DNA from: a virus
DNA: 42,412 nt
Reading direction: 5' to 3' (one strand)
Virus record (IMG/VR): IMGVR_UViG_3300042904_000070
Location: 1 to 42,412 of that record
Position numbers and translations under genes: made by a program. Under the pieces are notes generated by a model that did not search any database, was not told the DNA's origin, and was given only the letters and a program-made list of their open reading frames with translations. This document shows, one piece after another, positions 1 to 42,412 of the stretch. Position 1 is the stretch's first letter. The number at the start of each line of letters is the position of its first letter.

Positions 1-1
1 C

Positions 2-481
2 GCCGAGCGCGTGACCGCCGAAGAGATCCGCCTCATGGCCACCGAGCTGGAGACCAGCCTCGGCGGCATCTACTCGATCCTCTCCCAGGAGTTCCAGCTG
101 CCCTACATCCGGGTGAAGCTGAAGCGCACCAGCTCCAAGCCGGGCTGGCCGCGGCTCCCCAAGGGGCTCGTGAAGCCGAAGATCGTCACCGGTCTCGAAG
201 CCCTCGGGCGCTCGCAGGACCGCAACAAGCTGGTCAACTTCCTGGCCACCCTCGGTCAGGCGATCGGCCCCGAGCAGCTCGCCAAGGTGGTGAAGCTCAA
301 CAACCTCGTCGCCCGCCTGGCGACCATGGACGGCATCGACACCGATGGGCTGATCCGCTCCGACGAGGAGCTGGCTCAGGCCGACCAGCAGGGCCAACTC
401 CAGGCCCTCGTTGAGAAGCTCGGGCCGAAGGCGATGGACATGATGGGGAAGGCCGCACAAGGCGCCCCGCAGGCTGCGTGA
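2..481 (+). CDS. Portal (head-tail connector) protein, C-terminal part
   Basis: Last 159 codons of the portal protein, the ring at the capsid vertex through which DNA is packaged and the tail attaches. The reading frame is open from base 2. It contains the signature of T7 gp8-type portals: AERVTAEEIR, then ELETSLGGIYSILSQE, then VTGLEALGRSQD. The N-terminal part is the gene that runs off the right edge at 41344-42412. The two pieces cannot be joined directly because the phase differs by one base. The stop at 479-481 is followed after 24 bases by the scaffold gene, the usual T7 order. Identification by family resemblance is strong. Confidence 0.95.
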   Translation, partial: AERVTAEEIRLMATELETSLGGIYSILSQEFQLPYIRVKLKRTSSKPGWPRLPKGLVKPKIVTGLEALGRSQDRNKLVNFLATLGQAIGPEQLAKVVKLNNLVARLATMDGIDTDGLIRSDEELAQADQQGQLQALVEKLGPKAMDMMGKAAQGAPQAA

Positions 482-505
482 CCCAACCAATCCAGAGGTG
501 GATAG

Positions 506-1306
506 ATGACCTACGCCAGCGCGACGCTCGTCAGCGCCCCTACTGGTGCCGACGCACCGGCTGCCCCTGCCAACACCACGGTGGCCGCTCAATCGACGGC
601 GGCCCCAGAGACCCCGGCTGCTCAGTCCCAGCAGGGCTCCGAGCTGATCGGCGGCAAGTTCAAGTCGACCGACGACCTCCTGGCCGCCTACAAGGCCCTG
701 GAGAGCAAGCTCGGTCAGAGCACCGCTACCAAGGGCGAGGCGCCGGCCACCACCGGGACCCCGGCCACCGAGACCCCGGCCACCCCGGACGCGGCCCAGC
801 AGGCGGTGCAGAACGCCGGCCTGAACTTCGACGCCCTGTCGACCGAGTTCGCCGAGAAGGGTGACCTGACGCCTGAGAGCTACCAGGCCCTGGAGAAGGC
901 CGGCATCCCGAAGCCGATGGTCGACGCCTACATCGCTGGCCAGAAGGCGCTCGCCGAGGCCCAGGCCCAGCAGCTCTACTCGCTGGCCGGCGGCCAGGAC
1001 AGCTTCGCCAAGATGACCGAGTGGGCCGGCGCCAACCTCACCGATGCCGAGATCGCCGCCTACAACGAGGCGGTCACCAAGGGCTCGGTCGACCAGGCCA
1101 AGCTCGCCGTCAGCGGGCTCCACGCCCGGTTCGCCGCGGCCGAGGGCGTCCGCCCCAACCTCGTCACCGGCCAGACCAACGCCAAGCCGGTCGGCTACCA
1201 GAGCGTCCAGGAGATGACCAGGGACATGAACGACCCCCGGTACATCTCGGGCGACCCCGCCTTCCACGCGATGGTCGACGCCAAAATCGCCAACGCCGCT
1301 TTCTAA
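506..1306 (+). CDS. Capsid assembly scaffolding protein (T7 gp9-like)
   Basis: 266 residues. In T7-like phages the scaffold sits between portal and capsid genes and directs procapsid assembly. The N-terminal ~50 residues are Ala/Pro/Thr-rich and look disordered. They are followed by the segment GGKFKSTDDLLAAYKALESKLG (residues about 49-70), typical of gp9-like proteins, then an Ala/Glu-rich helical body and a C-terminal SVQEMTRDMNDPRYISGDPA motif common at scaffold C-termini. GAGGTGG lies just upstream of the ATG. A longer overlapping frame from 478 is a shadow. Position and composition both support the call. Confidence 0.9.
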   Translation: MTYASATLVSAPTGADAPAAPANTTVAAQSTAAPETPAAQSQQGSELIGGKFKSTDDLLAAYKALESKLGQSTATKGEAPATTGTPATETPATPDAAQQAVQNAGLNFDALSTEFAEKGDLTPESYQALEKAGIPKPMVDAYIAGQKALAEAQAQQLYSLAGGQDSFAKMTEWAGANLTDAEIAAYNEAVTKGSVDQAKLAVSGLHARFAAAEGVRPNLVTGQTNAKPVGYQSVQEMTRDMNDPRYISGDPAFHAMVDAKIANAAF

Positions 1307-1327
1307 CCCTCACCCGGAGGGCTCCCC

Positions 1328-1531
1328 ATGGAGTTCATCGAGCAGTACGTCAGCCAGGAAACCCTCCTGGCCATCCTCGGTGTCGTCATCGCCGCACAGG
1401 CGCTCGCGGTCGCCATCACCAAGATGACCAAGACCCCGAAGGACGACGAGTACGTCGCGGTCTTCTACCGCGTCGTGTTCAAGCTCGCGTCGCTCGTCGG
1501 CGTGAAGCCGGCCGCCCCGAAGGCCGAGTAA
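1328..1531 (+). CDS. Small membrane protein between scaffold and spanin genes
   Basis: 67 residues. A hydrophobic segment (about residues 12-31, LLAILGVVIAAQALAVAI) is followed by a charged stretch KMTKTPKDDEY and a second amphipathic part, VFYRVVFKLASLVGV. The start has a strong GGAGGG 7 bases upstream. I do not recognise the family. Because it stands next to the spanin genes it could be a holin or another lysis or assembly membrane protein. A second holin candidate lies at 14807-15022. A terminator follows at 1551-1585. Confidence 0.75.
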   Translation: MEFIEQYVSQETLLAILGVVIAAQALAVAITKMTKTPKDDEYVAVFYRVVFKLASLVGVKPAAPKAE

Positions 1532-1550
1532 CTCATCCAATCCGCATGAA

Positions 1551-1585
1551 GGCTCCCTCCTGGCTCACGCTGGGAGGGGGCCTTT
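1551..1585 (+). terminator. Rho-independent terminator
   Basis: The stem GGCTCCCTCC (1551-1560) pairs with GGGAGGGGGCC (1572-1582), with one G-T pair, around an 11-base loop. It is followed by TTT and a T-rich stretch. It lies between the small membrane protein and the spanin genes, so it probably attenuates late transcription there. Confidence 0.7.
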
Positions 1586-1606
1586 CTGCATTTCTAAGGC
1601 CCAACC

Positions 1607-1834
1607 ATGAGCACGCTGTTGGCCTTCCTCAAGGCTCTCTTCTCCCTCATCGGCCAGATCACGAACCTGTGGCTACTCCAGCAGGCACGTGAAGCCGGCC
1701 GCGCCGAGGTCCGTGAAGCCGTCACCCAGGAGACCCTTGAGAAAGTCCAAGCTGCCAGGGGGATCGAACGTGAAGTGGCTGCCACTGACCTCGATGATCT
1801 TGCTCAGCGCATGCGCCGCTTCCAGCGGGACTAG
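1607..1834 (+). CDS. Rz-like i-spanin (inner-membrane spanin subunit)
   Basis: 75 residues. An N-terminal hydrophobic segment (residues about 4-24, LLAFLKALFSLIGQITNLWLL) is followed by a long charged helical part rich in Glu, Arg and Ala that ends DDLAQRMRRFQRD. This is the architecture of Rz: a type II inner-membrane anchor with a periplasmic coiled coil. The assignment is strengthened by the lipoprotein gene that starts inside it in the +1 frame (1770-1976), the classic Rz/Rz1 arrangement. The pair would fuse inner and outer membranes at the end of lysis. The ribosome site is modest (AAGG). Confidence 0.8.
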   Translation: MSTLLAFLKALFSLIGQITNLWLLQQAREAGRAEVREAVTQETLEKVQAARGIEREVAATDLDDLAQRMRRFQRD

Positions 1835-1976
1835 CCTCCCGCCGTCCGCCGCCTGCCTGATCTTCGAGCCCCTGACCTGGTCCAGCCGGGACACCGACGA
1901 CACCAAGCGGGGCATCTTCACCCACAACTCGAAATGGCTCGACCTCTGCCAGCCCGGCGAGGAGCCAGCGGAGTAA
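1770..1976 (+). CDS. Rz1-like o-spanin lipoprotein, overlapping Rz
   Basis: 68 residues from a GTG preceded by AGGGGG with 7-base spacing. The N-terminus VKWLPLTSMILLSACAASS carries a lipobox LSAC, so the mature protein would begin at Cys15 as an outer-membrane lipoprotein. The C-terminal part, with DTDDTKRGIFTHNSKWLDLC, matches the pattern I know from Rz1-type proteins of T7-like phages (a Thr/His-Asn/Trp...Leu-Cys tail). The first 65 bases overlap the Rz gene in another frame. An ATG further upstream (1689) is possible, but it would bury the signal peptide behind a basic N-terminus. Confidence 0.78.
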   Translation: MKWLPLTSMILLSACAASSGTSLPPSAACLIFEPLTWSSRDTDDTKRGIFTHNSKWLDLCQPGEEPAE

Positions 1977-1979
1977 GCC

Positions 1980-2252
1980 ATGTACCAAGTCCACTTCACT
2001 GCGCAGGCGTCCACCGCCGACAGCACCACTCAGCACGTCCAGAGCTTCGCCGCTCGGCCCTACGTCATCGCCCAAGTCGACATCACCGCCACGGCGACCG
2101 TGAAGGTCCAGGGCCGCATCTCGGACCTGTTCGGCTGGGTCGACCTTCACTCGTTCTCCGCCAGCGGCGCGCAGCAGGTGACCGCCATGCCGCAGATGCG
2201 GTTCTCGGCGACGATCACCTCGGGCACCGTTGACGCCGCCATCGCGGGGTAG
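1980..2252 (+). CDS. Small unrecognised protein upstream of the SGNH virion protein
   Basis: 90 residues beginning MYQVHFTAQASTADSTTQHV. It is rich in Thr, Ser, Ala and Val with alternating hydrophobic positions, suggesting a beta-rich fold, and has no Cys or membrane segment. GGAG lies 8-10 bases before the ATG. It is three bases downstream of the Rz1 stop and five upstream of the SGNH gene, so it is probably co-translated with the latter. It may be a virion decoration or fibre-associated protein. No family recognised. Confidence 0.7.
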   Translation: MYQVHFTAQASTADSTTQHVQSFAARPYVIAQVDITATATVKVQGRISDLFGWVDLHSFSASGAQQVTAMPQMRFSATITSGTVDAAIAG

Positions 2253-2257
2253 GGGCC

Positions 2258-3688
2258 ATGAAGCGGCGCCCCCTGATCCTCCCCATCAAGCGGAGCCTGA
2301 AGCGGGGCCTGGTTCGGTCCTACTCGACCGCGGTCAACCTGGTGTTCGACGGCAACTCGCTCCCGCGCGGCTTCGGTCTCGCCTCGCCCAACACCCAGGC
2401 CTATCCGCACCTGGTCTACAACGCCCTGGTCGCCCTCGGCTGGGACGTGACGATGACCAAGGTGGCGACGGATGGGATCAAGACCGACGGCCTGGTGACC
2501 CGCGGTGCCGCCACGGTCGACGTCCTCCTCGACCCGAGCCGGCTTAACGTGGTCCTCATGCTGGAGGGCACGAACTTCCTCTCGGGTGGCGGCAACGTCG
2601 CCGGTGAGCAGACCAACCAGACCAACTACTACAACGCCCGTAAGGCGGCTGGCTGGGATCACGTGATCCTGACCACGATCCCGCCCTGGTCCCCCGGCAC
2701 GACCGACAGCTTCGACACCGAGTACACGCAGGTGAACTCCTGGCTGCGTGGTGGCAGCCCGTCCGGCCGCGAGTTGTTCGACCTCGACGCCGCCCTCACG
2801 GCTGACGGCTCGAACCCAGCCACGCCGACTGCGCACTGGCAGGCCGACAAGATCCACCCTTCGGCCACCGGCGCCCAGGTCATCGCCAACGCCTGCGTCA
2901 CGATGCTTCAGGGGCTCATCGACGCCGAGACGAACCCCGTGTCGGCCAACGCTGGTGCGCCTGATCTGGCTCACGCCATCAACACCAACCTGGCGTTCTT
3001 CGTCGGATCTCACCCGGAAAGCTCGGCGCTGCTCGGCAAGGAGCTGATCAGCGACACAGCCTTCTCCCTCGTGGGCTCCGCTGCGTTCACGGGCGATCAC
3101 CCCGATCTCTCCGGCTACAAGTGCCTCAAGACCATCAGCCGGGATGCCGATGGTGCCAACCTGGCGGCAACGCCTGCCGGCCTCACCGGGCTCAGCACCG
3201 TCTACACCATGTGGGCGGACCTCCAGATCGAGGGCACCCTGGGAGCCGGTCACTCGAACGCCATCATCAGCGCGCCGGTCAACGCCACCTGGACCTCGAC
3301 CTTCGCCAAGTTCCTGTGGGCTCGTAACGCGACGTCCGCCAAGCAGTTCATTTTCATGCGGAACGTCACGCGAGACAACGCGAGCGCTGCCAGCGGCGCG
3401 GCGAGCTTCCCGACCTCCGGCCGCTACCGCATCGCTGTCGTCCGCAACGGCACTACCTACAAGTTCTACGTGAACGGATCGCAGGTCGGCTCAGACGAGA
3501 CTGGCGCCTCAACCGCCATCGACTGGACCGGCACCGACCGCGGCATCTCCCTCCTCTGCCGCCAAGCGTCTAACCCAGGCGAGGGTCTCCCGTCCCGCCT
3601 GTACGGTCTCCGCGTCTGGTCTCGTGCTCTCTCCGGCACCGAGATCAGCGACCTGAACTCCAACCCCCAGCTGGGCACTGTTGCCTAG
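2258..3688 (+). CDS. SGNH/GDSL-type hydrolase fused to LamG-like domain; candidate receptor-binding virion protein
   Basis: 476 residues. After a basic N-terminus (KRRPLILPIKRSLKRG) comes an SGNH-hydrolase-like domain. Its parts are FDGNS with candidate nucleophile Ser34, the block LEGTN around residues 102-106, and ADKIHPSATG with the D-x-x-H pair Asp197/His200. The C-terminal half (about 225-476) is beta-rich and ends with YGLRVWSRALSGTEISDLN, typical of LamG/concanavalin-like domains. Such proteins deacetylate or cleave surface polysaccharide. No other fibre or spike gene is visible, so this is the best candidate for host recognition. There is no signal peptide, consistent with a virion part. 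The exact substrate cannot be read from sequence. Confidence 0.8.
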   Translation: MKRRPLILPIKRSLKRGLVRSYSTAVNLVFDGNSLPRGFGLASPNTQAYPHLVYNALVALGWDVTMTKVATDGIKTDGLVTRGAATVDVLLDPSRLNVVLMLEGTNFLSGGGNVAGEQTNQTNYYNARKAAGWDHVILTTIPPWSPGTTDSFDTEYTQVNSWLRGGSPSGRELFDLDAALTADGSNPATPTAHWQADKIHPSATGAQVIANACVTMLQGLIDAETNPVSANAGAPDLAHAINTNLAFFVGSHPESSALLGKELISDTAFSLVGSAAFTGDHPDLSGYKCLKTISRDADGANLAATPAGLTGLSTVYTMWADLQIEGTLGAGHSNAIISAPVNATWTSTFAKFLWARNATSAKQFIFMRNVTRDNASAASGAASFPTSGRYRIAVVRNGTTYKFYVNGSQVGSDETGASTAIDWTGTDRGISLLCRQASNPGEGLPSRLYGLRVWSRALSGTEISDLNSNPQLGTVA

Positions 3689-3998
3689 CCGATCGTTCCC
3701 TAAGACCCGACAACGGGCCGCCCAGTCAGGCATGAAGCCGGCATAACATGGGGCGCATCGCGGTCATCGCGCAGTGGCATCCTTCCTGACGGGGTGCCAC
3801 ACCCTTTCTTCCTGCACTGCCTCTCATCAGAGGGGTGCCCGGCAACCGCCGGACCGACCTCCGCCCACGAGCAAGTACACCTTGGCCCTTCTGCCTGTCC
3901 CACCTGCGGGTGGGGCCTGAAGGACACCCCTGCGTGGCGGCGAATGGGGCTGACCGGTCGGACATCTGTCCAACCACAGTCTCACAGGACTTACTCCA
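3689..3998 (+). other. Non-coding leader of the capsid gene with hairpins
   Basis: 310 bases with no credible gene. Two hairpins stand out. One is 3774-3800, GTGGCATCC pairing with GGGTGCCAC, followed by ACCCTTTCTT. The other is 3898-3915, TCCCACC pairing with GGGTGGGG around a short loop. The first could act as a weak terminator or a processing site; the second could protect the capsid message. No copy of the phage promoter motif occurs here. Confidence 0.45.
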
Positions 3999-4943
3999 AT
4001 GGCCCACACCGTTTCCCGCCTCGGTCAGGCGAATGCCACCGGCGACGCCCTGGCCCTCTTCCTCAAGAAGTTCGCTGGCGAGGTCCTCACGGCCTTCCTG
4101 CGCAAGTCGGTCATGAACACCCGGCACCTGGTCCGCCAGCTCGGCGGTGGTGCCAAGACCGCTCAGTTCCCCGCCACCTGGCGCGCGACCGCCGGCTACG
4201 TCACGCCGGGCAGCGAGGTTGCGCAGAGTGTGATCAAGCACGGCGAGCGCACCATCGGCGTCGACTACCCGCTGGTCAGCTCGAACTACATCGCCCAGTG
4301 GGATGAGCTGGTGAACCACTTCGACGTCCGCAGCATCTACAGCTCGATGCAGGCCGACGCCCTCGCCAACTCGTTCGACAGCACCGTCCAGATCGTGCTC
4401 GGCCTGGCCGCTCGCGGCACGGACATCTTCGGTAACGACGCCCCGGACGGCCTCGCGATCACCAACGCGAGCGCCGGCACCAACGGCGAGACCCTGGCCT
4501 CGATCGCGTTCGACATCGCGCAGCGGTTCGACGAGAACGACGTCCCGAGCGAGGACCGCTACCTCTTCGTGAAGCCGGCCCAGTACTACCTGCTCGGCCA
4601 GACCACGAAGGTCCTGAACCGCGACTGGAACGTCGCCAACGGCGCCTACGCCGAGGGCACGGTCCTCAAGGTCGGCGGTCTCGAGATCGTGAAGACCAAC
4701 AACGTCCCGCAGACCAACATCGCGTCGAGCCCGGCTGGTGCCAACAACACCTACCACGGCAACTTCAGCACGACCGTCTGCCTGGCCGGCCACAAGTCGG
4801 CGATCGGCACCGTCCGCCTGATGGACGTCGCCTCCGAGAGCGCCTGGATCATCGAGAAGCAGGCCACCCTGCTCCTCAGCAAGATGATCGTCGGCTCCGG
4901 CGTGCTGCGCCCCGAGTGCGCGGCCGAGGTCAAGACTGCGTAA
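3999..4943 (+). CDS. Major capsid protein (T7 gp10-like)
   Basis: 314 residues, close to the family's usual length. The protein forms the HK97-fold icosahedral shell. Recognisable features are the N-terminal ATGDALALFLKKFAGEVLTAF, the segment TRHLVRQLGGGAKTAQFP, the region TPGSEV followed by GERTIGVDYPL, and near the C-terminus VCLAGHKSAIGTVRLMDVASE, all typical of gp10-like capsids. It has a 310-base structured leader and is followed by a strong terminator (4987-5031), as T7 gene 10 is followed by T-phi. I see no slippery-site extension for a minor capsid form, but did not examine this exhaustively. Confidence 0.95.
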   Translation: MAHTVSRLGQANATGDALALFLKKFAGEVLTAFLRKSVMNTRHLVRQLGGGAKTAQFPATWRATAGYVTPGSEVAQSVIKHGERTIGVDYPLVSSNYIAQWDELVNHFDVRSIYSSMQADALANSFDSTVQIVLGLAARGTDIFGNDAPDGLAITNASAGTNGETLASIAFDIAQRFDENDVPSEDRYLFVKPAQYYLLGQTTKVLNRDWNVANGAYAEGTVLKVGGLEIVKTNNVPQTNIASSPAGANNTYHGNFSTTVCLAGHKSAIGTVRLMDVASESAWIIEKQATLLLSKMIVGSGVLRPECAAEVKTA

Positions 4944-4986
4944 CCAACGCCTCCTGACCGACCACCCAAGCTCCACAGTCACCCCG

Positions 4987-5031
4987 GCAGGTTCCCTTCC
5001 TGGCTAACCCCAGGGAGGGGCCTGCTTTTTT
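4987..5031 (+). terminator. Strong rho-independent terminator after the capsid gene
   Basis: GCAGGTTCCCTTCCTGG pairs with CCAGGGAGGGGCCTGC (16 pairs with one bulged base), followed by six T. It has the same position and probable role as the T7 terminator after gene 10: reducing transcription of tail genes relative to capsid. Confidence 0.88.
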
Positions 5032-5050
5032 GCTTCCACAGAGGCGAGCC

Positions 5051-5686
5051 ATGGCCAACCCCACGAACACCACCGAGCTTGAGGCGGTGAACCGAATGCT
5101 GAGCACCATCGGCATCGCCCGCGTGACCAGCATCACGAACACCGCAGCCGACGCCCGAGAGGACATCCAGGAGGCCCTCGCGATCCTCGGCGAGGTCACC
5201 CGAGAGGTCCAGAAGGAAGGCTGGGAGTTCAACACCGACCGCGAGTGGTCTCTGACCCCGACCGCCAACAAGTTCCCCGTCCCCGTCAACGCCATGCAGG
5301 TCACCTTCCCCCGCCGGCTCTACCCGAGCGGCAAGGGGCCTGGCCCCCGGTTCACTGTCCGGGACGATGCCGGCACCCGGACGGTATGGGACAAGGACGC
5401 GCACACCTTCACGATCACCGACCTGACCGAGATCAAGGTCGACATCGTCCGCAGCCACGAGTTCATCGACCTTCCCGAGGCCGCGCGCTGGTACATCCTG
5501 ATCCGAGCCGCCCGCCAGTTCGCCAACGTCATGCTGTCCGGCCAGGAGACTATCCGCGGCTTCACGGAGCGCGACGAACTCCAAGCCCTGGCGGCCCTGA
5601 AGGAGGCCGAGGGTGAGGTCGCCGACTACTCCATCTTCGACAGCTACGACATGGCCTTCATCCTTGACCGCGAGGGGGGCTTCTAA
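5051..5686 (+). CDS. Tail tubular protein A (T7 gp11-like)
   Basis: 211 residues from the ATG at 5051, preceded by GAGGCGAG. A TTG seven codons upstream is less likely because it lies at the end of the terminator's T-run. It begins with ELEAVNRMLSTIGIARVTSI and contains AREDIQEALAILGEVTREVQKEGWEFN, the hallmark of gp11-type gatekeeper proteins that form the upper ring of the short tail below the portal. YILIRAARQFANVMLSGQE in the C-terminal half is also typical. The stop overlaps the start of the tail tubular B gene (TAATG). Confidence 0.93.
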   Translation: MANPTNTTELEAVNRMLSTIGIARVTSITNTAADAREDIQEALAILGEVTREVQKEGWEFNTDREWSLTPTANKFPVPVNAMQVTFPRRLYPSGKGPGPRFTVRDDAGTRTVWDKDAHTFTITDLTEIKVDIVRSHEFIDLPEAARWYILIRAARQFANVMLSGQETIRGFTERDELQALAALKEAEGEVADYSIFDSYDMAFILDREGGF

Positions 5687-8097
5687 TGGCACTCAGCTCG
5701 GGGAGCATCCCCAACCTCCTGAACGGCGTCTCCCAGCAGCCTGAAGTCTTGCGCCACCCGACCCAGGGTGCGAAGCAGATCAACATGCTGTCGTCGACAG
5801 TCAAGGGTCTTTCCCATCGGCCGCCGGCCCAGTTCCACAGCAAGCCCGACGTGATCACTCCTGGCACCGGGTCGTTCACCCACTTCATCGACCGCGACAC
5901 CACGGAGCGCTACATCCTGGTGATCAAGAGCGATGGCTCGGTCAACGTGTGGGACATGAACACCCTCACCTGGAAGACCGTCGCGACCCCTGATGGCACC
6001 GCCTACCTCACCGCCGGAAGCGAAGACCCGAAGGACAAACTCCGCGCGATGACGGTTGGCGACTACACCTTCATCGTCAACAGGAAGAAGACGGTCGCGA
6101 AGGACACCGTCCTGTCGCCCGACCGGATCTACGGTGCTCTGTGCTACGTGAAGCAGGGGGCCTACAGCTCCGTCTACCGGATGCTCAACTCGACCGGCGG
6201 CGTGGTTGGGAGCTACACCACAGACGCGGTCGATCCGACCACCATCCGCACGAACAAGATCGCGTTCGAGCTGGCGACAGCTGTAGAGGCCTCCGCCAGC
6301 TACGACAGCGTCTACATCTCTGGTTCGAATGCCTTCCTGGTCGACAAGACGGACGGCACCGACTTCAACAACACGGTCGACGACAGCATCGGCGGCAACG
6401 GGCTCGGCTACATCCACAAGACCGTCCAGAACTTCGGGAACCTCCCAAGCAAGGCCCTGGTTGGGATGATCTTGGAGGTGACCGGCGACCCCGGCACGAA
6501 GTTCGACAACTTCTACGTCAAAGCCACCGGCACCGCCTCCTCTGGCTCCTATGGTGACGTGACCTGGACCGAATGCGTCGCGCCGGCCATCGAGTACAAG
6601 CTCGATGCGTCGACCATGCCGCACATCCTGGTCCGCGAGAGCGACGGCACCTTCACCTTCAAGAAGGCGACCTGGTCCAACCGGGGCTCTGGCAACACAA
6701 CGACCAACCCGTGGCCGAGCTTCGTCGGGCGGAAGATCGAGGACGTGTTCTTCTACAGCAACCGCCTGGGCTTCCTCGCCGGAGAGAGCGCGATCCTCTC
6801 GGAGATCGGCAAGCCGTTCAACTTCTTCCGCAAGACGGTCACCACCACACTGGACACCGATCCGATCGACGTGACGGTGACCACCAACAAGGTGGCCAAG
6901 CTCTACCATGCCGTCCCCCATGGCGGCGACCTGCTCCTCTTCTCGGATCGGGTGCAGTTCAAGATGGCCGGCGATCCTCTGACGCCAGCCTCGGCTGCCC
7001 TCCAGGTGGTCACCGAGTACGACTGCAACGTCAGCATGAAGCCGATCTCCTCGGGCCTCGCGATCTTCTTCGCCTTCCAGCGCGGCAACGACACCGGCAT
7101 CCGGGAGTTCGCCGAGGACAAGTCCGGCTCCGGCTACGTCGGCAACGACATCACCGACTACGTCTCGGGCTACGTCCACAGCAACGCCCGGCGGATCTCC
7201 CATGCGAAGTCCGAGGACATCTTCTTCGTCCTGACGGACAACGACCCGAAGAAGCTGTTCGTCCACTCCTACAAGTGGGCCGACAGGATCGAGGGGCGGG
7301 AGAAGGTCCAAAGCTCCTGGTCGGTGTGGGAGTTCCCCTACGACATCGAGCTGGTCGCTCCGCTGGAGCACAAGATGCTCGTCGTGTTCAACCGTGGCTC
7401 GACCTCCCGGTACTACATCGCCGAGATCAACCTGAAGCCCGACGCCGCACCGTATGCGCAGGACTGGATGCCCCACCTGGACCTGTGGATCAGGCGGAAC
7501 CACTCGCAGATGGCCCAGTCCTATAGCGGCGGCAACACCACGTTCACCCTGCCGTTCGCCTGGAGTGGCACCGGCAAGAGCGTCACGGTGATGCGGCTCT
7601 ACGACGGCGACGAGACCAACAAGCCGGCCGGCCAGATCCTCACCCCGACCTCGCAGGACGGATCGACGCAGACGGTGACGTTCAACGGCGTCGACCTGAC
7701 GGCGGACAACCTCGTGTTCGGCCTCGGCTACAACTCCGAGTACGAGTTCACGATGCCCACCGTCCGCGAGAAGAGTGCCGAGGGCGGCGCCTCGATCCCG
7801 ATCACCGAGGGCGAGCTGACGCTGAACTTCTGGGCGATCAACTACACCGAGACCGCTGGGTTCCACGTGGAGGTCACCACCGAGAACGGGGTCACCAGGA
7901 CCTACTCGTTCGAGGGGCCGATGGTCACCGATCCCAAGCGGATCAACCAGCTCCGCACCGGCACCCTCAAGTTCCCCGTCCGCGGGCGAGCCAGGGGCGA
8001 CCTCACGATCAAGATCATCGTCGACCACCCGTACCCCGCCAACTTCGTCAACGCCGGCTGGGAAGGGAACTTCGTCATCCGTTCCAACCGCTTCTAG
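5686..8097 (+). CDS. Tail tubular protein B, nozzle (T7 gp12-like)
   Basis: 803 residues, near the T7 gp12 length. It opens with SGSIPNLLNGVSQQPEVLRH, the near-invariant N-terminus of podophage nozzle proteins. Also present are GRKIEDVFFYSNRLGFLAGE and FFRKTVTTTLDTDPIDV. The protein builds the six-bladed nozzle of the tail below the gp11 ring. It is translationally coupled to the preceding gene. The long antisense open frame opposite is a GC-content shadow. Confidence 0.95.
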   Translation: MALSSGSIPNLLNGVSQQPEVLRHPTQGAKQINMLSSTVKGLSHRPPAQFHSKPDVITPGTGSFTHFIDRDTTERYILVIKSDGSVNVWDMNTLTWKTVATPDGTAYLTAGSEDPKDKLRAMTVGDYTFIVNRKKTVAKDTVLSPDRIYGALCYVKQGAYSSVYRMLNSTGGVVGSYTTDAVDPTTIRTNKIAFELATAVEASASYDSVYISGSNAFLVDKTDGTDFNNTVDDSIGGNGLGYIHKTVQNFGNLPSKALVGMILEVTGDPGTKFDNFYVKATGTASSGSYGDVTWTECVAPAIEYKLDASTMPHILVRESDGTFTFKKATWSNRGSGNTTTNPWPSFVGRKIEDVFFYSNRLGFLAGESAILSEIGKPFNFFRKTVTTTLDTDPIDVTVTTNKVAKLYHAVPHGGDLLLFSDRVQFKMAGDPLTPASAALQVVTEYDCNVSMKPISSGLAIFFAFQRGNDTGIREFAEDKSGSGYVGNDITDYVSGYVHSNARRISHAKSEDIFFVLTDNDPKKLFVHSYKWADRIEGREKVQSSWSVWEFPYDIELVAPLEHKMLVVFNRGSTSRYYIAEINLKPDAAPYAQDWMPHLDLWIRRNHSQMAQSYSGGNTTFTLPFAWSGTGKSVTVMRLYDGDETNKPAGQILTPTSQDGSTQTVTFNGVDLTADNLVFGLGYNSEYEFTMPTVREKSAEGGASIPITEGELTLNFWAINYTETAGFHVEVTTENGVTRTYSFEGPMVTDPKRINQLRTGTLKFPVRGRARGDLTIKIIVDHPYPANFVNAGWEGNFVIRSNRF

Positions 8098-8107
8098 GGG
8101 GCATCCC

Positions 8108-8659
8108 ATGGCAGCAGTCCGCCAGTCCATCCTCCCTGACGTGGCGGCCTGCGCCGCACAGATGCGCCCCGCTGACCAAGCTGAGGTCGGCGCCCTGGGC
8201 TACACACCGCTCGGGGCGCTGGCCGAAGGCTTCGAGATCTCCGACCCGTGCCTCACCATCGTGGCTGCTGATGGTGAACCCATCGGCATGTTCGGTGCCG
8301 TCCCCTGGCCCGACCGCCAGGTCGCCAACGTCTGGCTCCTCGCGACCGAGAAGCTCGTGACGGTGACCAAGCGGCAGTTCATCCGCGAGTGCCGCGCCTG
8401 GGTCGATGGCCTGAACGCCAAGTACCCACTCCTGACCAACCTCGTCGACGCGCGCAACACGGTCCACCTCAGGTGGCTCCGGTGGTGCGGCTTCGAGTTC
8501 GGCTCCCCCCTGCCCATCAACGGGCACCAGTTCATCCCCTTCGCGAGGCAACACCATGTGCGGACCAGCCGCGATCCCTCTTGCGACCCTGGCTGTCACG
8601 GCGGTGGCGGCCGGCGCCCAGTACATGGGCCAGCGCCAGGCGGCGCAGGACCAGGCTGA
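8108..8659 (+). CDS. Internal virion protein A (T7 gp13-like), with extended C-terminus
   Basis: 183 residues. The first ~147 resemble T7 gp13 and related GNAT-fold virion proteins. Examples are the segment LTIVAADGEPIGMFGAVPWPDRQVANVWLLATEKL, and NTVHLRWLRWCGFEFGSPLPINGHQFIPFAR, which is where homologues usually end. Here the frame continues for 36 more residues (Arg/Gly/Pro/His-rich), overlapping the next gene by 104 bases in another frame. That tail looks like read-through of a lost stop codon. gp13 is needed for assembly in T7 but is not an enzyme there. Confidence 0.85.
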   Translation: MAAVRQSILPDVAACAAQMRPADQAEVGALGYTPLGALAEGFEISDPCLTIVAADGEPIGMFGAVPWPDRQVANVWLLATEKLVTVTKRQFIRECRAWVDGLNAKYPLLTNLVDARNTVHLRWLRWCGFEFGSPLPINGHQFIPFARQHHVRTSRDPSCDPGCHGGGGRRPVHGPAPGGAGPG

Positions 8660-9176
8660 CTACCAGGCCGATCTGGTCAAGGAGCGCGACCGCCAGATCC
8701 AAGAGAACTACAAGCGCGCCATGGCCTCCTACAACCTCCAGAACGTCGCCGAGGGCGCGCGCATGGAGGAGGTCCGGGCGGCTGCCAGCCAGCAGGCCTT
8801 CGAGATCGCCAAGCAGTCGGCCCAGCTGAAGGCGCGCGTCATCAGCAACGCAGCCCAGACCGGTGCCGGCGGCAACTCCCTGCTCTCGGTTCTCCAGGAC
8901 ATCATGGGCCAGGCCGGCTTCGAGACCAACACGATCCTCACCAACCTCCAGTCCGAGGAAGGGCAGTCTCGCCGGAACCTCGCCGCCTTCCGCGAGGAAG
9001 CCGCCAACCGGATCTCCTCGATCCAGCCCTATACCGCCTCGGTGGTCCGCGGTCCGTCCCTCGCTGGGCCGGCCCTGACGATCGGAGGCGCCGCGCTTGG
9101 CAGCTACTCCGACTACCAGCGCGACCAGAAGATCGCCAAGCTGACCCAAGACACCTCGACGTTGACCACCAAATAG
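8556..9176 (+). CDS. Internal virion protein B (T7 gp14-like)
   Basis: 206 residues. It starts MCGPAAIPLATLAVTAVAAGAQYMGQ, the typical hydrophobic N-terminus of gp14-like ejection proteins that insert in the outer membrane during infection. A long Gln/Ala/Glu-rich helical region follows (residues about 25-160). The stop is followed after 10 bases by the gp15-like gene with GGAGA as ribosome site. The start lies within the preceding gene's C-terminal extension. Confidence 0.9.
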   Translation: MCGPAAIPLATLAVTAVAAGAQYMGQRQAAQDQADYQADLVKERDRQIQENYKRAMASYNLQNVAEGARMEEVRAAASQQAFEIAKQSAQLKARVISNAAQTGAGGNSLLSVLQDIMGQAGFETNTILTNLQSEEGQSRRNLAAFREEAANRISSIQPYTASVVRGPSLAGPALTIGGAALGSYSDYQRDQKIAKLTQDTSTLTTK

Positions 9177-9186
9177 GAGACACCCC

Positions 9187-11262
9187 ATGGCAGAGCTTCG
9201 CTCGGCCGCCCGCGTGCTCGACACCTACGCGGCACCGGGAGCCCGTACCTTCGGGCCGACGATCGGTGGCAACGCCTGGCAGGACCTGGCGGCGGGCCTG
9301 GCCGACTTCAACCCGGCGCTCCAGCGGTTCCTCAAGCAGGAGCACGACATCAAGGCCTCCGAGGACGAGGCCGCCGGTGCCCAGCTCCAGCAGGAGCAGC
9401 GGGTCACCCTCAAGGAGGCCGTCCGCAAGGGCCTGATCCCCGAGGGCGCCAACCCCTACCTGAAGCTCGGCTACCTCAAGTCCGAGCTGCGGCAGAAGGG
9501 CAACGAGTTCCAGACCCACCTGCTCCAGCAGTGGCAGCAGGACGGCGAGATCCAGGACGCCGAGGCTGACGCCATCCCCGAGTGGGCCAGCCAGAAGACC
9601 GCCGACTGGATGAAGTCCAACCTGTCCGGCTACGCCCCCGAGCTGGTCCAGGAGGTGTTCGAGCCGGCCGCCCAGTCCGGCCAGAACCGCCTGATGCAGT
9701 ACCACATCGGGGAGAGCTTCAAGCGCACCTCCGAGAAGGCCCGCAGTGCTCTGGAGCAGGAGGTCGGCAGCCTCTTCTCCGCCGTCGAGCAGGGCAACCC
9801 GATCGAGTTGGCGACCAAGCTGGCCGAGCAGGGCATGGACCTGGCCTCCTACAGCGACGAGGCCGAGCTTCGGCACGGCTACCTGGTCACCTCGATCCAG
9901 CGCCTGGTCGACGATGCGGTCGCCAACGGCATGTCCGGCTCCGACGCCAATCTGGTCGCGGCCGAGGCGGTCGCCGTCCAGGCCCGCGCCATGCGTGACG
10001 TGTCGGTCCTGAGCGTGCTCGACGACGTGCGGACCAACAGTGGCCCCCTCTCGGGGATCACCAAGGTCCGGCAGCTGCGCGAGGCGGCCGAGGACCACAT
10101 CGCCTCGATCAACCAGCGGGACGCCCACTTCGCGGTGTTCCTGCGGGAGCAGCAGCAGAAGCAGCAGGTGGAGAGCCTGATGCGTGGCGCCTGGACCCGC
10201 CTGATCGGGGACCACACCTCGGACATCGACGAGGAGCTGATGGCTCTCAGCCAGGTGGACCCCGGTGCGGCAAGCTCCCTGCTGGCTGCGCAATCCTCGA
10301 TGATCTCTGCCCGCACCCGCGTGATCACCGACCACCAGACCGCCGCAGCGATGCGCGCCCTGGTCCACGAGGGGCAGGCCAGCCTGCGGGACATCGTGTC
10401 CCTGGTCGGCACCGCCTACGACAGCGACTTCGCGTCCTCGCTCATGGACGACCTCGACCGGGCTCAGCGGTACGCCGCGGACCTGGCCGACGAGGAGATC
10501 CAGGGCATGTCCCGCGACCTTGAGCGGATCGTGGCCGGCGGCGACCCGGCTGCTGGTGGGATCGACCCCACGCTCGGCGAGCTGGGCGTGCAGGCGAAGA
10601 ACCGCTTCAACTCCGACCTCCTCGACTGGGTCGACGGCTTCGAGCAGAAGGAAGGCCGCAAGCCCCGGCGTTCGGAGATCCGTGCCGCGGCCGAGGATCT
10701 CCAGTCCTCGATCCTGAAGAACCCTCGCTACAACGCCACCCGCATCCAGGATGGCGCCACCTACGAGACCCCGACCCAGGCCAAGGTCGACGCCACGTCG
10801 CCCGTCGAGCAGTACCTCCCGCCCGCCATCGCGCTCGAACGCGCGCCCGCGCAGGTGGACTGGCAGAACCGGCCGATGTGGACGGACCCCGAAGCCTTCA
10901 TGAACTCTGTGCAGCGCTTCGAGACCACCGGCACCGGCCTCCTGAAGAACCTGGTCGACCACCTCGCGGTCAGCCCCGACGACCTGATCTCGACCCAGGC
11001 CCGCCTCCTTGGCCTGGAGTTGGTCCCCGAGGAGCCCGTCGTGGAACAGGAGCCTGCGCCTGCCCCCGAGCCCGCCCCCGAGCCCGCCCCTGCGGCAGAG
11101 CCCGAGGACGAGGACATCGGCCTTCTCGACCAACTGACCGACCTCCCGGCCGACATCGCCGCGGGGATCAACCGCATCCGTGAAAGGCTCATCGCCCTCC
11201 GTGCTGCTCGCGAGCAGGCCGGCAAACTGGCGGATGAGCTGGATAGCAACCTCACACCGTAA
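9187..11262 (+). CDS. Internal virion protein C (T7 gp15-like)
   Basis: 691 residues, close to the 747 of T7 gp15. It is mostly helical, with an N-terminal segment NPALQRFLKQEHDIKASEDEAAGAQ and many internal Gln/Glu-rich helices. It ends in a Pro/Glu/Ala-rich linker (about residues 617-640) and a charged tail. In T7-like phages this ejection protein forms the periplasmic tunnel with gp16. Assignment rests on gene order between gp14 and gp16 homologues, length and helical content; residue-level conservation is weak in this family. Confidence 0.82.
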   Translation: MAELRSAARVLDTYAAPGARTFGPTIGGNAWQDLAAGLADFNPALQRFLKQEHDIKASEDEAAGAQLQQEQRVTLKEAVRKGLIPEGANPYLKLGYLKSELRQKGNEFQTHLLQQWQQDGEIQDAEADAIPEWASQKTADWMKSNLSGYAPELVQEVFEPAAQSGQNRLMQYHIGESFKRTSEKARSALEQEVGSLFSAVEQGNPIELATKLAEQGMDLASYSDEAELRHGYLVTSIQRLVDDAVANGMSGSDANLVAAEAVAVQARAMRDVSVLSVLDDVRTNSGPLSGITKVRQLREAAEDHIASINQRDAHFAVFLREQQQKQQVESLMRGAWTRLIGDHTSDIDEELMALSQVDPGAASSLLAAQSSMISARTRVITDHQTAAAMRALVHEGQASLRDIVSLVGTAYDSDFASSLMDDLDRAQRYAADLADEEIQGMSRDLERIVAGGDPAAGGIDPTLGELGVQAKNRFNSDLLDWVDGFEQKEGRKPRRSEIRAAAEDLQSSILKNPRYNATRIQDGATYETPTQAKVDATSPVEQYLPPAIALERAPAQVDWQNRPMWTDPEAFMNSVQRFETTGTGLLKNLVDHLAVSPDDLISTQARLLGLELVPEEPVVEQEPAPAPEPAPEPAPAAEPEDEDIGLLDQLTDLPADIAAGINRIRERLIALRAAREQAGKLADELDSNLTP

Positions 11263-11271
11263 GGGAACGTG

Positions 11272-14200
11272 ATGACCACTCCCGTGACCCCTGGCGTTCC
11301 CACCGAAGGGTCGGCCTCCGGGCCGGCCCGCCGGTACTCCTTCCGGCCGATCGGCCAGACCGCACCTGCCACCCCGACGCAGCAGGCCACTGCTCCGGCC
11401 GCCACCCCGGCCCAGCCCGAGCAACCTTCAGAGCGCGGCTTCCTCACGGACATCGCGGTGTCCGTCGTTGGGGGTGCTCGTGATGCCGTCCAGGAGACCA
11501 TCGACTTCACGCACGAAGCCGGTGCCTGGCTCGAAACCAACATCCCCCTCGGCACTCTCGGCGGGGGCAACTACCCCGAAGAGAACCCGCTCGTGCTCCC
11601 TGGCGCGACCGAGAGCGAGACCACGGTCGGTCGCGTCTCCCGCGGCCTCACCCAGGCGCTCGTCGGGTTCGTCGGGGCCGGCAAGTTCCTCAAGGGCGCT
11701 CGCGTCCTCCAGGGTGCTGGCAAGGCGGCTGCCATCGCGCGGCCGTTCGCGGCTGGTGCCATCGGCGATGCCGTGGCGCTCGACCCCTACGAGGACCGGC
11801 TGTCCAACCTGGTCCAGTCCAGCGAGATGCTGGCCAACCCGATCACCGAGTACCTGGCCTCCGACGAGGAGGACAGCGCCGCCGAGGCCCGCTTCAAGAA
11901 CGCCGTCGAGGGTCTCATCCTGGGTGGCACCGCCGAGGCTGTCTTCCGGGCCGCCCGGTTCATGAAGGCCTCCCGCAAGGTGGCCGCAGAGCAGGGGCCG
12001 GAAGCCGCCGCCAAGTTCGCTGCAGAGCACCTCGATGAGGTCGACGAGGCTGTCGAGGCGGCTGCCAAGGAGAGCGGCATCCAGCTCGACCTGTTCGACC
12101 CTGCCCCGGTGAAGCAGGCCGACGACATCGGCATGGTGATCCAGGAGGGGCGGGTCGCTGAGGTCGGCGAAGTCGCCCTCGCCAACAGGAAGGCGGCCGG
12201 TGCCGGCGCGAAGCGACCGAAGGCTCCGGTGGTCGACGACGAGGCCGTCCGCGCGTCCATGGGCGCCGTGAAGGCGGGCCTGGTCGACGAGGAAGCCTTT
12301 CTCGAGAACCTCTCCCCGAAGCTGTTCAACTTCGACTACATGGACAGCCCTGAGAGCGTGAAGGCCGCCCTCCAGCACACCGCCCGAGTGATCGAGGATG
12401 ACGTGCTGAAGGCGACCAAGGGTGTCCAGAGCTTCGACAAGATCGCTCAGGACGGCGCCCGGTTCCTGGCCGATAGCCTCGACCTGGGCCTCGAAGAGAC
12501 CATGGCGATCTTCGCCCGCAAGGCGGAGGGGATGCCGCAGCTCGCCTCCCGTGTGGTGGCTGGCAAGCGGCTCATGCAGTCCCTCGCTCGGGACATCGAC
12601 GGCCTGTCCAAGCAGGTGGTCATGGACCCCGAGAACGCGGAGATCGGCGCCCAGTTCGTCCAGCGCATCCAGCAGCTGGGCGACCTCCAGGTCAACCTCA
12701 AGGCCATCCAGACGGGCGCTGCTCGTGCCACCGCGGCCGGGCGCATCCGCACGGTCGACAGCATCAAGGGTGAGCGGCTCAACGCTGCGGACATCCTCGA
12801 CCAGCTCAACGCCGTGGGCGGCGTGAAGAAGGCCGCCGAGGTCGCCAGGAAGATGCTGGCGGCGGGTGGTGACCCCAAGGCCCTGGCGCGTATCGCCCGA
12901 GCCACCAAGTGGGGTCGAGCCCTCGACGTCCACACCGAGTACTGGATCAACTCGATCCTGTCCGGTCCGAAGACCCACCTGATCAACCTGACCTCGAACG
13001 CGGTGCAGACCGCCACGATCCCGACCGAGAAGCTGATCGGCGGCATCGAGTACGGCATCCGCAACGGGGACTGGACGGTCGCCCGTGAGGCGGGGCGTCA
13101 CTACATCGGCATCTTCGCTGCGCTCAACGACGCGTGGCGGATGGCCGGCAAGGCGTTCCGGCTGGAGGAGAACATCCTCGACCCCCGGCACATGGTCTAC
13201 GACGCCCCAGCCAAGGCGATCTCCGCCCGCAACTTCGGCCTCAAGGACGGCACCGCCCTGGGCACCGGGGTGGACTACCTCGGCAAGGTGCTCCGCATCC
13301 CCTCGCGGTTCCTCCTGGCTGAGGACGAGTTCTTCAAGCAGATCAACTACCGCGCCACGCTGTACTCCAAGGCCTTCGTCCGAGGCTCCGACCTGGGGCT
13401 CAAGGGCAAGCAGCTGGCGGTCTACATCGAGGACCAGGTCGACCGGGCCTTCCTGGAGACCGGTGAGGGCACCGACGCCTGGGCCAAGCGCCTGGCCGAG
13501 GAAGCCACCTTCACCCGCGACCTGGAGCACGGCATCGGCCGCACCCTCCAGAAGGCGGTGGCCGCCCACCCTGGCCTCCGCATCGTGATGCCGTTCATCC
13601 GCACGCCGACCAACATCCTCCGGTCGGTGTGGCAGCGGACCCCCGGCGTCAACCGCCTCCAGCGACAGTTCATGGAGGACCTCGCCTCGGGCAACGCCGA
13701 GCGCGTGGCCATCGCCAAGGGCCGCCAGGCTCTCGGCAGCATGATGTGGGCGACCGCTACGATGTGGGCTCTCGACGGTCGGATCACCGGAGCGGGGCCT
13801 GCCGACATCAACGAGCGGCAGCGCCTCATGGAGACCGGCTGGCAGCCCTACTCGCTGAGGGTCGGCGACAAGTACATCAACATGGGCCGTCTCGACCCCT
13901 TCGCGATGATCTTCGGCCTGGCCGCGGACTTCGTCGAGGTGGCCGGCAACACCAGCGCCTCCGAGCTGGACGAGCTGGCGACCGGCATGGCTGTGGCGCT
14001 CGCCCACAACCTGGCCAACAAGAGCTACCTCCAGGGCGTGACCCGGTTCATGAACGCCATGACCCAGCCCGACCGCTTCATGGAGAAGTGGGTCCAAGGC
14101 CACGCCGGCTCGCTCGTGCCGTTCTCGGCCGGCCTCCAGCAGGTGGCCTCGGCGACCCCGTTCGGGGACGAGTACATGCGCGAGATCCGGTCGGTGTTCG

Positions 14201-14754
14201 ATGCCGTCCGGGCCAAGATCCCCGGCCTCTCGAAGGACCTCCCTCCGAGGCGCTCGTGGGTCACCGGTGAGCCTCTCGCCTACGAAGACCTGGTCATGTA
14301 CCCCGACCGGATCAGCCCGTTCCCCATCACGGACCAGAGCAAGAGCGCGGTGATCAACGAGATCGCCCGGCTCAAGCACGGGTTCGCGCCACCGGAGCGG
14401 AACATCGGCAACGTCGAGCTGTCCCCCAAGCAGTACGACCGGCTGATGGAGCTGCACGGTAAGGTGAAGGTCGGTCGCTACAACCTCATGGAGCGGCTCG
14501 AAGCCACCATCACCAAGCCGTCCTACGACATCGAGCGGAAGTCCGTCCCTGACGCGCCCGACGAGTTCACCAGCCACCGGCTGCGCATCGTCAAGCGGGT
14601 CATCGAGAGCTACCGCCAGGCTGCCAAGAACCAGCTCATCAAGGAGGACCGGGAACTCCGGGCCGCCATCGAGCAGGACCGCCGGGCAGCCGCCAACACC
14701 CTTCGGGGCAAGCCGCCTGCTGGCGTCCGTACCCTCCTCAACCTCGCCCAGTAA
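11272..14754 (+). CDS. Internal virion protein D (T7 gp16-like ejection protein)
   Basis: 1160 residues from the ATG at 11272 (a GTG directly before it is also possible). The long Ala/Glu-rich helical protein sits exactly where the gp16 homologue is expected. Distinctive segments are WINSILSGPKTHLINLTSN (about residue 560) and MPFIRTPTNILRSVWQRTPG (about 770), both familiar from podophage ejection and internal core proteins. I see no lytic transglycosylase motif at the N-terminus, where T7 gp16 has one. The first ~50 residues are Pro/Ala/Thr-rich instead. It probably forms the channel or motor that moves DNA into the cell. Confidence 0.88.
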   Translation: MTTPVTPGVPTEGSASGPARRYSFRPIGQTAPATPTQQATAPAATPAQPEQPSERGFLTDIAVSVVGGARDAVQETIDFTHEAGAWLETNIPLGTLGGGNYPEENPLVLPGATESETTVGRVSRGLTQALVGFVGAGKFLKGARVLQGAGKAAAIARPFAAGAIGDAVALDPYEDRLSNLVQSSEMLANPITEYLASDEEDSAAEARFKNAVEGLILGGTAEAVFRAARFMKASRKVAAEQGPEAAAKFAAEHLDEVDEAVEAAAKESGIQLDLFDPAPVKQADDIGMVIQEGRVAEVGEVALANRKAAGAGAKRPKAPVVDDEAVRASMGAVKAGLVDEEAFLENLSPKLFNFDYMDSPESVKAALQHTARVIEDDVLKATKGVQSFDKIAQDGARFLADSLDLGLEETMAIFARKAEGMPQLASRVVAGKRLMQSLARDIDGLSKQVVMDPENAEIGAQFVQRIQQLGDLQVNLKAIQTGAARATAAGRIRTVDSIKGERLNAADILDQLNAVGGVKKAAEVARKMLAAGGDPKALARIARATKWGRALDVHTEYWINSILSGPKTHLINLTSNAVQTATIPTEKLIGGIEYGIRNGDWTVAREAGRHYIGIFAALNDAWRMAGKAFRLEENILDPRHMVYDAPAKAISARNFGLKDGTALGTGVDYLGKVLRIPSRFLLAEDEFFKQINYRATLYSKAFVRGSDLGLKGKQLAVYIEDQVDRAFLETGEGTDAWAKRLAEEATFTRDLEHGIGRTLQKAVAAHPGLRIVMPFIRTPTNILRSVWQRTPGVNRLQRQFMEDLASGNAERVAIAKGRQALGSMMWATATMWALDGRITGAGPADINERQRLMETGWQPYSLRVGDKYINMGRLDPFAMIFGLAADFVEVAGNTSASELDELATGMAVALAHNLANKSYLQGVTRFMNAMTQPDRFMEKWVQGHAGSLVPFSAGLQQVASATPFGDEYMREIRSVFDAVRAKIPGLSKDLPPRRSWVTGEPLAYEDLVMYPDRISPFPITDQSKSAVINEIARLKHGFAPPERNIGNVELSPKQYDRLMELHGKVKVGRYNLMERLEATITKPSYDIERKSVPDAPDEFTSHRLRIVKRVIESYRQAAKNQLIKEDRELRAAIEQDRRAAANTLRGKPPAGVRTLLNLAQ

Positions 14755-14760
14755 CCCTGT

Positions 14761-14786
14761 CCGGGGCTCCCTTCGGGGAGCCTCGG
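14761..14786 (+). terminator. UUCG-capped hairpin after the gp16 gene
   Basis: CCGGGGCTCCC (14761-14771) and GGGAGCCTCGG (14776-14786) pair over 11 positions around TTCG. No T-run follows, so it may be a processing or stability element rather than a true terminator. Confidence 0.55.
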
Positions 14787-14806
14787 CGCACCTCTGAGAC
14801 ACCACA

Positions 14807-15022
14807 ATGGACGACCACAATCGAGAAGTCCTCCTGGCCATCGGTCGGGTGGAAGGGAAGCTGGACGGCATCCTCCTAGCGCAGGTGCGACACGAGAGCC
14901 GCCTGGACAAGCACGAAGCCCGCCTCGGCGGCCTGGAGCGATGGCAAGCACGGGTCGTCGGCATGGGTGCCGCGGCCGGCGCAGGCATGTCGTTCCTGCT
15001 GAAGCTGATCGGAGTTCACTGA
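14807..15022 (+). CDS. Holin-like / XhlA-like small membrane protein
   Basis: 71 residues. An N-terminal charged helix (coiled-coil-like, with VRHESRLDKHEARLGGLERWQ) is followed by a C-terminal hydrophobic segment, VVGMGAAAGAGMSFLLKLIG. This is the layout of XhlA-type haemolysin/holin-associated proteins. It occupies the T7 gp17.5 holin position directly upstream of the terminase genes, supporting a role in membrane permeabilisation at lysis. The lysozyme lies far away at 32078-32752. Confidence 0.72.
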   Translation: MDDHNREVLLAIGRVEGKLDGILLAQVRHESRLDKHEARLGGLERWQARVVGMGAAAGAGMSFLLKLIGVH

Positions 15023-15024
15023 CC

Positions 15025-15309
15025 ATGCGCGCATCCGAAGAGACCATGGACAAGATCCATGAGCTGCTGGCGCAGGACATGCTGAAGCGCATCCGCGACG
15101 GCGAGCCCGTGCTCGTCGGCAAGGGAGAGGAACAGCGCATCGAGCGTCTGCCTCCCTCGGCTGCGACGCTCAACGTCATCCGCCAGTTCCTCAAGGACAA
15201 CCACATCGAGGGCATTCCGGCCAAGGAGAGCCCCCTGGGCAAGCTGGTCGACAGCCTGCCGGACTACGACGAGGACGAGGCCACCAACGTGGTTCGCCTC
15301 GGCAGGTAG
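15025..15309 (+). CDS. Terminase small subunit (T7 gp18-like, DNA maturase A)
   Basis: 94 residues, near the length of T7 gp18. It has an N-terminal amphipathic helix SEETMDKIHELLAQDMLKRIRDG, then LPPSAATLNVIRQFLKDNHIEG, the conserved core of podophage small terminases, and an acidic C-terminal end. It recognises concatemeric DNA and recruits the large subunit. It lies two bases downstream of the holin-like gene and about 150 bases upstream of the large terminase. Confidence 0.88.
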   Translation: MRASEETMDKIHELLAQDMLKRIRDGEPVLVGKGEEQRIERLPPSAATLNVIRQFLKDNHIEGIPAKESPLGKLVDSLPDYDEDEATNVVRLGR

Positions 15310-15311
15310 CC

Positions 15312-15327
15312 CCTAGATCGCTCTAGG
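15312..15327 (+). other. Short perfect hairpin in the TerS-TerL gap
   Basis: CCTAGA and TCTAGG pair perfectly around TCGC. The 147-base gap between the terminase genes also holds GC-rich repeats of GGGC/GCCC type. It could be an mRNA processing signal; no T-run follows. Confidence 0.4.
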
Positions 15328-15456
15328 AGCCTCACCAGCGAGGGCTCCCCAGCCGGGGCACCACCCTAGCGGACGCATCGTCATCGCCTGGCCTACCCAG
15401 GGCCGCGGGGCGGCGCCATGCGTCCGAACCTATCCACCTCGACAAGGGAGCCTGCT

Positions 15457-17172
15457 GTGGCGGTCAAGCCCGCGATCCCAGCGAAGATCCTCAAGCGGTT
15501 CGACAACTTCCTCCGGCTGACGTGGGCGCACCTCCAGCTCCCTCCGCCCGACGCCATCCAGCTCGACCTGGCTCACACCCTCCAGTACGGGCCGGACCGG
15601 CTGATCATCGAGGCCTTCCGAGGGGTCGGCAAGAGCTACATCACCGGCGCCTTCTGCCTATGGCTGCTCCTCAACGACCCCGACCTCCAGATCCTCATCG
15701 TCTCCGCGAGCACCGACAAGGCCCGAGACCAGACCACCTTCATGCTCCGGCTCCTCCGGGAGATGCCCATCCTCCAGCACCTGGCCCCGACCGGGGACAT
15801 GCGGGCGTCCATGGAGGGCTTCGACGTCACCGGCGCCACCGTGAAGCAGAGCCCCTCGGTCCGCTCGAAGGGCATCACCTCGAACATCACCGGTGGCCGA
15901 GCTGACGTGATCATCCCGGATGACGTCGAGACCCCGGACAACAGCATGACGCAGACCATGCGCGAGAAGATCCGCGAGAAGGTCCGCGAGCTGGACAACA
16001 TCATCAAGCCGGGGCCGGGACACCGCATCATCTACCTCGGCACGCCGCAGCTGGAGGACAGCCTCTACGAGGTCTTGCCGGAGCGCGGCTACCACACCCG
16101 CATCTGGCCGATCCGGTTCCCCACCACCAAGGAGCGGGATCGCTACGGGACCAAGCTGGCTCCCTCTGTGATCGCCGCCCTGGAGAGCGACCCGACCCTC
16201 GCCGGCTCACCTCTGGAGCCCCGCCGGTTCGGCGACCTGATCATCCTGGAGAAGGAGGCCTCGCAGGGCCGCTCAGGGTTCCGCCTCCAGTACATGCTCG
16301 ACACCAGCCTGAGCGACCAGGAGAAGCACCCGCTGAAGCTCTCCGACCTGGTCGTCATGGACCTGAACCCCGAGCGCGCCCCGGAGAAGGTGATCTGGGC
16401 CGCCGCCCCTGAGCTGGTCTGGCAGGAGCTGCCGAACGTCGGCCTCAAGGGGGACAAGCTCTACCGACCCATGGGCCTCGATGGCCTGCGCGACCCTGCC
16501 GGCAACGTCATCTGGCAGCCCTACGGTGGCGCCGTGATGGCGATCGACCCGTCCGGCCGCGGTCAGGACGAGACCTCCTACGCCGTCTCGAAGATGCTCA
16601 ACAGCCAGGTCTTCGTCCCCGACGCTGGCGGCTTCGTTGGTGGCTACGACATGGAGACCCTGGAGGGCCTGGCCCGCAAGGCGAAGGAGCACGGGGTCAA
16701 GAAGGTCATCTACGAGGGCAACTTCGGCGACGGCATGTGGGGCAAGCTGTTCGCCCCCGTCCTCGGCCGCATCTACCCCTGCACCCTCGAAGAGGTGAAG
16801 GCCACCAACCGGGCGTTCAAGGAAGCCAGGATCATCGACATCCTGGAGCCCGTGATGAACAACCACCGCCTGATCATCGACAGGCGCGTCGTCGAGCGGG
16901 ACTTCGCATCCACCCAGCACCTCCCGCCCGAGAAGGCCCTCAAGTACCAGCTGCTCTACCAGCTCACCCGCATCACCCGAGAGCGGGGCAGCCTGGTCCA
17001 CGACGACCGCCTCGACGCGCTCGCCTGGGCCGTCTGGTACTGGGTCGAGCAGATGTCCGCCGACGCTGACCGCCGCCTCCAGGAGAGCCGCGAGCAGCAC
17101 CTACAGGCTGAGATCGACCGGTTCCTCGAACACGCTCTCGGCTCGAACCCCAACCCGCAAACCTGGATGTAA
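15457..17172 (+). CDS. Terminase large subunit (T7 gp19-like packaging ATPase/nuclease)
   Basis: 571 residues from a GTG at 15457, preceded by AAGGGAG with six-base spacing and by the junction motif TATCCACC. An in-frame ATG at 15418 has a poorer ribosome site and would give 584 residues. Walker A is FRGVGKSY (Lys59). The Walker B-like strand ends DVIIPDDVE (Asp155). The nuclease domain starts MAIDPSGRGQDET, and NFGDGMWGKLFAPVL and the C-terminal HDDRLDALAWAV are conserved in gp19. The enzyme cuts concatemers and pumps DNA through the portal. It is the last recognisable gene of the late operon. Confidence 0.95.
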   Translation: MAVKPAIPAKILKRFDNFLRLTWAHLQLPPPDAIQLDLAHTLQYGPDRLIIEAFRGVGKSYITGAFCLWLLLNDPDLQILIVSASTDKARDQTTFMLRLLREMPILQHLAPTGDMRASMEGFDVTGATVKQSPSVRSKGITSNITGGRADVIIPDDVETPDNSMTQTMREKIREKVRELDNIIKPGPGHRIIYLGTPQLEDSLYEVLPERGYHTRIWPIRFPTTKERDRYGTKLAPSVIAALESDPTLAGSPLEPRRFGDLIILEKEASQGRSGFRLQYMLDTSLSDQEKHPLKLSDLVVMDLNPERAPEKVIWAAAPELVWQELPNVGLKGDKLYRPMGLDGLRDPAGNVIWQPYGGAVMAIDPSGRGQDETSYAVSKMLNSQVFVPDAGGFVGGYDMETLEGLARKAKEHGVKKVIYEGNFGDGMWGKLFAPVLGRIYPCTLEEVKATNRAFKEARIIDILEPVMNNHRLIIDRRVVERDFASTQHLPPEKALKYQLLYQLTRITRERGSLVHDDRLDALAWAVWYWVEQMSADADRRLQESREQHLQAEIDRFLEHALGSNPNPQTWM

Positions 17173-17175
17173 CCC

Positions 17176-17349
17176 ATGAACGTCCTCACCACCCTCACCG
17201 TGAAGAAGGGCGCCTCGACCGCCTCGGTCTCCCTGAAGCTGAAGGCGGACGGCTCCTACGAGTTCACCGACAAGGACGGCGTCGTCGTGACCACCCACTC
17301 GAACGAGGCCATGCGCCGGCTGTTCGAGGCGATCAACGCGCTGGTCTAA
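17176..17349 (+). CDS. Small protein after large terminase
   Basis: 57 residues starting MNVLTTLTVKKGASTASVSL. It is beta-rich in its first two thirds (alternating Thr/Val/Ser) with a short C-terminal helix, EAMRRLFEAINALV. The start is three bases after the terminase stop, so it is probably read by re-initiation. It stands at the T7 gp19.5 position at the right genome end, but I see no clear similarity to gp19.5. It is the last gene before the terminator hairpin at 17367. Confidence 0.65.
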   Translation: MNVLTTLTVKKGASTASVSLKLKADGSYEFTDKDGVVVTTHSNEAMRRLFEAINALV

Positions 17350-17366
17350 GCGCTCCCGCGGGCCTT

Positions 17367-17401
17367 GGGCTCCTCTCCGACCCCCAATCGGGGAGGGGCC
17401 T
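17367..17401 (+). terminator. Late-operon end hairpin
   Basis: A 14-pair stem: GGGCTCCTCTCCGA (17367-17380) with TCGGGGAGGGGCCT (17388-17401), including G-T pairs, around CCCCCAA. It sits 18 bases after the last late gene and 22 bases before a phage promoter. It probably ends or slows late transcription. Confidence 0.65.
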
Positions 17402-17422
17402 AAGTGCTTGATCTTCCGTGGG

Positions 17423-17449
17423 TGCGAAATACCTTCCCACTTAACCCCC
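17423..17449 (+). promoter_or_regulatory. Phage RNA polymerase promoter, left-end copy
   Basis: A 27-base sequence with core GAAATACCTTCCCACTTAA, identical to the copy at 40827-40853 and 19 of 21 bases the same as 29825-29846. The layout AATAC...CACT..A parallels the T7 consensus (AATAC...CACTATA) on the + strand. It would serve the left-end region, possibly as a replication-origin promoter like T7 phi-OL/OR. Inferred from repetition and position. Confidence 0.75.
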
Positions 17450-17518
17450 CTCCCAGGGTCAGTCCCTATAGGTCCTAGCCTCGGAGGTGGGTAGGTAGAG
17501 GGTCTCCCCCTGATGTCA

Positions 17519-17554
17519 CCCCTTGAGGTCAGACCCAGGGACAGACCTGAGGGG
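17519..17554 (+). other. Long imperfect hairpin in the left-end region
   Basis: CCCCTTGAGGTC (17519-17530) pairs with GACCTGAGGGG (17544-17554) with one bulge, around a 13-base loop. It lies about 70 bases downstream of the phage promoter, so it would form in its transcript. Confidence 0.45.
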
Positions 17555-18110
17555 GTACTGCCGGGGGGTTACCTCTCGTAGTAGCGTTAGGTTTCCATCC
17601 AGCCTCCTCCATGCCCTTAGTGTGTCCCTCCTGGCTCCCCACCCTCTACTGATCCCCCTCCTCAGATACCCTCCTCCCCTGGTCTCCCCTCGGGGCTCCG
17701 CCCCTCAGGTCGCCCAGGGGGCCAAGCCGGAATGATTTGGGTCGCTCACCCGAGTGGGCATCCGCAAGGGCATCGCCGCCGATTTCCCCCCTTGGGGTCG
17801 GCCACCCGCGCACGCGAGGAAAACCGCGCCTGGCACCCGCACGCGCGCACCGCACGCAACACGCCACGCAACGCGGTGGGCTGGAACCCGCGGAAAGCCT
17901 AGGGTTCCAACAGACTTGAGATCTGCCGGCACCGCACGCGACCACGCCCGCACGCCACGCCTGCACGCCTGCGCACGGTACACCGCACGCGCAAGGCTGG
18001 CACGCCAACGCTTGATCCCGTGTATCTGTCTCGCCAGCCCAACGTTGCCACCCAACGTGGCCACCCGATGGCAAGCCGCACGCCACCCACGCCCGCGCAC
18101 GCGAGGCCGG

Positions 18111-18149
18111 CCACAAGGGGCGACCACAAGGGGCGACCACAAGGGGCGA
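18111..18149 (+). repeat. Three perfect 13-bp tandem repeats
   Basis: The unit CCACAAGGGGCGA occurs three times head to tail (18111, 18124, 18137). Short tandem repeats flanking the terminal repeat are known at T7-like genome ends. The spacing is too short for CRISPR. Confidence 0.9.
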
Positions 18150-18214
18150 CGATAGGTCTTGACAGGCTGGCCACGGCGCGCGCTTGCCCACAAGGCGAGC
18201 CTCGCGCGGCTGCG

Positions 18215-18380
18215 CGCAGAGAGGCACCGCACGCCCGCACGCCGGGGCGCCACCTGCGCGCCCGCGGAGAGGCAACCGCACGCGCACCCACACGTCACGC
18301 GGCGCGGGCTCGGGTCGGGCCGCAGAGAGGCAACCGCACGCGCGCTCGCCCGGCCGCGCGCGGAGTAGCAACCATGCACG
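18215..18380 (+). repeat. Four dispersed copies of a ~22-bp repeat
   Basis: CGCAGAGAGGCAACCGCACG-like copies lie at 18215-18234, 18263-18285, 18321-18343 and, degenerate, at 18357-18380. Spacing varies (48, 58 and 36 bases). They are embedded in GCACGC-rich sequence. They could be protein-binding iterons or part of the packaging/terminal region. Confidence 0.75.
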
Positions 18381-18507
18381 CTGGCGCGTCACGCGGCTGC
18401 GCGCGGGTCAATGCGTCGAGGTCGGCCAAGGGTGCGACAACGGTCTACCTGGAACCCGCAGAAACCCTGGACGAAAACAGAAAAGTGTCGCACCCTGAAA
18501 ATAGTTG

Positions 18508-18536
18508 TTGCAAGACCATCCACGTCGGCATAAATT
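18508..18536 (+). promoter_or_regulatory. Possible host sigma-70 early promoter
   Basis: TTGCAA (18508-18513) and ATAAAT (18530-18535) are 16 bases apart, in a segment visibly lower in GC than its surroundings. The predicted start near 18543 lies just upstream of the structured block and the early genes, where T7-like phages carry host-read promoters. Weak matches; inferred. Confidence 0.4.
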
Positions 18537-18599
18537 CCAGATCGTCAACAACGGCAAACGAAGTCGGGGTTGACCGGACCGGGAAGATAACCGGGCCGC

Positions 18600-19130
18600 C
18601 GGGGACCACCCAACAGGCTAGAGCCTGCCGACAAGCCCGCAAGGGGTCGCGATGTGGTCCATGCCAGTGGGCGCCGTGCGATGGCGCTCCGGTGCAAGAG
18701 AACGCCCATCCTGGTTCTCAAGCGTCTGTCGCCGACAGCAGTCGGCAGGGCGGCGGGTTAGTAGCCCGTAGGGATGGGGCAGGCTTGCCCAGCTTAACCG
18801 GAAGTGCGCCGCTAGGGGCGCACTAGGCTACTGCGCCGGGTCTGGCTTCATGTCCCGAAGGCGCAGCGTCGGAGACACCGGATTTGCCGCAGGGATGGGC
18901 CTGTGGTTCGCATGATCCGGGCACCTAGCAAACAGACACCCTACGGCACCACCGAACGCTCGCCAATTGGCCGGCCGCTATGCCCTGCAACGGGGCGCGA
19001 AGGCCTCGCCACCATGCCAGCGTGAAGTGGTGCCGCAAGGTTGTCTTGATCTGGTCACCATGCCGCCTACACCGGGACGGCGGGCATCGAAGCGCGAGCG
19101 CGTCAAGCTCGCCATTGGTGGCCAGACCAA
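18600..19130 (+). ncRNA. Candidate large structured RNA upstream of the early genes
   Basis: The block can be folded into many perfect helices. GGACCAC (18603-18609) with GTGGTCC (18654-18660) closes a junction holding CAGGC-TAGA-GCCTG and a CCC-GCAA-GGG hairpin with a GNRA loop. AGTGCGCC (18803-18810) pairs with GGCGCACT (18817-18824). CTGCGCC (18831-18837) pairs with GGCGCAG (18860-18866). CCGGAT/ATCCGG (18878/18915) encloses CCGCAGG/CCTGTGG. CGGCACCAC (18944-18952) pairs over distance with GTGGTGCCG (19027-19035). No open frame here looks coding. I cannot match it to tmRNA, RNase P RNA, a group I intron or another class I know. It ends about 25 bases before the first early gene. Confidence 0.55.
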
Positions 19131-19153
19131 GCCAACCTTACAGGACAACTCCC

Positions 19154-19426
19154 ATGCTCATAGATCAGCCGTTCAAGACAGAGGCTGAGCACGACCGCGA
19201 CTTGCGAGCGCTCGGCTACTACTGCGCCCGCGAGCACTTCCCATTTGGCCGCTGCCCTTGGTATCGGTCGGATGATGACCGCGAGGGCTACTACCTGAAC
19301 CGCCGCGCCGATGGCCTCTACGAGGTTGTCGATTGGGCCGATCTGCGCGCCATCCTGCGCGAGGATTGGCGCCCGGTCTCGGCTGCCGATTGCGCTTGGG
19401 CTCGCGCCAACGGGTGCGGCGGATGA
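19154..19426 (+). CDS. Early gene, unrecognised 90-residue protein
   Basis: Begins MLIDQPFKTEAEHDRDLRAL. It is rich in aromatic residues, Asp and Arg, with a central REHFPFGRCPWYRSDDDREG and the C-terminal VDWADLRAILREDWRPV. This is the first gene after the structured block; ACAGGACAA upstream is a modest ribosome site. An in-frame ATG 58 codons upstream would read through the structured block and is less likely. The stop overlaps the next gene's ATG (ATGA). First-expressed genes of T7-like phages often counter host defences or host polymerase; function here is unknown. Confidence 0.7.
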   Translation: MLIDQPFKTEAEHDRDLRALGYYCAREHFPFGRCPWYRSDDDREGYYLNRRADGLYEVVDWADLRAILREDWRPVSAADCAWARANGCGG

Positions 19427-19548
19427 TCTGCCCTGAGCCAATCCAGCCGCGCCGCTGGTGCAACGTCTGCGCCCTCTGGCGCTTCGCCACGTGCCCAACA
19501 ACGGCCATGGTCGCGATGTTCGCCATCGTGGCCATTGCCTTGTCCTGA
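19423..19548 (+). CDS. Small putative membrane peptide
   Basis: 41 residues starting MICPEPIQPRRWCNVCALWR. Cys-x-x-Cys is followed by a hydrophobic tail, TTAMVAMFAIVAIALS. The start overlaps the preceding stop by ATGA. Its stop lies in a 28-base sequence that recurs after the polymerase gene. Function unknown. Confidence 0.5.
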   Translation: MICPEPIQPRRWCNVCALWRFATCPTTAMVAMFAIVAIALS

Positions 19549-19571
19549 TCCATCCACGCCGTCATCACATG
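19544..19571 (+). repeat. 28-bp dispersed repeat, copy 1
   Basis: It spans the stop codon of the small membrane peptide and reads TGATCCATCCAC then CCGTCATCACATG. It is identical to 29783-29810 except for one base. It belongs to a wider family of gene-junction motifs with core ATCCACC. Confidence 0.85.
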
Positions 19572-19580
19572 AGGCTTGCC

Positions 19581-19733
19581 ATGAATGCGCACCCTGTCGC
19601 CATCGCCACGGCCAACGCTCGCGAGGCATGGGCCGAAGAAATCCGCCAGCTGGCCATTGCCGAGCTTCGGCAAGAGGAACGCCGCGCAGCCTTCCGCGGT
19701 CGCATCCTGCGCCCGGTCAACGCCAATGCGTAG
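19581..19733 (+). CDS. Small helical early protein
   Basis: 50 residues starting MNAHPVAIATANAREAWAEE. It is an Ala/Glu/Arg-rich single-helix type with IRQLAIAELRQEERRAAF. GAGG lies 7 bases before this ATG, so I prefer it to the ATG at 19569. The stop overlaps the next start by eight bases. Unrecognised. Confidence 0.55.
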   Translation: MNAHPVAIATANAREAWAEEIRQLAIAELRQEERRAAFRGRILRPVNANA

Positions 19734-19821
19734 GATCGCCGCCAGCCTCGCCTGCTCGCCCATCGCATGGGCGCTCGCCTCGGCCGCCCTATGGGCGCCC
19801 GTTCTCGCCTACCTCGGGTGA
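19726..19821 (+). CDS. Tiny hydrophobic peptide
   Basis: 31 residues, MRRIAASLACSPIAWALASA then ALWAPVLAYLG: basic N-terminus followed by a continuous hydrophobic segment, like a single membrane span or an uncleaved signal. Overlap with the upstream gene suggests coupled translation. It could be a non-gene; the hydrophobic profile is its only support. Confidence 0.4.
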   Translation: MRRIAASLACSPIAWALASAALWAPVLAYLG

Positions 19822-19905
19822 TCATCGCCTCAGGCCATCTGCGGGTGGCCTGCACGATGGCCGCCGCTATGGGCCGATCAATCCACCTTGTTGGAAGATG
19901 CCACG

Positions 19906-20616
19906 ATGGAACGCTATCCTTCGCGCCTGCTCAATCTCGACGCCAACGCCAAGACGGTCAAAGGCCAGAAGAAAGGCTTCAAGACCGCCATCCTCTACTT
20001 GGCGCCCGTCAAGTTGTCGGGCTTCCAGGTCTGCCCGATGGCCAGCAAGGGCTGCGCCGCTGCCTGCCTGAACACTGCCGGCCGGGCTGGCGTCTTCAAG
20101 GCAATCGAGAAGGCGCGCATTGCCAAGACGCAGTTCTACTTTCGCAACCGCGAGGCCTTCATGGCTCAGCTGGTCGGCGAGATTTCGCGCTTCGTCGCCA
20201 AGACCCGCCGCGAGGGCTTCGAGCCTGTCGTTCGCCTGAACGGCACCAGCGATATTCTGTGGGAGCGCGTAACGGTCAACGGCGCGCCCAACATCATGGC
20301 GCTGTTCCCGGACGTGACCTTCTACGACTACACCAAGCACATCCCCAGCAAGCGCGCCAACCTGCCGGTCAACTACAGCCTGACCTACTCCTACAGCGAC
20401 GATCCGGCCGCGCTTGACCGCTCGCTTGAGGCCTTGGCCATGGGCTGGAACGTGGCCGCGGTATTCCGCAACGCCCTGCCGGCCGACTTCATGGGCTACC
20501 CTGTGGTCAACGGCGACGAGAGCGACCTTCGCTTCGCGGACGACCGCGGCGTGGTGGTCGGGCTCAAGGCCAAGGGCCGCGCCAAGACCGACACTTCGGG
20601 CTTTGTCGTCGACTGA
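19906..20616 (+). CDS. GP88-family (gene product 88 domain) protein
   Basis: 236 residues from the ATG at 19906 with GGAAG upstream; an ATG six codons earlier is possible. Cys43, Cys50 and Cys54 lie in QVCPMASKGCAAACLNTAGR, followed by KTQFYFRNREAFMAQLVGEI, RLNGTSDILWE and FYDYTKHIP. I recognise this as the phage 'gene product 88' family, which occurs in mycobacteriophages and other phages and has, to my knowledge, no settled function. The Cys spacing (CX6CX3C) could bind metal or an iron-sulphur cluster, but it is not the radical-SAM CX3CX2C signature. It is the largest gene of the early cluster. Confidence 0.8.
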   Translation: MERYPSRLLNLDANAKTVKGQKKGFKTAILYLAPVKLSGFQVCPMASKGCAAACLNTAGRAGVFKAIEKARIAKTQFYFRNREAFMAQLVGEISRFVAKTRREGFEPVVRLNGTSDILWERVTVNGAPNIMALFPDVTFYDYTKHIPSKRANLPVNYSLTYSYSDDPAALDRSLEALAMGWNVAAVFRNALPADFMGYPVVNGDESDLRFADDRGVVVGLKAKGRAKTDTSGFVVD

Positions 20617-20644
20617 TCAATCCACCCTGTCGGGAGTTCCGCCC

Positions 20645-20932
20645 ATGGATGCCTACAGCAAGGCTTTCGCCGCCACCGTGCGGGATCAGGTGACCACCGC
20701 AATCGCCGTCGAGGCCAACGCGCAGGTGCCGCAAGGTCTGACCAACAGGAGCTTCGAGGCCATCGTCGGCCAGCTGATGCTGGCGAATTGGGATCGCCTC
20801 GCCGCTGGTCCCGGCACGGTCGGCCAGATCGTCGCCCGCATGTGCGGCACCGAGAAGGCGCCGCCCGTCTACCGCCCGGAGGGCGCCCGCACGTGGCGCA
20901 CCGCCTCGCGTGGTCGCCGGAGGGCTCGCTGA
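20645..20932 (+). CDS. Unrecognised early protein, 95 residues
   Basis: Starts MDAYSKAFAATVRDQVTTAI. The N-terminal two thirds look helical; the tail is very basic (RTWRTASRGRRRAR) and could bind nucleic acid. GGGAG precedes the ATG. The leader carries the junction motif TGATCAATCCACC. The stop overlaps the next ATG (TGATG). Function unknown. Confidence 0.65.
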   Translation: MDAYSKAFAATVRDQVTTAIAVEANAQVPQGLTNRSFEAIVGQLMLANWDRLAAGPGTVGQIVARMCGTEKAPPVYRPEGARTWRTASRGRRRAR

Positions 20933-21102
20933 TGCCCGGCTACAACCCGCCCGCTGGCTGCCTGCCTGTCCAGCGGCAGGCCTACGACTTCGCCTACTCG
21001 ACCCGCATCGCGGACCTTCTCGCGTACATCGTCGGCGCGCTGCTCGCTGACCCGCACGCCTACGTCGGCCCGAAGCTGCATCGCTACCTACCGGAGGTCT
21101 GA
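20932..21102 (+). CDS. Unrecognised early protein, 56 residues
   Basis: Starts MPGYNPPAGCLPVQRQAYDF. It has a hydrophobic centre, IADLLAYIVGALLA, and a Tyr-rich end. It is coupled to the upstream gene by a TGATG overlap. No family seen. Confidence 0.55.
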   Translation: MPGYNPPAGCLPVQRQAYDFAYSTRIADLLAYIVGALLADPHAYVGPKLHRYLPEV

Positions 21103-21107
21103 CCCGC

Positions 21108-21290
21108 ATGTTCCTGCCCGTGTCCCACTACCTGGGCCGCGCCGCCGACGCTATGCGCCGCGCCATCGAGGCCCGCCAGGATGGCCGCGCCGCTGGCCCA
21201 GCCTTGCGCACCGCCGAGGCCTGCCTGCGCCTCGCCATCAAGGCCCGCGCCTGGGCGACCGACGACTGGGCCACCTTCCACCGCGTCTAG
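21108..21290 (+). CDS. Unrecognised early protein, 60 residues
   Basis: Starts MFLPVSHYLGRAADAMRRAI. It is an Ala/Arg-rich helical protein with two helix-like halves and a Trp-rich end (AWATDDWATFHRV). GGAGG lies 11 bases before the start. Five bases separate it from the preceding stop. No family seen. Confidence 0.6.
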   Translation: MFLPVSHYLGRAADAMRRAIEARQDGRAAGPALRTAEACLRLAIKARAWATDDWATFHRV

Positions 21291-21359
21291 GACCCCATCG
21301 GTCGAGCGCCGCCATGCCGCGACGCTCACCCATGAGGCCCACCCGATCAGGAGACCAGC

Positions 21360-21551
21360 ATGTTCCGCGTCAAGTACCTGCCCGCCAATGACGCCTGGTG
21401 CGTCATCATCGGCGGCTCCGACATCCTCACGCTCGACGGCTACCAGCGCGGCAAGCGGCTATTCAGCAGCCGCGAGGAACTGGTCGAGGCGCTCGACGTC
21501 TGCGGCCTGGTCGTCCTCAAGAACGGCGCCGTCTGCGTCGCGGAGGCCTGA
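21360..21551 (+). CDS. Unrecognised early protein, 63 residues
   Basis: Starts MFRVKYLPANDAWCVIIGGS. It is a compact alpha/beta-looking protein with a central helix SREELVEALDVCGL and the strand VVLKNGAVCVA. The leader CAGGAGACCAGC recurs before other genes of the cluster (22237, 22676). No family seen. Confidence 0.65.
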   Translation: MFRVKYLPANDAWCVIIGGSDILTLDGYQRGKRLFSSREELVEALDVCGLVVLKNGAVCVAEA

Positions 21552-21555
21552 GCCC

Positions 21556-21690
21556 ATGTGGGTCTGGTACGCCGTGATCCCGGCCGATGGCTCCGGCTGC
21601 ATCTTCACCTTCCACCGGCCGATGTACCGCGTCGGGAACAGCTCGACCGCGAGCTGCTGGCTGGTGCCGGGCACACACGAGGACAACTGA
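21556..21690 (+). CDS. Unrecognised early protein, 44 residues
   Basis: Starts MWVWYAVIPADGSGCIFTFH. It is aromatic-rich and beta-like. It lies four bases after the preceding stop and three before the next start, consistent with a translated member of the tightly packed cluster. Confidence 0.55.
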   Translation: MWVWYAVIPADGSGCIFTFHRPMYRVGNSSTASCWLVPGTHEDN

Positions 21691-21693
21691 TCC

Positions 21694-21960
21694 ATGATCA
21701 CCCACACCCTACGGGACATCGAGCGCCGCAGCTGCTTCGAGGCCCACGTCCTGGTTCGGCAGGGTGACGCCAAGGTCTGGCGCCCGATCCGCCCGAGCGG
21801 CGCCAACGCCCAGCCCTACCGCTACCGCACCCGCGACTGCGCCAGCCACATGCACCAGCACATCGGGCCGGGCGGCTACTGCATCGTCGAGGTCGAGGCC
21901 GAGCCGAACATGCCCCTCATGTGCCCCTACCAGCGCGCCCAGGCGGCGCGGGAGGTCTGA
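21694..21960 (+). CDS. Unrecognised early protein, 88 residues
   Basis: Starts MITHTLRDIERRSCFEAHVL. It contains Cys and His residues (SCFEAH, RDCASHMHQHIG, LMCPYQR) that might bind metal, though no standard finger spacing is evident. Three-base gaps on both sides show tight packing. Function unknown. Confidence 0.62.
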   Translation: MITHTLRDIERRSCFEAHVLVRQGDAKVWRPIRPSGANAQPYRYRTRDCASHMHQHIGPGGYCIVEVEAEPNMPLMCPYQRAQAAREV

Positions 21961-21963
21961 CCC

Positions 21964-22203
21964 ATGCTGTACGCACTGCTGACCGAGGCCGCCGTCGCCG
22001 ACTGGCGCGCTCGTGGTTGCCACGCCCACCGGGGCGCCTGCGATCTCGACATGATCTCCGGCCCCGATGGTGAGGCGGGCGCGGTGATCGAGACCACCGA
22101 GGGGATGAACGACTGGTGCCCCTGGATCGCCTCTCGCTCGACCAAGGGGGTCGCCTGCCATGCCTACTTCCTGATGGACCGCCGCCGCCCGATCGTCGGC
22201 TGA
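21964..22203 (+). CDS. Unrecognised early protein, 79 residues
   Basis: Starts MLYALLTEAAVADWRARGCH. It contains Cys/His-rich CHAHRGACD and later WCPWIASRSTKGVACHAYF. It may be a small metal-binding or beta-rich protein. The stop at 22201-22203 begins a junction motif, TGATCCGATCCACC. Confidence 0.62.
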   Translation: MLYALLTEAAVADWRARGCHAHRGACDLDMISGPDGEAGAVIETTEGMNDWCPWIASRSTKGVACHAYFLMDRRRPIVG

Positions 22204-22236
22204 TCCGATCCACCCCACCAACACCTGGAGACCAGC

Positions 22237-22632
22237 ATGGCCCGCACCACGGACACCCTGATCGACGCCCTGACCTCGGCTCACGAGACCATCGGCTCGC
22301 TCCGCACCCGCCTCGACGCCGCCCTCGACCGGGTCGACGAGCTGAGCAAGCCGGCCCCGACCTCCGCCTTCTCGCCCGATGGCTCCCGCATCTGGCCCGA
22401 CCTGGCCCCCGACCAGGTGGCCGCCGAGGTGCGCAACCTGCTCGACGCCCTGAGCCACGACTACCCCCGCAAGATCAACGCCATCAGGCAGGTGCGCCTG
22501 CTCACCCGGTGCAGCCTGAAGCAGGCCAAGGACCTGGTCGAGACGGTCATGCCGCCTCGCCCCTACCCGCCGATCCCGGCACCCACCTACGTCGTCAGCC
22601 CGACCCTCGCCGATCCCGACCTGTCCTTTTAA
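22237..22632 (+). CDS. Protein with ribosomal L7/L12 C-terminal-like helix motif
   Basis: 131 residues. The N-terminal ~35 residues form a probable coiled coil (TSAHETIGSLRTRLDAALDR) and a linker follows. Residues about 79-105 read KINAIRQVRLLTRCSLKQAK then DLVE. This matches the helical signature of the ribosomal protein L7/L12 C-terminal domain (KI-x-x-I-(K/R)-x-VR...L-K-x-AK-(D/E)-LV), the part that recruits translation GTPases. The rest of the L12 fold is not obvious, and the tail is Pro-rich. L7/L12-like proteins have been reported in other phages; a role in translation here is inferred. The leader is ACACCTGGAGACCAGC. Confidence 0.65.
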   Translation: MARTTDTLIDALTSAHETIGSLRTRLDAALDRVDELSKPAPTSAFSPDGSRIWPDLAPDQVAAEVRNLLDALSHDYPRKINAIRQVRLLTRCSLKQAKDLVETVMPPRPYPPIPAPTYVVSPTLADPDLSF

Positions 22633-22675
22633 GGCCCGCCCGCTCCCCGCCTCGGCCCCCATTCAGGAGACCACG

Positions 22676-23386
22676 ATGGACCGCACCAAGATCATCGCCC
22701 GCATCCGCGCCATGCTCGACCGCACCACCAGCCGCGGCTTCACCGAGGCCGAGGCGATGAGCGCAGCCGAGAAGGTGCAGGAGCTGCTGACCGAGTACAA
22801 CCTGACCCTCGGCGAGGTCTCGGCAGCCGAGGTCGAGCGGAAGGTGAGCTTCGAGAAGGGCTCCTTCACGGGCGACAACGAGCGCCAGCTCGACGGCTCG
22901 ATCAACTACACCGCCATGGCGGTCGGCTACTTCACCGACACCATCGTCTACAAGACCAACGCCACCGTCCACTTCTTCGGGCTGCCGCATGACGTGGCCG
23001 TGGCGATCTACCTCTGCGACCTGATCAAGAACACCTGCGCCTCCGAGTACCGGGGCTGGCGCCGGCTGAACGCCGGGCCAGGCCGGCTCAAGGGCTCGTT
23101 CGATCGGGGCTTCGCCAACCGGGTGTCCAAGCGCCTGCGCGAGATGAAGGACGCCGGCAACGCCCAGGTCCGGCAGGCCACCGGGCGCGACCTCGTGGTG
23201 GTCAAGACGCAGGACACCACGGTCGCCTTCAAGGCTGCGTTCGGCTGGTCGCCCAGCCAGACCGGCGAGCGCCGTCGCCAGCGTGCCGATCACCACGCCT
23301 ACTCGGCCGGGCAGTCGGCCGGCAGCCGGGTGAACCTGACCACCGGCATCGGATCGGGCGCCGCGGCCAAGCGCATCGCCTGCTGA
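22676..23386 (+). CDS. DUF2786-domain protein
   Basis: 236 residues. Residues 1-50 (TKIIARIRAMLDRTTSRGFT, EAEAMSAAEKVQELLTEYNL) match the DUF2786 pattern. The central part (about 85-150) has Tyr/Thr-rich strands and a helix, GSFDRGFANRVSKRLREM, common in longer members of this family. The C-terminus is basic and Ala/Arg/Gly-rich. The family occurs in phages and mobile elements and its biochemical role is unknown to me. The leader is CAGGAGACCACG. Confidence 0.78.
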   Translation: MDRTKIIARIRAMLDRTTSRGFTEAEAMSAAEKVQELLTEYNLTLGEVSAAEVERKVSFEKGSFTGDNERQLDGSINYTAMAVGYFTDTIVYKTNATVHFFGLPHDVAVAIYLCDLIKNTCASEYRGWRRLNAGPGRLKGSFDRGFANRVSKRLREMKDAGNAQVRQATGRDLVVVKTQDTTVAFKAAFGWSPSQTGERRRQRADHHAYSAGQSAGSRVNLTTGIGSGAAAKRIAC

Positions 23387-23421
23387 CCCATCCCCCACGC
23401 CAACACCTGGAGACATGCACC

Positions 23422-23652
23422 ATGGCCTACCTCAAGCTATCCGACCTGAAGGGCATGCCCAAGGTCGGCGGCAAGGGCTTCACGCCCGGCGTCCCGCACA
23501 TCGTCGTCAGCACCAACGGCTCGAAGCGGTCGAACAACGGGTCCGCCGGCAAGGACAACTGGCAGCAGCGCTACGCCACGAAGAACAACGCCCGCGCCAG
23601 CCGCGCCAGCCGCCAGCCCGCCGCCCGCTCCCGTCCCAACGGCAAGGCGTGA
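23422..23652 (+). CDS. Small basic early protein
   Basis: 76 residues starting MAYLKLSDLKGMPKVGGKGF. The C-terminal half is strongly basic and low complexity (Asn, Arg, Ala, Ser), suggesting nucleic-acid binding or disorder. The leader CCAACACCTGGAGACA repeats the leader of the L7/L12-like gene. Confidence 0.62.
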   Translation: MAYLKLSDLKGMPKVGGKGFTPGVPHIVVSTNGSKRSNNGSAGKDNWQQRYATKNNARASRASRQPAARSRPNGKA

Positions 23653-23657
23653 CCGCC

Positions 23658-23777
23658 ATGCGCCCACCGAAGCGACGCAACCCCATCGCCCGCGCGCTGC
23701 GGGTCGCCAAGCCCAAGGTGGTGCGCAGCCGGGTCAAGTACACCCGCAAGCCCAAGCACAAGGAGCCGCTCGCATGA
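23658..23777 (+). CDS. Very basic 39-residue peptide
   Basis: Starts MRPPKRRNPIARALRVAKPK. More than a third of residues are Lys or Arg. The last codons overlap the next start (ATGA). It could bind RNA or DNA; no family seen. Confidence 0.5.
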   Translation: MRPPKRRNPIARALRVAKPKVVRSRVKYTRKPKHKEPLA

Positions 23778-23962
23778 GCCGGACACCTGAGCAGATCGCC
23801 CAGGCCGAGGCCCGCCAGGCGGAGATCGAGGCCCATCTGCTGGCGACCCTCGCCAACCGCGACCCCGGCCCCGTCATCACCCGCCAGCCGGGCGTCTACG
23901 ACGCCTCCATCCCCGAGCTGCGGCGCCGGCACCCCGGCGTGGCCTTCAAGATCGGACGCTGA
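23774..23962 (+). CDS. Unrecognised early protein, 62 residues
   Basis: Starts MSRTPEQIAQAEARQAEIEA. The N-terminal helix is Ala/Glu/Gln-rich; the second half includes SIPELRRRHPGVAFKIGR. The start overlaps the previous stop by four bases. No family seen. Confidence 0.58.
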   Translation: MSRTPEQIAQAEARQAEIEAHLLATLANRDPGPVITRQPGVYDASIPELRRRHPGVAFKIGR

Positions 23963-23964
23963 CC

Positions 23965-24138
23965 ATGTCGCTGACCATCAACGTGACCTGGATGCCACGG
24001 CGCTGGACCACCTCGTTCAAGGGGTTCGAGTGCTGGTGCGGTCGGTCCTACGGGCCGGGCCGGAAGGTCGAGCTGACGCCGAGCCTCGTGTGGGGCCGGC
24101 TCATGATCGTCTGCAACTTCACCCGCTACGAGGCCTGA
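23965..24138 (+). CDS. Unrecognised 57-residue protein
   Basis: Starts MSLTINVTWMPRRWTTSFKG. It is Trp-rich with CWC. It begins two bases after the preceding stop and ends three bases before the next start. The packing supports a real gene although it is short. Confidence 0.52.
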   Translation: MSLTINVTWMPRRWTTSFKGFECWCGRSYGPGRKVELTPSLVWGRLMIVCNFTRYEA

Positions 24139-24141
24139 CCA

Positions 24142-24669
24142 ATGAACCAGCACGGCATCAACGGCGCCCGCTTCCTGAGCCAGGCCACCGAGGCGGCGCT
24201 GGCCGGCGACTACCACAAGGCCACCGCCCTGACGGGCATCGCCATCACCCACCTGATGGTCGCCGCCACGCCCGAGCCGAGCGACGAGCCTGCGGCCGAG
24301 ACCTTCGGGGTCAAGGTCGAGCGCTACCCCGGCTTCACGACGGACGGCACAGACCCCGAGGAGCCGGTCACCATCAACGGCTTCCCGGTCAGCTACTACA
24401 CCTCGGACATCCCCTACCGGCAGTACGACACCGTGCTCGGCTACCTCGCGAAGCACTACCCCGAGCGCCTGGAGCTGATCGACCAGGTGCCCGATGCCAC
24501 GATGCGGGATGGCTGGGCGCTCAAGCATCACTGCGCGCGGGTTGGCCAGCCGGTCTACAAGGTCAAGGCCCCGCTGTTCCTCCAGGACGAGGGCATCGAG
24601 GAGGTGAACGCCTACCCCATCGAGATCCTGGCGCATCGCTTCGGAGAGCCCGAGGCTGCGGCAGCCTGA
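24142..24669 (+). CDS. Unrecognised early protein, 175 residues
   Basis: Starts MNQHGINGARFLSQATEAAL. The N-terminal ~40 residues form helices with a TPR-like look (LAGDYHKATALTGIAITHLM). The middle is Glu/Pro-rich, and the C-terminal two thirds is mixed, with NGFPVSYYTSDIPYRQYDTV. It is the last gene of the early cluster before the intergenic gap that precedes the lysogeny regulator. No family recognised. Confidence 0.68.
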   Translation: MNQHGINGARFLSQATEAALAGDYHKATALTGIAITHLMVAATPEPSDEPAAETFGVKVERYPGFTTDGTDPEEPVTINGFPVSYYTSDIPYRQYDTVLGYLAKHYPERLELIDQVPDATMRDGWALKHHCARVGQPVYKVKAPLFLQDEGIEEVNAYPIEILAHRFGEPEAAAA

Positions 24670-24862
24670 CGCACCCTCTCAGAACTGCACAACGAATGGG
24701 CATATGAAGCTCGCTGGTTGAATTGAAGGCACCAAAGGGGACGGCCGGGAACGATAAGGCGAGATCACGTAGCGTGCCTCTGTGCAAGAGTTCCCTCTTG
24801 CCAACCGATGCCTGGGCACCTACGTGACCATCGGACAAACCACCAGCCCGGAGGCGATTACG
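24670..24862 (+). promoter_or_regulatory. Intergenic region ahead of the lysogeny regulator
   Basis: 193 bases, lower in GC than its neighbours (CATATGAAGC, TTGAATTGAAGG). It holds a small inverted repeat, CACG-TAG-CGTG (24766-24776). A promoter and operator for the regulator-integrase operon are expected here, but I cannot point to a convincing -35/-10 pair. Confidence 0.3.
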
Positions 24863-25210
24863 GTGGCACGGACCAACGGTACGCAACCACTCTGGAACCT
24901 GTTCCAGGCTGTCGAGGAGTTCAGGAAGCTCGACCAAGAGTTGCCGACGCAGACCGCGAACACCTTCCTCTACATCTGCGTGCATGAGGGCTGCACGATG
25001 AAGGACATAGCCGATGCCCTCGGCGTGGCTCAGTCGACCATGAGCCGGAACGTCTCGGCGCTGAGCAAGATCCACCGGCTGCGCAAGCCGGGGCTCGACC
25101 TGGTGAAGGCTACCGAAGACCCCTATGAGCGGCGTCGCAAGATCGTGACGTTGACGCCCAAGGGCAGGCAACTCAAAGAGCGCCTGCTGGCGCTCGCAAA
25201 TGGGAAGTGA
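24863..25210 (+). CDS. MarR-like winged-helix transcriptional regulator
   Basis: 115 residues from a GTG with GGAGG eight bases upstream. An in-frame GTG 27 codons earlier has no ribosome site. Residues about 31-70 form helix-turn-helix elements (TFLYICVHEGCTMKDIADAL, GVAQSTMSRNVSALSK). A wing follows (KIVTLTPKGRQLKERLLAL), the hallmark of MarR regulators. It is the first gene of the unit that carries the integrase, so it is the natural candidate for control of lysogeny. No CI- or Cro-type repressor is visible elsewhere. Its ligand and operator are unknown. Confidence 0.8.
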   Translation: MARTNGTQPLWNLFQAVEEFRKLDQELPTQTANTFLYICVHEGCTMKDIADALGVAQSTMSRNVSALSKIHRLRKPGLDLVKATEDPYERRRKIVTLTPKGRQLKERLLALANGK

Positions 25211-25213
25211 CCG

Positions 25214-25633
25214 ATGTTCACCTGGTACAAGGAGTTCCGCAAGCTCGGCGCCGTCTTCGCCGAGTACCCCACTGAGCCGGGGCGGCGGTTCGTCGAGGCC
25301 TACAGGGAGAACGGCGAGCTGTTCCTGTGGGTAGGTCGCCTGCACCTGATCGCCACCCACGCCAAGCGCCTCGCTCAGAACGGCGTCAACTCCGCCATCG
25401 TGTTCAGCGTGACCTGGTTCGAGGGGATGGTGACCCTGCTCCCCACCGTCAAGAGGGCAGCCGCCGCCGCCGCGATGGTGGCCACCGCCGCAACCACCAT
25501 GGAGCCGGCCATCTCCGTCGAGGCCGCGCCCGTCACGATCCAGATCGAGGAGACCACCGCATGGCTGTCGTCGCCGGCATCCGACTTCCCCGAGGCATTC
25601 GTGCCCGAGGCGACAGCTTCCTCGTCTCGGTAG
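25214..25633 (+). CDS. Unrecognised protein upstream of and overlapping the integrase
   Basis: 139 residues starting MFTWYKEFRKLGAVFAEYPT. A globular-looking N-terminal ~75 residues (RFVEAYRENGELFLWVGRLH) are followed by an Ala-rich hydrophobic stretch, VKRAAAAAAMVATAATT, and a Ser/Glu/Pro tail. It starts three bases after the regulator stop. Its last 73 bases overlap the integrase start in another frame. It could be an excisionase or regulatory partner by position only; no HTH is visible. Confidence 0.6.
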   Translation: MFTWYKEFRKLGAVFAEYPTEPGRRFVEAYRENGELFLWVGRLHLIATHAKRLAQNGVNSAIVFSVTWFEGMVTLLPTVKRAAAAAAMVATAATTMEPAISVEAAPVTIQIEETTAWLSSPASDFPEAFVPEATASSSR

Positions 25634-26583
25634 GAGCCGGACCCACCCGCCAGACGGCCACCTGCCACTCGCTCGAAGAGGCCCTCGCGAAGCAGCGGGA
25701 GCTGAAGGCAGGGGAGCCTTCGGCCCCCGCCGCCGAGGTCTGGACCCTCCAGCGGGCGCTCGACACCACCGTGCGGGTGGCCTGGGCTGACACCCGAGGG
25801 GAGCACACCGCCCAGGTCAACGCGCAGTCGGCGCTCGACCACTTCGGCCCGGAGACCACGCTCGATCGCATCACGACCGACGCGCTCGACGAGTACGTGC
25901 AGGCGCTCAAGGACGAGGGGCTGGCCAACGGCACCATCAACCGGAAGCTCGCGGCCCTGTCCAAGGTTCTGACCGTGGCCGTCGACCGCCGGGGCCTGGC
26001 CTTCAAGCCGAAGCTGCCACGCCTGCGGGAAGGGGTCGGCCGCATCCGCTACCTGACGGCGGACGAGGAGCGCGTCCTGCTGGGGCTGCTCGGGCAGTGG
26101 TCCATGCCGGATCACGTCGATGCCATCACCGTGCTGGTCGACACCGGGCTCCGGGTCGGCGAGCTGTTCCGCCTCACCGCACGTGACGTCGACCAGAGGC
26201 AGCGCCTGCTCCACGTGTGGGAGAACAAGGCCGACCACCCTCGCTCGGTGCCGCTGACCAAGCGCGCCTACGAGGTGATCAAGCGGCGCATGCACGGCGC
26301 TGCCTACGGTGGTCCCGACCTGTTCCCCTACAACCACGACTGGCTGCGCCGCCCCTGGGATCGAGCCAAGGTCACCATGGGGCTCGGCGACGACAAGCAG
26401 TTCGTGCCTCACACCCTGCGCCACACCTGCGCCAGCCGCCTGGTCCAGCGCAGCGTGCCGCTGAAGGTGGTCCAGGAGTGGATGGGCCACAAGACGATCC
26501 AGGTCACCATGCGCTACGCGCACCTGGCCCCGGCCAACCTGCTGGCCGCCGTCCAGGCCCTCGAAGGAGACGACGACCGATGA
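25561..26583 (+). CDS. int: Tyrosine-recombinase integrase
   Basis: 340 residues from the ATG at 25561 with GGAG upstream; the frame is open further 5' but that part has shadow-type composition. The N-terminal core-binding domain (about 60-145) includes TTDALDEYVQALKDEGLANG. Catalytic residues are visible: Arg198 in DTGLRVGELFRL, the beta-hairpin HPRSVPLTK, His284-x-x-Arg287 in HTLRHTCASRL, His310 in WMGHKTIQ and Tyr319 in MRYAHLAP. It catalyses site-specific integration and, with help, excision. The probable attP, a tRNA-Leu with flanking repeats, lies about 0.4 kb downstream. Confidence 0.95.
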   Translation: MAVVAGIRLPRGIRARGDSFLVSVGAGPTRQTATCHSLEEALAKQRELKAGEPSAPAAEVWTLQRALDTTVRVAWADTRGEHTAQVNAQSALDHFGPETTLDRITTDALDEYVQALKDEGLANGTINRKLAALSKVLTVAVDRRGLAFKPKLPRLREGVGRIRYLTADEERVLLGLLGQWSMPDHVDAITVLVDTGLRVGELFRLTARDVDQRQRLLHVWENKADHPRSVPLTKRAYEVIKRRMHGAAYGGPDLFPYNHDWLRRPWDRAKVTMGLGDDKQFVPHTLRHTCASRLVQRSVPLKVVQEWMGHKTIQVTMRYAHLAPANLLAAVQALEGDDDR

Positions 26584-26726
26584 ACACCACCACCATGACC
26601 CCCGTGCGTCTGCGTGAACTCGCCGATGCCCTCGACACCCTCGCCTCCGTGCTCGGCCAGACGGTCGAGTTGGTCCTGGAGGGCGATATGTCCGTCGTCA
26701 TCACGACGCCGGACGGCACCGCCTGA
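26580..26726 (+). CDS. Small protein after integrase
   Basis: 48 residues starting MNTTTMTPVRLRELADALDT. It has a helix followed by the strand-like VELVLEGDMSVVITTPDG. The start overlaps the integrase stop (ATGA), implying coupled translation. A small excisionase/directionality factor is conceivable by position, but no HTH pattern is visible. Confidence 0.6.
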   Translation: MNTTTMTPVRLRELADALDTLASVLGQTVELVLEGDMSVVITTPDGTA

Positions 26727-26773
26727 AGGGATGGCACCTGGTTCGACGACCGGACCGGATGGGCGGAGGGAGC

Positions 26774-26932
26774 ATGAACATCGCTGAGCTGATCGGCAAC
26801 GTCGTGATCGTGGTGGCCTTCCTGATCCTGATCGGCAAGGTCGTCGATGGGATCGACCACTGGTTCCAGATGCGTCGCCTAGACCGCATCCTCCGGGAGT
26901 GCGGCAAGGAGCCACCCCGCGAACAGACTTGA
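26774..26932 (+). CDS. Small single-span membrane protein
   Basis: 52 residues starting MNIAELIGNVVIVVAFLILI. One transmembrane segment (about residues 4-21) is followed by a charged cytoplasmic tail, HWFQMRRLDRILRECGKEPP. GGAGGG lies just upstream. It is the last gene before attP, so it might be a lysogeny-associated or superinfection-exclusion membrane protein. That is inference from size and place. Confidence 0.6.
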   Translation: MNIAELIGNVVIVVAFLILIGKVVDGIDHWFQMRRLDRILRECGKEPPREQT

Positions 26933-26951
26933 TCTGCTGCCCCGCCGTGGC

Positions 26952-27268
26952 ATGTTGCGTGTTGCGTCGATGTTGCGTTTGATGCGTGATGTTCCCCTAA
27001 TGTTGCCATGCCGGGGTGGCGGAATTGGCAGACGCGGCGGCCTCAAAAGCCGTTGTCCTTCAAGGACATGCGGGTTCGACCCCCGCCCCCGGCACCACCG
27101 GCACGACAGTCTCAAAATCTACCGCACCCTCCTACGCACCCCTCCAACTGATCCTCTAAGCTAGGCTTTCTGCCGGCTTCAGCCGGTGCGTACAGCTGCG
27201 CCCTGTTCCTATGCACGTTGCCAACAGACTGCACGGGTGGATCGCCCGTGTTGCGTATTTGTTGCGCG
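26952..27268 (+). other. attP: Probable attP: tRNA-Leu core flanked by TGTTGCGT arm sites
   Basis: Direct repeats TGTTGCGT lie at 26953, 26960 and 26971, with a degenerate TGATGCGT at 26980, left of the tRNA. Others lie at 27249 and, as TGTTGCGC, at 27260 on the right. All have the same orientation. Between them is a complete tRNA-Leu gene, the likely core identical to the host tRNA. A core bracketed by repeated arm-type sites near an integrase gene is the lambda-type attP plan; T7-like phages of Pelagibacter also integrate at tRNA-Leu. Confidence 0.75.
27010..27097 (+). tRNA. tRNA-Leu(CAA) with encoded CCA
   Basis: The full cloverleaf can be folded. The acceptor GCCGGGG (27010-27016) pairs with CCCCGGC (27087-27093). 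The D region contains GGAATTGGCAGA. The anticodon stem GCGGC/GCCGT (27037-27041/27049-27053) has loop CTCAAAA with anticodon CAA (27044-27046). A long variable arm, typical of Leu, follows, then the T arm GCGGG-TTCGACC-CCCGC. Discriminator A and CCA are encoded at 27094-27097. All stems are intact, so it may be functional and restore the host gene after integration. Confidence 0.95.
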
Positions 27269-27300
27269 TTCCCCTTCCGTTCCAACCATCGAGAGGCGCC

Positions 27301-29787
27301 ATGAACGACGACCTGATGCAGCGCCAAGCCGAGCTTGAGGCGGAGATGCAGGGTCTCGGGACCGATCAGTTCCGAGCCCGCCTCGCCCGAGCCCGAGACA
27401 CCCACGAGGAGAGCACCACCCCCTACGGTATCGAGATGGTCAGCCGGGCGATCGAGCCCTTGGCCAAGGCCATCGAGGCGTTCATCGAGAAGGCCATGGC
27501 TGGTGGCCGAGGCCGCCGGCACAGCGCCGTCAAGCCGCTGTCCCTGATCGACCAGCAAGTGGCCGCCTTCATCATCATGAAGGTGGTCCTCGACGGCATC
27601 ACCCGGACGCAGCCAGTGACCAAGGTCGCCATGCAGATCGGCGCCCAGCTGGACAACGAGCTGCACTACCAGGCCTTCGAGCAGCAGAAGCCGAAGCTCT
27701 ACGGCAAGGTTGCCGAGAGCGTCCGCCGTGCCTCGCACCGGGGCTACCGCGAGAAGGTCATGACCTACGCCGCCAACAAGTACGGCGCCGAGTACGCCTG
27801 CATGTCGCAGAAGGAGAGGCTGCACCTGGGCATGGCCTGCCTCGACCTGATGATCGAGGTGACCGGCTTCGCCAAGATCGAGACTACTCAGCTGCGGCGG
27901 GAGGTCAGATCGCTGCTGATCCCCACTGAGAAGGTCCTCGCCTGGATCAACTCGACCGTTTCCCGGTGCGAGCTGCTATCGCCGATGCTCCTGCCGATGC
28001 TGGTCGAGCCGAAGCCGTGGACCAGCCCAACTGATGGTGGCTACTACTCTCAGTTCGCGCGCCGTCACTTCGTCAAGACCTCGGCCACGAACCTGAAGCC
28101 GGTCCGCGAGCGGTGGGACGACATGGCCACCGTGCGTGAGGCCATCGAGCGCATTGACCGGACCGGCTGGCGCATCCGACAGGACGTTCTGGCGGTTGCC
28201 CACTGGTACTGGGACGCCGGCATCACGGTTGGCAAGCTCCCTCCTCGGGAGGATGTGGACCTCCCTCCATGCCCTGTCTGCGGGCAGAAGCCGGAGGGGG
28301 ACCACGAGCATCTCCGGGACGAGGAGATGAAGAAGCTCTGGAAGCGGGATGCCGCTCGCATCCACGGCTACAACGCCAAGCTCCGATCCAAGCGCCTCCA
28401 GGCGGGGAAGATCCTCTGGCTGGCCGACAAGTTCAAGGACGAGCCGGCGATCTACTTCCCGCACCAGCTCGACTTCCGCGGGCGGGTGTACCCGATGCCC
28501 CTGTTCCTGACCACGCAGGGCAACGACCTGGCCAAGGGACTGCTGACCTTCGCCAAGGGCAAGCCGATCAACGACACCGTCGCCGCGGGCTGGCTCATGA
28601 TCCACGGCGCCGGCGTCTTCGGCTACGACAAGGTGAGCCTGGACGGGCGCATCGCCTGGGTGCAGGAGAACGAGCAGCGCATCCTCGCCAGCGCCGCCGA
28701 CCCGCTCGGCCAGCGGTGGTGGACCGAGGCCGACAAGCCGTGGCAGTTCCTCGCCTTCTGCTTCGAGTGGGCCGCCTTCCAGGCCCACGGCTACGGCTTC
28801 GTCTCGACCCTGCCTGTGTCCCTGGATGGCAGCTGCAACGGCCTCCAGCACTACTCCGCCATGCTGCGCGACCCGAAGGGTGGCAAGGCGGTGAACCTGG
28901 TGCCATCCAACAAGCCGGCCGACATCTACCAGGAGGTGGCCAACGTCACGTTGCATAAGCTGCGCCGTATCGTATCCACCCCGGCAACCAACGACGAGGA
29001 GGAAGCCGAGAGGGTGCTGGCTCAGCAGTGGCTGGACTTCGGGGTGACCCGCAAGACCACCAAGCGGCCGGTCATGGTGGTGCCCTACAGCGGCACGCGC
29101 CATTCCTGCCGGCAGTACATCCAGGCCCACATCGAGGAGGAAGTGGAGGCGCGCAAGCTGCGCGACCCGAGCTACGCCTCGCCGTGGTCGATGGGTGAGC
29201 TGATGGCGCCGTCCCTGTTCCTGACGCGCCTCGTCTGGACCGCGATCGGGGAGGTGGTCGTGGCTGCCCGCAAGGCCATGGACTGGCTCAAGAAGGTTGC
29301 GGCCGCAACGTCCAAGGCGCAGCTGCCACTCCAGTGGGTGACCCCGGTGGGGTTCCCCGTCCACCAGGCCTACTACGACACCACGTCGCGCCGTGTGGAG
29401 ACGAGGCTGGGTGACAGCATCATGCGCCCACGCCTCCAGGAGTACCTGCCCACCATCAACGCTCGGGAGCAGGGCAACGCCTTCGCCCCCAACTTCGTCC
29501 ACTCCCTCGACGCCGCCGCCCTCCAGCTCTCGGTCTGCTACGCGGCGGACAACGGGATCGAGGAGTTCGCCATGGTCCACGACAGCTACGGGTGCCCGGC
29601 GGCCGACGCCGAGATGCTCGGGCAGTGCCTGCGCCATGCGTTCGTCGACCTCTACCAGGAGCACGACGTCCTGGCCGACCTCAAGGCCACCATCGAGGCG
29701 GCTCTCGGTTCCCCCCTCCCACCGCAGCCGGCGATGGGCAGCCTGGACCTGGAGCTGATCAAGCAGTCCGACTTCTTTTTCGCCTGA
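27301..29787 (+). CDS. Single-subunit DNA-directed RNA polymerase (T7 gp1-like)
   Basis: 829 residues from the ATG at 27301 with GAGAGG upstream (T7: 883). Motifs in order: DFRGRVYPMP (about 391), DGSCNGLQHYSAMLRD with metal ligand Asp509, KRPVMVVPYSG with Lys588 and Tyr596, APNFVHSLDAAALQ, HDSYG with Asp761, and the C-terminal SDFFFA. A CPVCGQKPEGDHEH insert near residue 325 could bind zinc. It would read the three AATACCTTCCCACTTAA-type promoters. The gene lies downstream of attP and upstream of the replication promoter. Its own transcription before integration must come from the early region. Confidence 0.97.
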   Translation: MNDDLMQRQAELEAEMQGLGTDQFRARLARARDTHEESTTPYGIEMVSRAIEPLAKAIEAFIEKAMAGGRGRRHSAVKPLSLIDQQVAAFIIMKVVLDGITRTQPVTKVAMQIGAQLDNELHYQAFEQQKPKLYGKVAESVRRASHRGYREKVMTYAANKYGAEYACMSQKERLHLGMACLDLMIEVTGFAKIETTQLRREVRSLLIPTEKVLAWINSTVSRCELLSPMLLPMLVEPKPWTSPTDGGYYSQFARRHFVKTSATNLKPVRERWDDMATVREAIERIDRTGWRIRQDVLAVAHWYWDAGITVGKLPPREDVDLPPCPVCGQKPEGDHEHLRDEEMKKLWKRDAARIHGYNAKLRSKRLQAGKILWLADKFKDEPAIYFPHQLDFRGRVYPMPLFLTTQGNDLAKGLLTFAKGKPINDTVAAGWLMIHGAGVFGYDKVSLDGRIAWVQENEQRILASAADPLGQRWWTEADKPWQFLAFCFEWAAFQAHGYGFVSTLPVSLDGSCNGLQHYSAMLRDPKGGKAVNLVPSNKPADIYQEVANVTLHKLRRIVSTPATNDEEEAERVLAQQWLDFGVTRKTTKRPVMVVPYSGTRHSCRQYIQAHIEEEVEARKLRDPSYASPWSMGELMAPSLFLTRLVWTAIGEVVVAARKAMDWLKKVAAATSKAQLPLQWVTPVGFPVHQAYYDTTSRRVETRLGDSIMRPRLQEYLPTINAREQGNAFAPNFVHSLDAAALQLSVCYAADNGIEEFAMVHDSYGCPAADAEMLGQCLRHAFVDLYQEHDVLADLKATIEAALGSPLPPQPAMGSLDLELIKQSDFFFA

Positions 29788-29810
29788 TCCATCCACCCCG
29801 TCATCACATG
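29783..29810 (+). repeat. 28-bp dispersed repeat, copy 2
   Basis: It spans the polymerase stop codon and differs from 19544-19571 by one base. It lies directly upstream of the replication-region promoter. Confidence 0.85.
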
Positions 29811-29824
29811 CCACGGTGGCGGGG

Positions 29825-29846
29825 TGAATTACCTTCCCACTTCACC
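29825..29846 (+). promoter_or_regulatory. Phage RNA polymerase promoter, replication-region copy
   Basis: TGAATTACCTTCCCACTT then CACC: two differences over 21 bases from the identical copies at 17423 and 40827. It lies between the polymerase gene and the next gene and would drive the DNA-metabolism genes. The sequence drift suggests different strength. Confidence 0.7.
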
Positions 29847-29865
29847 ATGCCAAACGGAGCACCTC

Positions 29866-30126
29866 ATGCTGATCAACCGTGACCGCCTGAACTCGATGCC
29901 CCTCGTCACCGCTGGCGAGGCCACGATGGGTGCGCTCGACGGCATCCAGCGGTTCCCGCGCGAGGCCCAGGTCATCGCGTCGGCAGCCCTCTTCGTCCTG
30001 ATGTGCGAGCGCTTCGGGCTCGACGCCCAGGACGTGATGTCCGCCACCAGCAACCTCATGAACCACGCCTCGGGGCGCCGGCCGGAGTTCGCCGCCGTCT
30101 CCGCGTACATGGCGGGGGAGCTGTGA
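29866..30126 (+). CDS. Unrecognised protein, first gene of the replication unit
   Basis: 86 residues starting MLINRDRLNSMPLVTAGEAT. Mostly helical, with REAQVIASAALFVLMCERFG then LDAQDVMSATSNLMNHASGR. GGAG precedes the ATG about 20 bases after the promoter. The stop overlaps the next start (TGATG). No family recognised. Confidence 0.68.
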   Translation: MLINRDRLNSMPLVTAGEATMGALDGIQRFPREAQVIASAALFVLMCERFGLDAQDVMSATSNLMNHASGRRPEFAAVSAYMAGEL

Positions 30127-30425
30127 TGCGCAACGCTATCGCGGTTCTCCTCGCCCTCGGCCTGACGACCTGTGGCCTGGCCGAGCCTTCCTTCGCCGCC
30201 AACAAGGTGTGCGGCGACCGCGCCGAGATCCTCAAGCGCCTCGAAGATGGCCACCAAGAGACCCGGCAGGCGCTCGGCCTGTCCGCCGATGGCGGCGTCA
30301 TCGAAGTCCTGGTCTCGCCCGAGGGTGGCTGGACGATCCTCGTGACCTACCCCAAGCGGCCGACCTGCGTGGTCGCCGTTGGGAAGGCCTGGACGACCCT
30401 CTCCATCGTGGGACAGCCCGCATGA
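30126..30425 (+). CDS. Exported protein of an alphaproteobacterial-type family
   Basis: 99 residues. A signal peptide (MRNAIAVLLALGLTTCGLAE PSFA) has probable cleavage after Ala24; the Cys is not in a good lipobox. The mature part CGDRAEILKRLEDGHQETRQ, then a Gly-rich turn and GGWTILVTYP followed by TCVVAVGKAW, matches a small secreted family I recall from many Alphaproteobacteria (one helix, then two strands with Cys). A periplasmic role during infection is inferred. It is unusual for a T7-like middle region. Its relation to the similar exported protein at 30550 is plausible. Confidence 0.68.
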   Translation: MRNAIAVLLALGLTTCGLAEPSFAANKVCGDRAEILKRLEDGHQETRQALGLSADGGVIEVLVSPEGGWTILVTYPKRPTCVVAVGKAWTTLSIVGQPA

Positions 30426-30553
30426 CCGAGCGCCTGATCGACCGCGCCGTGGCCCTGCTGGAGGCCGGACGGCTCGTACCCGTCGACCTGATCTTCCAAC
30501 TGACCGAGGCCGGGATCGACTTCTCGGCCCTTGAGGAGCTGCACGCCCAATGA
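30422..30553 (+). CDS. Small helical protein between two exported proteins
   Basis: 43 residues starting MTERLIDRAVALLEAGRLVP, ending FSALEELHAQ. Both ends overlap neighbouring genes by four bases (ATGA type), strong evidence of translation as part of a coupled string. Unrecognised. Confidence 0.58.
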   Translation: MTERLIDRAVALLEAGRLVPVDLIFQLTEAGIDFSALEELHAQ

Positions 30554-30858
30554 GGAACCTGACCGCCGCCGGCCTCGCCCTGGCGCTGGCCGCCTGCACC
30601 GCCTCGGCCCCGGCGTTCGCCTACGAGTACCGCGCCGTGGCGCCGACCAACTGCTGGCCCTCGCTGGACCAGTTCGTGGCGCACGAGCTGAACGGCAAGC
30701 CGATCCAGATGCTCCGCAACGGCGGCGCCTGGATGGACCTGATCGTCACCTGGAACAGCGGCACCGTCGAGCACATCGCGGTTGGGCCGACCCCCGAGGG
30801 CTTCTGCATCGTCGCCAGGGAGTTCGTCACGAGCCCCGAGGTGCAGGCCGCCGAGTAG
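30550..30858 (+). CDS. Second exported protein, possibly a distant relative of the first
   Basis: 102 residues. The signal peptide MRNLTAAGLALALAACTASAPAFA ends with a good signal-peptidase I site. An alternative lipobox LAAC at Cys16 would make it a lipoprotein. The mature part has two Cys (NCWPSLDQFV, GFCIVAREF) and GAWMDLIVTW, echoing GGWTILVTY and TCVVAVGKAW of the gene at 30126. It follows by a four-base overlap. Periplasmic or outer-membrane function is unknown. Confidence 0.66.
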   Translation: MRNLTAAGLALALAACTASAPAFAYEYRAVAPTNCWPSLDQFVAHELNGKPIQMLRNGGAWMDLIVTWNSGTVEHIAVGPTPEGFCIVAREFVTSPEVQAAE

Positions 30859-30918
30859 CCCCGGCCGGCCAGCCCTTCCGCACGCCCTGACATATCCACC
30901 TGAGGAAGTGATCCACAC

Positions 30919-31614
30919 ATGGCTGCACCGAAGAAGACCCGCAAGCCGAGCTACATCTCTTGTGAGGGAGTGGCCGTCTATCCGTGGCTGAACCGCCCGG
31001 ACACCAAGTTCGTCCCGGCCGGCATGACCGCCGAGGAGTGGGGTGGCGTCTACAAGACCGGCCTCCAGGTCACGGCCCCCGTCTTCACCTCGGCCCCCTA
31101 CCGCGACGGCCTGACCTACAAGGCGTTCCTCGACAACCTGATCGACGCCTCCGTCGAGGAGGCCAAGCGCGAGCACCCGAAGGAGAAGAAGCTCGTCAAG
31201 GCCGCCTTCCCCTACAAGGAGGAGATGGACGACGACGGCGAGGAGACCGGCAACTTCCTGGTCAACTTCAAGCAGAACGCCAAGATCAGGCGCAAGGACG
31301 GCCAGGTCATCGAGGTCAAGATCCCGCTGTTCAACGCGCGGGGCGAGGCGATCACTGACGCCATCTACGGCGGATCGATCATCAAGGTCGCCTTCACTGT
31401 CCGCAACACCTGGATGGCCAAGGAGAAGGAGGCCGGCATCCGGCTCGACATCTCGGCGGTCCAGGTCCTGAAGCTCGTCAAGTCCAGCCGCTCGGCGTCC
31501 GACTTCGGCTTCGGCACCGAGGGTGGCTACGAGGACGAGGACGACGACGCGCCTGCGGGCAACGCCTTCGCCGGCAACGGTGGTGGTGACGCCGGGGACG
31601 AGGACGACTTCTGA
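30919..31614 (+). CDS. Single-stranded DNA-binding protein (T7 gp2.5-like)
   Basis: 231 residues, about the T7 gp2.5 length. It has an N-terminal OB-fold region containing EGVAVYPWLNRPDTKF then FVPAGM, and AFTVRNTWMAKEKEAGIRLD near residue 160. A highly acidic C-terminal tail ends EDDF, the aromatic acidic tip that contacts DNA polymerase and helicase in T7. The leader carries the junction motif TATCCACCTGAGGAAG. The stop overlaps the endonuclease start (TGATGG). Confidence 0.92.
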   Translation: MAAPKKTRKPSYISCEGVAVYPWLNRPDTKFVPAGMTAEEWGGVYKTGLQVTAPVFTSAPYRDGLTYKAFLDNLIDASVEEAKREHPKEKKLVKAAFPYKEEMDDDGEETGNFLVNFKQNAKIRRKDGQVIEVKIPLFNARGEAITDAIYGGSIIKVAFTVRNTWMAKEKEAGIRLDISAVQVLKLVKSSRSASDFGFGTEGGYEDEDDDAPAGNAFAGNGGGDAGDEDDF

Positions 31615-32081
31615 TGGCTCAGCCCCAACGCGCCACCGCGCTGAAGTACGGTTGGCGGTCGGGGTTGGAGGAACGCGTAGCGAAGGAGCTGACCTCGCAA
31701 GGGGTCGGCTTCAGCTACGAGGAGCTGACCGGGGAGTACGAGGTGCCACCGCGGCGTGCCCGCTACACGCCCGACTTCGTCCTCCCCAACGGCATCATCG
31801 TCGAGACCAAGGGGCGCTGGGTCACCGCCGATCGGCAGAAGATCCGGCTGATCCGCAGCCAGCACCCCACGCTCGACCTCCGCATGGTCTTCTCCAACTC
31901 CAAGGCTCGCATCTCGAAGCAGAGCCAGACCACCTACGCCGACTTCTGCCGCCACCTCGACATCCCCTTCGCCGACAAGATCGTCCCCGTCGAGTGGGTC
32001 GGGGAGCCAACCTGCCCCAAGCGCTGGGCCGCGATCGAGCGGTTCCGCCAGGCGGGCGCCACCAAGAAGGGCAGGGCATGA
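31614..32081 (+). CDS. Endonuclease I, Holliday-junction resolvase (T7 gp3-like)
   Basis: 155 residues, near the 149 of T7 gp3. It contains YGWRSGLEERVAKELTSQGV, YTPDFVLPNGIIVETKGRW with the metal ligands Asp and Glu-x-Lys of the PD-(D/E)xK fold, and VFSNSKARISKQSQTTYADF. In T7 it resolves branched replication intermediates and degrades host DNA for nucleotide supply. It is coupled to SSB upstream and to the muramidase downstream by four-base overlaps. Confidence 0.95.
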   Translation: MAQPQRATALKYGWRSGLEERVAKELTSQGVGFSYEELTGEYEVPPRRARYTPDFVLPNGIIVETKGRWVTADRQKIRLIRSQHPTLDLRMVFSNSKARISKQSQTTYADFCRHLDIPFADKIVPVEWVGEPTCPKRWAAIERFRQAGATKKGRA

Positions 32082-32752
32082 AGACGGTCGACCAGATGAT
32101 CGACGACATCCTCCGCCGCGAGGGTGGCTACGCGAACCACCCAGCCGACCGTGGCGGCCCAACCAACTTCGGCATCACGCAGTCGACCCTGGCCACCTAC
32201 CGTCGCGAGTACGCCTCAGAGGCAGACGTCAAGTCGATGTCCAAGACCGAGGCCAGGGCGATCTACCGCCAGATCTACTACCTGGACCCCCACCTCGATC
32301 TCCTGCCGCCGGACCTTCAGCCGTTCGTCTTCGACTGCGCCGTCAACCACGGCCCGACGCAGGCCAGCCGGTTCGTCCAGGAGGTCTGCAACCAGCTCGA
32401 CAGTAGGAAGATTGGGGTGGACGGGAAGCTCGGCCCGGTGAGCTGCGGACGCGCCCGCGAGCTGCTCGTCAACGTCGGCTACGACACCCTCATGCGCGCG
32501 CTCGTGGAGCGGCGCCGCCAGTTCTACCTCGACCTGATCAAGCGCCGGCCCGACCAGGAAGCCTTCCGCAAGGGCTGGATGAACCGGCTCGCCGAGTTCG
32601 CAGTCGACCACGAGCAGAAGACCCTGATCCTCACCGGGGTCGAGCTGCCGAAGCCGAAGATGATCGGCAAGGACTACGCCATGGACGCCCTGGTCGTCCT
32701 CGCCGAGTTCCAGCTGTTCGGCAAGAAGATCCTCGTCTGCACCCCCTCCTAA
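32078..32752 (+). CDS. Endolysin: GH108-type N-acetylmuramidase
   Basis: 224 residues. The N-terminal domain carries ILRREGGYANHPADRGGPTN then FGIT, the glycosyl hydrolase 108 signature with catalytic Glu15. The second half contains FDCAVNHGPTQASRFVQEVC and a peptidoglycan-binding-like region with VDGKLGP and RRRQFYLDLIKRRP. There is no signal peptide, so a holin is needed for export. It occupies the place of the T7 gp3.5 amidase, which is absent. An extra ~40 residues at the C-terminus are unrecognised. Confidence 0.9.
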   Translation: MKTVDQMIDDILRREGGYANHPADRGGPTNFGITQSTLATYRREYASEADVKSMSKTEARAIYRQIYYLDPHLDLLPPDLQPFVFDCAVNHGPTQASRFVQEVCNQLDSRKIGVDGKLGPVSCGRARELLVNVGYDTLMRALVERRRQFYLDLIKRRPDQEAFRKGWMNRLAEFAVDHEQKTLILTGVELPKPKMIGKDYAMDALVVLAEFQLFGKKILVCTPS

Positions 32753-32753
32753 C

Positions 32754-32775
32754 GGTGGCCCCTTCGGGGGCCGCC
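32754..32775 (+). terminator. UUCG-capped hairpin after endolysin
   Basis: GGTGGCCCC pairs with GGGGCCGCC (nine pairs, one G-T) around TTCG, overlapping nothing and starting two bases after the stop. No T-run. Same style as the hairpins at 14761 and 40794. Confidence 0.5.
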
Positions 32776-32814
32776 TCCCCGTCATCAGCACTCGACAACC
32801 GAGAGAGGTCCATC

Positions 32815-33066
32815 ATGACCAAGCTGTTCAACGGCGCGACCCAGCACGACCTGATCCTGAGCCACCTGCGCTCGCGCGACCCGAAGACGGGCACCCGGCG
32901 CACCCTCAGCCAGCACGAGGCCCGCGACCTGTACCGCATCGAGCGGCTGGCCGCCCGCATCTGCGAGCTGCGCGACCGCCAGTACATGATCACCGACGAG
33001 CGCAAGGTCGACGTCACCGGCCGGCCCTACACCCGCTACGCGCTCGCCAGCCACCTCAACGGCTGA
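32815..33066 (+). CDS. Small winged-helix (HTH) protein
   Basis: 83 residues starting MTKLFNGATQHDLILSHLRS. The pattern is LSQHEARDLYRIERLAARIC then ELRDRQYMI, followed by the hairpin wing TDERKVDVTGRPYTRYAL. It matches a phage helix-turn-helix family in which 'EA...LY...RLAARI..LR..G' is conserved. It probably binds DNA and may regulate middle genes. The stop overlaps the primase-helicase start (TGATG). Confidence 0.72.
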   Translation: MTKLFNGATQHDLILSHLRSRDPKTGTRRTLSQHEARDLYRIERLAARICELRDRQYMITDERKVDVTGRPYTRYALASHLNG

Positions 33067-34709
33067 TGTCCGAGAGCGAGTTCCTGCACCACGAGCCCTG
33101 CCCGGTGTGCGGGTCCAGCGACAACCTGGCCCGCTACACCGATGGGCACGCCTGGTGCTTCGGCTGCGGCCACCACGAGAAGGGGGACGGTGCTCCCCCT
33201 TCAACTTCCACCAGAAGGGAACCCCGTATGTCGGGACTGATCCAGTCCAGCGAGGTTCGTCCGCTCCAGAAGAGGGGCATCAGCCAGGAGACGTGCGAGA
33301 AGTTCGGCTACACGGTGGGCACCCTCGACGGCAAGACGGTGCAGATCGCGCCGTACCACGACGAAGATGGACACCTGGTTGCCCAGCACATCCGGTTCCA
33401 CCCCAAGGACTTCGCCTGGTTGGGCGACCCCAAGTCGGCCGTCCTGTTCGGCCAGCGCCTGTGGCGTGACGGCGGCCGGCGGGTGATCGTCACCGAGGGG
33501 GAGATCGACGCCCTCTCGATCAGCCAGCTCCAGTCCAACAAGTGGCCGGTCGTCTCGATCGGGTGTGGCGCCGCCAAGCCCGAGCACACGGCGAAGGTCA
33601 CCAAGTACGTCGGCAAGCACGTGAAGTGGCTGGAGAAGTTCGACGAGGTCATCTTCGCGTTCGACATGGACGAGCAGGGACAGGCCAGCGCCAAGGCGGC
33701 GGCCATGTGCCTCTCGCCCGGCAAGGCCAAGATCGCGACCTACCCCCTCCACGACGCCAACGACATGCTGGTCGCGGGCCGCGGGGAGGAGCTGATCAAC
33801 TGCCTGTGGGGCGCCAAGGAGTTCCGCCCCGATGGGCTGCTGAGGATCGGCGACATCATGGAGCGGGCGCTCACCACCCCCGAGATGGGCGCCCCGTACC
33901 CCTGGCAGCGCCTCACCGACCTGACCTACGGGCGCCGGCCTGGACAGCTGATCACCTGGGGCGCCGGCACGGGCACAGGCAAGACCGACGTCCTGATGCA
34001 GATGGTCGCTCACATCATGGAGACCGGGACCGAGAAGGTCGCGCTGTTCATGTTCGAGAACGACCCAGGCGAGACCGCCCGGTACGTGGCCAGCAAGATC
34101 GACGGCAAGCGCTACAACGCCCCCAACGCAGGATGGACGGTGGACGAGCTGCGCACCCGGCTGGAGGCGCTGAACGTTCAGGACCGCCTGATCCTCTACG
34201 ACAACTGGGGGACCACGGACTGGGACGAGGTCAGGGCTCACATCCGCTACCTGGTCAAGTCCTGGGACTGCGACGAGGTCATCATCGACCACCTCACCGC
34301 CTTCTCCGCCCGCTCCGACGACGAGCGGCGGGAGATCGAGCGGCTCATGGCCGACATGGCGATGCTGGCGAAGGAGCTGGGCATCGTCCTCCACGTCGTG
34401 AGCCACCTGTCGCGCCCCGATGGGGGCAAGTCCCACGAGGAAGGCGGGCGGGTGACCATCCGCAACTTCAAGGGCTCCAGCTCGATCGGCTTCTGGTCGC
34501 ACGTGATCTTCGGCCTGGAGCGCAACCAGCAGGCTGAGGACACGGAGGAGCGGTACACCACCACCCTCCGCATCCTGAAGTGCCGCCCCCGAGGCAGCTC
34601 GGCGGGCGAGGTCCTGTTCATCCGATACGACCCGGAGAGCGGCCTCTACAGCGAGGTCATCGAGAACCCCTTCGAGACCGCAGACGACAACGAGGAGAGC
34701 CCCTTCTGA
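33066..34709 (+). CDS. DNA primase-helicase (T7 gp4-like)
   Basis: 547 residues (T7 gp4: 566). The N-terminal zinc finger has Cys12, Cys15, Cys31 and Cys34 (CPVC...CFGC). The Toprim primase domain has VTEGEIDALS with Glu144 and a later AFDMDEQGQ. The RecA-type helicase has Walker A GAGTGTGKTD (Lys306), a Walker B-like strand EVIIDHLTAF, and HVVSHLSRP. An internal ATG at 33228 (residue 55) preceded by AGAAGGGA would give a short form without the zinc finger, like T7 gp4B. The acidic C-terminus ends EESPF, the aromatic tail used to contact polymerase. Confidence 0.96.
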   Translation: MSESEFLHHEPCPVCGSSDNLARYTDGHAWCFGCGHHEKGDGAPPSTSTRREPRMSGLIQSSEVRPLQKRGISQETCEKFGYTVGTLDGKTVQIAPYHDEDGHLVAQHIRFHPKDFAWLGDPKSAVLFGQRLWRDGGRRVIVTEGEIDALSISQLQSNKWPVVSIGCGAAKPEHTAKVTKYVGKHVKWLEKFDEVIFAFDMDEQGQASAKAAAMCLSPGKAKIATYPLHDANDMLVAGRGEELINCLWGAKEFRPDGLLRIGDIMERALTTPEMGAPYPWQRLTDLTYGRRPGQLITWGAGTGTGKTDVLMQMVAHIMETGTEKVALFMFENDPGETARYVASKIDGKRYNAPNAGWTVDELRTRLEALNVQDRLILYDNWGTTDWDEVRAHIRYLVKSWDCDEVIIDHLTAFSARSDDERREIERLMADMAMLAKELGIVLHVVSHLSRPDGGKSHEEGGRVTIRNFKGSSSIGFWSHVIFGLERNQQAEDTEERYTTTLRILKCRPRGSSAGEVLFIRYDPESGLYSEVIENPFETADDNEESPF

Positions 34710-35011
34710 TGCAGATGAACGACTACGCCCTGCTGATCGAGCAGTTCCATCGGGGCGTCAAGACCGACGAGCTGGCCTATGCGGCTCTCGGTCTGGCCGG
34801 CGAGACCGGCGAGGCTGTCGAGCTGGTCAAGAAGTCCTTCCGCAAGGGCGGCAAGCTCGACCGGGTGGCCCTTCGCGACGAGCTGGGGGACGTCCTCTAC
34901 TACCTCACCCGGATCGCCAACAAGGCCGGCTTCACGCTGGCACAGATCGCCGACGCGAACGTGCTCAAGCTTGCCAAGCGCCAGAAGCTCGGCAAGGAGG
35001 CCACCCGATGA
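34709..35011 (+). CDS. MazG-like nucleotide pyrophosphohydrolase
   Basis: 100 residues. LAYAALGLAGETGEAVELVK, then a basic loop, KSFRKGGKLD, and LRDELGDVLYYLTRIANKAG reproduce the MazG fold signature (E-x-x-E...E-x-x-D). Such enzymes hydrolyse (d)NTPs or ppGpp-like nucleotides, and phage copies probably adjust nucleotide pools. The start overlaps the helicase stop; another ATG two codons later is possible. The stop overlaps the next start. Confidence 0.88.
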   Translation: MQMNDYALLIEQFHRGVKTDELAYAALGLAGETGEAVELVKKSFRKGGKLDRVALRDELGDVLYYLTRIANKAGFTLAQIADANVLKLAKRQKLGKEATR

Positions 35012-35247
35012 CCGGCCGCACCGAGATGCTGCGCCAGCTCGCGGCGACGCGACGCACCCTCATGTACCAGGCCGATCACCTTGGCCGCACCCTCATGGGC
35101 CTGGCCGAGGACCTGAAGCACCCCGAGCGGGACTGGAAGGTCAACATCCTCGGCACCCTCCAGGGTAACGGCCCCATGGTCGACGCCCTGTCGGCCAAGT
35201 TCGCCACCCTCCGGGACCTGATCAAGGAGATCGACTGTGCCCCATGA
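35008..35247 (+). CDS. Unrecognised helical protein, 79 residues
   Basis: Starts MTGRTEMLRQLAATRRTLMY. It is mostly helical with LGRTLMGLAEDLKHPERDWK. It is linked by short overlaps to both neighbours. No family seen. Confidence 0.62.
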   Translation: MTGRTEMLRQLAATRRTLMYQADHLGRTLMGLAEDLKHPERDWKVNILGTLQGNGPMVDALSAKFATLRDLIKEIDCAP

Positions 35248-35488
35248 ACCCTGCACCCACCACCGGCTCACGGAGCGCTGCTTCGAGTGCGAGCGCGCCA
35301 CCCCGGCCGAGAAGCCGTGGGAGGTCGCCCTCCGCAAGCAGCTGACCCAGGAGTACCTGGTCCTGCGCGCGGTCCTGCCGCAGCTCGACGAGCGCTTCAC
35401 CAGCCTGGCCAACCGGGCTCGCGAGGCGGGCCTGACCGAGATCTCCCGGAGCGCCGCGGCCATCGCCGGCAAGCTGGGGGACCTGTGA
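35237..35488 (+). CDS. Small protein with zinc-ribbon-like N-terminus
   Basis: 83 residues from a GTG inside the preceding gene's end. PCTHHRLTERCFEC offers four potential zinc ligands (Cys, His, His, Cys-x-x-Cys). The rest is helical (LRKQLTQEYLVLRAVLPQLD). It ends in TGATG with the next gene. Function unknown. Confidence 0.62.
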   Translation: MPHEPCTHHRLTERCFECERATPAEKPWEVALRKQLTQEYLVLRAVLPQLDERFTSLANRAREAGLTEISRSAAAIAGKLGDL

Positions 35489-35688
35489 TGCGACGCTGGC
35501 TCATTGCCTACCTGCTCTCGAAGGAGGTCGGCCTCCTGCGGGACATCTGCCGCGCCTCCTGCCTCGGCTGGCGGGATGCGAAGTGGGGCCAGCAGCAGTC
35601 CATCCCCTACGGGTGCGACCTACTGCGCGCCTCCTGGCTGGTCGGCAACGACTGGCGGAAGCAGATCGACCCACCGGAGATGCACTGA
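35488..35688 (+). CDS. Unrecognised 66-residue protein
   Basis: Starts MRRWLIAYLLSKEVGLLRDI. It is Trp- and Cys-containing (CRASCLGWRDAKWGQQ). TGATG overlaps at both ends show it is part of a coupled string. No family seen. Confidence 0.58.
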   Translation: MRRWLIAYLLSKEVGLLRDICRASCLGWRDAKWGQQQSIPYGCDLLRASWLVGNDWRKQIDPPEMH

Positions 35689-35876
35689 TGGACCCCATGG
35701 AGAAGGCCCACATCGCCATGAGCCTGGCCCTGGCCTGCGCTCGCGTCCACCCCGAGGCCACGGTGGCGGTCCCTTGCCTGACCGCGGCCGTCTACGAGGC
35801 CATGGACGAGGCCATCGAGGTGATGGCTGTCGAGATCGAGGACGCCGAGCGCCTGCACGTCGTCTTCGCGCACTGA
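35688..35876 (+). CDS. Unrecognised 62-residue acidic helical protein
   Basis: Starts MDPMEKAHIAMSLALACARV. The C-terminal half is Glu-rich (EAMDEAIEVMAVEIEDAERL). Its stop begins a junction motif, TGATCTATCCACCTGAGG, that serves the next gene. Confidence 0.58.
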   Translation: MDPMEKAHIAMSLALACARVHPEATVAVPCLTAAVYEAMDEAIEVMAVEIEDAERLHVVFAH

Positions 35877-35896
35877 TCTATCCACCTGAGGATACC

Positions 35897-36370
35897 ATGA
35901 AGATCACCATGCAGCGTCTCCTCTCCCGGCTGCGCGCCTGGGTGCTGGGCAAGCTCGACCTGGTCGACGGCGTCCGCCTGCGCTCCGCCATCCGCAGCAA
36001 CGATCAGCTCCGGGGTGACCTCCAGTCCGCCCTGGAGCGCATCCGTCACCTCTACGAGGAACTCGACAAGGCCTACGGGCTCAACTCCCTGCCGGCCGAC
36101 TACTTCAGCGCCGACATGCTCCGGATCGACAACATGCTCCAGCCGGCCGACCTCGTGGTCCTCCGGGTCAGACCGAAGCAGGCAGCGATCAACATCGCCG
36201 GCCCCCAGGGGCACGAGATGCTGCGCCGCGACGGCGCGTTCGCAGACCTCTACGCGATGCGGCTGGCCGACTGCTTCGGCTACCCAGCCTACTGCCAGAT
36301 CATGCAGCAGCTCGGGCACAACCCGATGCGTGAGGCCGACTACAAGGCGCGGCCCCGCCGTTCCTGGTGA
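35897..36370 (+). CDS. Unrecognised protein upstream of DNA polymerase
   Basis: 157 residues starting MKITMQRLLSRLRAWVLGKL. The first ~60 residues are helical or coiled-coil (LRGDLQSALERIRHLYEELD). The rest is mixed, with LADCFGYPAYCQIMQQLGHN. The junction motif CTATCCACCTGAGGATACC immediately precedes the ATG, the same leader as that of the DNA polymerase. It is probably a replication-associated protein by position only. Confidence 0.65.
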   Translation: MKITMQRLLSRLRAWVLGKLDLVDGVRLRSAIRSNDQLRGDLQSALERIRHLYEELDKAYGLNSLPADYFSADMLRIDNMLQPADLVVLRVRPKQAAINIAGPQGHEMLRRDGAFADLYAMRLADCFGYPAYCQIMQQLGHNPMREADYKARPRRSW

Positions 36371-36397
36371 CCCAACCTATCCACCTGAGGATACCAC

Positions 36398-38356
36398 ATG
36401 GCCCGGTACGTCTGCGATACCGAGACCGATGGGCTCCTCCCCGACCTGACCACGATCCACTGCGCCGTTGCGGTGGACGTGGACACCGGGGAGCTGCACG
36501 ACTTCGCCGATCAGCCCGGCTATCGGCCCATCGCCGAGTTCCTGACGCTGACCGCTGAGGCCGACATGATCGCGTTCCACAACGCCATCAAGTTCGACGT
36601 CCCGGCGATCAAGAAGGTCTACCCCCACTGGTCGCCGAAGGGCAGGGTGATCGACACCCTGGTCCTCAGCCGCCTCGTCTACCCCGACATCAAGCGGGCC
36701 GACAACGCGCTCCGCAAGCAGAACCCAGACCAGCTGCCCAGCTTCCTGGTCGGCGCCCACAGCCTGAAGTCCTGGGGCCACAGGCTGAAGGACCACAAGG
36801 GCGACTACAAGGGCGGCTGGGAGCGGTGGTCCCCGGCCATGCACCAGTACATGGTCCAGGACGCCCGGCTCGGGCTGAAGGTCTACAAGCACCTGGCCGG
36901 CCGCAAGCCGTCGCCCGATGCGGTCGAGATCGAGCACGCCTTCGCCGAGTACCTGTTCGAGCAGGAGACCCACGGATACCCGTTCAACGAGGCCGAGGCT
37001 CAGAAGCTCTACGCCGCGCTGGCTGGCCTGAAGGCCAAACTCGAGACTGCCCTGAGGGGGCTCTACCAGCCGTGGTTCGCCTTCAAGGGCGTCGTCAAGC
37101 CGCCCAAGCCGCGCCGCTTCTGGACCGAGAGCCAGCGTGGCGGCGACCAGCGAAAGGACAAGGCCGGCGAGCGTGGCTACTGGAACCACGTCGAGGGCGC
37201 CTACAGCCAGATCGAGCTGACCGAGTTCAACCCGAGCAGCCGGCACCACATCGCCGACCGCCTGAAGAAGCTCAGGGGCTGGGTGCCGCAGGAGTTCACC
37301 AAGGACGGCCACCCCAAGGTCGACGACGTGGTGATCAGCCAGCTCCCCTACCCGGAGGCTCCGCAGCTCGCGGAGTACCTCATGGTCGCGAAGCGGCTGG
37401 GCCAGCTCGGCGACGGCAAGGAGGGCTGGCTCAAGGCGGTCAAGAAGAACGGCCGCATCCACGGCGAGGTGATCCCGATCGGGACGCCGACCCACCGCTG
37501 CACCCACCGGAAGCCGAACGTGACCCAGGTGCCGAAGGTCCAGGTCACGAAGGTCGACGGCAAGAAGGTCATCCTCATGGGGATCGAGGGCGGCTTCGGC
37601 TGGGAATGCCGCAGCCTGTTCCACGCCCCCGAGGGCTACCTCCAGGTCGGCGCCGATGCGTCCGGCTTGGAGCTGCGCTGTCTCGGCCACTACCTGGCAA
37701 GGTACGACGACGGGAAGTTCATCAAGGAGCTGCTCGAAGGCGACATCCACCAGGTCAACATGGATGCGCTCCAAGAGCTGAGCCCCAACCGGGACTGCTC
37801 CAAGACCGAGATGTACGCCCTGCTCTATGGGGCGGGCGACAAGAAGCTCGGCACGATCGTGCTCGAATACTACGCCCGGCTGGGCCTCACCCCGCCGAGC
37901 ACCAACCCGCAGAAGCTCGGCAAGGCGGTCCGCGACCGGCTCGCCAAGGGGCTCGGCATCGGTAAGGTCGGCCAGAAGGGCACCCTCATGGGGGACCTGG
38001 CGAACGCCCTGAACGGGCGCGACTGGCTGAAGGGCATCGACGGCCGCGCGGTCCCGGTGCGCTCGCAGCACAGCGCCCTGAACACCCTCCTGCAATCCGC
38101 GGGCTCGATCGCCTTCAAGACGGCCACGGTTCTCTTGCGTCGCGACCTATCCACCAAGGGCTTGGTTGTCCCCACGGATTGGTGGCCGGCCGCTCACGTC
38201 CACGACGAAGTACAGCTCATGGCGAGGGAGGCCATCGCAAATGAACTTGGAATGTCAGCCGTCCAATCTATCAGACGAGCTGGAGAACGACTTGGGTTCC
38301 GATGCCCGTTGGACGGCGAATACAAGGTCGGAAAGAACTGGGCTGAAACGCACTGA
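36398..38356 (+). CDS. Family A DNA polymerase with 3'-5' exonuclease (T7 gp5-like)
   Basis: 652 residues (T7: 704). The exonuclease domain begins VCDTETDGL (Asp7, Glu9), with FHNAIKFDVPAI next and LVLSRLVYPDI downstream. The polymerase has motif A GADASGLELR (Asp420), motif B KTEMYALLYGAG (from Lys469) and motif C HVHDEVQL (Asp603). It replicates the phage DNA, normally with host thioredoxin as processivity factor in T7. The last ~75 codons use noticeably less GC at third positions and overlap the next gene by 116 bases. Confidence 0.97.
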   Translation: MARYVCDTETDGLLPDLTTIHCAVAVDVDTGELHDFADQPGYRPIAEFLTLTAEADMIAFHNAIKFDVPAIKKVYPHWSPKGRVIDTLVLSRLVYPDIKRADNALRKQNPDQLPSFLVGAHSLKSWGHRLKDHKGDYKGGWERWSPAMHQYMVQDARLGLKVYKHLAGRKPSPDAVEIEHAFAEYLFEQETHGYPFNEAEAQKLYAALAGLKAKLETALRGLYQPWFAFKGVVKPPKPRRFWTESQRGGDQRKDKAGERGYWNHVEGAYSQIELTEFNPSSRHHIADRLKKLRGWVPQEFTKDGHPKVDDVVISQLPYPEAPQLAEYLMVAKRLGQLGDGKEGWLKAVKKNGRIHGEVIPIGTPTHRCTHRKPNVTQVPKVQVTKVDGKKVILMGIEGGFGWECRSLFHAPEGYLQVGADASGLELRCLGHYLARYDDGKFIKELLEGDIHQVNMDALQELSPNRDCSKTEMYALLYGAGDKKLGTIVLEYYARLGLTPPSTNPQKLGKAVRDRLAKGLGIGKVGQKGTLMGDLANALNGRDWLKGIDGRAVPVRSQHSALNTLLQSAGSIAFKTATVLLRRDLSTKGLVVPTDWWPAAHVHDEVQLMAREAIANELGMSAVQSIRRAGERLGFRCPLDGEYKVGKNWAETH

Positions 38357-38564
38357 GCTTGACTTCGAGCCTGTTCTTCACGAGGCCTGGGCGGGCGGCT
38401 TCACCACGAAGTCCGACTTCGCTCGGGCCAACGCCGACGAGATCGCCTGCGCCGCATCCTCCGGGCTGCTCACCGTGCAGGACACCCGCGACACCTTCGG
38501 CCGGTCCTGGCGGATCACCCCCGCCGGGCTCGCCCTGCTCTGGCAACTCAGGAGCCTCGCATGA
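38241..38564 (+). CDS. Possible winged-helix protein overlapping the polymerase 3' end
   Basis: 107 residues from the ATG at 38241 with GGGAGG about 10 bases upstream. The first ~40 residues overlap the polymerase gene and look unstructured. Residues about 42-105 (LDFEPVLHEAWAGGFTTKSD, ADEIACAASSGLLTVQDT, WRITPAGLALLWQL) resemble a winged helix of the kind that ends in 'TPxGLALL'. A later unusual start inside the polymerase end cannot be excluded. In T7 this slot holds gp5.5, the H-NS-binding protein; similarity to gp5.5 is not evident. Confidence 0.62.
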   Translation: MNLECQPSNLSDELENDLGSDARWTANTRSERTGLKRTELDFEPVLHEAWAGGFTTKSDFARANADEIACAASSGLLTVQDTRDTFGRSWRITPAGLALLWQLRSLA

Positions 38565-38818
38565 AGATCGTCACCCGTACCAACCAGACCTTCGTCCTCA
38601 CCTACGAGGACCTGAAGGAGGCCTTCGCAGACTACCTCCAGAAGCTCACTGGGGAGACCCTGCCGGCCAACAACCGGATGTTCATCCAGGCCGACGACAA
38701 CCGCGGCCGGTCGCTCACCATGACGGTGATCATCGAGGGCGACCTCACCTCCGAGGAGGTCGGCCACAAGGGCGGGGTTGCCGCTATCGAGCGCCCCGCT
38801 CCGGGGGGCCAGGCGTGA
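38561..38818 (+). CDS. Unrecognised 85-residue protein between polymerase and exonuclease genes
   Basis: Starts MKIVTRTNQTFVLTYEDLKE. It is alpha/beta-like, with LQKLTGETLPANNRMFIQAD and the strand LTMTVIIEGDLT. Four-base overlaps with both neighbours. No family recognised. Confidence 0.65.
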   Translation: MKIVTRTNQTFVLTYEDLKEAFADYLQKLTGETLPANNRMFIQADDNRGRSLTMTVIIEGDLTSEEVGHKGGVAAIERPAPGGQA

Positions 38819-39573
38819 CCACACTCCTGATCGACGGCGATACGGTCGTCTACAGGTTCGCGTGTGGTGGTCAGAAGTCCTTCGACTGGGGCAACGGTGT
38901 GGTGTCGAGCCACACCGACCTCAGCACCGCGGTCAAGCGGGTCGACAGCTACGTCGAGCTGCTCCAGGAGCGCCTCAAGGGTGACCAGATCATCATGGCG
39001 CTCACCGACCCGGAGCACAACTACCGCAAGGACATCCTGCCCACCTACAAGGGCCTGCGCCCGGCCGAGAAGCCGATCATGTGGGCAGACCTCCGCGCCC
39101 ACGTGCAGTCCTCCTACCGCTCCTACATCAAGCCGTCCCTCGAAGGTGACGACATCCTCGGCATCCTCGCCACGCACCCGAAGCTGGTGCCGGGCAAGAA
39201 GGTGATCGTCGCGATCGACAAGGACATGCGGACCGTCCCAGCCCTCCACCACAACCCGGACACCGGCAAGTCCTTCGAGGTCGACGAGCCCACCGCCGAC
39301 TACTGGCACCTCTTCCAGACGCTCACCGGCGACGTCGTCGACTGCTACGCCGGCTGCCCTGGCATCGGCCCGGTCAAGGCCGAGCGCATCATCGGCGGCC
39401 CGGACTTCATCCGCTCATGGGGCGTCGAGCCGGCCTGGCGCGCCGTCGTCGAGACCTTCGAGAAGCGGGGCCTGACTGCCGAGGACGCCCTCGTGCAGGC
39501 CCGCGTCGCGCGCATCCTTCGCACCACCGACTACGACTTCAAGGCCAAGCGCCCGATCCTCTGGCGCCCGTAG
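38815..39573 (+). CDS. 5'-3' exonuclease (T7 gp6-like, FEN family)
   Basis: 252 residues starting at a GTG whose last two bases begin the preceding stop. TLLIDGDTVVYRFAC is the N-terminal metal-binding strand. YKGLRPAEKPIMWADLR, SLEGDDILGILA and VIVAIDKDMRTVP carry further acidic ligands. GDVVDCYAGCPGIGPVKAER is the helix-hairpin/H3TH motif. The enzyme degrades host DNA and removes RNA primers. Length and order after the polymerase match gp6 (T7: 300). Confidence 0.94.
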   Translation: MTTLLIDGDTVVYRFACGGQKSFDWGNGVVSSHTDLSTAVKRVDSYVELLQERLKGDQIIMALTDPEHNYRKDILPTYKGLRPAEKPIMWADLRAHVQSSYRSYIKPSLEGDDILGILATHPKLVPGKKVIVAIDKDMRTVPALHHNPDTGKSFEVDEPTADYWHLFQTLTGDVVDCYAGCPGIGPVKAERIIGGPDFIRSWGVEPAWRAVVETFEKRGLTAEDALVQARVARILRTTDYDFKAKRPILWRP

Positions 39574-39606
39574 CCGCCACCCCCTCCCACATCCTGGAGT
39601 TGCTCG

Positions 39607-40191
39607 ATGGATCACCTGATGGTGTCCATGCGGACGGGCGTGCCCACCGCGTGGATCTCCGCTCTCGCGCGCGCTCAGAAGGTCGACGAGAACGCGGTGC
39701 TGGCCGGCGGCGCCCTGCGGGATCTCCGCCACTTCGTCGAGGTCAAGGACCTGGACATCTTCGTCGGCCCGGACGCGACCAAGGAGCGGCTCGATGCCGC
39801 CTTCGGGATGACCGGCAAGTCGAAGATCAGCAGCGGCTGTGCCTACAAGCTCGGCATGACCGACGTGGCGGCGGTCTACGAGTACAACCTCTTCGGCTGC
39901 CCCACGATCCAGGTCATCGTCCTCAAGTACTCGGTGACCATGCGCTACGTGCTGGAGCGGATCGACTTCGGCATCTGCCAGATCGGCTTCGACGGGCAGC
40001 GGGTGATCGAGACCCTGGCCTACGGGGTCGACCACCAGCAGAAGACCTTCACCGTCGCCTACTGCCCCAACGAGGACCGCCGCAGCCGAGCCCTCAAGCG
40101 CTTCGAGCGCATCTCGCAGAAGTACCCCGGCTGGAAGCTCGTGCTCCCGGAGGTCCGCACCTGGGACCTCGACGACCTCTTCACGTCCTGA
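39607..40191 (+). CDS. Nucleotidyltransferase-like protein (poly(A) polymerase/CCA-adding head domain type)
   Basis: 194 residues. VLAGGALRDLRHFVEVKDLD then IFV has the GG-x-x-RD (34-39) and D-x-D (48-50) arrangement of polymerase-beta-type nucleotidyltransferases. No C-terminal tRNA-binding domain is present. Similar short proteins occur in T7-like and related podophages near the exonuclease. Its substrate is unknown. It is followed by the junction motif TGATCTATCCACC. Confidence 0.75.
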   Translation: MDHLMVSMRTGVPTAWISALARAQKVDENAVLAGGALRDLRHFVEVKDLDIFVGPDATKERLDAAFGMTGKSKISSGCAYKLGMTDVAAVYEYNLFGCPTIQVIVLKYSVTMRYVLERIDFGICQIGFDGQRVIETLAYGVDHQQKTFTVAYCPNEDRRSRALKRFERISQKYPGWKLVLPEVRTWDLDDLFTS

Positions 40192-40210
40192 TCTATCCAC
40201 CGGAGGAACT

Positions 40211-40789
40211 ATGCGATACATGGATGACGGCGAACTCCCTGCCGTGATCGGCCTCTACAGCCCGGAGGCCCGGAGCGGCAAGGGGACCGTGGCGCGCGTC
40301 CTCGTGGACGAGTTCGGCTACACCGAGCGCCAGTTCTCGGCGCCCATCAAGGCGGCCTGGACAGGGCTGCTGGAGAGCATCGGCTGCGGAGACCTCGTGG
40401 CGGCCACCCTCGAAGGCCCCCTCAAGGAGACCGCCCTGCCGCGTGTCGGCGGGCTCAGCTTCCGCAAGTTCGCCGAGCATATCGGAGACGGCCTCCGGGG
40501 CGATAACCCCGACCTGTGGATCAAGATCATCTCGGAACAGCTGGGGGTGGACGCCTTCGCCGGCCGCCGGGTGGTCCTCTCCGATCTGCGCTACCCGAAC
40601 GAGTTCACCCTGATCAAGACCGTGGGTGGAAGCTGCGTCCGGGTGGAGCGGGCGGACGGCTACACGCGGGGCTTCAAGCAGCCCAGCGAGGGCCGGCTCG
40701 ACAACCACGACTTCGACTACACGCTGAAGGCGCACTCGCCCGAGGAGCTGGAGCTGCTCGTGCGGGCCATGTTCATGCGCCTCATGTGA
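40211..40789 (+). CDS. Deoxynucleoside monophosphate kinase
   Basis: 192 residues. GLYSPEARSGKGTVARVLVD is the P-loop (residues 14-26). FSAPIKAAWTGLLESIG, LRGDNPDLWIKIISEQL and VVLSDLRYPNEFTLIKTVGG are typical of phage dNMP kinases of the T4 gene 1 type. It phosphorylates dNMPs released from host DNA to dNDPs. GGAGGA lies just upstream. It is the last gene before the terminator hairpin and the late promoter. Confidence 0.88.
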   Translation: MRYMDDGELPAVIGLYSPEARSGKGTVARVLVDEFGYTERQFSAPIKAAWTGLLESIGCGDLVAATLEGPLKETALPRVGGLSFRKFAEHIGDGLRGDNPDLWIKIISEQLGVDAFAGRRVVLSDLRYPNEFTLIKTVGGSCVRVERADGYTRGFKQPSEGRLDNHDFDYTLKAHSPEELELLVRAMFMRLM

Positions 40790-40793
40790 CCCA

Positions 40794-40821
40794 TGGCGGG
40801 GCTCCTTCGGGGGCTCCGCCA
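40794..40821 (+). terminator. UUCG-capped hairpin before the late promoter
   Basis: A 12-pair stem: TGGCGGGGCTCC (40794-40805) with GGGGCTCCGCCA (40810-40821) around TTCG. No T-run follows. It separates the replication unit from the late promoter six bases downstream, the same hairpin-then-promoter layout as at 17367-17449. Confidence 0.65.
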
Positions 40822-40826
40822 CCCCC

Positions 40827-40853
40827 TGCGAAATACCTTCCCACTTAACCCCC
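40827..40853 (+). promoter_or_regulatory. Phage RNA polymerase promoter, late copy
   Basis: 27 bases identical to 17423-17449 (core GAAATACCTTCCCACTTAA). It is located 18 bases before the first late-operon gene. It would drive portal through terminase. Confidence 0.8.
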
Positions 40854-40870
40854 GCACAGGGATCACCTCC

Positions 40871-41068
40871 ATGCAACACGAGCAGGACTTCCCAGCCGTC
40901 CCCGAGGTGCTCCTCAAGGAGCTGGAGCGACGGTTCCCCGATCGCTGCCCCGACCCCAAGCTCACCGATCGAGAGATCTGGATGAAGGTTGGTGCGGTCC
41001 AGGTAGTGCGGTTCCTCCGTGCCCAGTTTGATGAACAACATGCGCCCCTTCATGGGGACCTGGAGTAG
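40871..41068 (+). CDS. Unrecognised small protein, first late gene
   Basis: 65 residues starting MQHEQDFPAVPEVLLKELER, then RFPDRCPDPKLTDREIWMKV and GAVQVVRFLRAQFDEQ. It is helical and acidic. The start follows the promoter closely; the ribosome site is poor. Small genes at this position upstream of the portal are common in T7-like phages; function not known to me. Confidence 0.68.
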   Translation: MQHEQDFPAVPEVLLKELERRFPDRCPDPKLTDREIWMKVGAVQVVRFLRAQFDEQHAPLHGDLE

Positions 41069-41074
41069 ACCCCA

Positions 41075-41317
41075 ATGTGTTCCCCGAAGGTCAAGACCCC
41101 CAAGCCGGCCCCGGCGCCGCCACCTCCGCCTCCCCCGCCTCCTCCGCCTCCTCCTCCTCCGCCTGCCTTCGTCCCCCCTGCCACCTCCCAGCTGAGCCCG
41201 GTGATCGGTGGTCAGAGCGACAACCCGCGGCAGGGCAGGAGCAGACTGATCATCAACCGCCGCTCCGGTGGTGCTGCCCCCAGCGCCGTCGCAGGTGGTC
41301 TCCAAATCCCACGGTAA
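41075..41317 (+). CDS. Pro-rich small virion-type protein (T7 gp7.3-like position)
   Basis: 80 residues: MCSPKVKTPKPAPAP, then a run of 15 Pro encoded by mixed CCG/CCT/CCC codons (about residues 16-30). The C-terminal RSRLIINRRSGGAAPSAVAG then GLQIPR resembles the Gly-rich '...GLNI' end of the small tail-assembly proteins found upstream of podophage portals. It lies between the first late gene and the portal. The polyproline tract might stall ribosomes unless EF-P acts. Confidence 0.72.
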   Translation: MCSPKVKTPKPAPAPPPPPPPPPPPPPPPPAFVPPATSQLSPVIGGQSDNPRQGRSRLIINRRSGGAAPSAVAGGLQIPR

Positions 41318-41343
41318 CCCCTCAAGGGGTCACGGAGTGAACC

Positions 41344-42412
41344 ATGGCTGAGGCCGGTCCTGTCATCAATCAAACCGCCTGCGCGCGGTATACCCAGCTC
41401 TCCGGCCTCCGCGAGCCCTACCTCAAGCGTGGCCGGGAGATCTCCAAGCTGACCATCCCGAGCCTGCTCCCCGATAGTGGGCACACCGCGTCATCGAACC
41501 TGTACCAGACCTTCCAGAGCGTCGGCGCCCGAGGCGTCAACAACCTCGCCTCGAAGCTGCTGCTGTCGCTCCTGCCGCCCAACAGCCCCTTCTTCCGGCT
41601 CGCCGCGGACGACTTCGTCCTGGAGCAGGCCAAGCAGCAAGGTGGTGACGAGGCCGCGACTGAGATCCAGAATGGCCTGGCTCGCTACGAGCGGGCCGTC
41701 ATGGACGACATCGAGACCAAGGCCGATCGGGTCGCTCTCGGTGAGGCCATGAAGCACCTCCTGGTCCCCGGCAACGTCCTCCTTCACGACGACGAGGAGG
41801 TCGGCCTCCGGGTCTTCCACCTCGACAGCTTCGTCTGCCAGCGCGACCCACGCGGCAACGTGGTCGAGATCGTGGTCAAGGAGAGCGTCTCCCCCACGGT
41901 CCTCCCCGAGGAGGTCCGCGAGGCGGCCATGAAGGACGCCCCTGTGAGCACCGACCCCAACGCGACGGTCGACATCTACACCTGGATCAAGCGGGTGCCC
42001 CGCCAGTGGGCCATCCACCAGGAAGTCACCTGTGGCGAGGCCATTCCGGGCAGCCGGGGCACCTACCCCCTGGACGCCCTGCCGTGGCACCCCCTGCGCA
42101 TGGTCCGCATCGCTGGTGAGGACTACGGTCGCGGCTACGTCGAGGAGTTCTACGGCGACCTCAAGTCGCTCGAAGGCCTATCGAAGGCGATCGTCGAGGG
42201 TACGGCTGCCGCCGCCAAGGTGCTGCTCCTGGTCAACCCCAACGGCACGACCAAGAAGCAGACCCTAGCCGAGGCCCCCAATGGGGCCATCCGCGAGGGC
42301 AACGCCGAGGACGTCTCCGTCGTCCAGATGGAGAAGTTCAACGACTTCCGGGTCGCCCTGGAGACCATCGCCCGGATCGAGAACCGGCTGGCCCAGGCCT
42401 TCCTGCTCAACA
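41344..42412 (+). CDS. Portal (head-tail connector) protein, N-terminal part
   Basis: First 356 codons of the portal gene, running off the right edge. It starts MAEAGPVINQTACARYTQLS. It has the N-terminal signature LKRGREISKLTIPSLLPDSG, then FQSVGARGVNNLASKLLLSL LPPNSPFF, and ends at RIENRLAQAFLLN, which leads directly into the C-terminal part seen at base 2. Together they make about 520 residues, the size of T7 gp8 (536). Confidence 0.95.
   Translation, partial: MAEAGPVINQTACARYTQLSGLREPYLKRGREISKLTIPSLLPDSGHTASSNLYQTFQSVGARGVNNLASKLLLSLLPPNSPFFRLAADDFVLEQAKQQGGDEAATEIQNGLARYERAVMDDIETKADRVALGEAMKHLLVPGNVLLHDDEEVGLRVFHLDSFVCQRDPRGNVVEIVVKESVSPTVLPEEVREAAMKDAPVSTDPNATVDIYTWIKRVPRQWAIHQEVTCGEAIPGSRGTYPLDALPWHPLRMVRIAGEDYGRGYVEEFYGDLKSLEGLSKAIVEGTAAAAKVLLLVNPNGTTKKQTLAEAPNGAIREGNAEDVSVVQMEKFNDFRVALETIARIENRLAQAFLLN

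Follow-up and report, generated by a model that had tools for sequence, protein, structure and literature searches.

The early leader of phage T7 is processed by RNase III; we know of no conserved 580-nt structured leader in T7. The put RNA of HK022, about 70 nt long with two simple hairpins, is also part of an early leader, and the put and attenuator leaders known to us are all far smaller and simpler than the RNA described below. Known large structured phage RNAs are few. The best known, GOLLD and ROOL, are elaborate RNAs of phages and prophages without established function; a ROOL example has 659 nt and many GOLLD RNAs exceed 800 nt (PMC12286853). A 2011 study described hammerheads that flank genes of prophages and proposed transcript processing as their role (PMC3088659).

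The window analyzed here, the whole of a 42.4-kb IMG/VR phage record (IMGVR_UViG_3300042904_000070), has a T7-like gene set with its own RNA polymerase gene (27211–29787), the gene of the terminase large subunit (terL, 15418–17172), and genes for tail, internal virion, and replication proteins. An integrase gene is present within 25327–26583, so the phage is probably temperate. Shuffles, alignment z-scores, and covariation support a large structured leader RNA of about 580 bases on the plus strand (18568–19150), 3′ of terL and 5′ of the early genes, close to where the genome is expected to end. In T7-like phages, this is the place of the first tools used against the host. Like the T7 early leader, the RNA occupies this genome position and has a long double-stranded stem ahead of the first gene. 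HK022 put is likewise a structured RNA within the early leader of a phage, but a far smaller one. Like GOLLD and ROOL, it is large, elaborate, and phage-encoded; those RNAs, however, often occur near tRNA islands, whereas the RNA of the window is in the early leader, with the only tRNA 8 kb away. That complete tRNA-Leu (CAA) gene (27010–27097) is near the integrase gene and is a possible attachment site.

Conservation and covariation of the fold

TerL and phrog_1617, an early protein that is conserved, led to three close IMG/VR relatives: 000340 (loci L003/L012/L034), 000964 (L005/L011/L033), and 001270 (L013/L035), all from one metagenome. The block 18373–19159 is present in each of the three with 74%–83% identity (L012, L013, L011), and the order terL–RNA–early genes is kept in L003, L005, and the loci overlapping them. 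The window and these relatives form the alignment used for covariation (n = 4). For the four sequences, RNAalifold gives 173 pairs, of which 28 have changed on both sides with pairing retained. The number of two-sided pairs averages 10.8 ± 2.8 in 100 class-preserving column shuffles, with a maximum of 17 (shuffle means are 10.4–10.8 overall); when the 3′ letters are dealt anew, it is 12.3 ± 2.5 and none of 500 trials reaches the observed value. When the partners are slid by one base, about 40% of the cells remain paired, against 95% before. Among 270 candidates in an exhaustive listing of helices with at least four always-paired columns, only six contain two or more compensatory pairs, and every one of these belongs to the consensus fold. 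The 5′ domain (18568–18698) has 33 pairs, formed in all four sequences, with nine covarying; the domain 18776–18925 has 38 pairs with eight covarying. The original prediction had named covariation as the key test, and the alignment passes it. The sequences thus give strong evidence of a real conserved fold, but not of every helix, because four sequences of one clade offer few independent changes. As read from this alignment, the covariation signal is strong yet phylogenetically shallow, with four related phages, three of them from one metagenome.

Nucleotides 18590–19140 (551 nt) fold to −275.5 kcal/mol, against −251.9 ± 6.5 kcal/mol in 100 dinucleotide shuffles (z −3.64), and no shuffle is as low. 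The dense block of helices first noted at 18600–19130 is confirmed: its helices are found at the coordinates given, and it folds better than its shuffles, with its boundaries refined to about 18568–19147. In segments of 400 nt, the folding z is −3.1 to −5.8 for those starting at 18372, 18772, 18972, and 19172, −1.2 for the one starting at 18572, and near zero for starts from 17372 to 18172. The four-sequence consensus energy of the RNA block (in a second alignment) has a z of −12.4, with control alignments in the same test at −1.4 (phrog_1617 gene) and −0.8 (upstream intergenic stretch). Consensus folding is more favorable on the plus strand (−382.9 vs. −370.0 kcal/mol for the minus strand, the latter with a z of −8.3), and several G–U pairs are conserved. 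A DNA-level element (a packaging or replication site at the genome end) with inverted repeats that only resemble an RNA fold would suit a place near the expected genome end, 3′ of terL; against these conserved G–U pairs, the strand difference, and a nested multidomain fold, it is very improbable.

Mismatches in the RNA block are spread evenly across the three codon positions and the indels are mostly non-multiples of three. The absence of codon periodicity and the many nontriplet indels argue against coding, and the initial view that the block holds no credible gene is borne out. Chance pairing or an overlooked gene might be suspected from the high GC content and the overlapping spurious ORFs, but it is contradicted by the shuffle controls, the covariation, and the absent codon signal, which leave it a negligible probability. 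Compensatory changes above control, a plus-strand bias, and no coding signal, by which conserved structured noncoding RNAs are generally recognized, are all found at this locus, and no Rfam family matches, in support of the large structured noncoding RNA first proposed. The structure is conserved on the plus strand, shows no coding signal, and keeps one place in the genome, after terL and before the early genes.

Architecture and flanks of the RNA

The RNA begins with GGUUG at 18568; all of its elements are given on the plus strand. The 5′ hairpin (18575–18598) pairs CGG.CCGG with CCGG.CCG around the loop GAAGANAA and has one G–C to C–G swap in L011. In the two-hairpin junction that follows (18603–18660), the closing helix 18603–18609/18654–18660 covaries at four of seven pairs; the junction encloses one variable hairpin and one invariant GNRA-capped hairpin (about 18629–18649). 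The hairpin at 18669–18689 keeps an invariant loop on a changing stem (four covarying pairs). Further 3′, an invariant GCUUA/UAGGC stem (18790–18828) surrounds the hairpin 18804–18810/18817–18823, which has the loop GCUAGG and three covarying pairs out of seven. The loop (18811–18816) is complementary to CCUAGC at 18924–18929 in all four sequences and forms with it a candidate pseudoknot (18811–18929), for which the complementarity, being invariant, carries no covariation information.

The helix 18831–18834/18863–18866 (18831–18866) has two covarying pairs out of four. The nested helices 18878–18883/18915–18920 and 18887–18893/18900–18906 (18878–18920) are kept in three of the four sequences and are broken or unalignable in L011. 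The long-range 9-bp helix 18944–18952/19027–19035 (18944–19035) covaries at two of nine pairs, with more in its extension. Four of the six helices named in the original prediction are listed with at least two compensatory pairs, whereas the nested pair is not kept throughout. The longest helix, absent from the examples first given, is the 3′ terminal stem 19037–19060/19116–19139 (19037–19139), of about 23 bp with two covarying pairs and one or two internal mismatches; the invariant stretch GCATCGAAGCGCGAGCGCGTCAAG (about 19084–19107) is in its apical part. Taken by length only, this terminal stem is a likely substrate of RNase III.

Upstream, a promoter-like site, TTGCAA–17 nt–TAAATT, is present at 18510–18538 (plus strand). 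A host promoter had been suspected there, and the −10 region is indeed conserved as CATA[AC]ATTCC in the three relatives, but the match to consensus is weak and a strict promoter consensus scan does not list the site. Just 5′ of it, the inverted repeat GGTGCGACA (18431–18439)/TGTCGCACC (18486–18494), mostly invariant in the alignment and with a conserved spacer, is a possible repressor operator. The noncoding stretch between terL and the RNA also holds a direct repeat, CTGGAACCCGC[GA]GAAA[GC]CCT, at 17881–17900 and 18449–18468 (90% identical). The sequence TGCGAAATACCTTCCCACTTAACCCCC is repeated at 17423–17449, 29830–29842, and 40827–40853 (twice in full and once as its core), with one copy 3′ of terL, upstream of the structured RNA; it is a candidate promoter for the phage's own RNA polymerase.

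On the 3′ side, the RNA abuts the first early ribosome-binding site (GGACAAC, then the start codon), with the first start codon within about 15 nt of the end of the terminal stem, and a terminator search of the plus strand found none after the RNA. A 90-codon ORF directly 3′ of the RNA (19154–19426, plus strand) is absent from the relatives, where the RNA is directly followed by a small ORF equivalent to the 19423 ORF of the window (41 residues in L011). The downstream small-ORF stretch 19424–19905 has a consensus folding z of −4.2 on the plus strand; it has no match in Rfam and perhaps contains further small RNA elements.

Proposed action in trans or in cis

We propose, with confidence that stands about even, that the RNA is a large leader of the early transcript, released by RNase III and acting in trans on a host factor. 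Host RNA polymerase would start near 18545 and, since no terminator follows the RNA, transcription would read through it into the early genes. RNase III would cut the long terminal stem just 5′ of the first start codon and so separate an early mRNA from a free, stable RNA about 580 nt long. Early in infection, the freed RNA would act in trans on a host factor of defence, RNA degradation, or transcription; this step is the least certain. The adjoining gene differs (with the extra ORF at 19154 in the window) while the RNA is kept, which argues against the regulation of one specific gene, and the multidomain RNA is larger than a simple processing site would require; both points favor action in trans. 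That the RNA represents an undescribed class of large trans-acting phage RNAs, transcribed among the first and disarming or redirecting the host ahead of phage protein synthesis, is a more speculative extension, which we hold as doubtful.

Alternatively, the RNA could stay on the early transcript and act in cis, through put-like anti-termination, as a stability cap, or as a translation switch, a reading that we regard as a tenable one at somewhat below even confidence. It sits between the promoter-like site and the first start codon, touches the ribosome-binding site, and has no terminator, all of which favors action in cis; a cis-acting leader would be expected to end at the first ribosome-binding site, as this RNA does. 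In the translation-switch version, alternative GGUUG/CAACC pairings would occur near that site; GGUUG at 18568 and 19039 and CAAC(C) at 19133 and about 19143 permit alternative closing helices. Against it, the first gene varies among relatives that keep the RNA, and the RNA far surpasses the known put and attenuator leaders in size and complexity. The candidate noncoding RNA of the original prediction thus stands as a structure, but, without a terminator of its own and next to a ribosome-binding site, it is maybe a cis-acting leader and not a free RNA. We place action in trans only slightly ahead of action in cis, and rate the two close. With its checkable fold, the RNA offers a compact target for studies of its expression, deletion, and structure.

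Distribution of the RNA and hammerheads in related prophages

The RNA represents a new family of structured RNAs, narrow in distribution and without a catalogued match. Rfam 15 gives no credible match for the window at gathering scores or for 17100–19500 at E up to 5, and the copies in the relatives, scanned at E up to 10, have chance matches only. The covariance models of GOLLD, ROOL, and OLE match neither the window nor the relatives' copies, in agreement with the earlier failure to assign the RNA to GOLLD or ROOL. In the window, no group I or group II intron, RNase P, tmRNA, or known riboswitch is found (Rfam models, ARAGORN). No further copy appears in blastn searches of phage and plasmid collections or in a pattern scan of genome contigs, and a DNA pattern scan of viral sequences returns the same three contigs only, apart from a match in L163 that was rejected as coding and due to chance. 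Some 160 loci were collected around related terminases and phrog_1617 proteins, 47 of them in bacterial or archaeal genome records; profile and partial covariance models (R1, R2) over these phage, prophage, and host contigs yield no credible homolog. The R1 partial covariance model has no match in 385 genomes of one class, in a run without a positive control.

Related alphaproteobacterial prophages carry type II hammerheads in the early region, in the interval from terL to the early genes or just 5′ of early start codons: in L116 (11726–11799), in L121 (11969–12037 and 12563–12632, with an early start codon after each), and in L135 (within 8900–11200, just 5′ of early start codons); further prophages are also positive. 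These hammerheads are not new in kind. Their leader position is comparable to that of the RNA of the window, but they have about 70 nt and a catalytic core CUGAUGA...GAAA, and the type II hammerhead (RF02276) was not detected in the window or in the records of the three relatives. Visual inspection of the conserved 3′ stretch for a hammerhead core showed GAA and UC but no CUGAUGA, and such a core was rejected. Given hammerheads at such terL–early positions, RNA-level processing of early transcripts seems recurrent in this phage group, and the distribution suggests that the early leaders of this temperate T7-like group carry different RNA devices, the RNA of the window in one clade and hammerheads in others. 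A self-cleaving or otherwise catalytic RNA of an undescribed class could also be considered for the window, with an elaborate conserved fold, invariant loops, a candidate pseudoknot, and hammerheads in comparable leaders; no known ribozyme class matches, however, and we regard catalysis as unlikely.

In L120, a Binatia MAG contig, a weak collinear match (E about 1) is present at the same position and ranks first among 1001, shuffles included. The L120 leader has no low folding z within the matching segment, and the match, picked from many loci, is only suggestive. The same contig has, between terL and the early genes, a long inverted repeat (10740–10845/11240–11345) whose pairing would yield a closed rod-like RNA several hundred bases long.

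Follow-up and report, generated by a model that had tools for sequence, protein, structure and literature searches.

A probable attP with a nested tRNA-Leu(CAA) between putative integrase arm sites and core in a temperate T7-like phage

The region between the integrase and RNA polymerase genes of IMG/VR virus record IMGVR_UViG_3300042904_000070 is very probably the attP of a temperate T7-like phage. Here the whole stretch of DNA analysed, 42,412 nucleotides, is called the window. We consider it highly likely that this attP spans 26919-27275, that its core crosses over into a host tRNA-Leu(CAA) gene and that the complete tRNA-Leu(CAA) nested in it serves as a replacement. This tRNA most plausibly stands in for the host gene split by integration. 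The phage very probably belongs to those with tRNA-dependent lysogeny, which is known from actinophages and noted, in the available text of the literature compared, in T7-like rhizobial and SAR11 phages.

Gene order and features

PHROG and Pfam searches show a MarR-like gene, an integrase gene, a tRNA gene and a T7-type RNA polymerase gene in succession, an order that identifies the window as an Autographivirus in unintegrated order, with the integrase gene beside the polymerase gene. The traits of temperate T7-like phages with an integrase-polymerase arrangement (Autographiviridae) are present, since the polymerase is of the single-subunit type and both the MarR-like gene and the integrase lie upstream of it. 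The preliminary description had reported an intact tRNA-Leu(CAA) next to a tyrosine integrase, and both were recovered; the integrase ORF ends 427 bp before the tRNA and two small ORFs lie in the gap. The features are as follows.

24782-25210, plus strand: MarR-like transcriptional regulator, upstream of the integrase (PHROG 9665, E 3.9e-34; Pfam MarR_2, E 3.9e-6)
25561-26583, plus strand: tyrosine integrase (PHROG integrase, E 7.2e-54; PF00589, PF02899)
26919-26929, plus strand: flank repeat GCGAACAGACT, start of the conserved left block, where conservation among four phages begins
26953-26967, plus strand: putative left (P) arm sites 1 and 2, TGTTGCGTGTTGCGT (19 of 20 columns invariant at 26950-26969)
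26971-26978, plus strand: putative left (P) arm site 3, TGTTGCGT (repeat match)
26991 and 27268: further repeat GTTCCCCT
27001-27007, plus strand: fourth left copy, degenerate (TGTTGCC; relatives L002 and L003 have TGTTGCG at the equivalent position)
27010-27097, plus strand: complete tRNA-Leu(CAA), CCA encoded (ARAGORN; Rfam RF00005, 55.3 bits)
27104-27124, plus strand: proposed attP core, CGACAG-TCTCAAAAT-CTACCG, an imperfect inverted repeat with the anticodon-loop copy inside
27111-27119, plus strand: second anticodon-loop copy CTCAAAATC, likely crossover core, 14 bp past the tRNA end
27220-27230, plus strand: flank repeat GCCAACAGACT, partner of GCGAACAGACT (14 of 20 columns invariant at 27210-27229)
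27249-27256, plus strand: putative right (P') arm site 1, TGTTGCGT (repeat match)
27260-27267, plus strand: putative right (P') arm site 2, TGTTGCGC (18 of 20 columns invariant at 27250-27269)
27301-29787, plus strand: single-subunit (T7-like) RNA polymerase, first gene past attP (PHROG 414, E 6.6e-261)

Compared with phage records by BLASTN, the region gave matches confined to the tRNA, among the matches listed. The conserved blocks were also considered as phage promoters and rejected, as the window contains no other close copy of any of them. A conserved segment at 27133-27192, between the core and the right arms, contains an 8-bp inverted repeat, TACGCACC/GGTGCGTA, plus TAGGCTTTCTGCC; a stretch of the G359 prophage described below, CCTAGGCTTTCTGCCTGGGGTTTTT, is similar to it and has a terminator-like look.

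Conservation in close relatives

Three close relatives were found in IMG/VR, L002, L003 and L004, whose integrases are 88-93% identical to that of the window. All three have other genes inserted between integrase and tRNA, which indicates a conserved unit independent of its surroundings. In the alignment of the four phages, invariant columns rise at the left edge from 0 of 20 at 26890-26909 to 17-19 of 20 at 26930-26969, remain mostly high up to the right arms, with dips to 4 of 20 at 26990-27009 and 3 of 20 at 27190-27209, and drop at the right edge from 18 of 20 at 27250-27269 to 3 of 20 at 27290-27309. The tRNA body is 76-80% identical to its counterparts in the relatives, though arms and core are conserved.

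The interval between integrase and attP is a variable cargo spot beside attP. The cargo of L002 (7213-9941) and L004 (7068-10045) includes a C5 cytosine methylase and a Vsr nicking endonuclease, with a weak type II restriction-enzyme match in L002 as well, and that of L003 (7331-8710) a PIN-domain protein; the window has only small ORFs at that spot. A search by integrase for an integrated close relative reached at best about 42% identity in 385 genomes of the class of Xanthobacter, and the same search, run without a positive control, gave none above about 42% in 369 genomes of the class of Methylovorus.

Arm-type repeats

Exact copies of TGTTGCGT lie on the plus strand at 26953, 26960, 26971 and 27249, and TGTTGCGC lies at 27260, all at the positions given in the preliminary description. 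The 42 kb window holds five exact TGTTGCGT copies, the fifth at 17854 on the minus strand, where 0.85 are expected, and 0 of 100 shuffles reached five. The spaced pair TGTTGCG-N4-TGTTGCG occurs twice in the window (0.01 expected), once per side, at 26960-26977 and 27249-27266.

That description took the repeats for integrase arm-type sites, a claim that gains from the relatives. With respect to the core, TGTTGCG lies at -158/-151/-140 and +138/+149, and both repeats and offsets are kept in all three relatives with a like integrase; in a related Parvibaculum prophage, whose ends were mapped, arms of the TGTTGCGG type lie at -145/-133/-122 and +138/+149. When flanking direct repeats were scored with no preset motif, only 8 of 21 attPs had repeats equalled in at most 1 of 60 shuffles, and these eight include the window and its three relatives. 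The motif TGTKRC, picked after inspection of the same attP sequences, has 57 matches at -165 to -95 or +100 to +160 of 27 attPs, of which the window's clade supplies 23. Shuffles of the same zones gave a mean of 2.9 and a maximum of 9 in 500; the opposite strand holds 16 matches, and the host flanks of 11 prophages hold 2. At least one match is present in 17 of the 27 attPs and none in the other 10.

The repeats could instead be regulatory, serving either as operators for the MarR-like protein or as promoter elements ahead of the polymerase gene. The right pair is indeed about 40 bp before the polymerase start, and for temperate T7-like phages MarR sites close to the polymerase promoter have been suggested, as quoted in the available part of PMC10134795. 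However, among 10 phages the first right-hand arm is 121-159 bp from the core while the polymerase gene is 150-803 bp from it, and the SD of arm spacing is 10 bp relative to the core vs 190 bp relative to the polymerase start. Thus the repeats track the core rather than the polymerase gene, and this speaks against a main role as operators or promoter elements. Moreover, they are direct repeats whose left cluster lies beyond the tRNA, there is no TGTTGCG near marR, and a scan of 26560-27330 for promoters and terminators found none, including no sigma-70-like promoter. A regulatory origin of the repeats thus seems very improbable to us, a double role being possible. Judged by sequence, the TGTTGCG repeats behave as integrase arm-type sites, a supported reading under which the integrase would bind them.

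The integrase

The integrase has a predicted arm-binding-like N-terminal domain (residues 13-50), a SAM-like core-binding domain and a catalytic domain. Residues R198, K223, H284, R287, H310 and Y319, which we take to be the catalytic residues, are invariant or nearly so. In lambda-type integrases the arm-binding domain sits N-terminal to the core-binding domain, and in the AlphaFold2 model (mean pLDDT 86.9) a three-stranded sheet and a helix are predicted at residues 13-50, ahead of the core-binding domain. A Pfam search of the integrase gave no arm-domain match. Structural comparison of the model with lambda Int (1z1b) yielded Z 19.5 and rmsd 13.9 over 314 aligned residues, range 5-330; the structure-comparison rows are carried mainly by residues 57-338, so they are no proof of an arm-binding domain.

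The core

The proposed core is an imperfect inverted repeat around the 9-mer CTCAAAATC, and the core of L003 is a perfect one, CGACAG-CCTCAAAAT-CTGTCG. The 9-mer is single in the window; 12 of 100 whole-window shuffles hold it somewhere, and it appeared in 18 of 20,000 shuffles of the integrase-polymerase interval 26584-27300. The core shares only 7 nt (CTCAAAA) with the window's own tRNA, which 118 of 200 shuffles equal. We examined the 19 T7-like phages that have a tRNA-Leu near the integrase for a match to their own anticodon stem-loop outside the tRNA. It measures at least 8 nt in 16 of them and is shorter in the window (7), L111 (7) and L106 (6). By this match alone the window, whose tRNA stem differs, is not significant, and the case for its putative core is made by the 9-mer, its fixed place and its conservation.

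In most of those phages whose tRNA is downstream of the integrase, the match to the stem-loop begins about 9-25 bp past the tRNA end. In related prophages with the window's order, integrase - complete tRNA - polymerase, the mapped crossovers fall in a separate copy of the anticodon loop, 8-25 bp beyond the tRNA (Parvibaculum, Xanthobacter YC-JY1, Rhodopseudomonas and G359). By analogy, the crossover of the window phage is likely in the copy at 27111-27119 and not inside the tRNA. The preliminary description spoke of an attP built on a complete tRNA; that the region is an attP stands, but the tRNA does not appear to be its foundation, as its body varies and the crossover probably lies downstream.

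Integration of related prophages

A scan with an RNA polymerase profile led to 80 GTDB loci, and integrases were located for 45 of those genomes. We followed the 23 with the integrase about 30-43 kb from the polymerase gene on the same contig and strand, leaving the other 22 unmapped. In 20 related prophages the two genes are at opposite prophage ends, 37-43 kb apart on the same contig and strand. Since they are adjacent in the window, attP lies between them. Junctions were mapped by joining the flanks at each shared word of at least 7 bases and running ARAGORN on the joint.

In 11 of the 20 the joint restores a standard host tRNA-Leu cut in the anticodon loop, with a core of 8-17 bp. Eight of the split genes are TAA (Parvibaculum, Xanthobacter YC-JY1, two Rhizobiales, OTTO1, Reyranella, Hyphomicrobiales and Rhodopseudomonas, where two junctions were possible and the one giving a perfect anticodon stem was chosen) and three are TAG (Litchfieldella, R. 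mongolense and R. anhuiense). Together with G359, all 12 prophages that split a tRNA-Leu carry a complete phage tRNA-Leu of the same anticodon, which is the only complete tRNA-Leu near their junctions; in the 11 compared it is 65-84% identical to the split host gene. In six of the 20 a tRNA is rebuilt at one junction, tRNA-Leu in P. putida, Methylovorus, Rhodanobacter and Stenotrophomonas and tRNA-Cys in two Xanthobacter, and no tRNA-Leu or tRNA-Cys was found in the interiors of these six. The presence of a complete tRNA in 11 of 11 against 0 of 6 gives an exact p of 8e-5, or 3e-4 with near-duplicates collapsed, and the anticodon match alone 0.006, or 0.02, all ignoring kinship. Of three later prophages, one (Roseomonas) rebuilds tRNA-Ser(GCT), the seventh rebuilding case, with no extra tRNA gene at the edges, the part that was searched, and two gave no mapped junction. 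Altogether 5 of 24 examined prophages remained unmapped (Endozoicomonas, Inquilinus, Mucispirillum, Bradyrhizobium LTSP885 and Pannonibacter).

Some of these loci deserve a separate remark. The Endozoicomonas T7-like prophage (L179 / L062) has ends that share a 21-bp non-tRNA sequence, TGTGACGCTCTCCTGATCCCT, and a TGA in the integrase frame; it represents a different kind of attachment site. The two Xanthobacter loci (L190, L191) and Roseomonas (L341) show classic tRNA-rebuilding use of tRNA-Cys or tRNA-Ser. The Hyphomicrobiales replacement tRNA (L188, reverse complement, 360-436) is 77 nt long, with anticodon TAA and without the long variable arm.

As relatives split a host tRNA-Leu and carry a complete copy of the same anticodon, we interpret the window's tRNA as a replacement gene nested in attP. 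The same nesting recurs: left arms, tRNA and core are packed, one tRNA filling the space between arms and core, in the window's clade, G359 and several others, whereas LUZ100-type phages and the Rhizobium prophages have the tRNA upstream of the integrase instead.

A classic tRNA attP would have its crossover inside the complete tRNA at 27010-27097, attL and attR each regenerating a tRNA. Regeneration does occur among related T7-like prophages, with shared 3' halves of 55-60 bp in Pseudomonas putida HAI-2 and Methylovorus and 45 bp in Rhodanobacter, and T7-like cyanophages have 39 bp in common with the first half of tRNA-Leu (PMC8776855, in its available text). Yet prophages of the classic type lack a complete tRNA-Leu of their own, crossovers mapped in the window's gene order lie downstream of the tRNA, and the tRNA body is variable while core and arms are conserved. 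The exact 88-mer of the window's tRNA has 0 matches in GTDB contigs, where the host may simply be missing, a result that fits a replacement gene yet is also compatible with a classic site. We judge a classic site very unlikely.

There remains the view that the tRNA is unrelated to attP function, being a helper of lytic-phase translation or a leftover of imprecise excision. Many phages carry tRNAs, and imprecise excision has been proposed for the tRNA-Leu of LUZ100 (available part of PMC10134795). Against this, TTG makes up just 17 of 662 leucine codons (2.6%) in 13 phage ORFs, so that tRNA supply for lytic translation is no obvious need. Nor does it agree with an anticodon that equals that of the split gene in every splitting prophage despite the modest identity, with the absence of an extra tRNA, where searched, from prophages that regenerate one, or with the recurrent nested position. 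Its probability appears to us very small, and a replacement function is preferred.

The G359 prophage and the need for a phage tRNA

The G359 prophage surfaced after the model was built, when the window's integrase was searched against the 385 genomes (42% identical). On its integrase side follow the integrase, a phage tRNA-Leu(CAA), 8 bp, the core CAGACTCAAAATCTG and the 3' half of a host tRNA-Leu(CAA); the 5' half of this split gene is at the other end, beside the polymerase gene. Its arms, GGTGACG with at most one mismatch, are at -132/-120/-101 and +124/+139/+152. Sharing layout and anticodon with the window, G359 is the best evidence, by analogy, for how the window phage would behave.

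Host tRNA copy number was checked fully in G359 and Xanthobacter sp. YC-JY1, and via similarity hits in other hosts. G359 has each leucine isoacceptor once, and the only intact CAA gene seen is that of the prophage. In the complete chromosome of Xanthobacter YC-JY1, 44 tRNAs pass the cut-off, of which the long ones were read; the leucine set consists of CAA, TAG, GAG, CAG and a single intact TAA, located in the prophage. UUA is unreadable without a UAA tRNA, so this lysogen should depend on the phage gene. The argument is weaker for CAA, because UAA tRNAs can usually read UUG too.

Proposed mechanism and implications

We propose that the N-terminal domain of the integrase would bind the TGTTGCG arm sites on both sides, and its core-binding domain the CGACAG...CTACCG core sites. 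Strand exchange would take place between the anticodon-loop copy at 27111-27119 and the anticodon loop of a host tRNA-Leu(CAA), the host gene that the window phage presumably uses. Integration would part this gene into two halves about 42 kb apart, and no junction would regenerate a tRNA. The complete tRNA-Leu(CAA), situated between left arms and core, would end beside the integrase in the prophage and, if expressed and needed as we suppose, would supply the lost isoacceptor.

These steps predict, for the window phage, crossover bases, arm sites and a host gene, as well as clear plaques when the tRNA is missing. The mapped prophages explain complete tRNA-Leu genes beside T7-like integrases, which had previously been read as excision accidents, and suggest that tRNA-dependent lysogeny is frequent among temperate T7-like phages of Proteobacteria. 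They also call for caution in host guessing, as an integrase-adjacent tRNA may be neither the crossover site nor a match to the host gene. More tentatively, and less probably than not in our view, attP in this branch of temperate T7-like phages may be a self-contained poison-antidote module. It would let a phage keep its integrase and arms while moving to another leucine isoacceptor or another host, and the window, with its differing tRNA body beside constant arms and core, would be a swap caught in the act. If true, the core (lesion) and a tRNA of matching anticodon (remedy) would be joined and exchangeable as one cassette.

Comparison with known systems

tRNA-dependent lysogeny was named for actinobacteriophages such as Fionnbharth and Gaia in 2024 (Guerrero-Bustamante & Hatfull, PMC10865867), a paper that in its available text left the prevalence outside actinophages open. 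According to the same text, those phages have a tyrosine integrase, a core of 8-17 bp over a tRNA gene that is not rebuilt, a phage tRNA of the same isotype and putative arm sites that flank the core in pairs; Gaia uses tRNA-Leu-CAA, the isoacceptor carried by the window, with an 8-bp core. The window shares the tyrosine integrase and a short proposed core flanked on either side by putative arm-type sites, but it belongs to a T7-like podovirus and its probable replacement tRNA is inside attP, between left arms and core.

Among T7-like phages, the temperate Autographiviridae of the Rhizobium vTRX32-1 / RHEph01 group (PMC8631192, available sections) also have the integrase next to the polymerase, a phage-borne replacement tRNA-Leu and a 12-bp core, CAGATTTAGGTT, in tRNA-Leu; no arm sites are described in those sections. 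We found the same 12-bp core in the R. anhuiense prophage. Unlike the window, the two Rhizobium prophages mapped here use TAG, with the tRNA upstream of the integrase, on the minus strand and outside attP. HTVC019P-like pelagiphages and uv-Fonsiphage-EPL are likewise T7-like, have their own tRNA-Leu and integrate in tRNA-Leu(TAG), as stated in the available part of PMC6811365. They differ from the window in using TAG, HTVC200P has a tRNA-Leu(TAA) upstream of the integrase, and the integrase is only 36% identical.

LUZ100 has a MarR - tRNA-Leu - integrase - polymerase module and a predicted anticodon-loop copy after the integrase, but its anticodon is TAA, its tRNA lies upstream of the integrase and the published explanation is imprecise excision (PMC10134795, available part). 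In our set a tRNA-Leu(TAA) stands upstream of the integrase in L012 (LUZ100) at 3917, L014 (uncultured phage S28-C10) at 4975 and L015 (HTVC200P) at 3966. In all three the integrase is followed by a copy, 8-11 nt long, of that tRNA's anticodon loop, from which an integration core in a host tRNA-Leu(TAA) is predicted. In cyanophages P-SSP7 and S-TIP37 the integrase is followed by an attP matching tRNA-Leu, as in the window, and integration was shown by PCR and depends on integrase and attP; the match, unlike ours, is 39 bp long and covers the first tRNA half, and no complete replacement tRNA is mentioned (PMC8776855, available text). Related literature includes PMC3861242 and PMC9004378, likewise available in part. 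Within the text available of the literature compared, none of the T7-like cases uses CAA and the nested tRNA layout was not found described, so that the CAA isoacceptor for T7-like phages and the compact nested layout are, on this comparison, what the window adds to the known systems.
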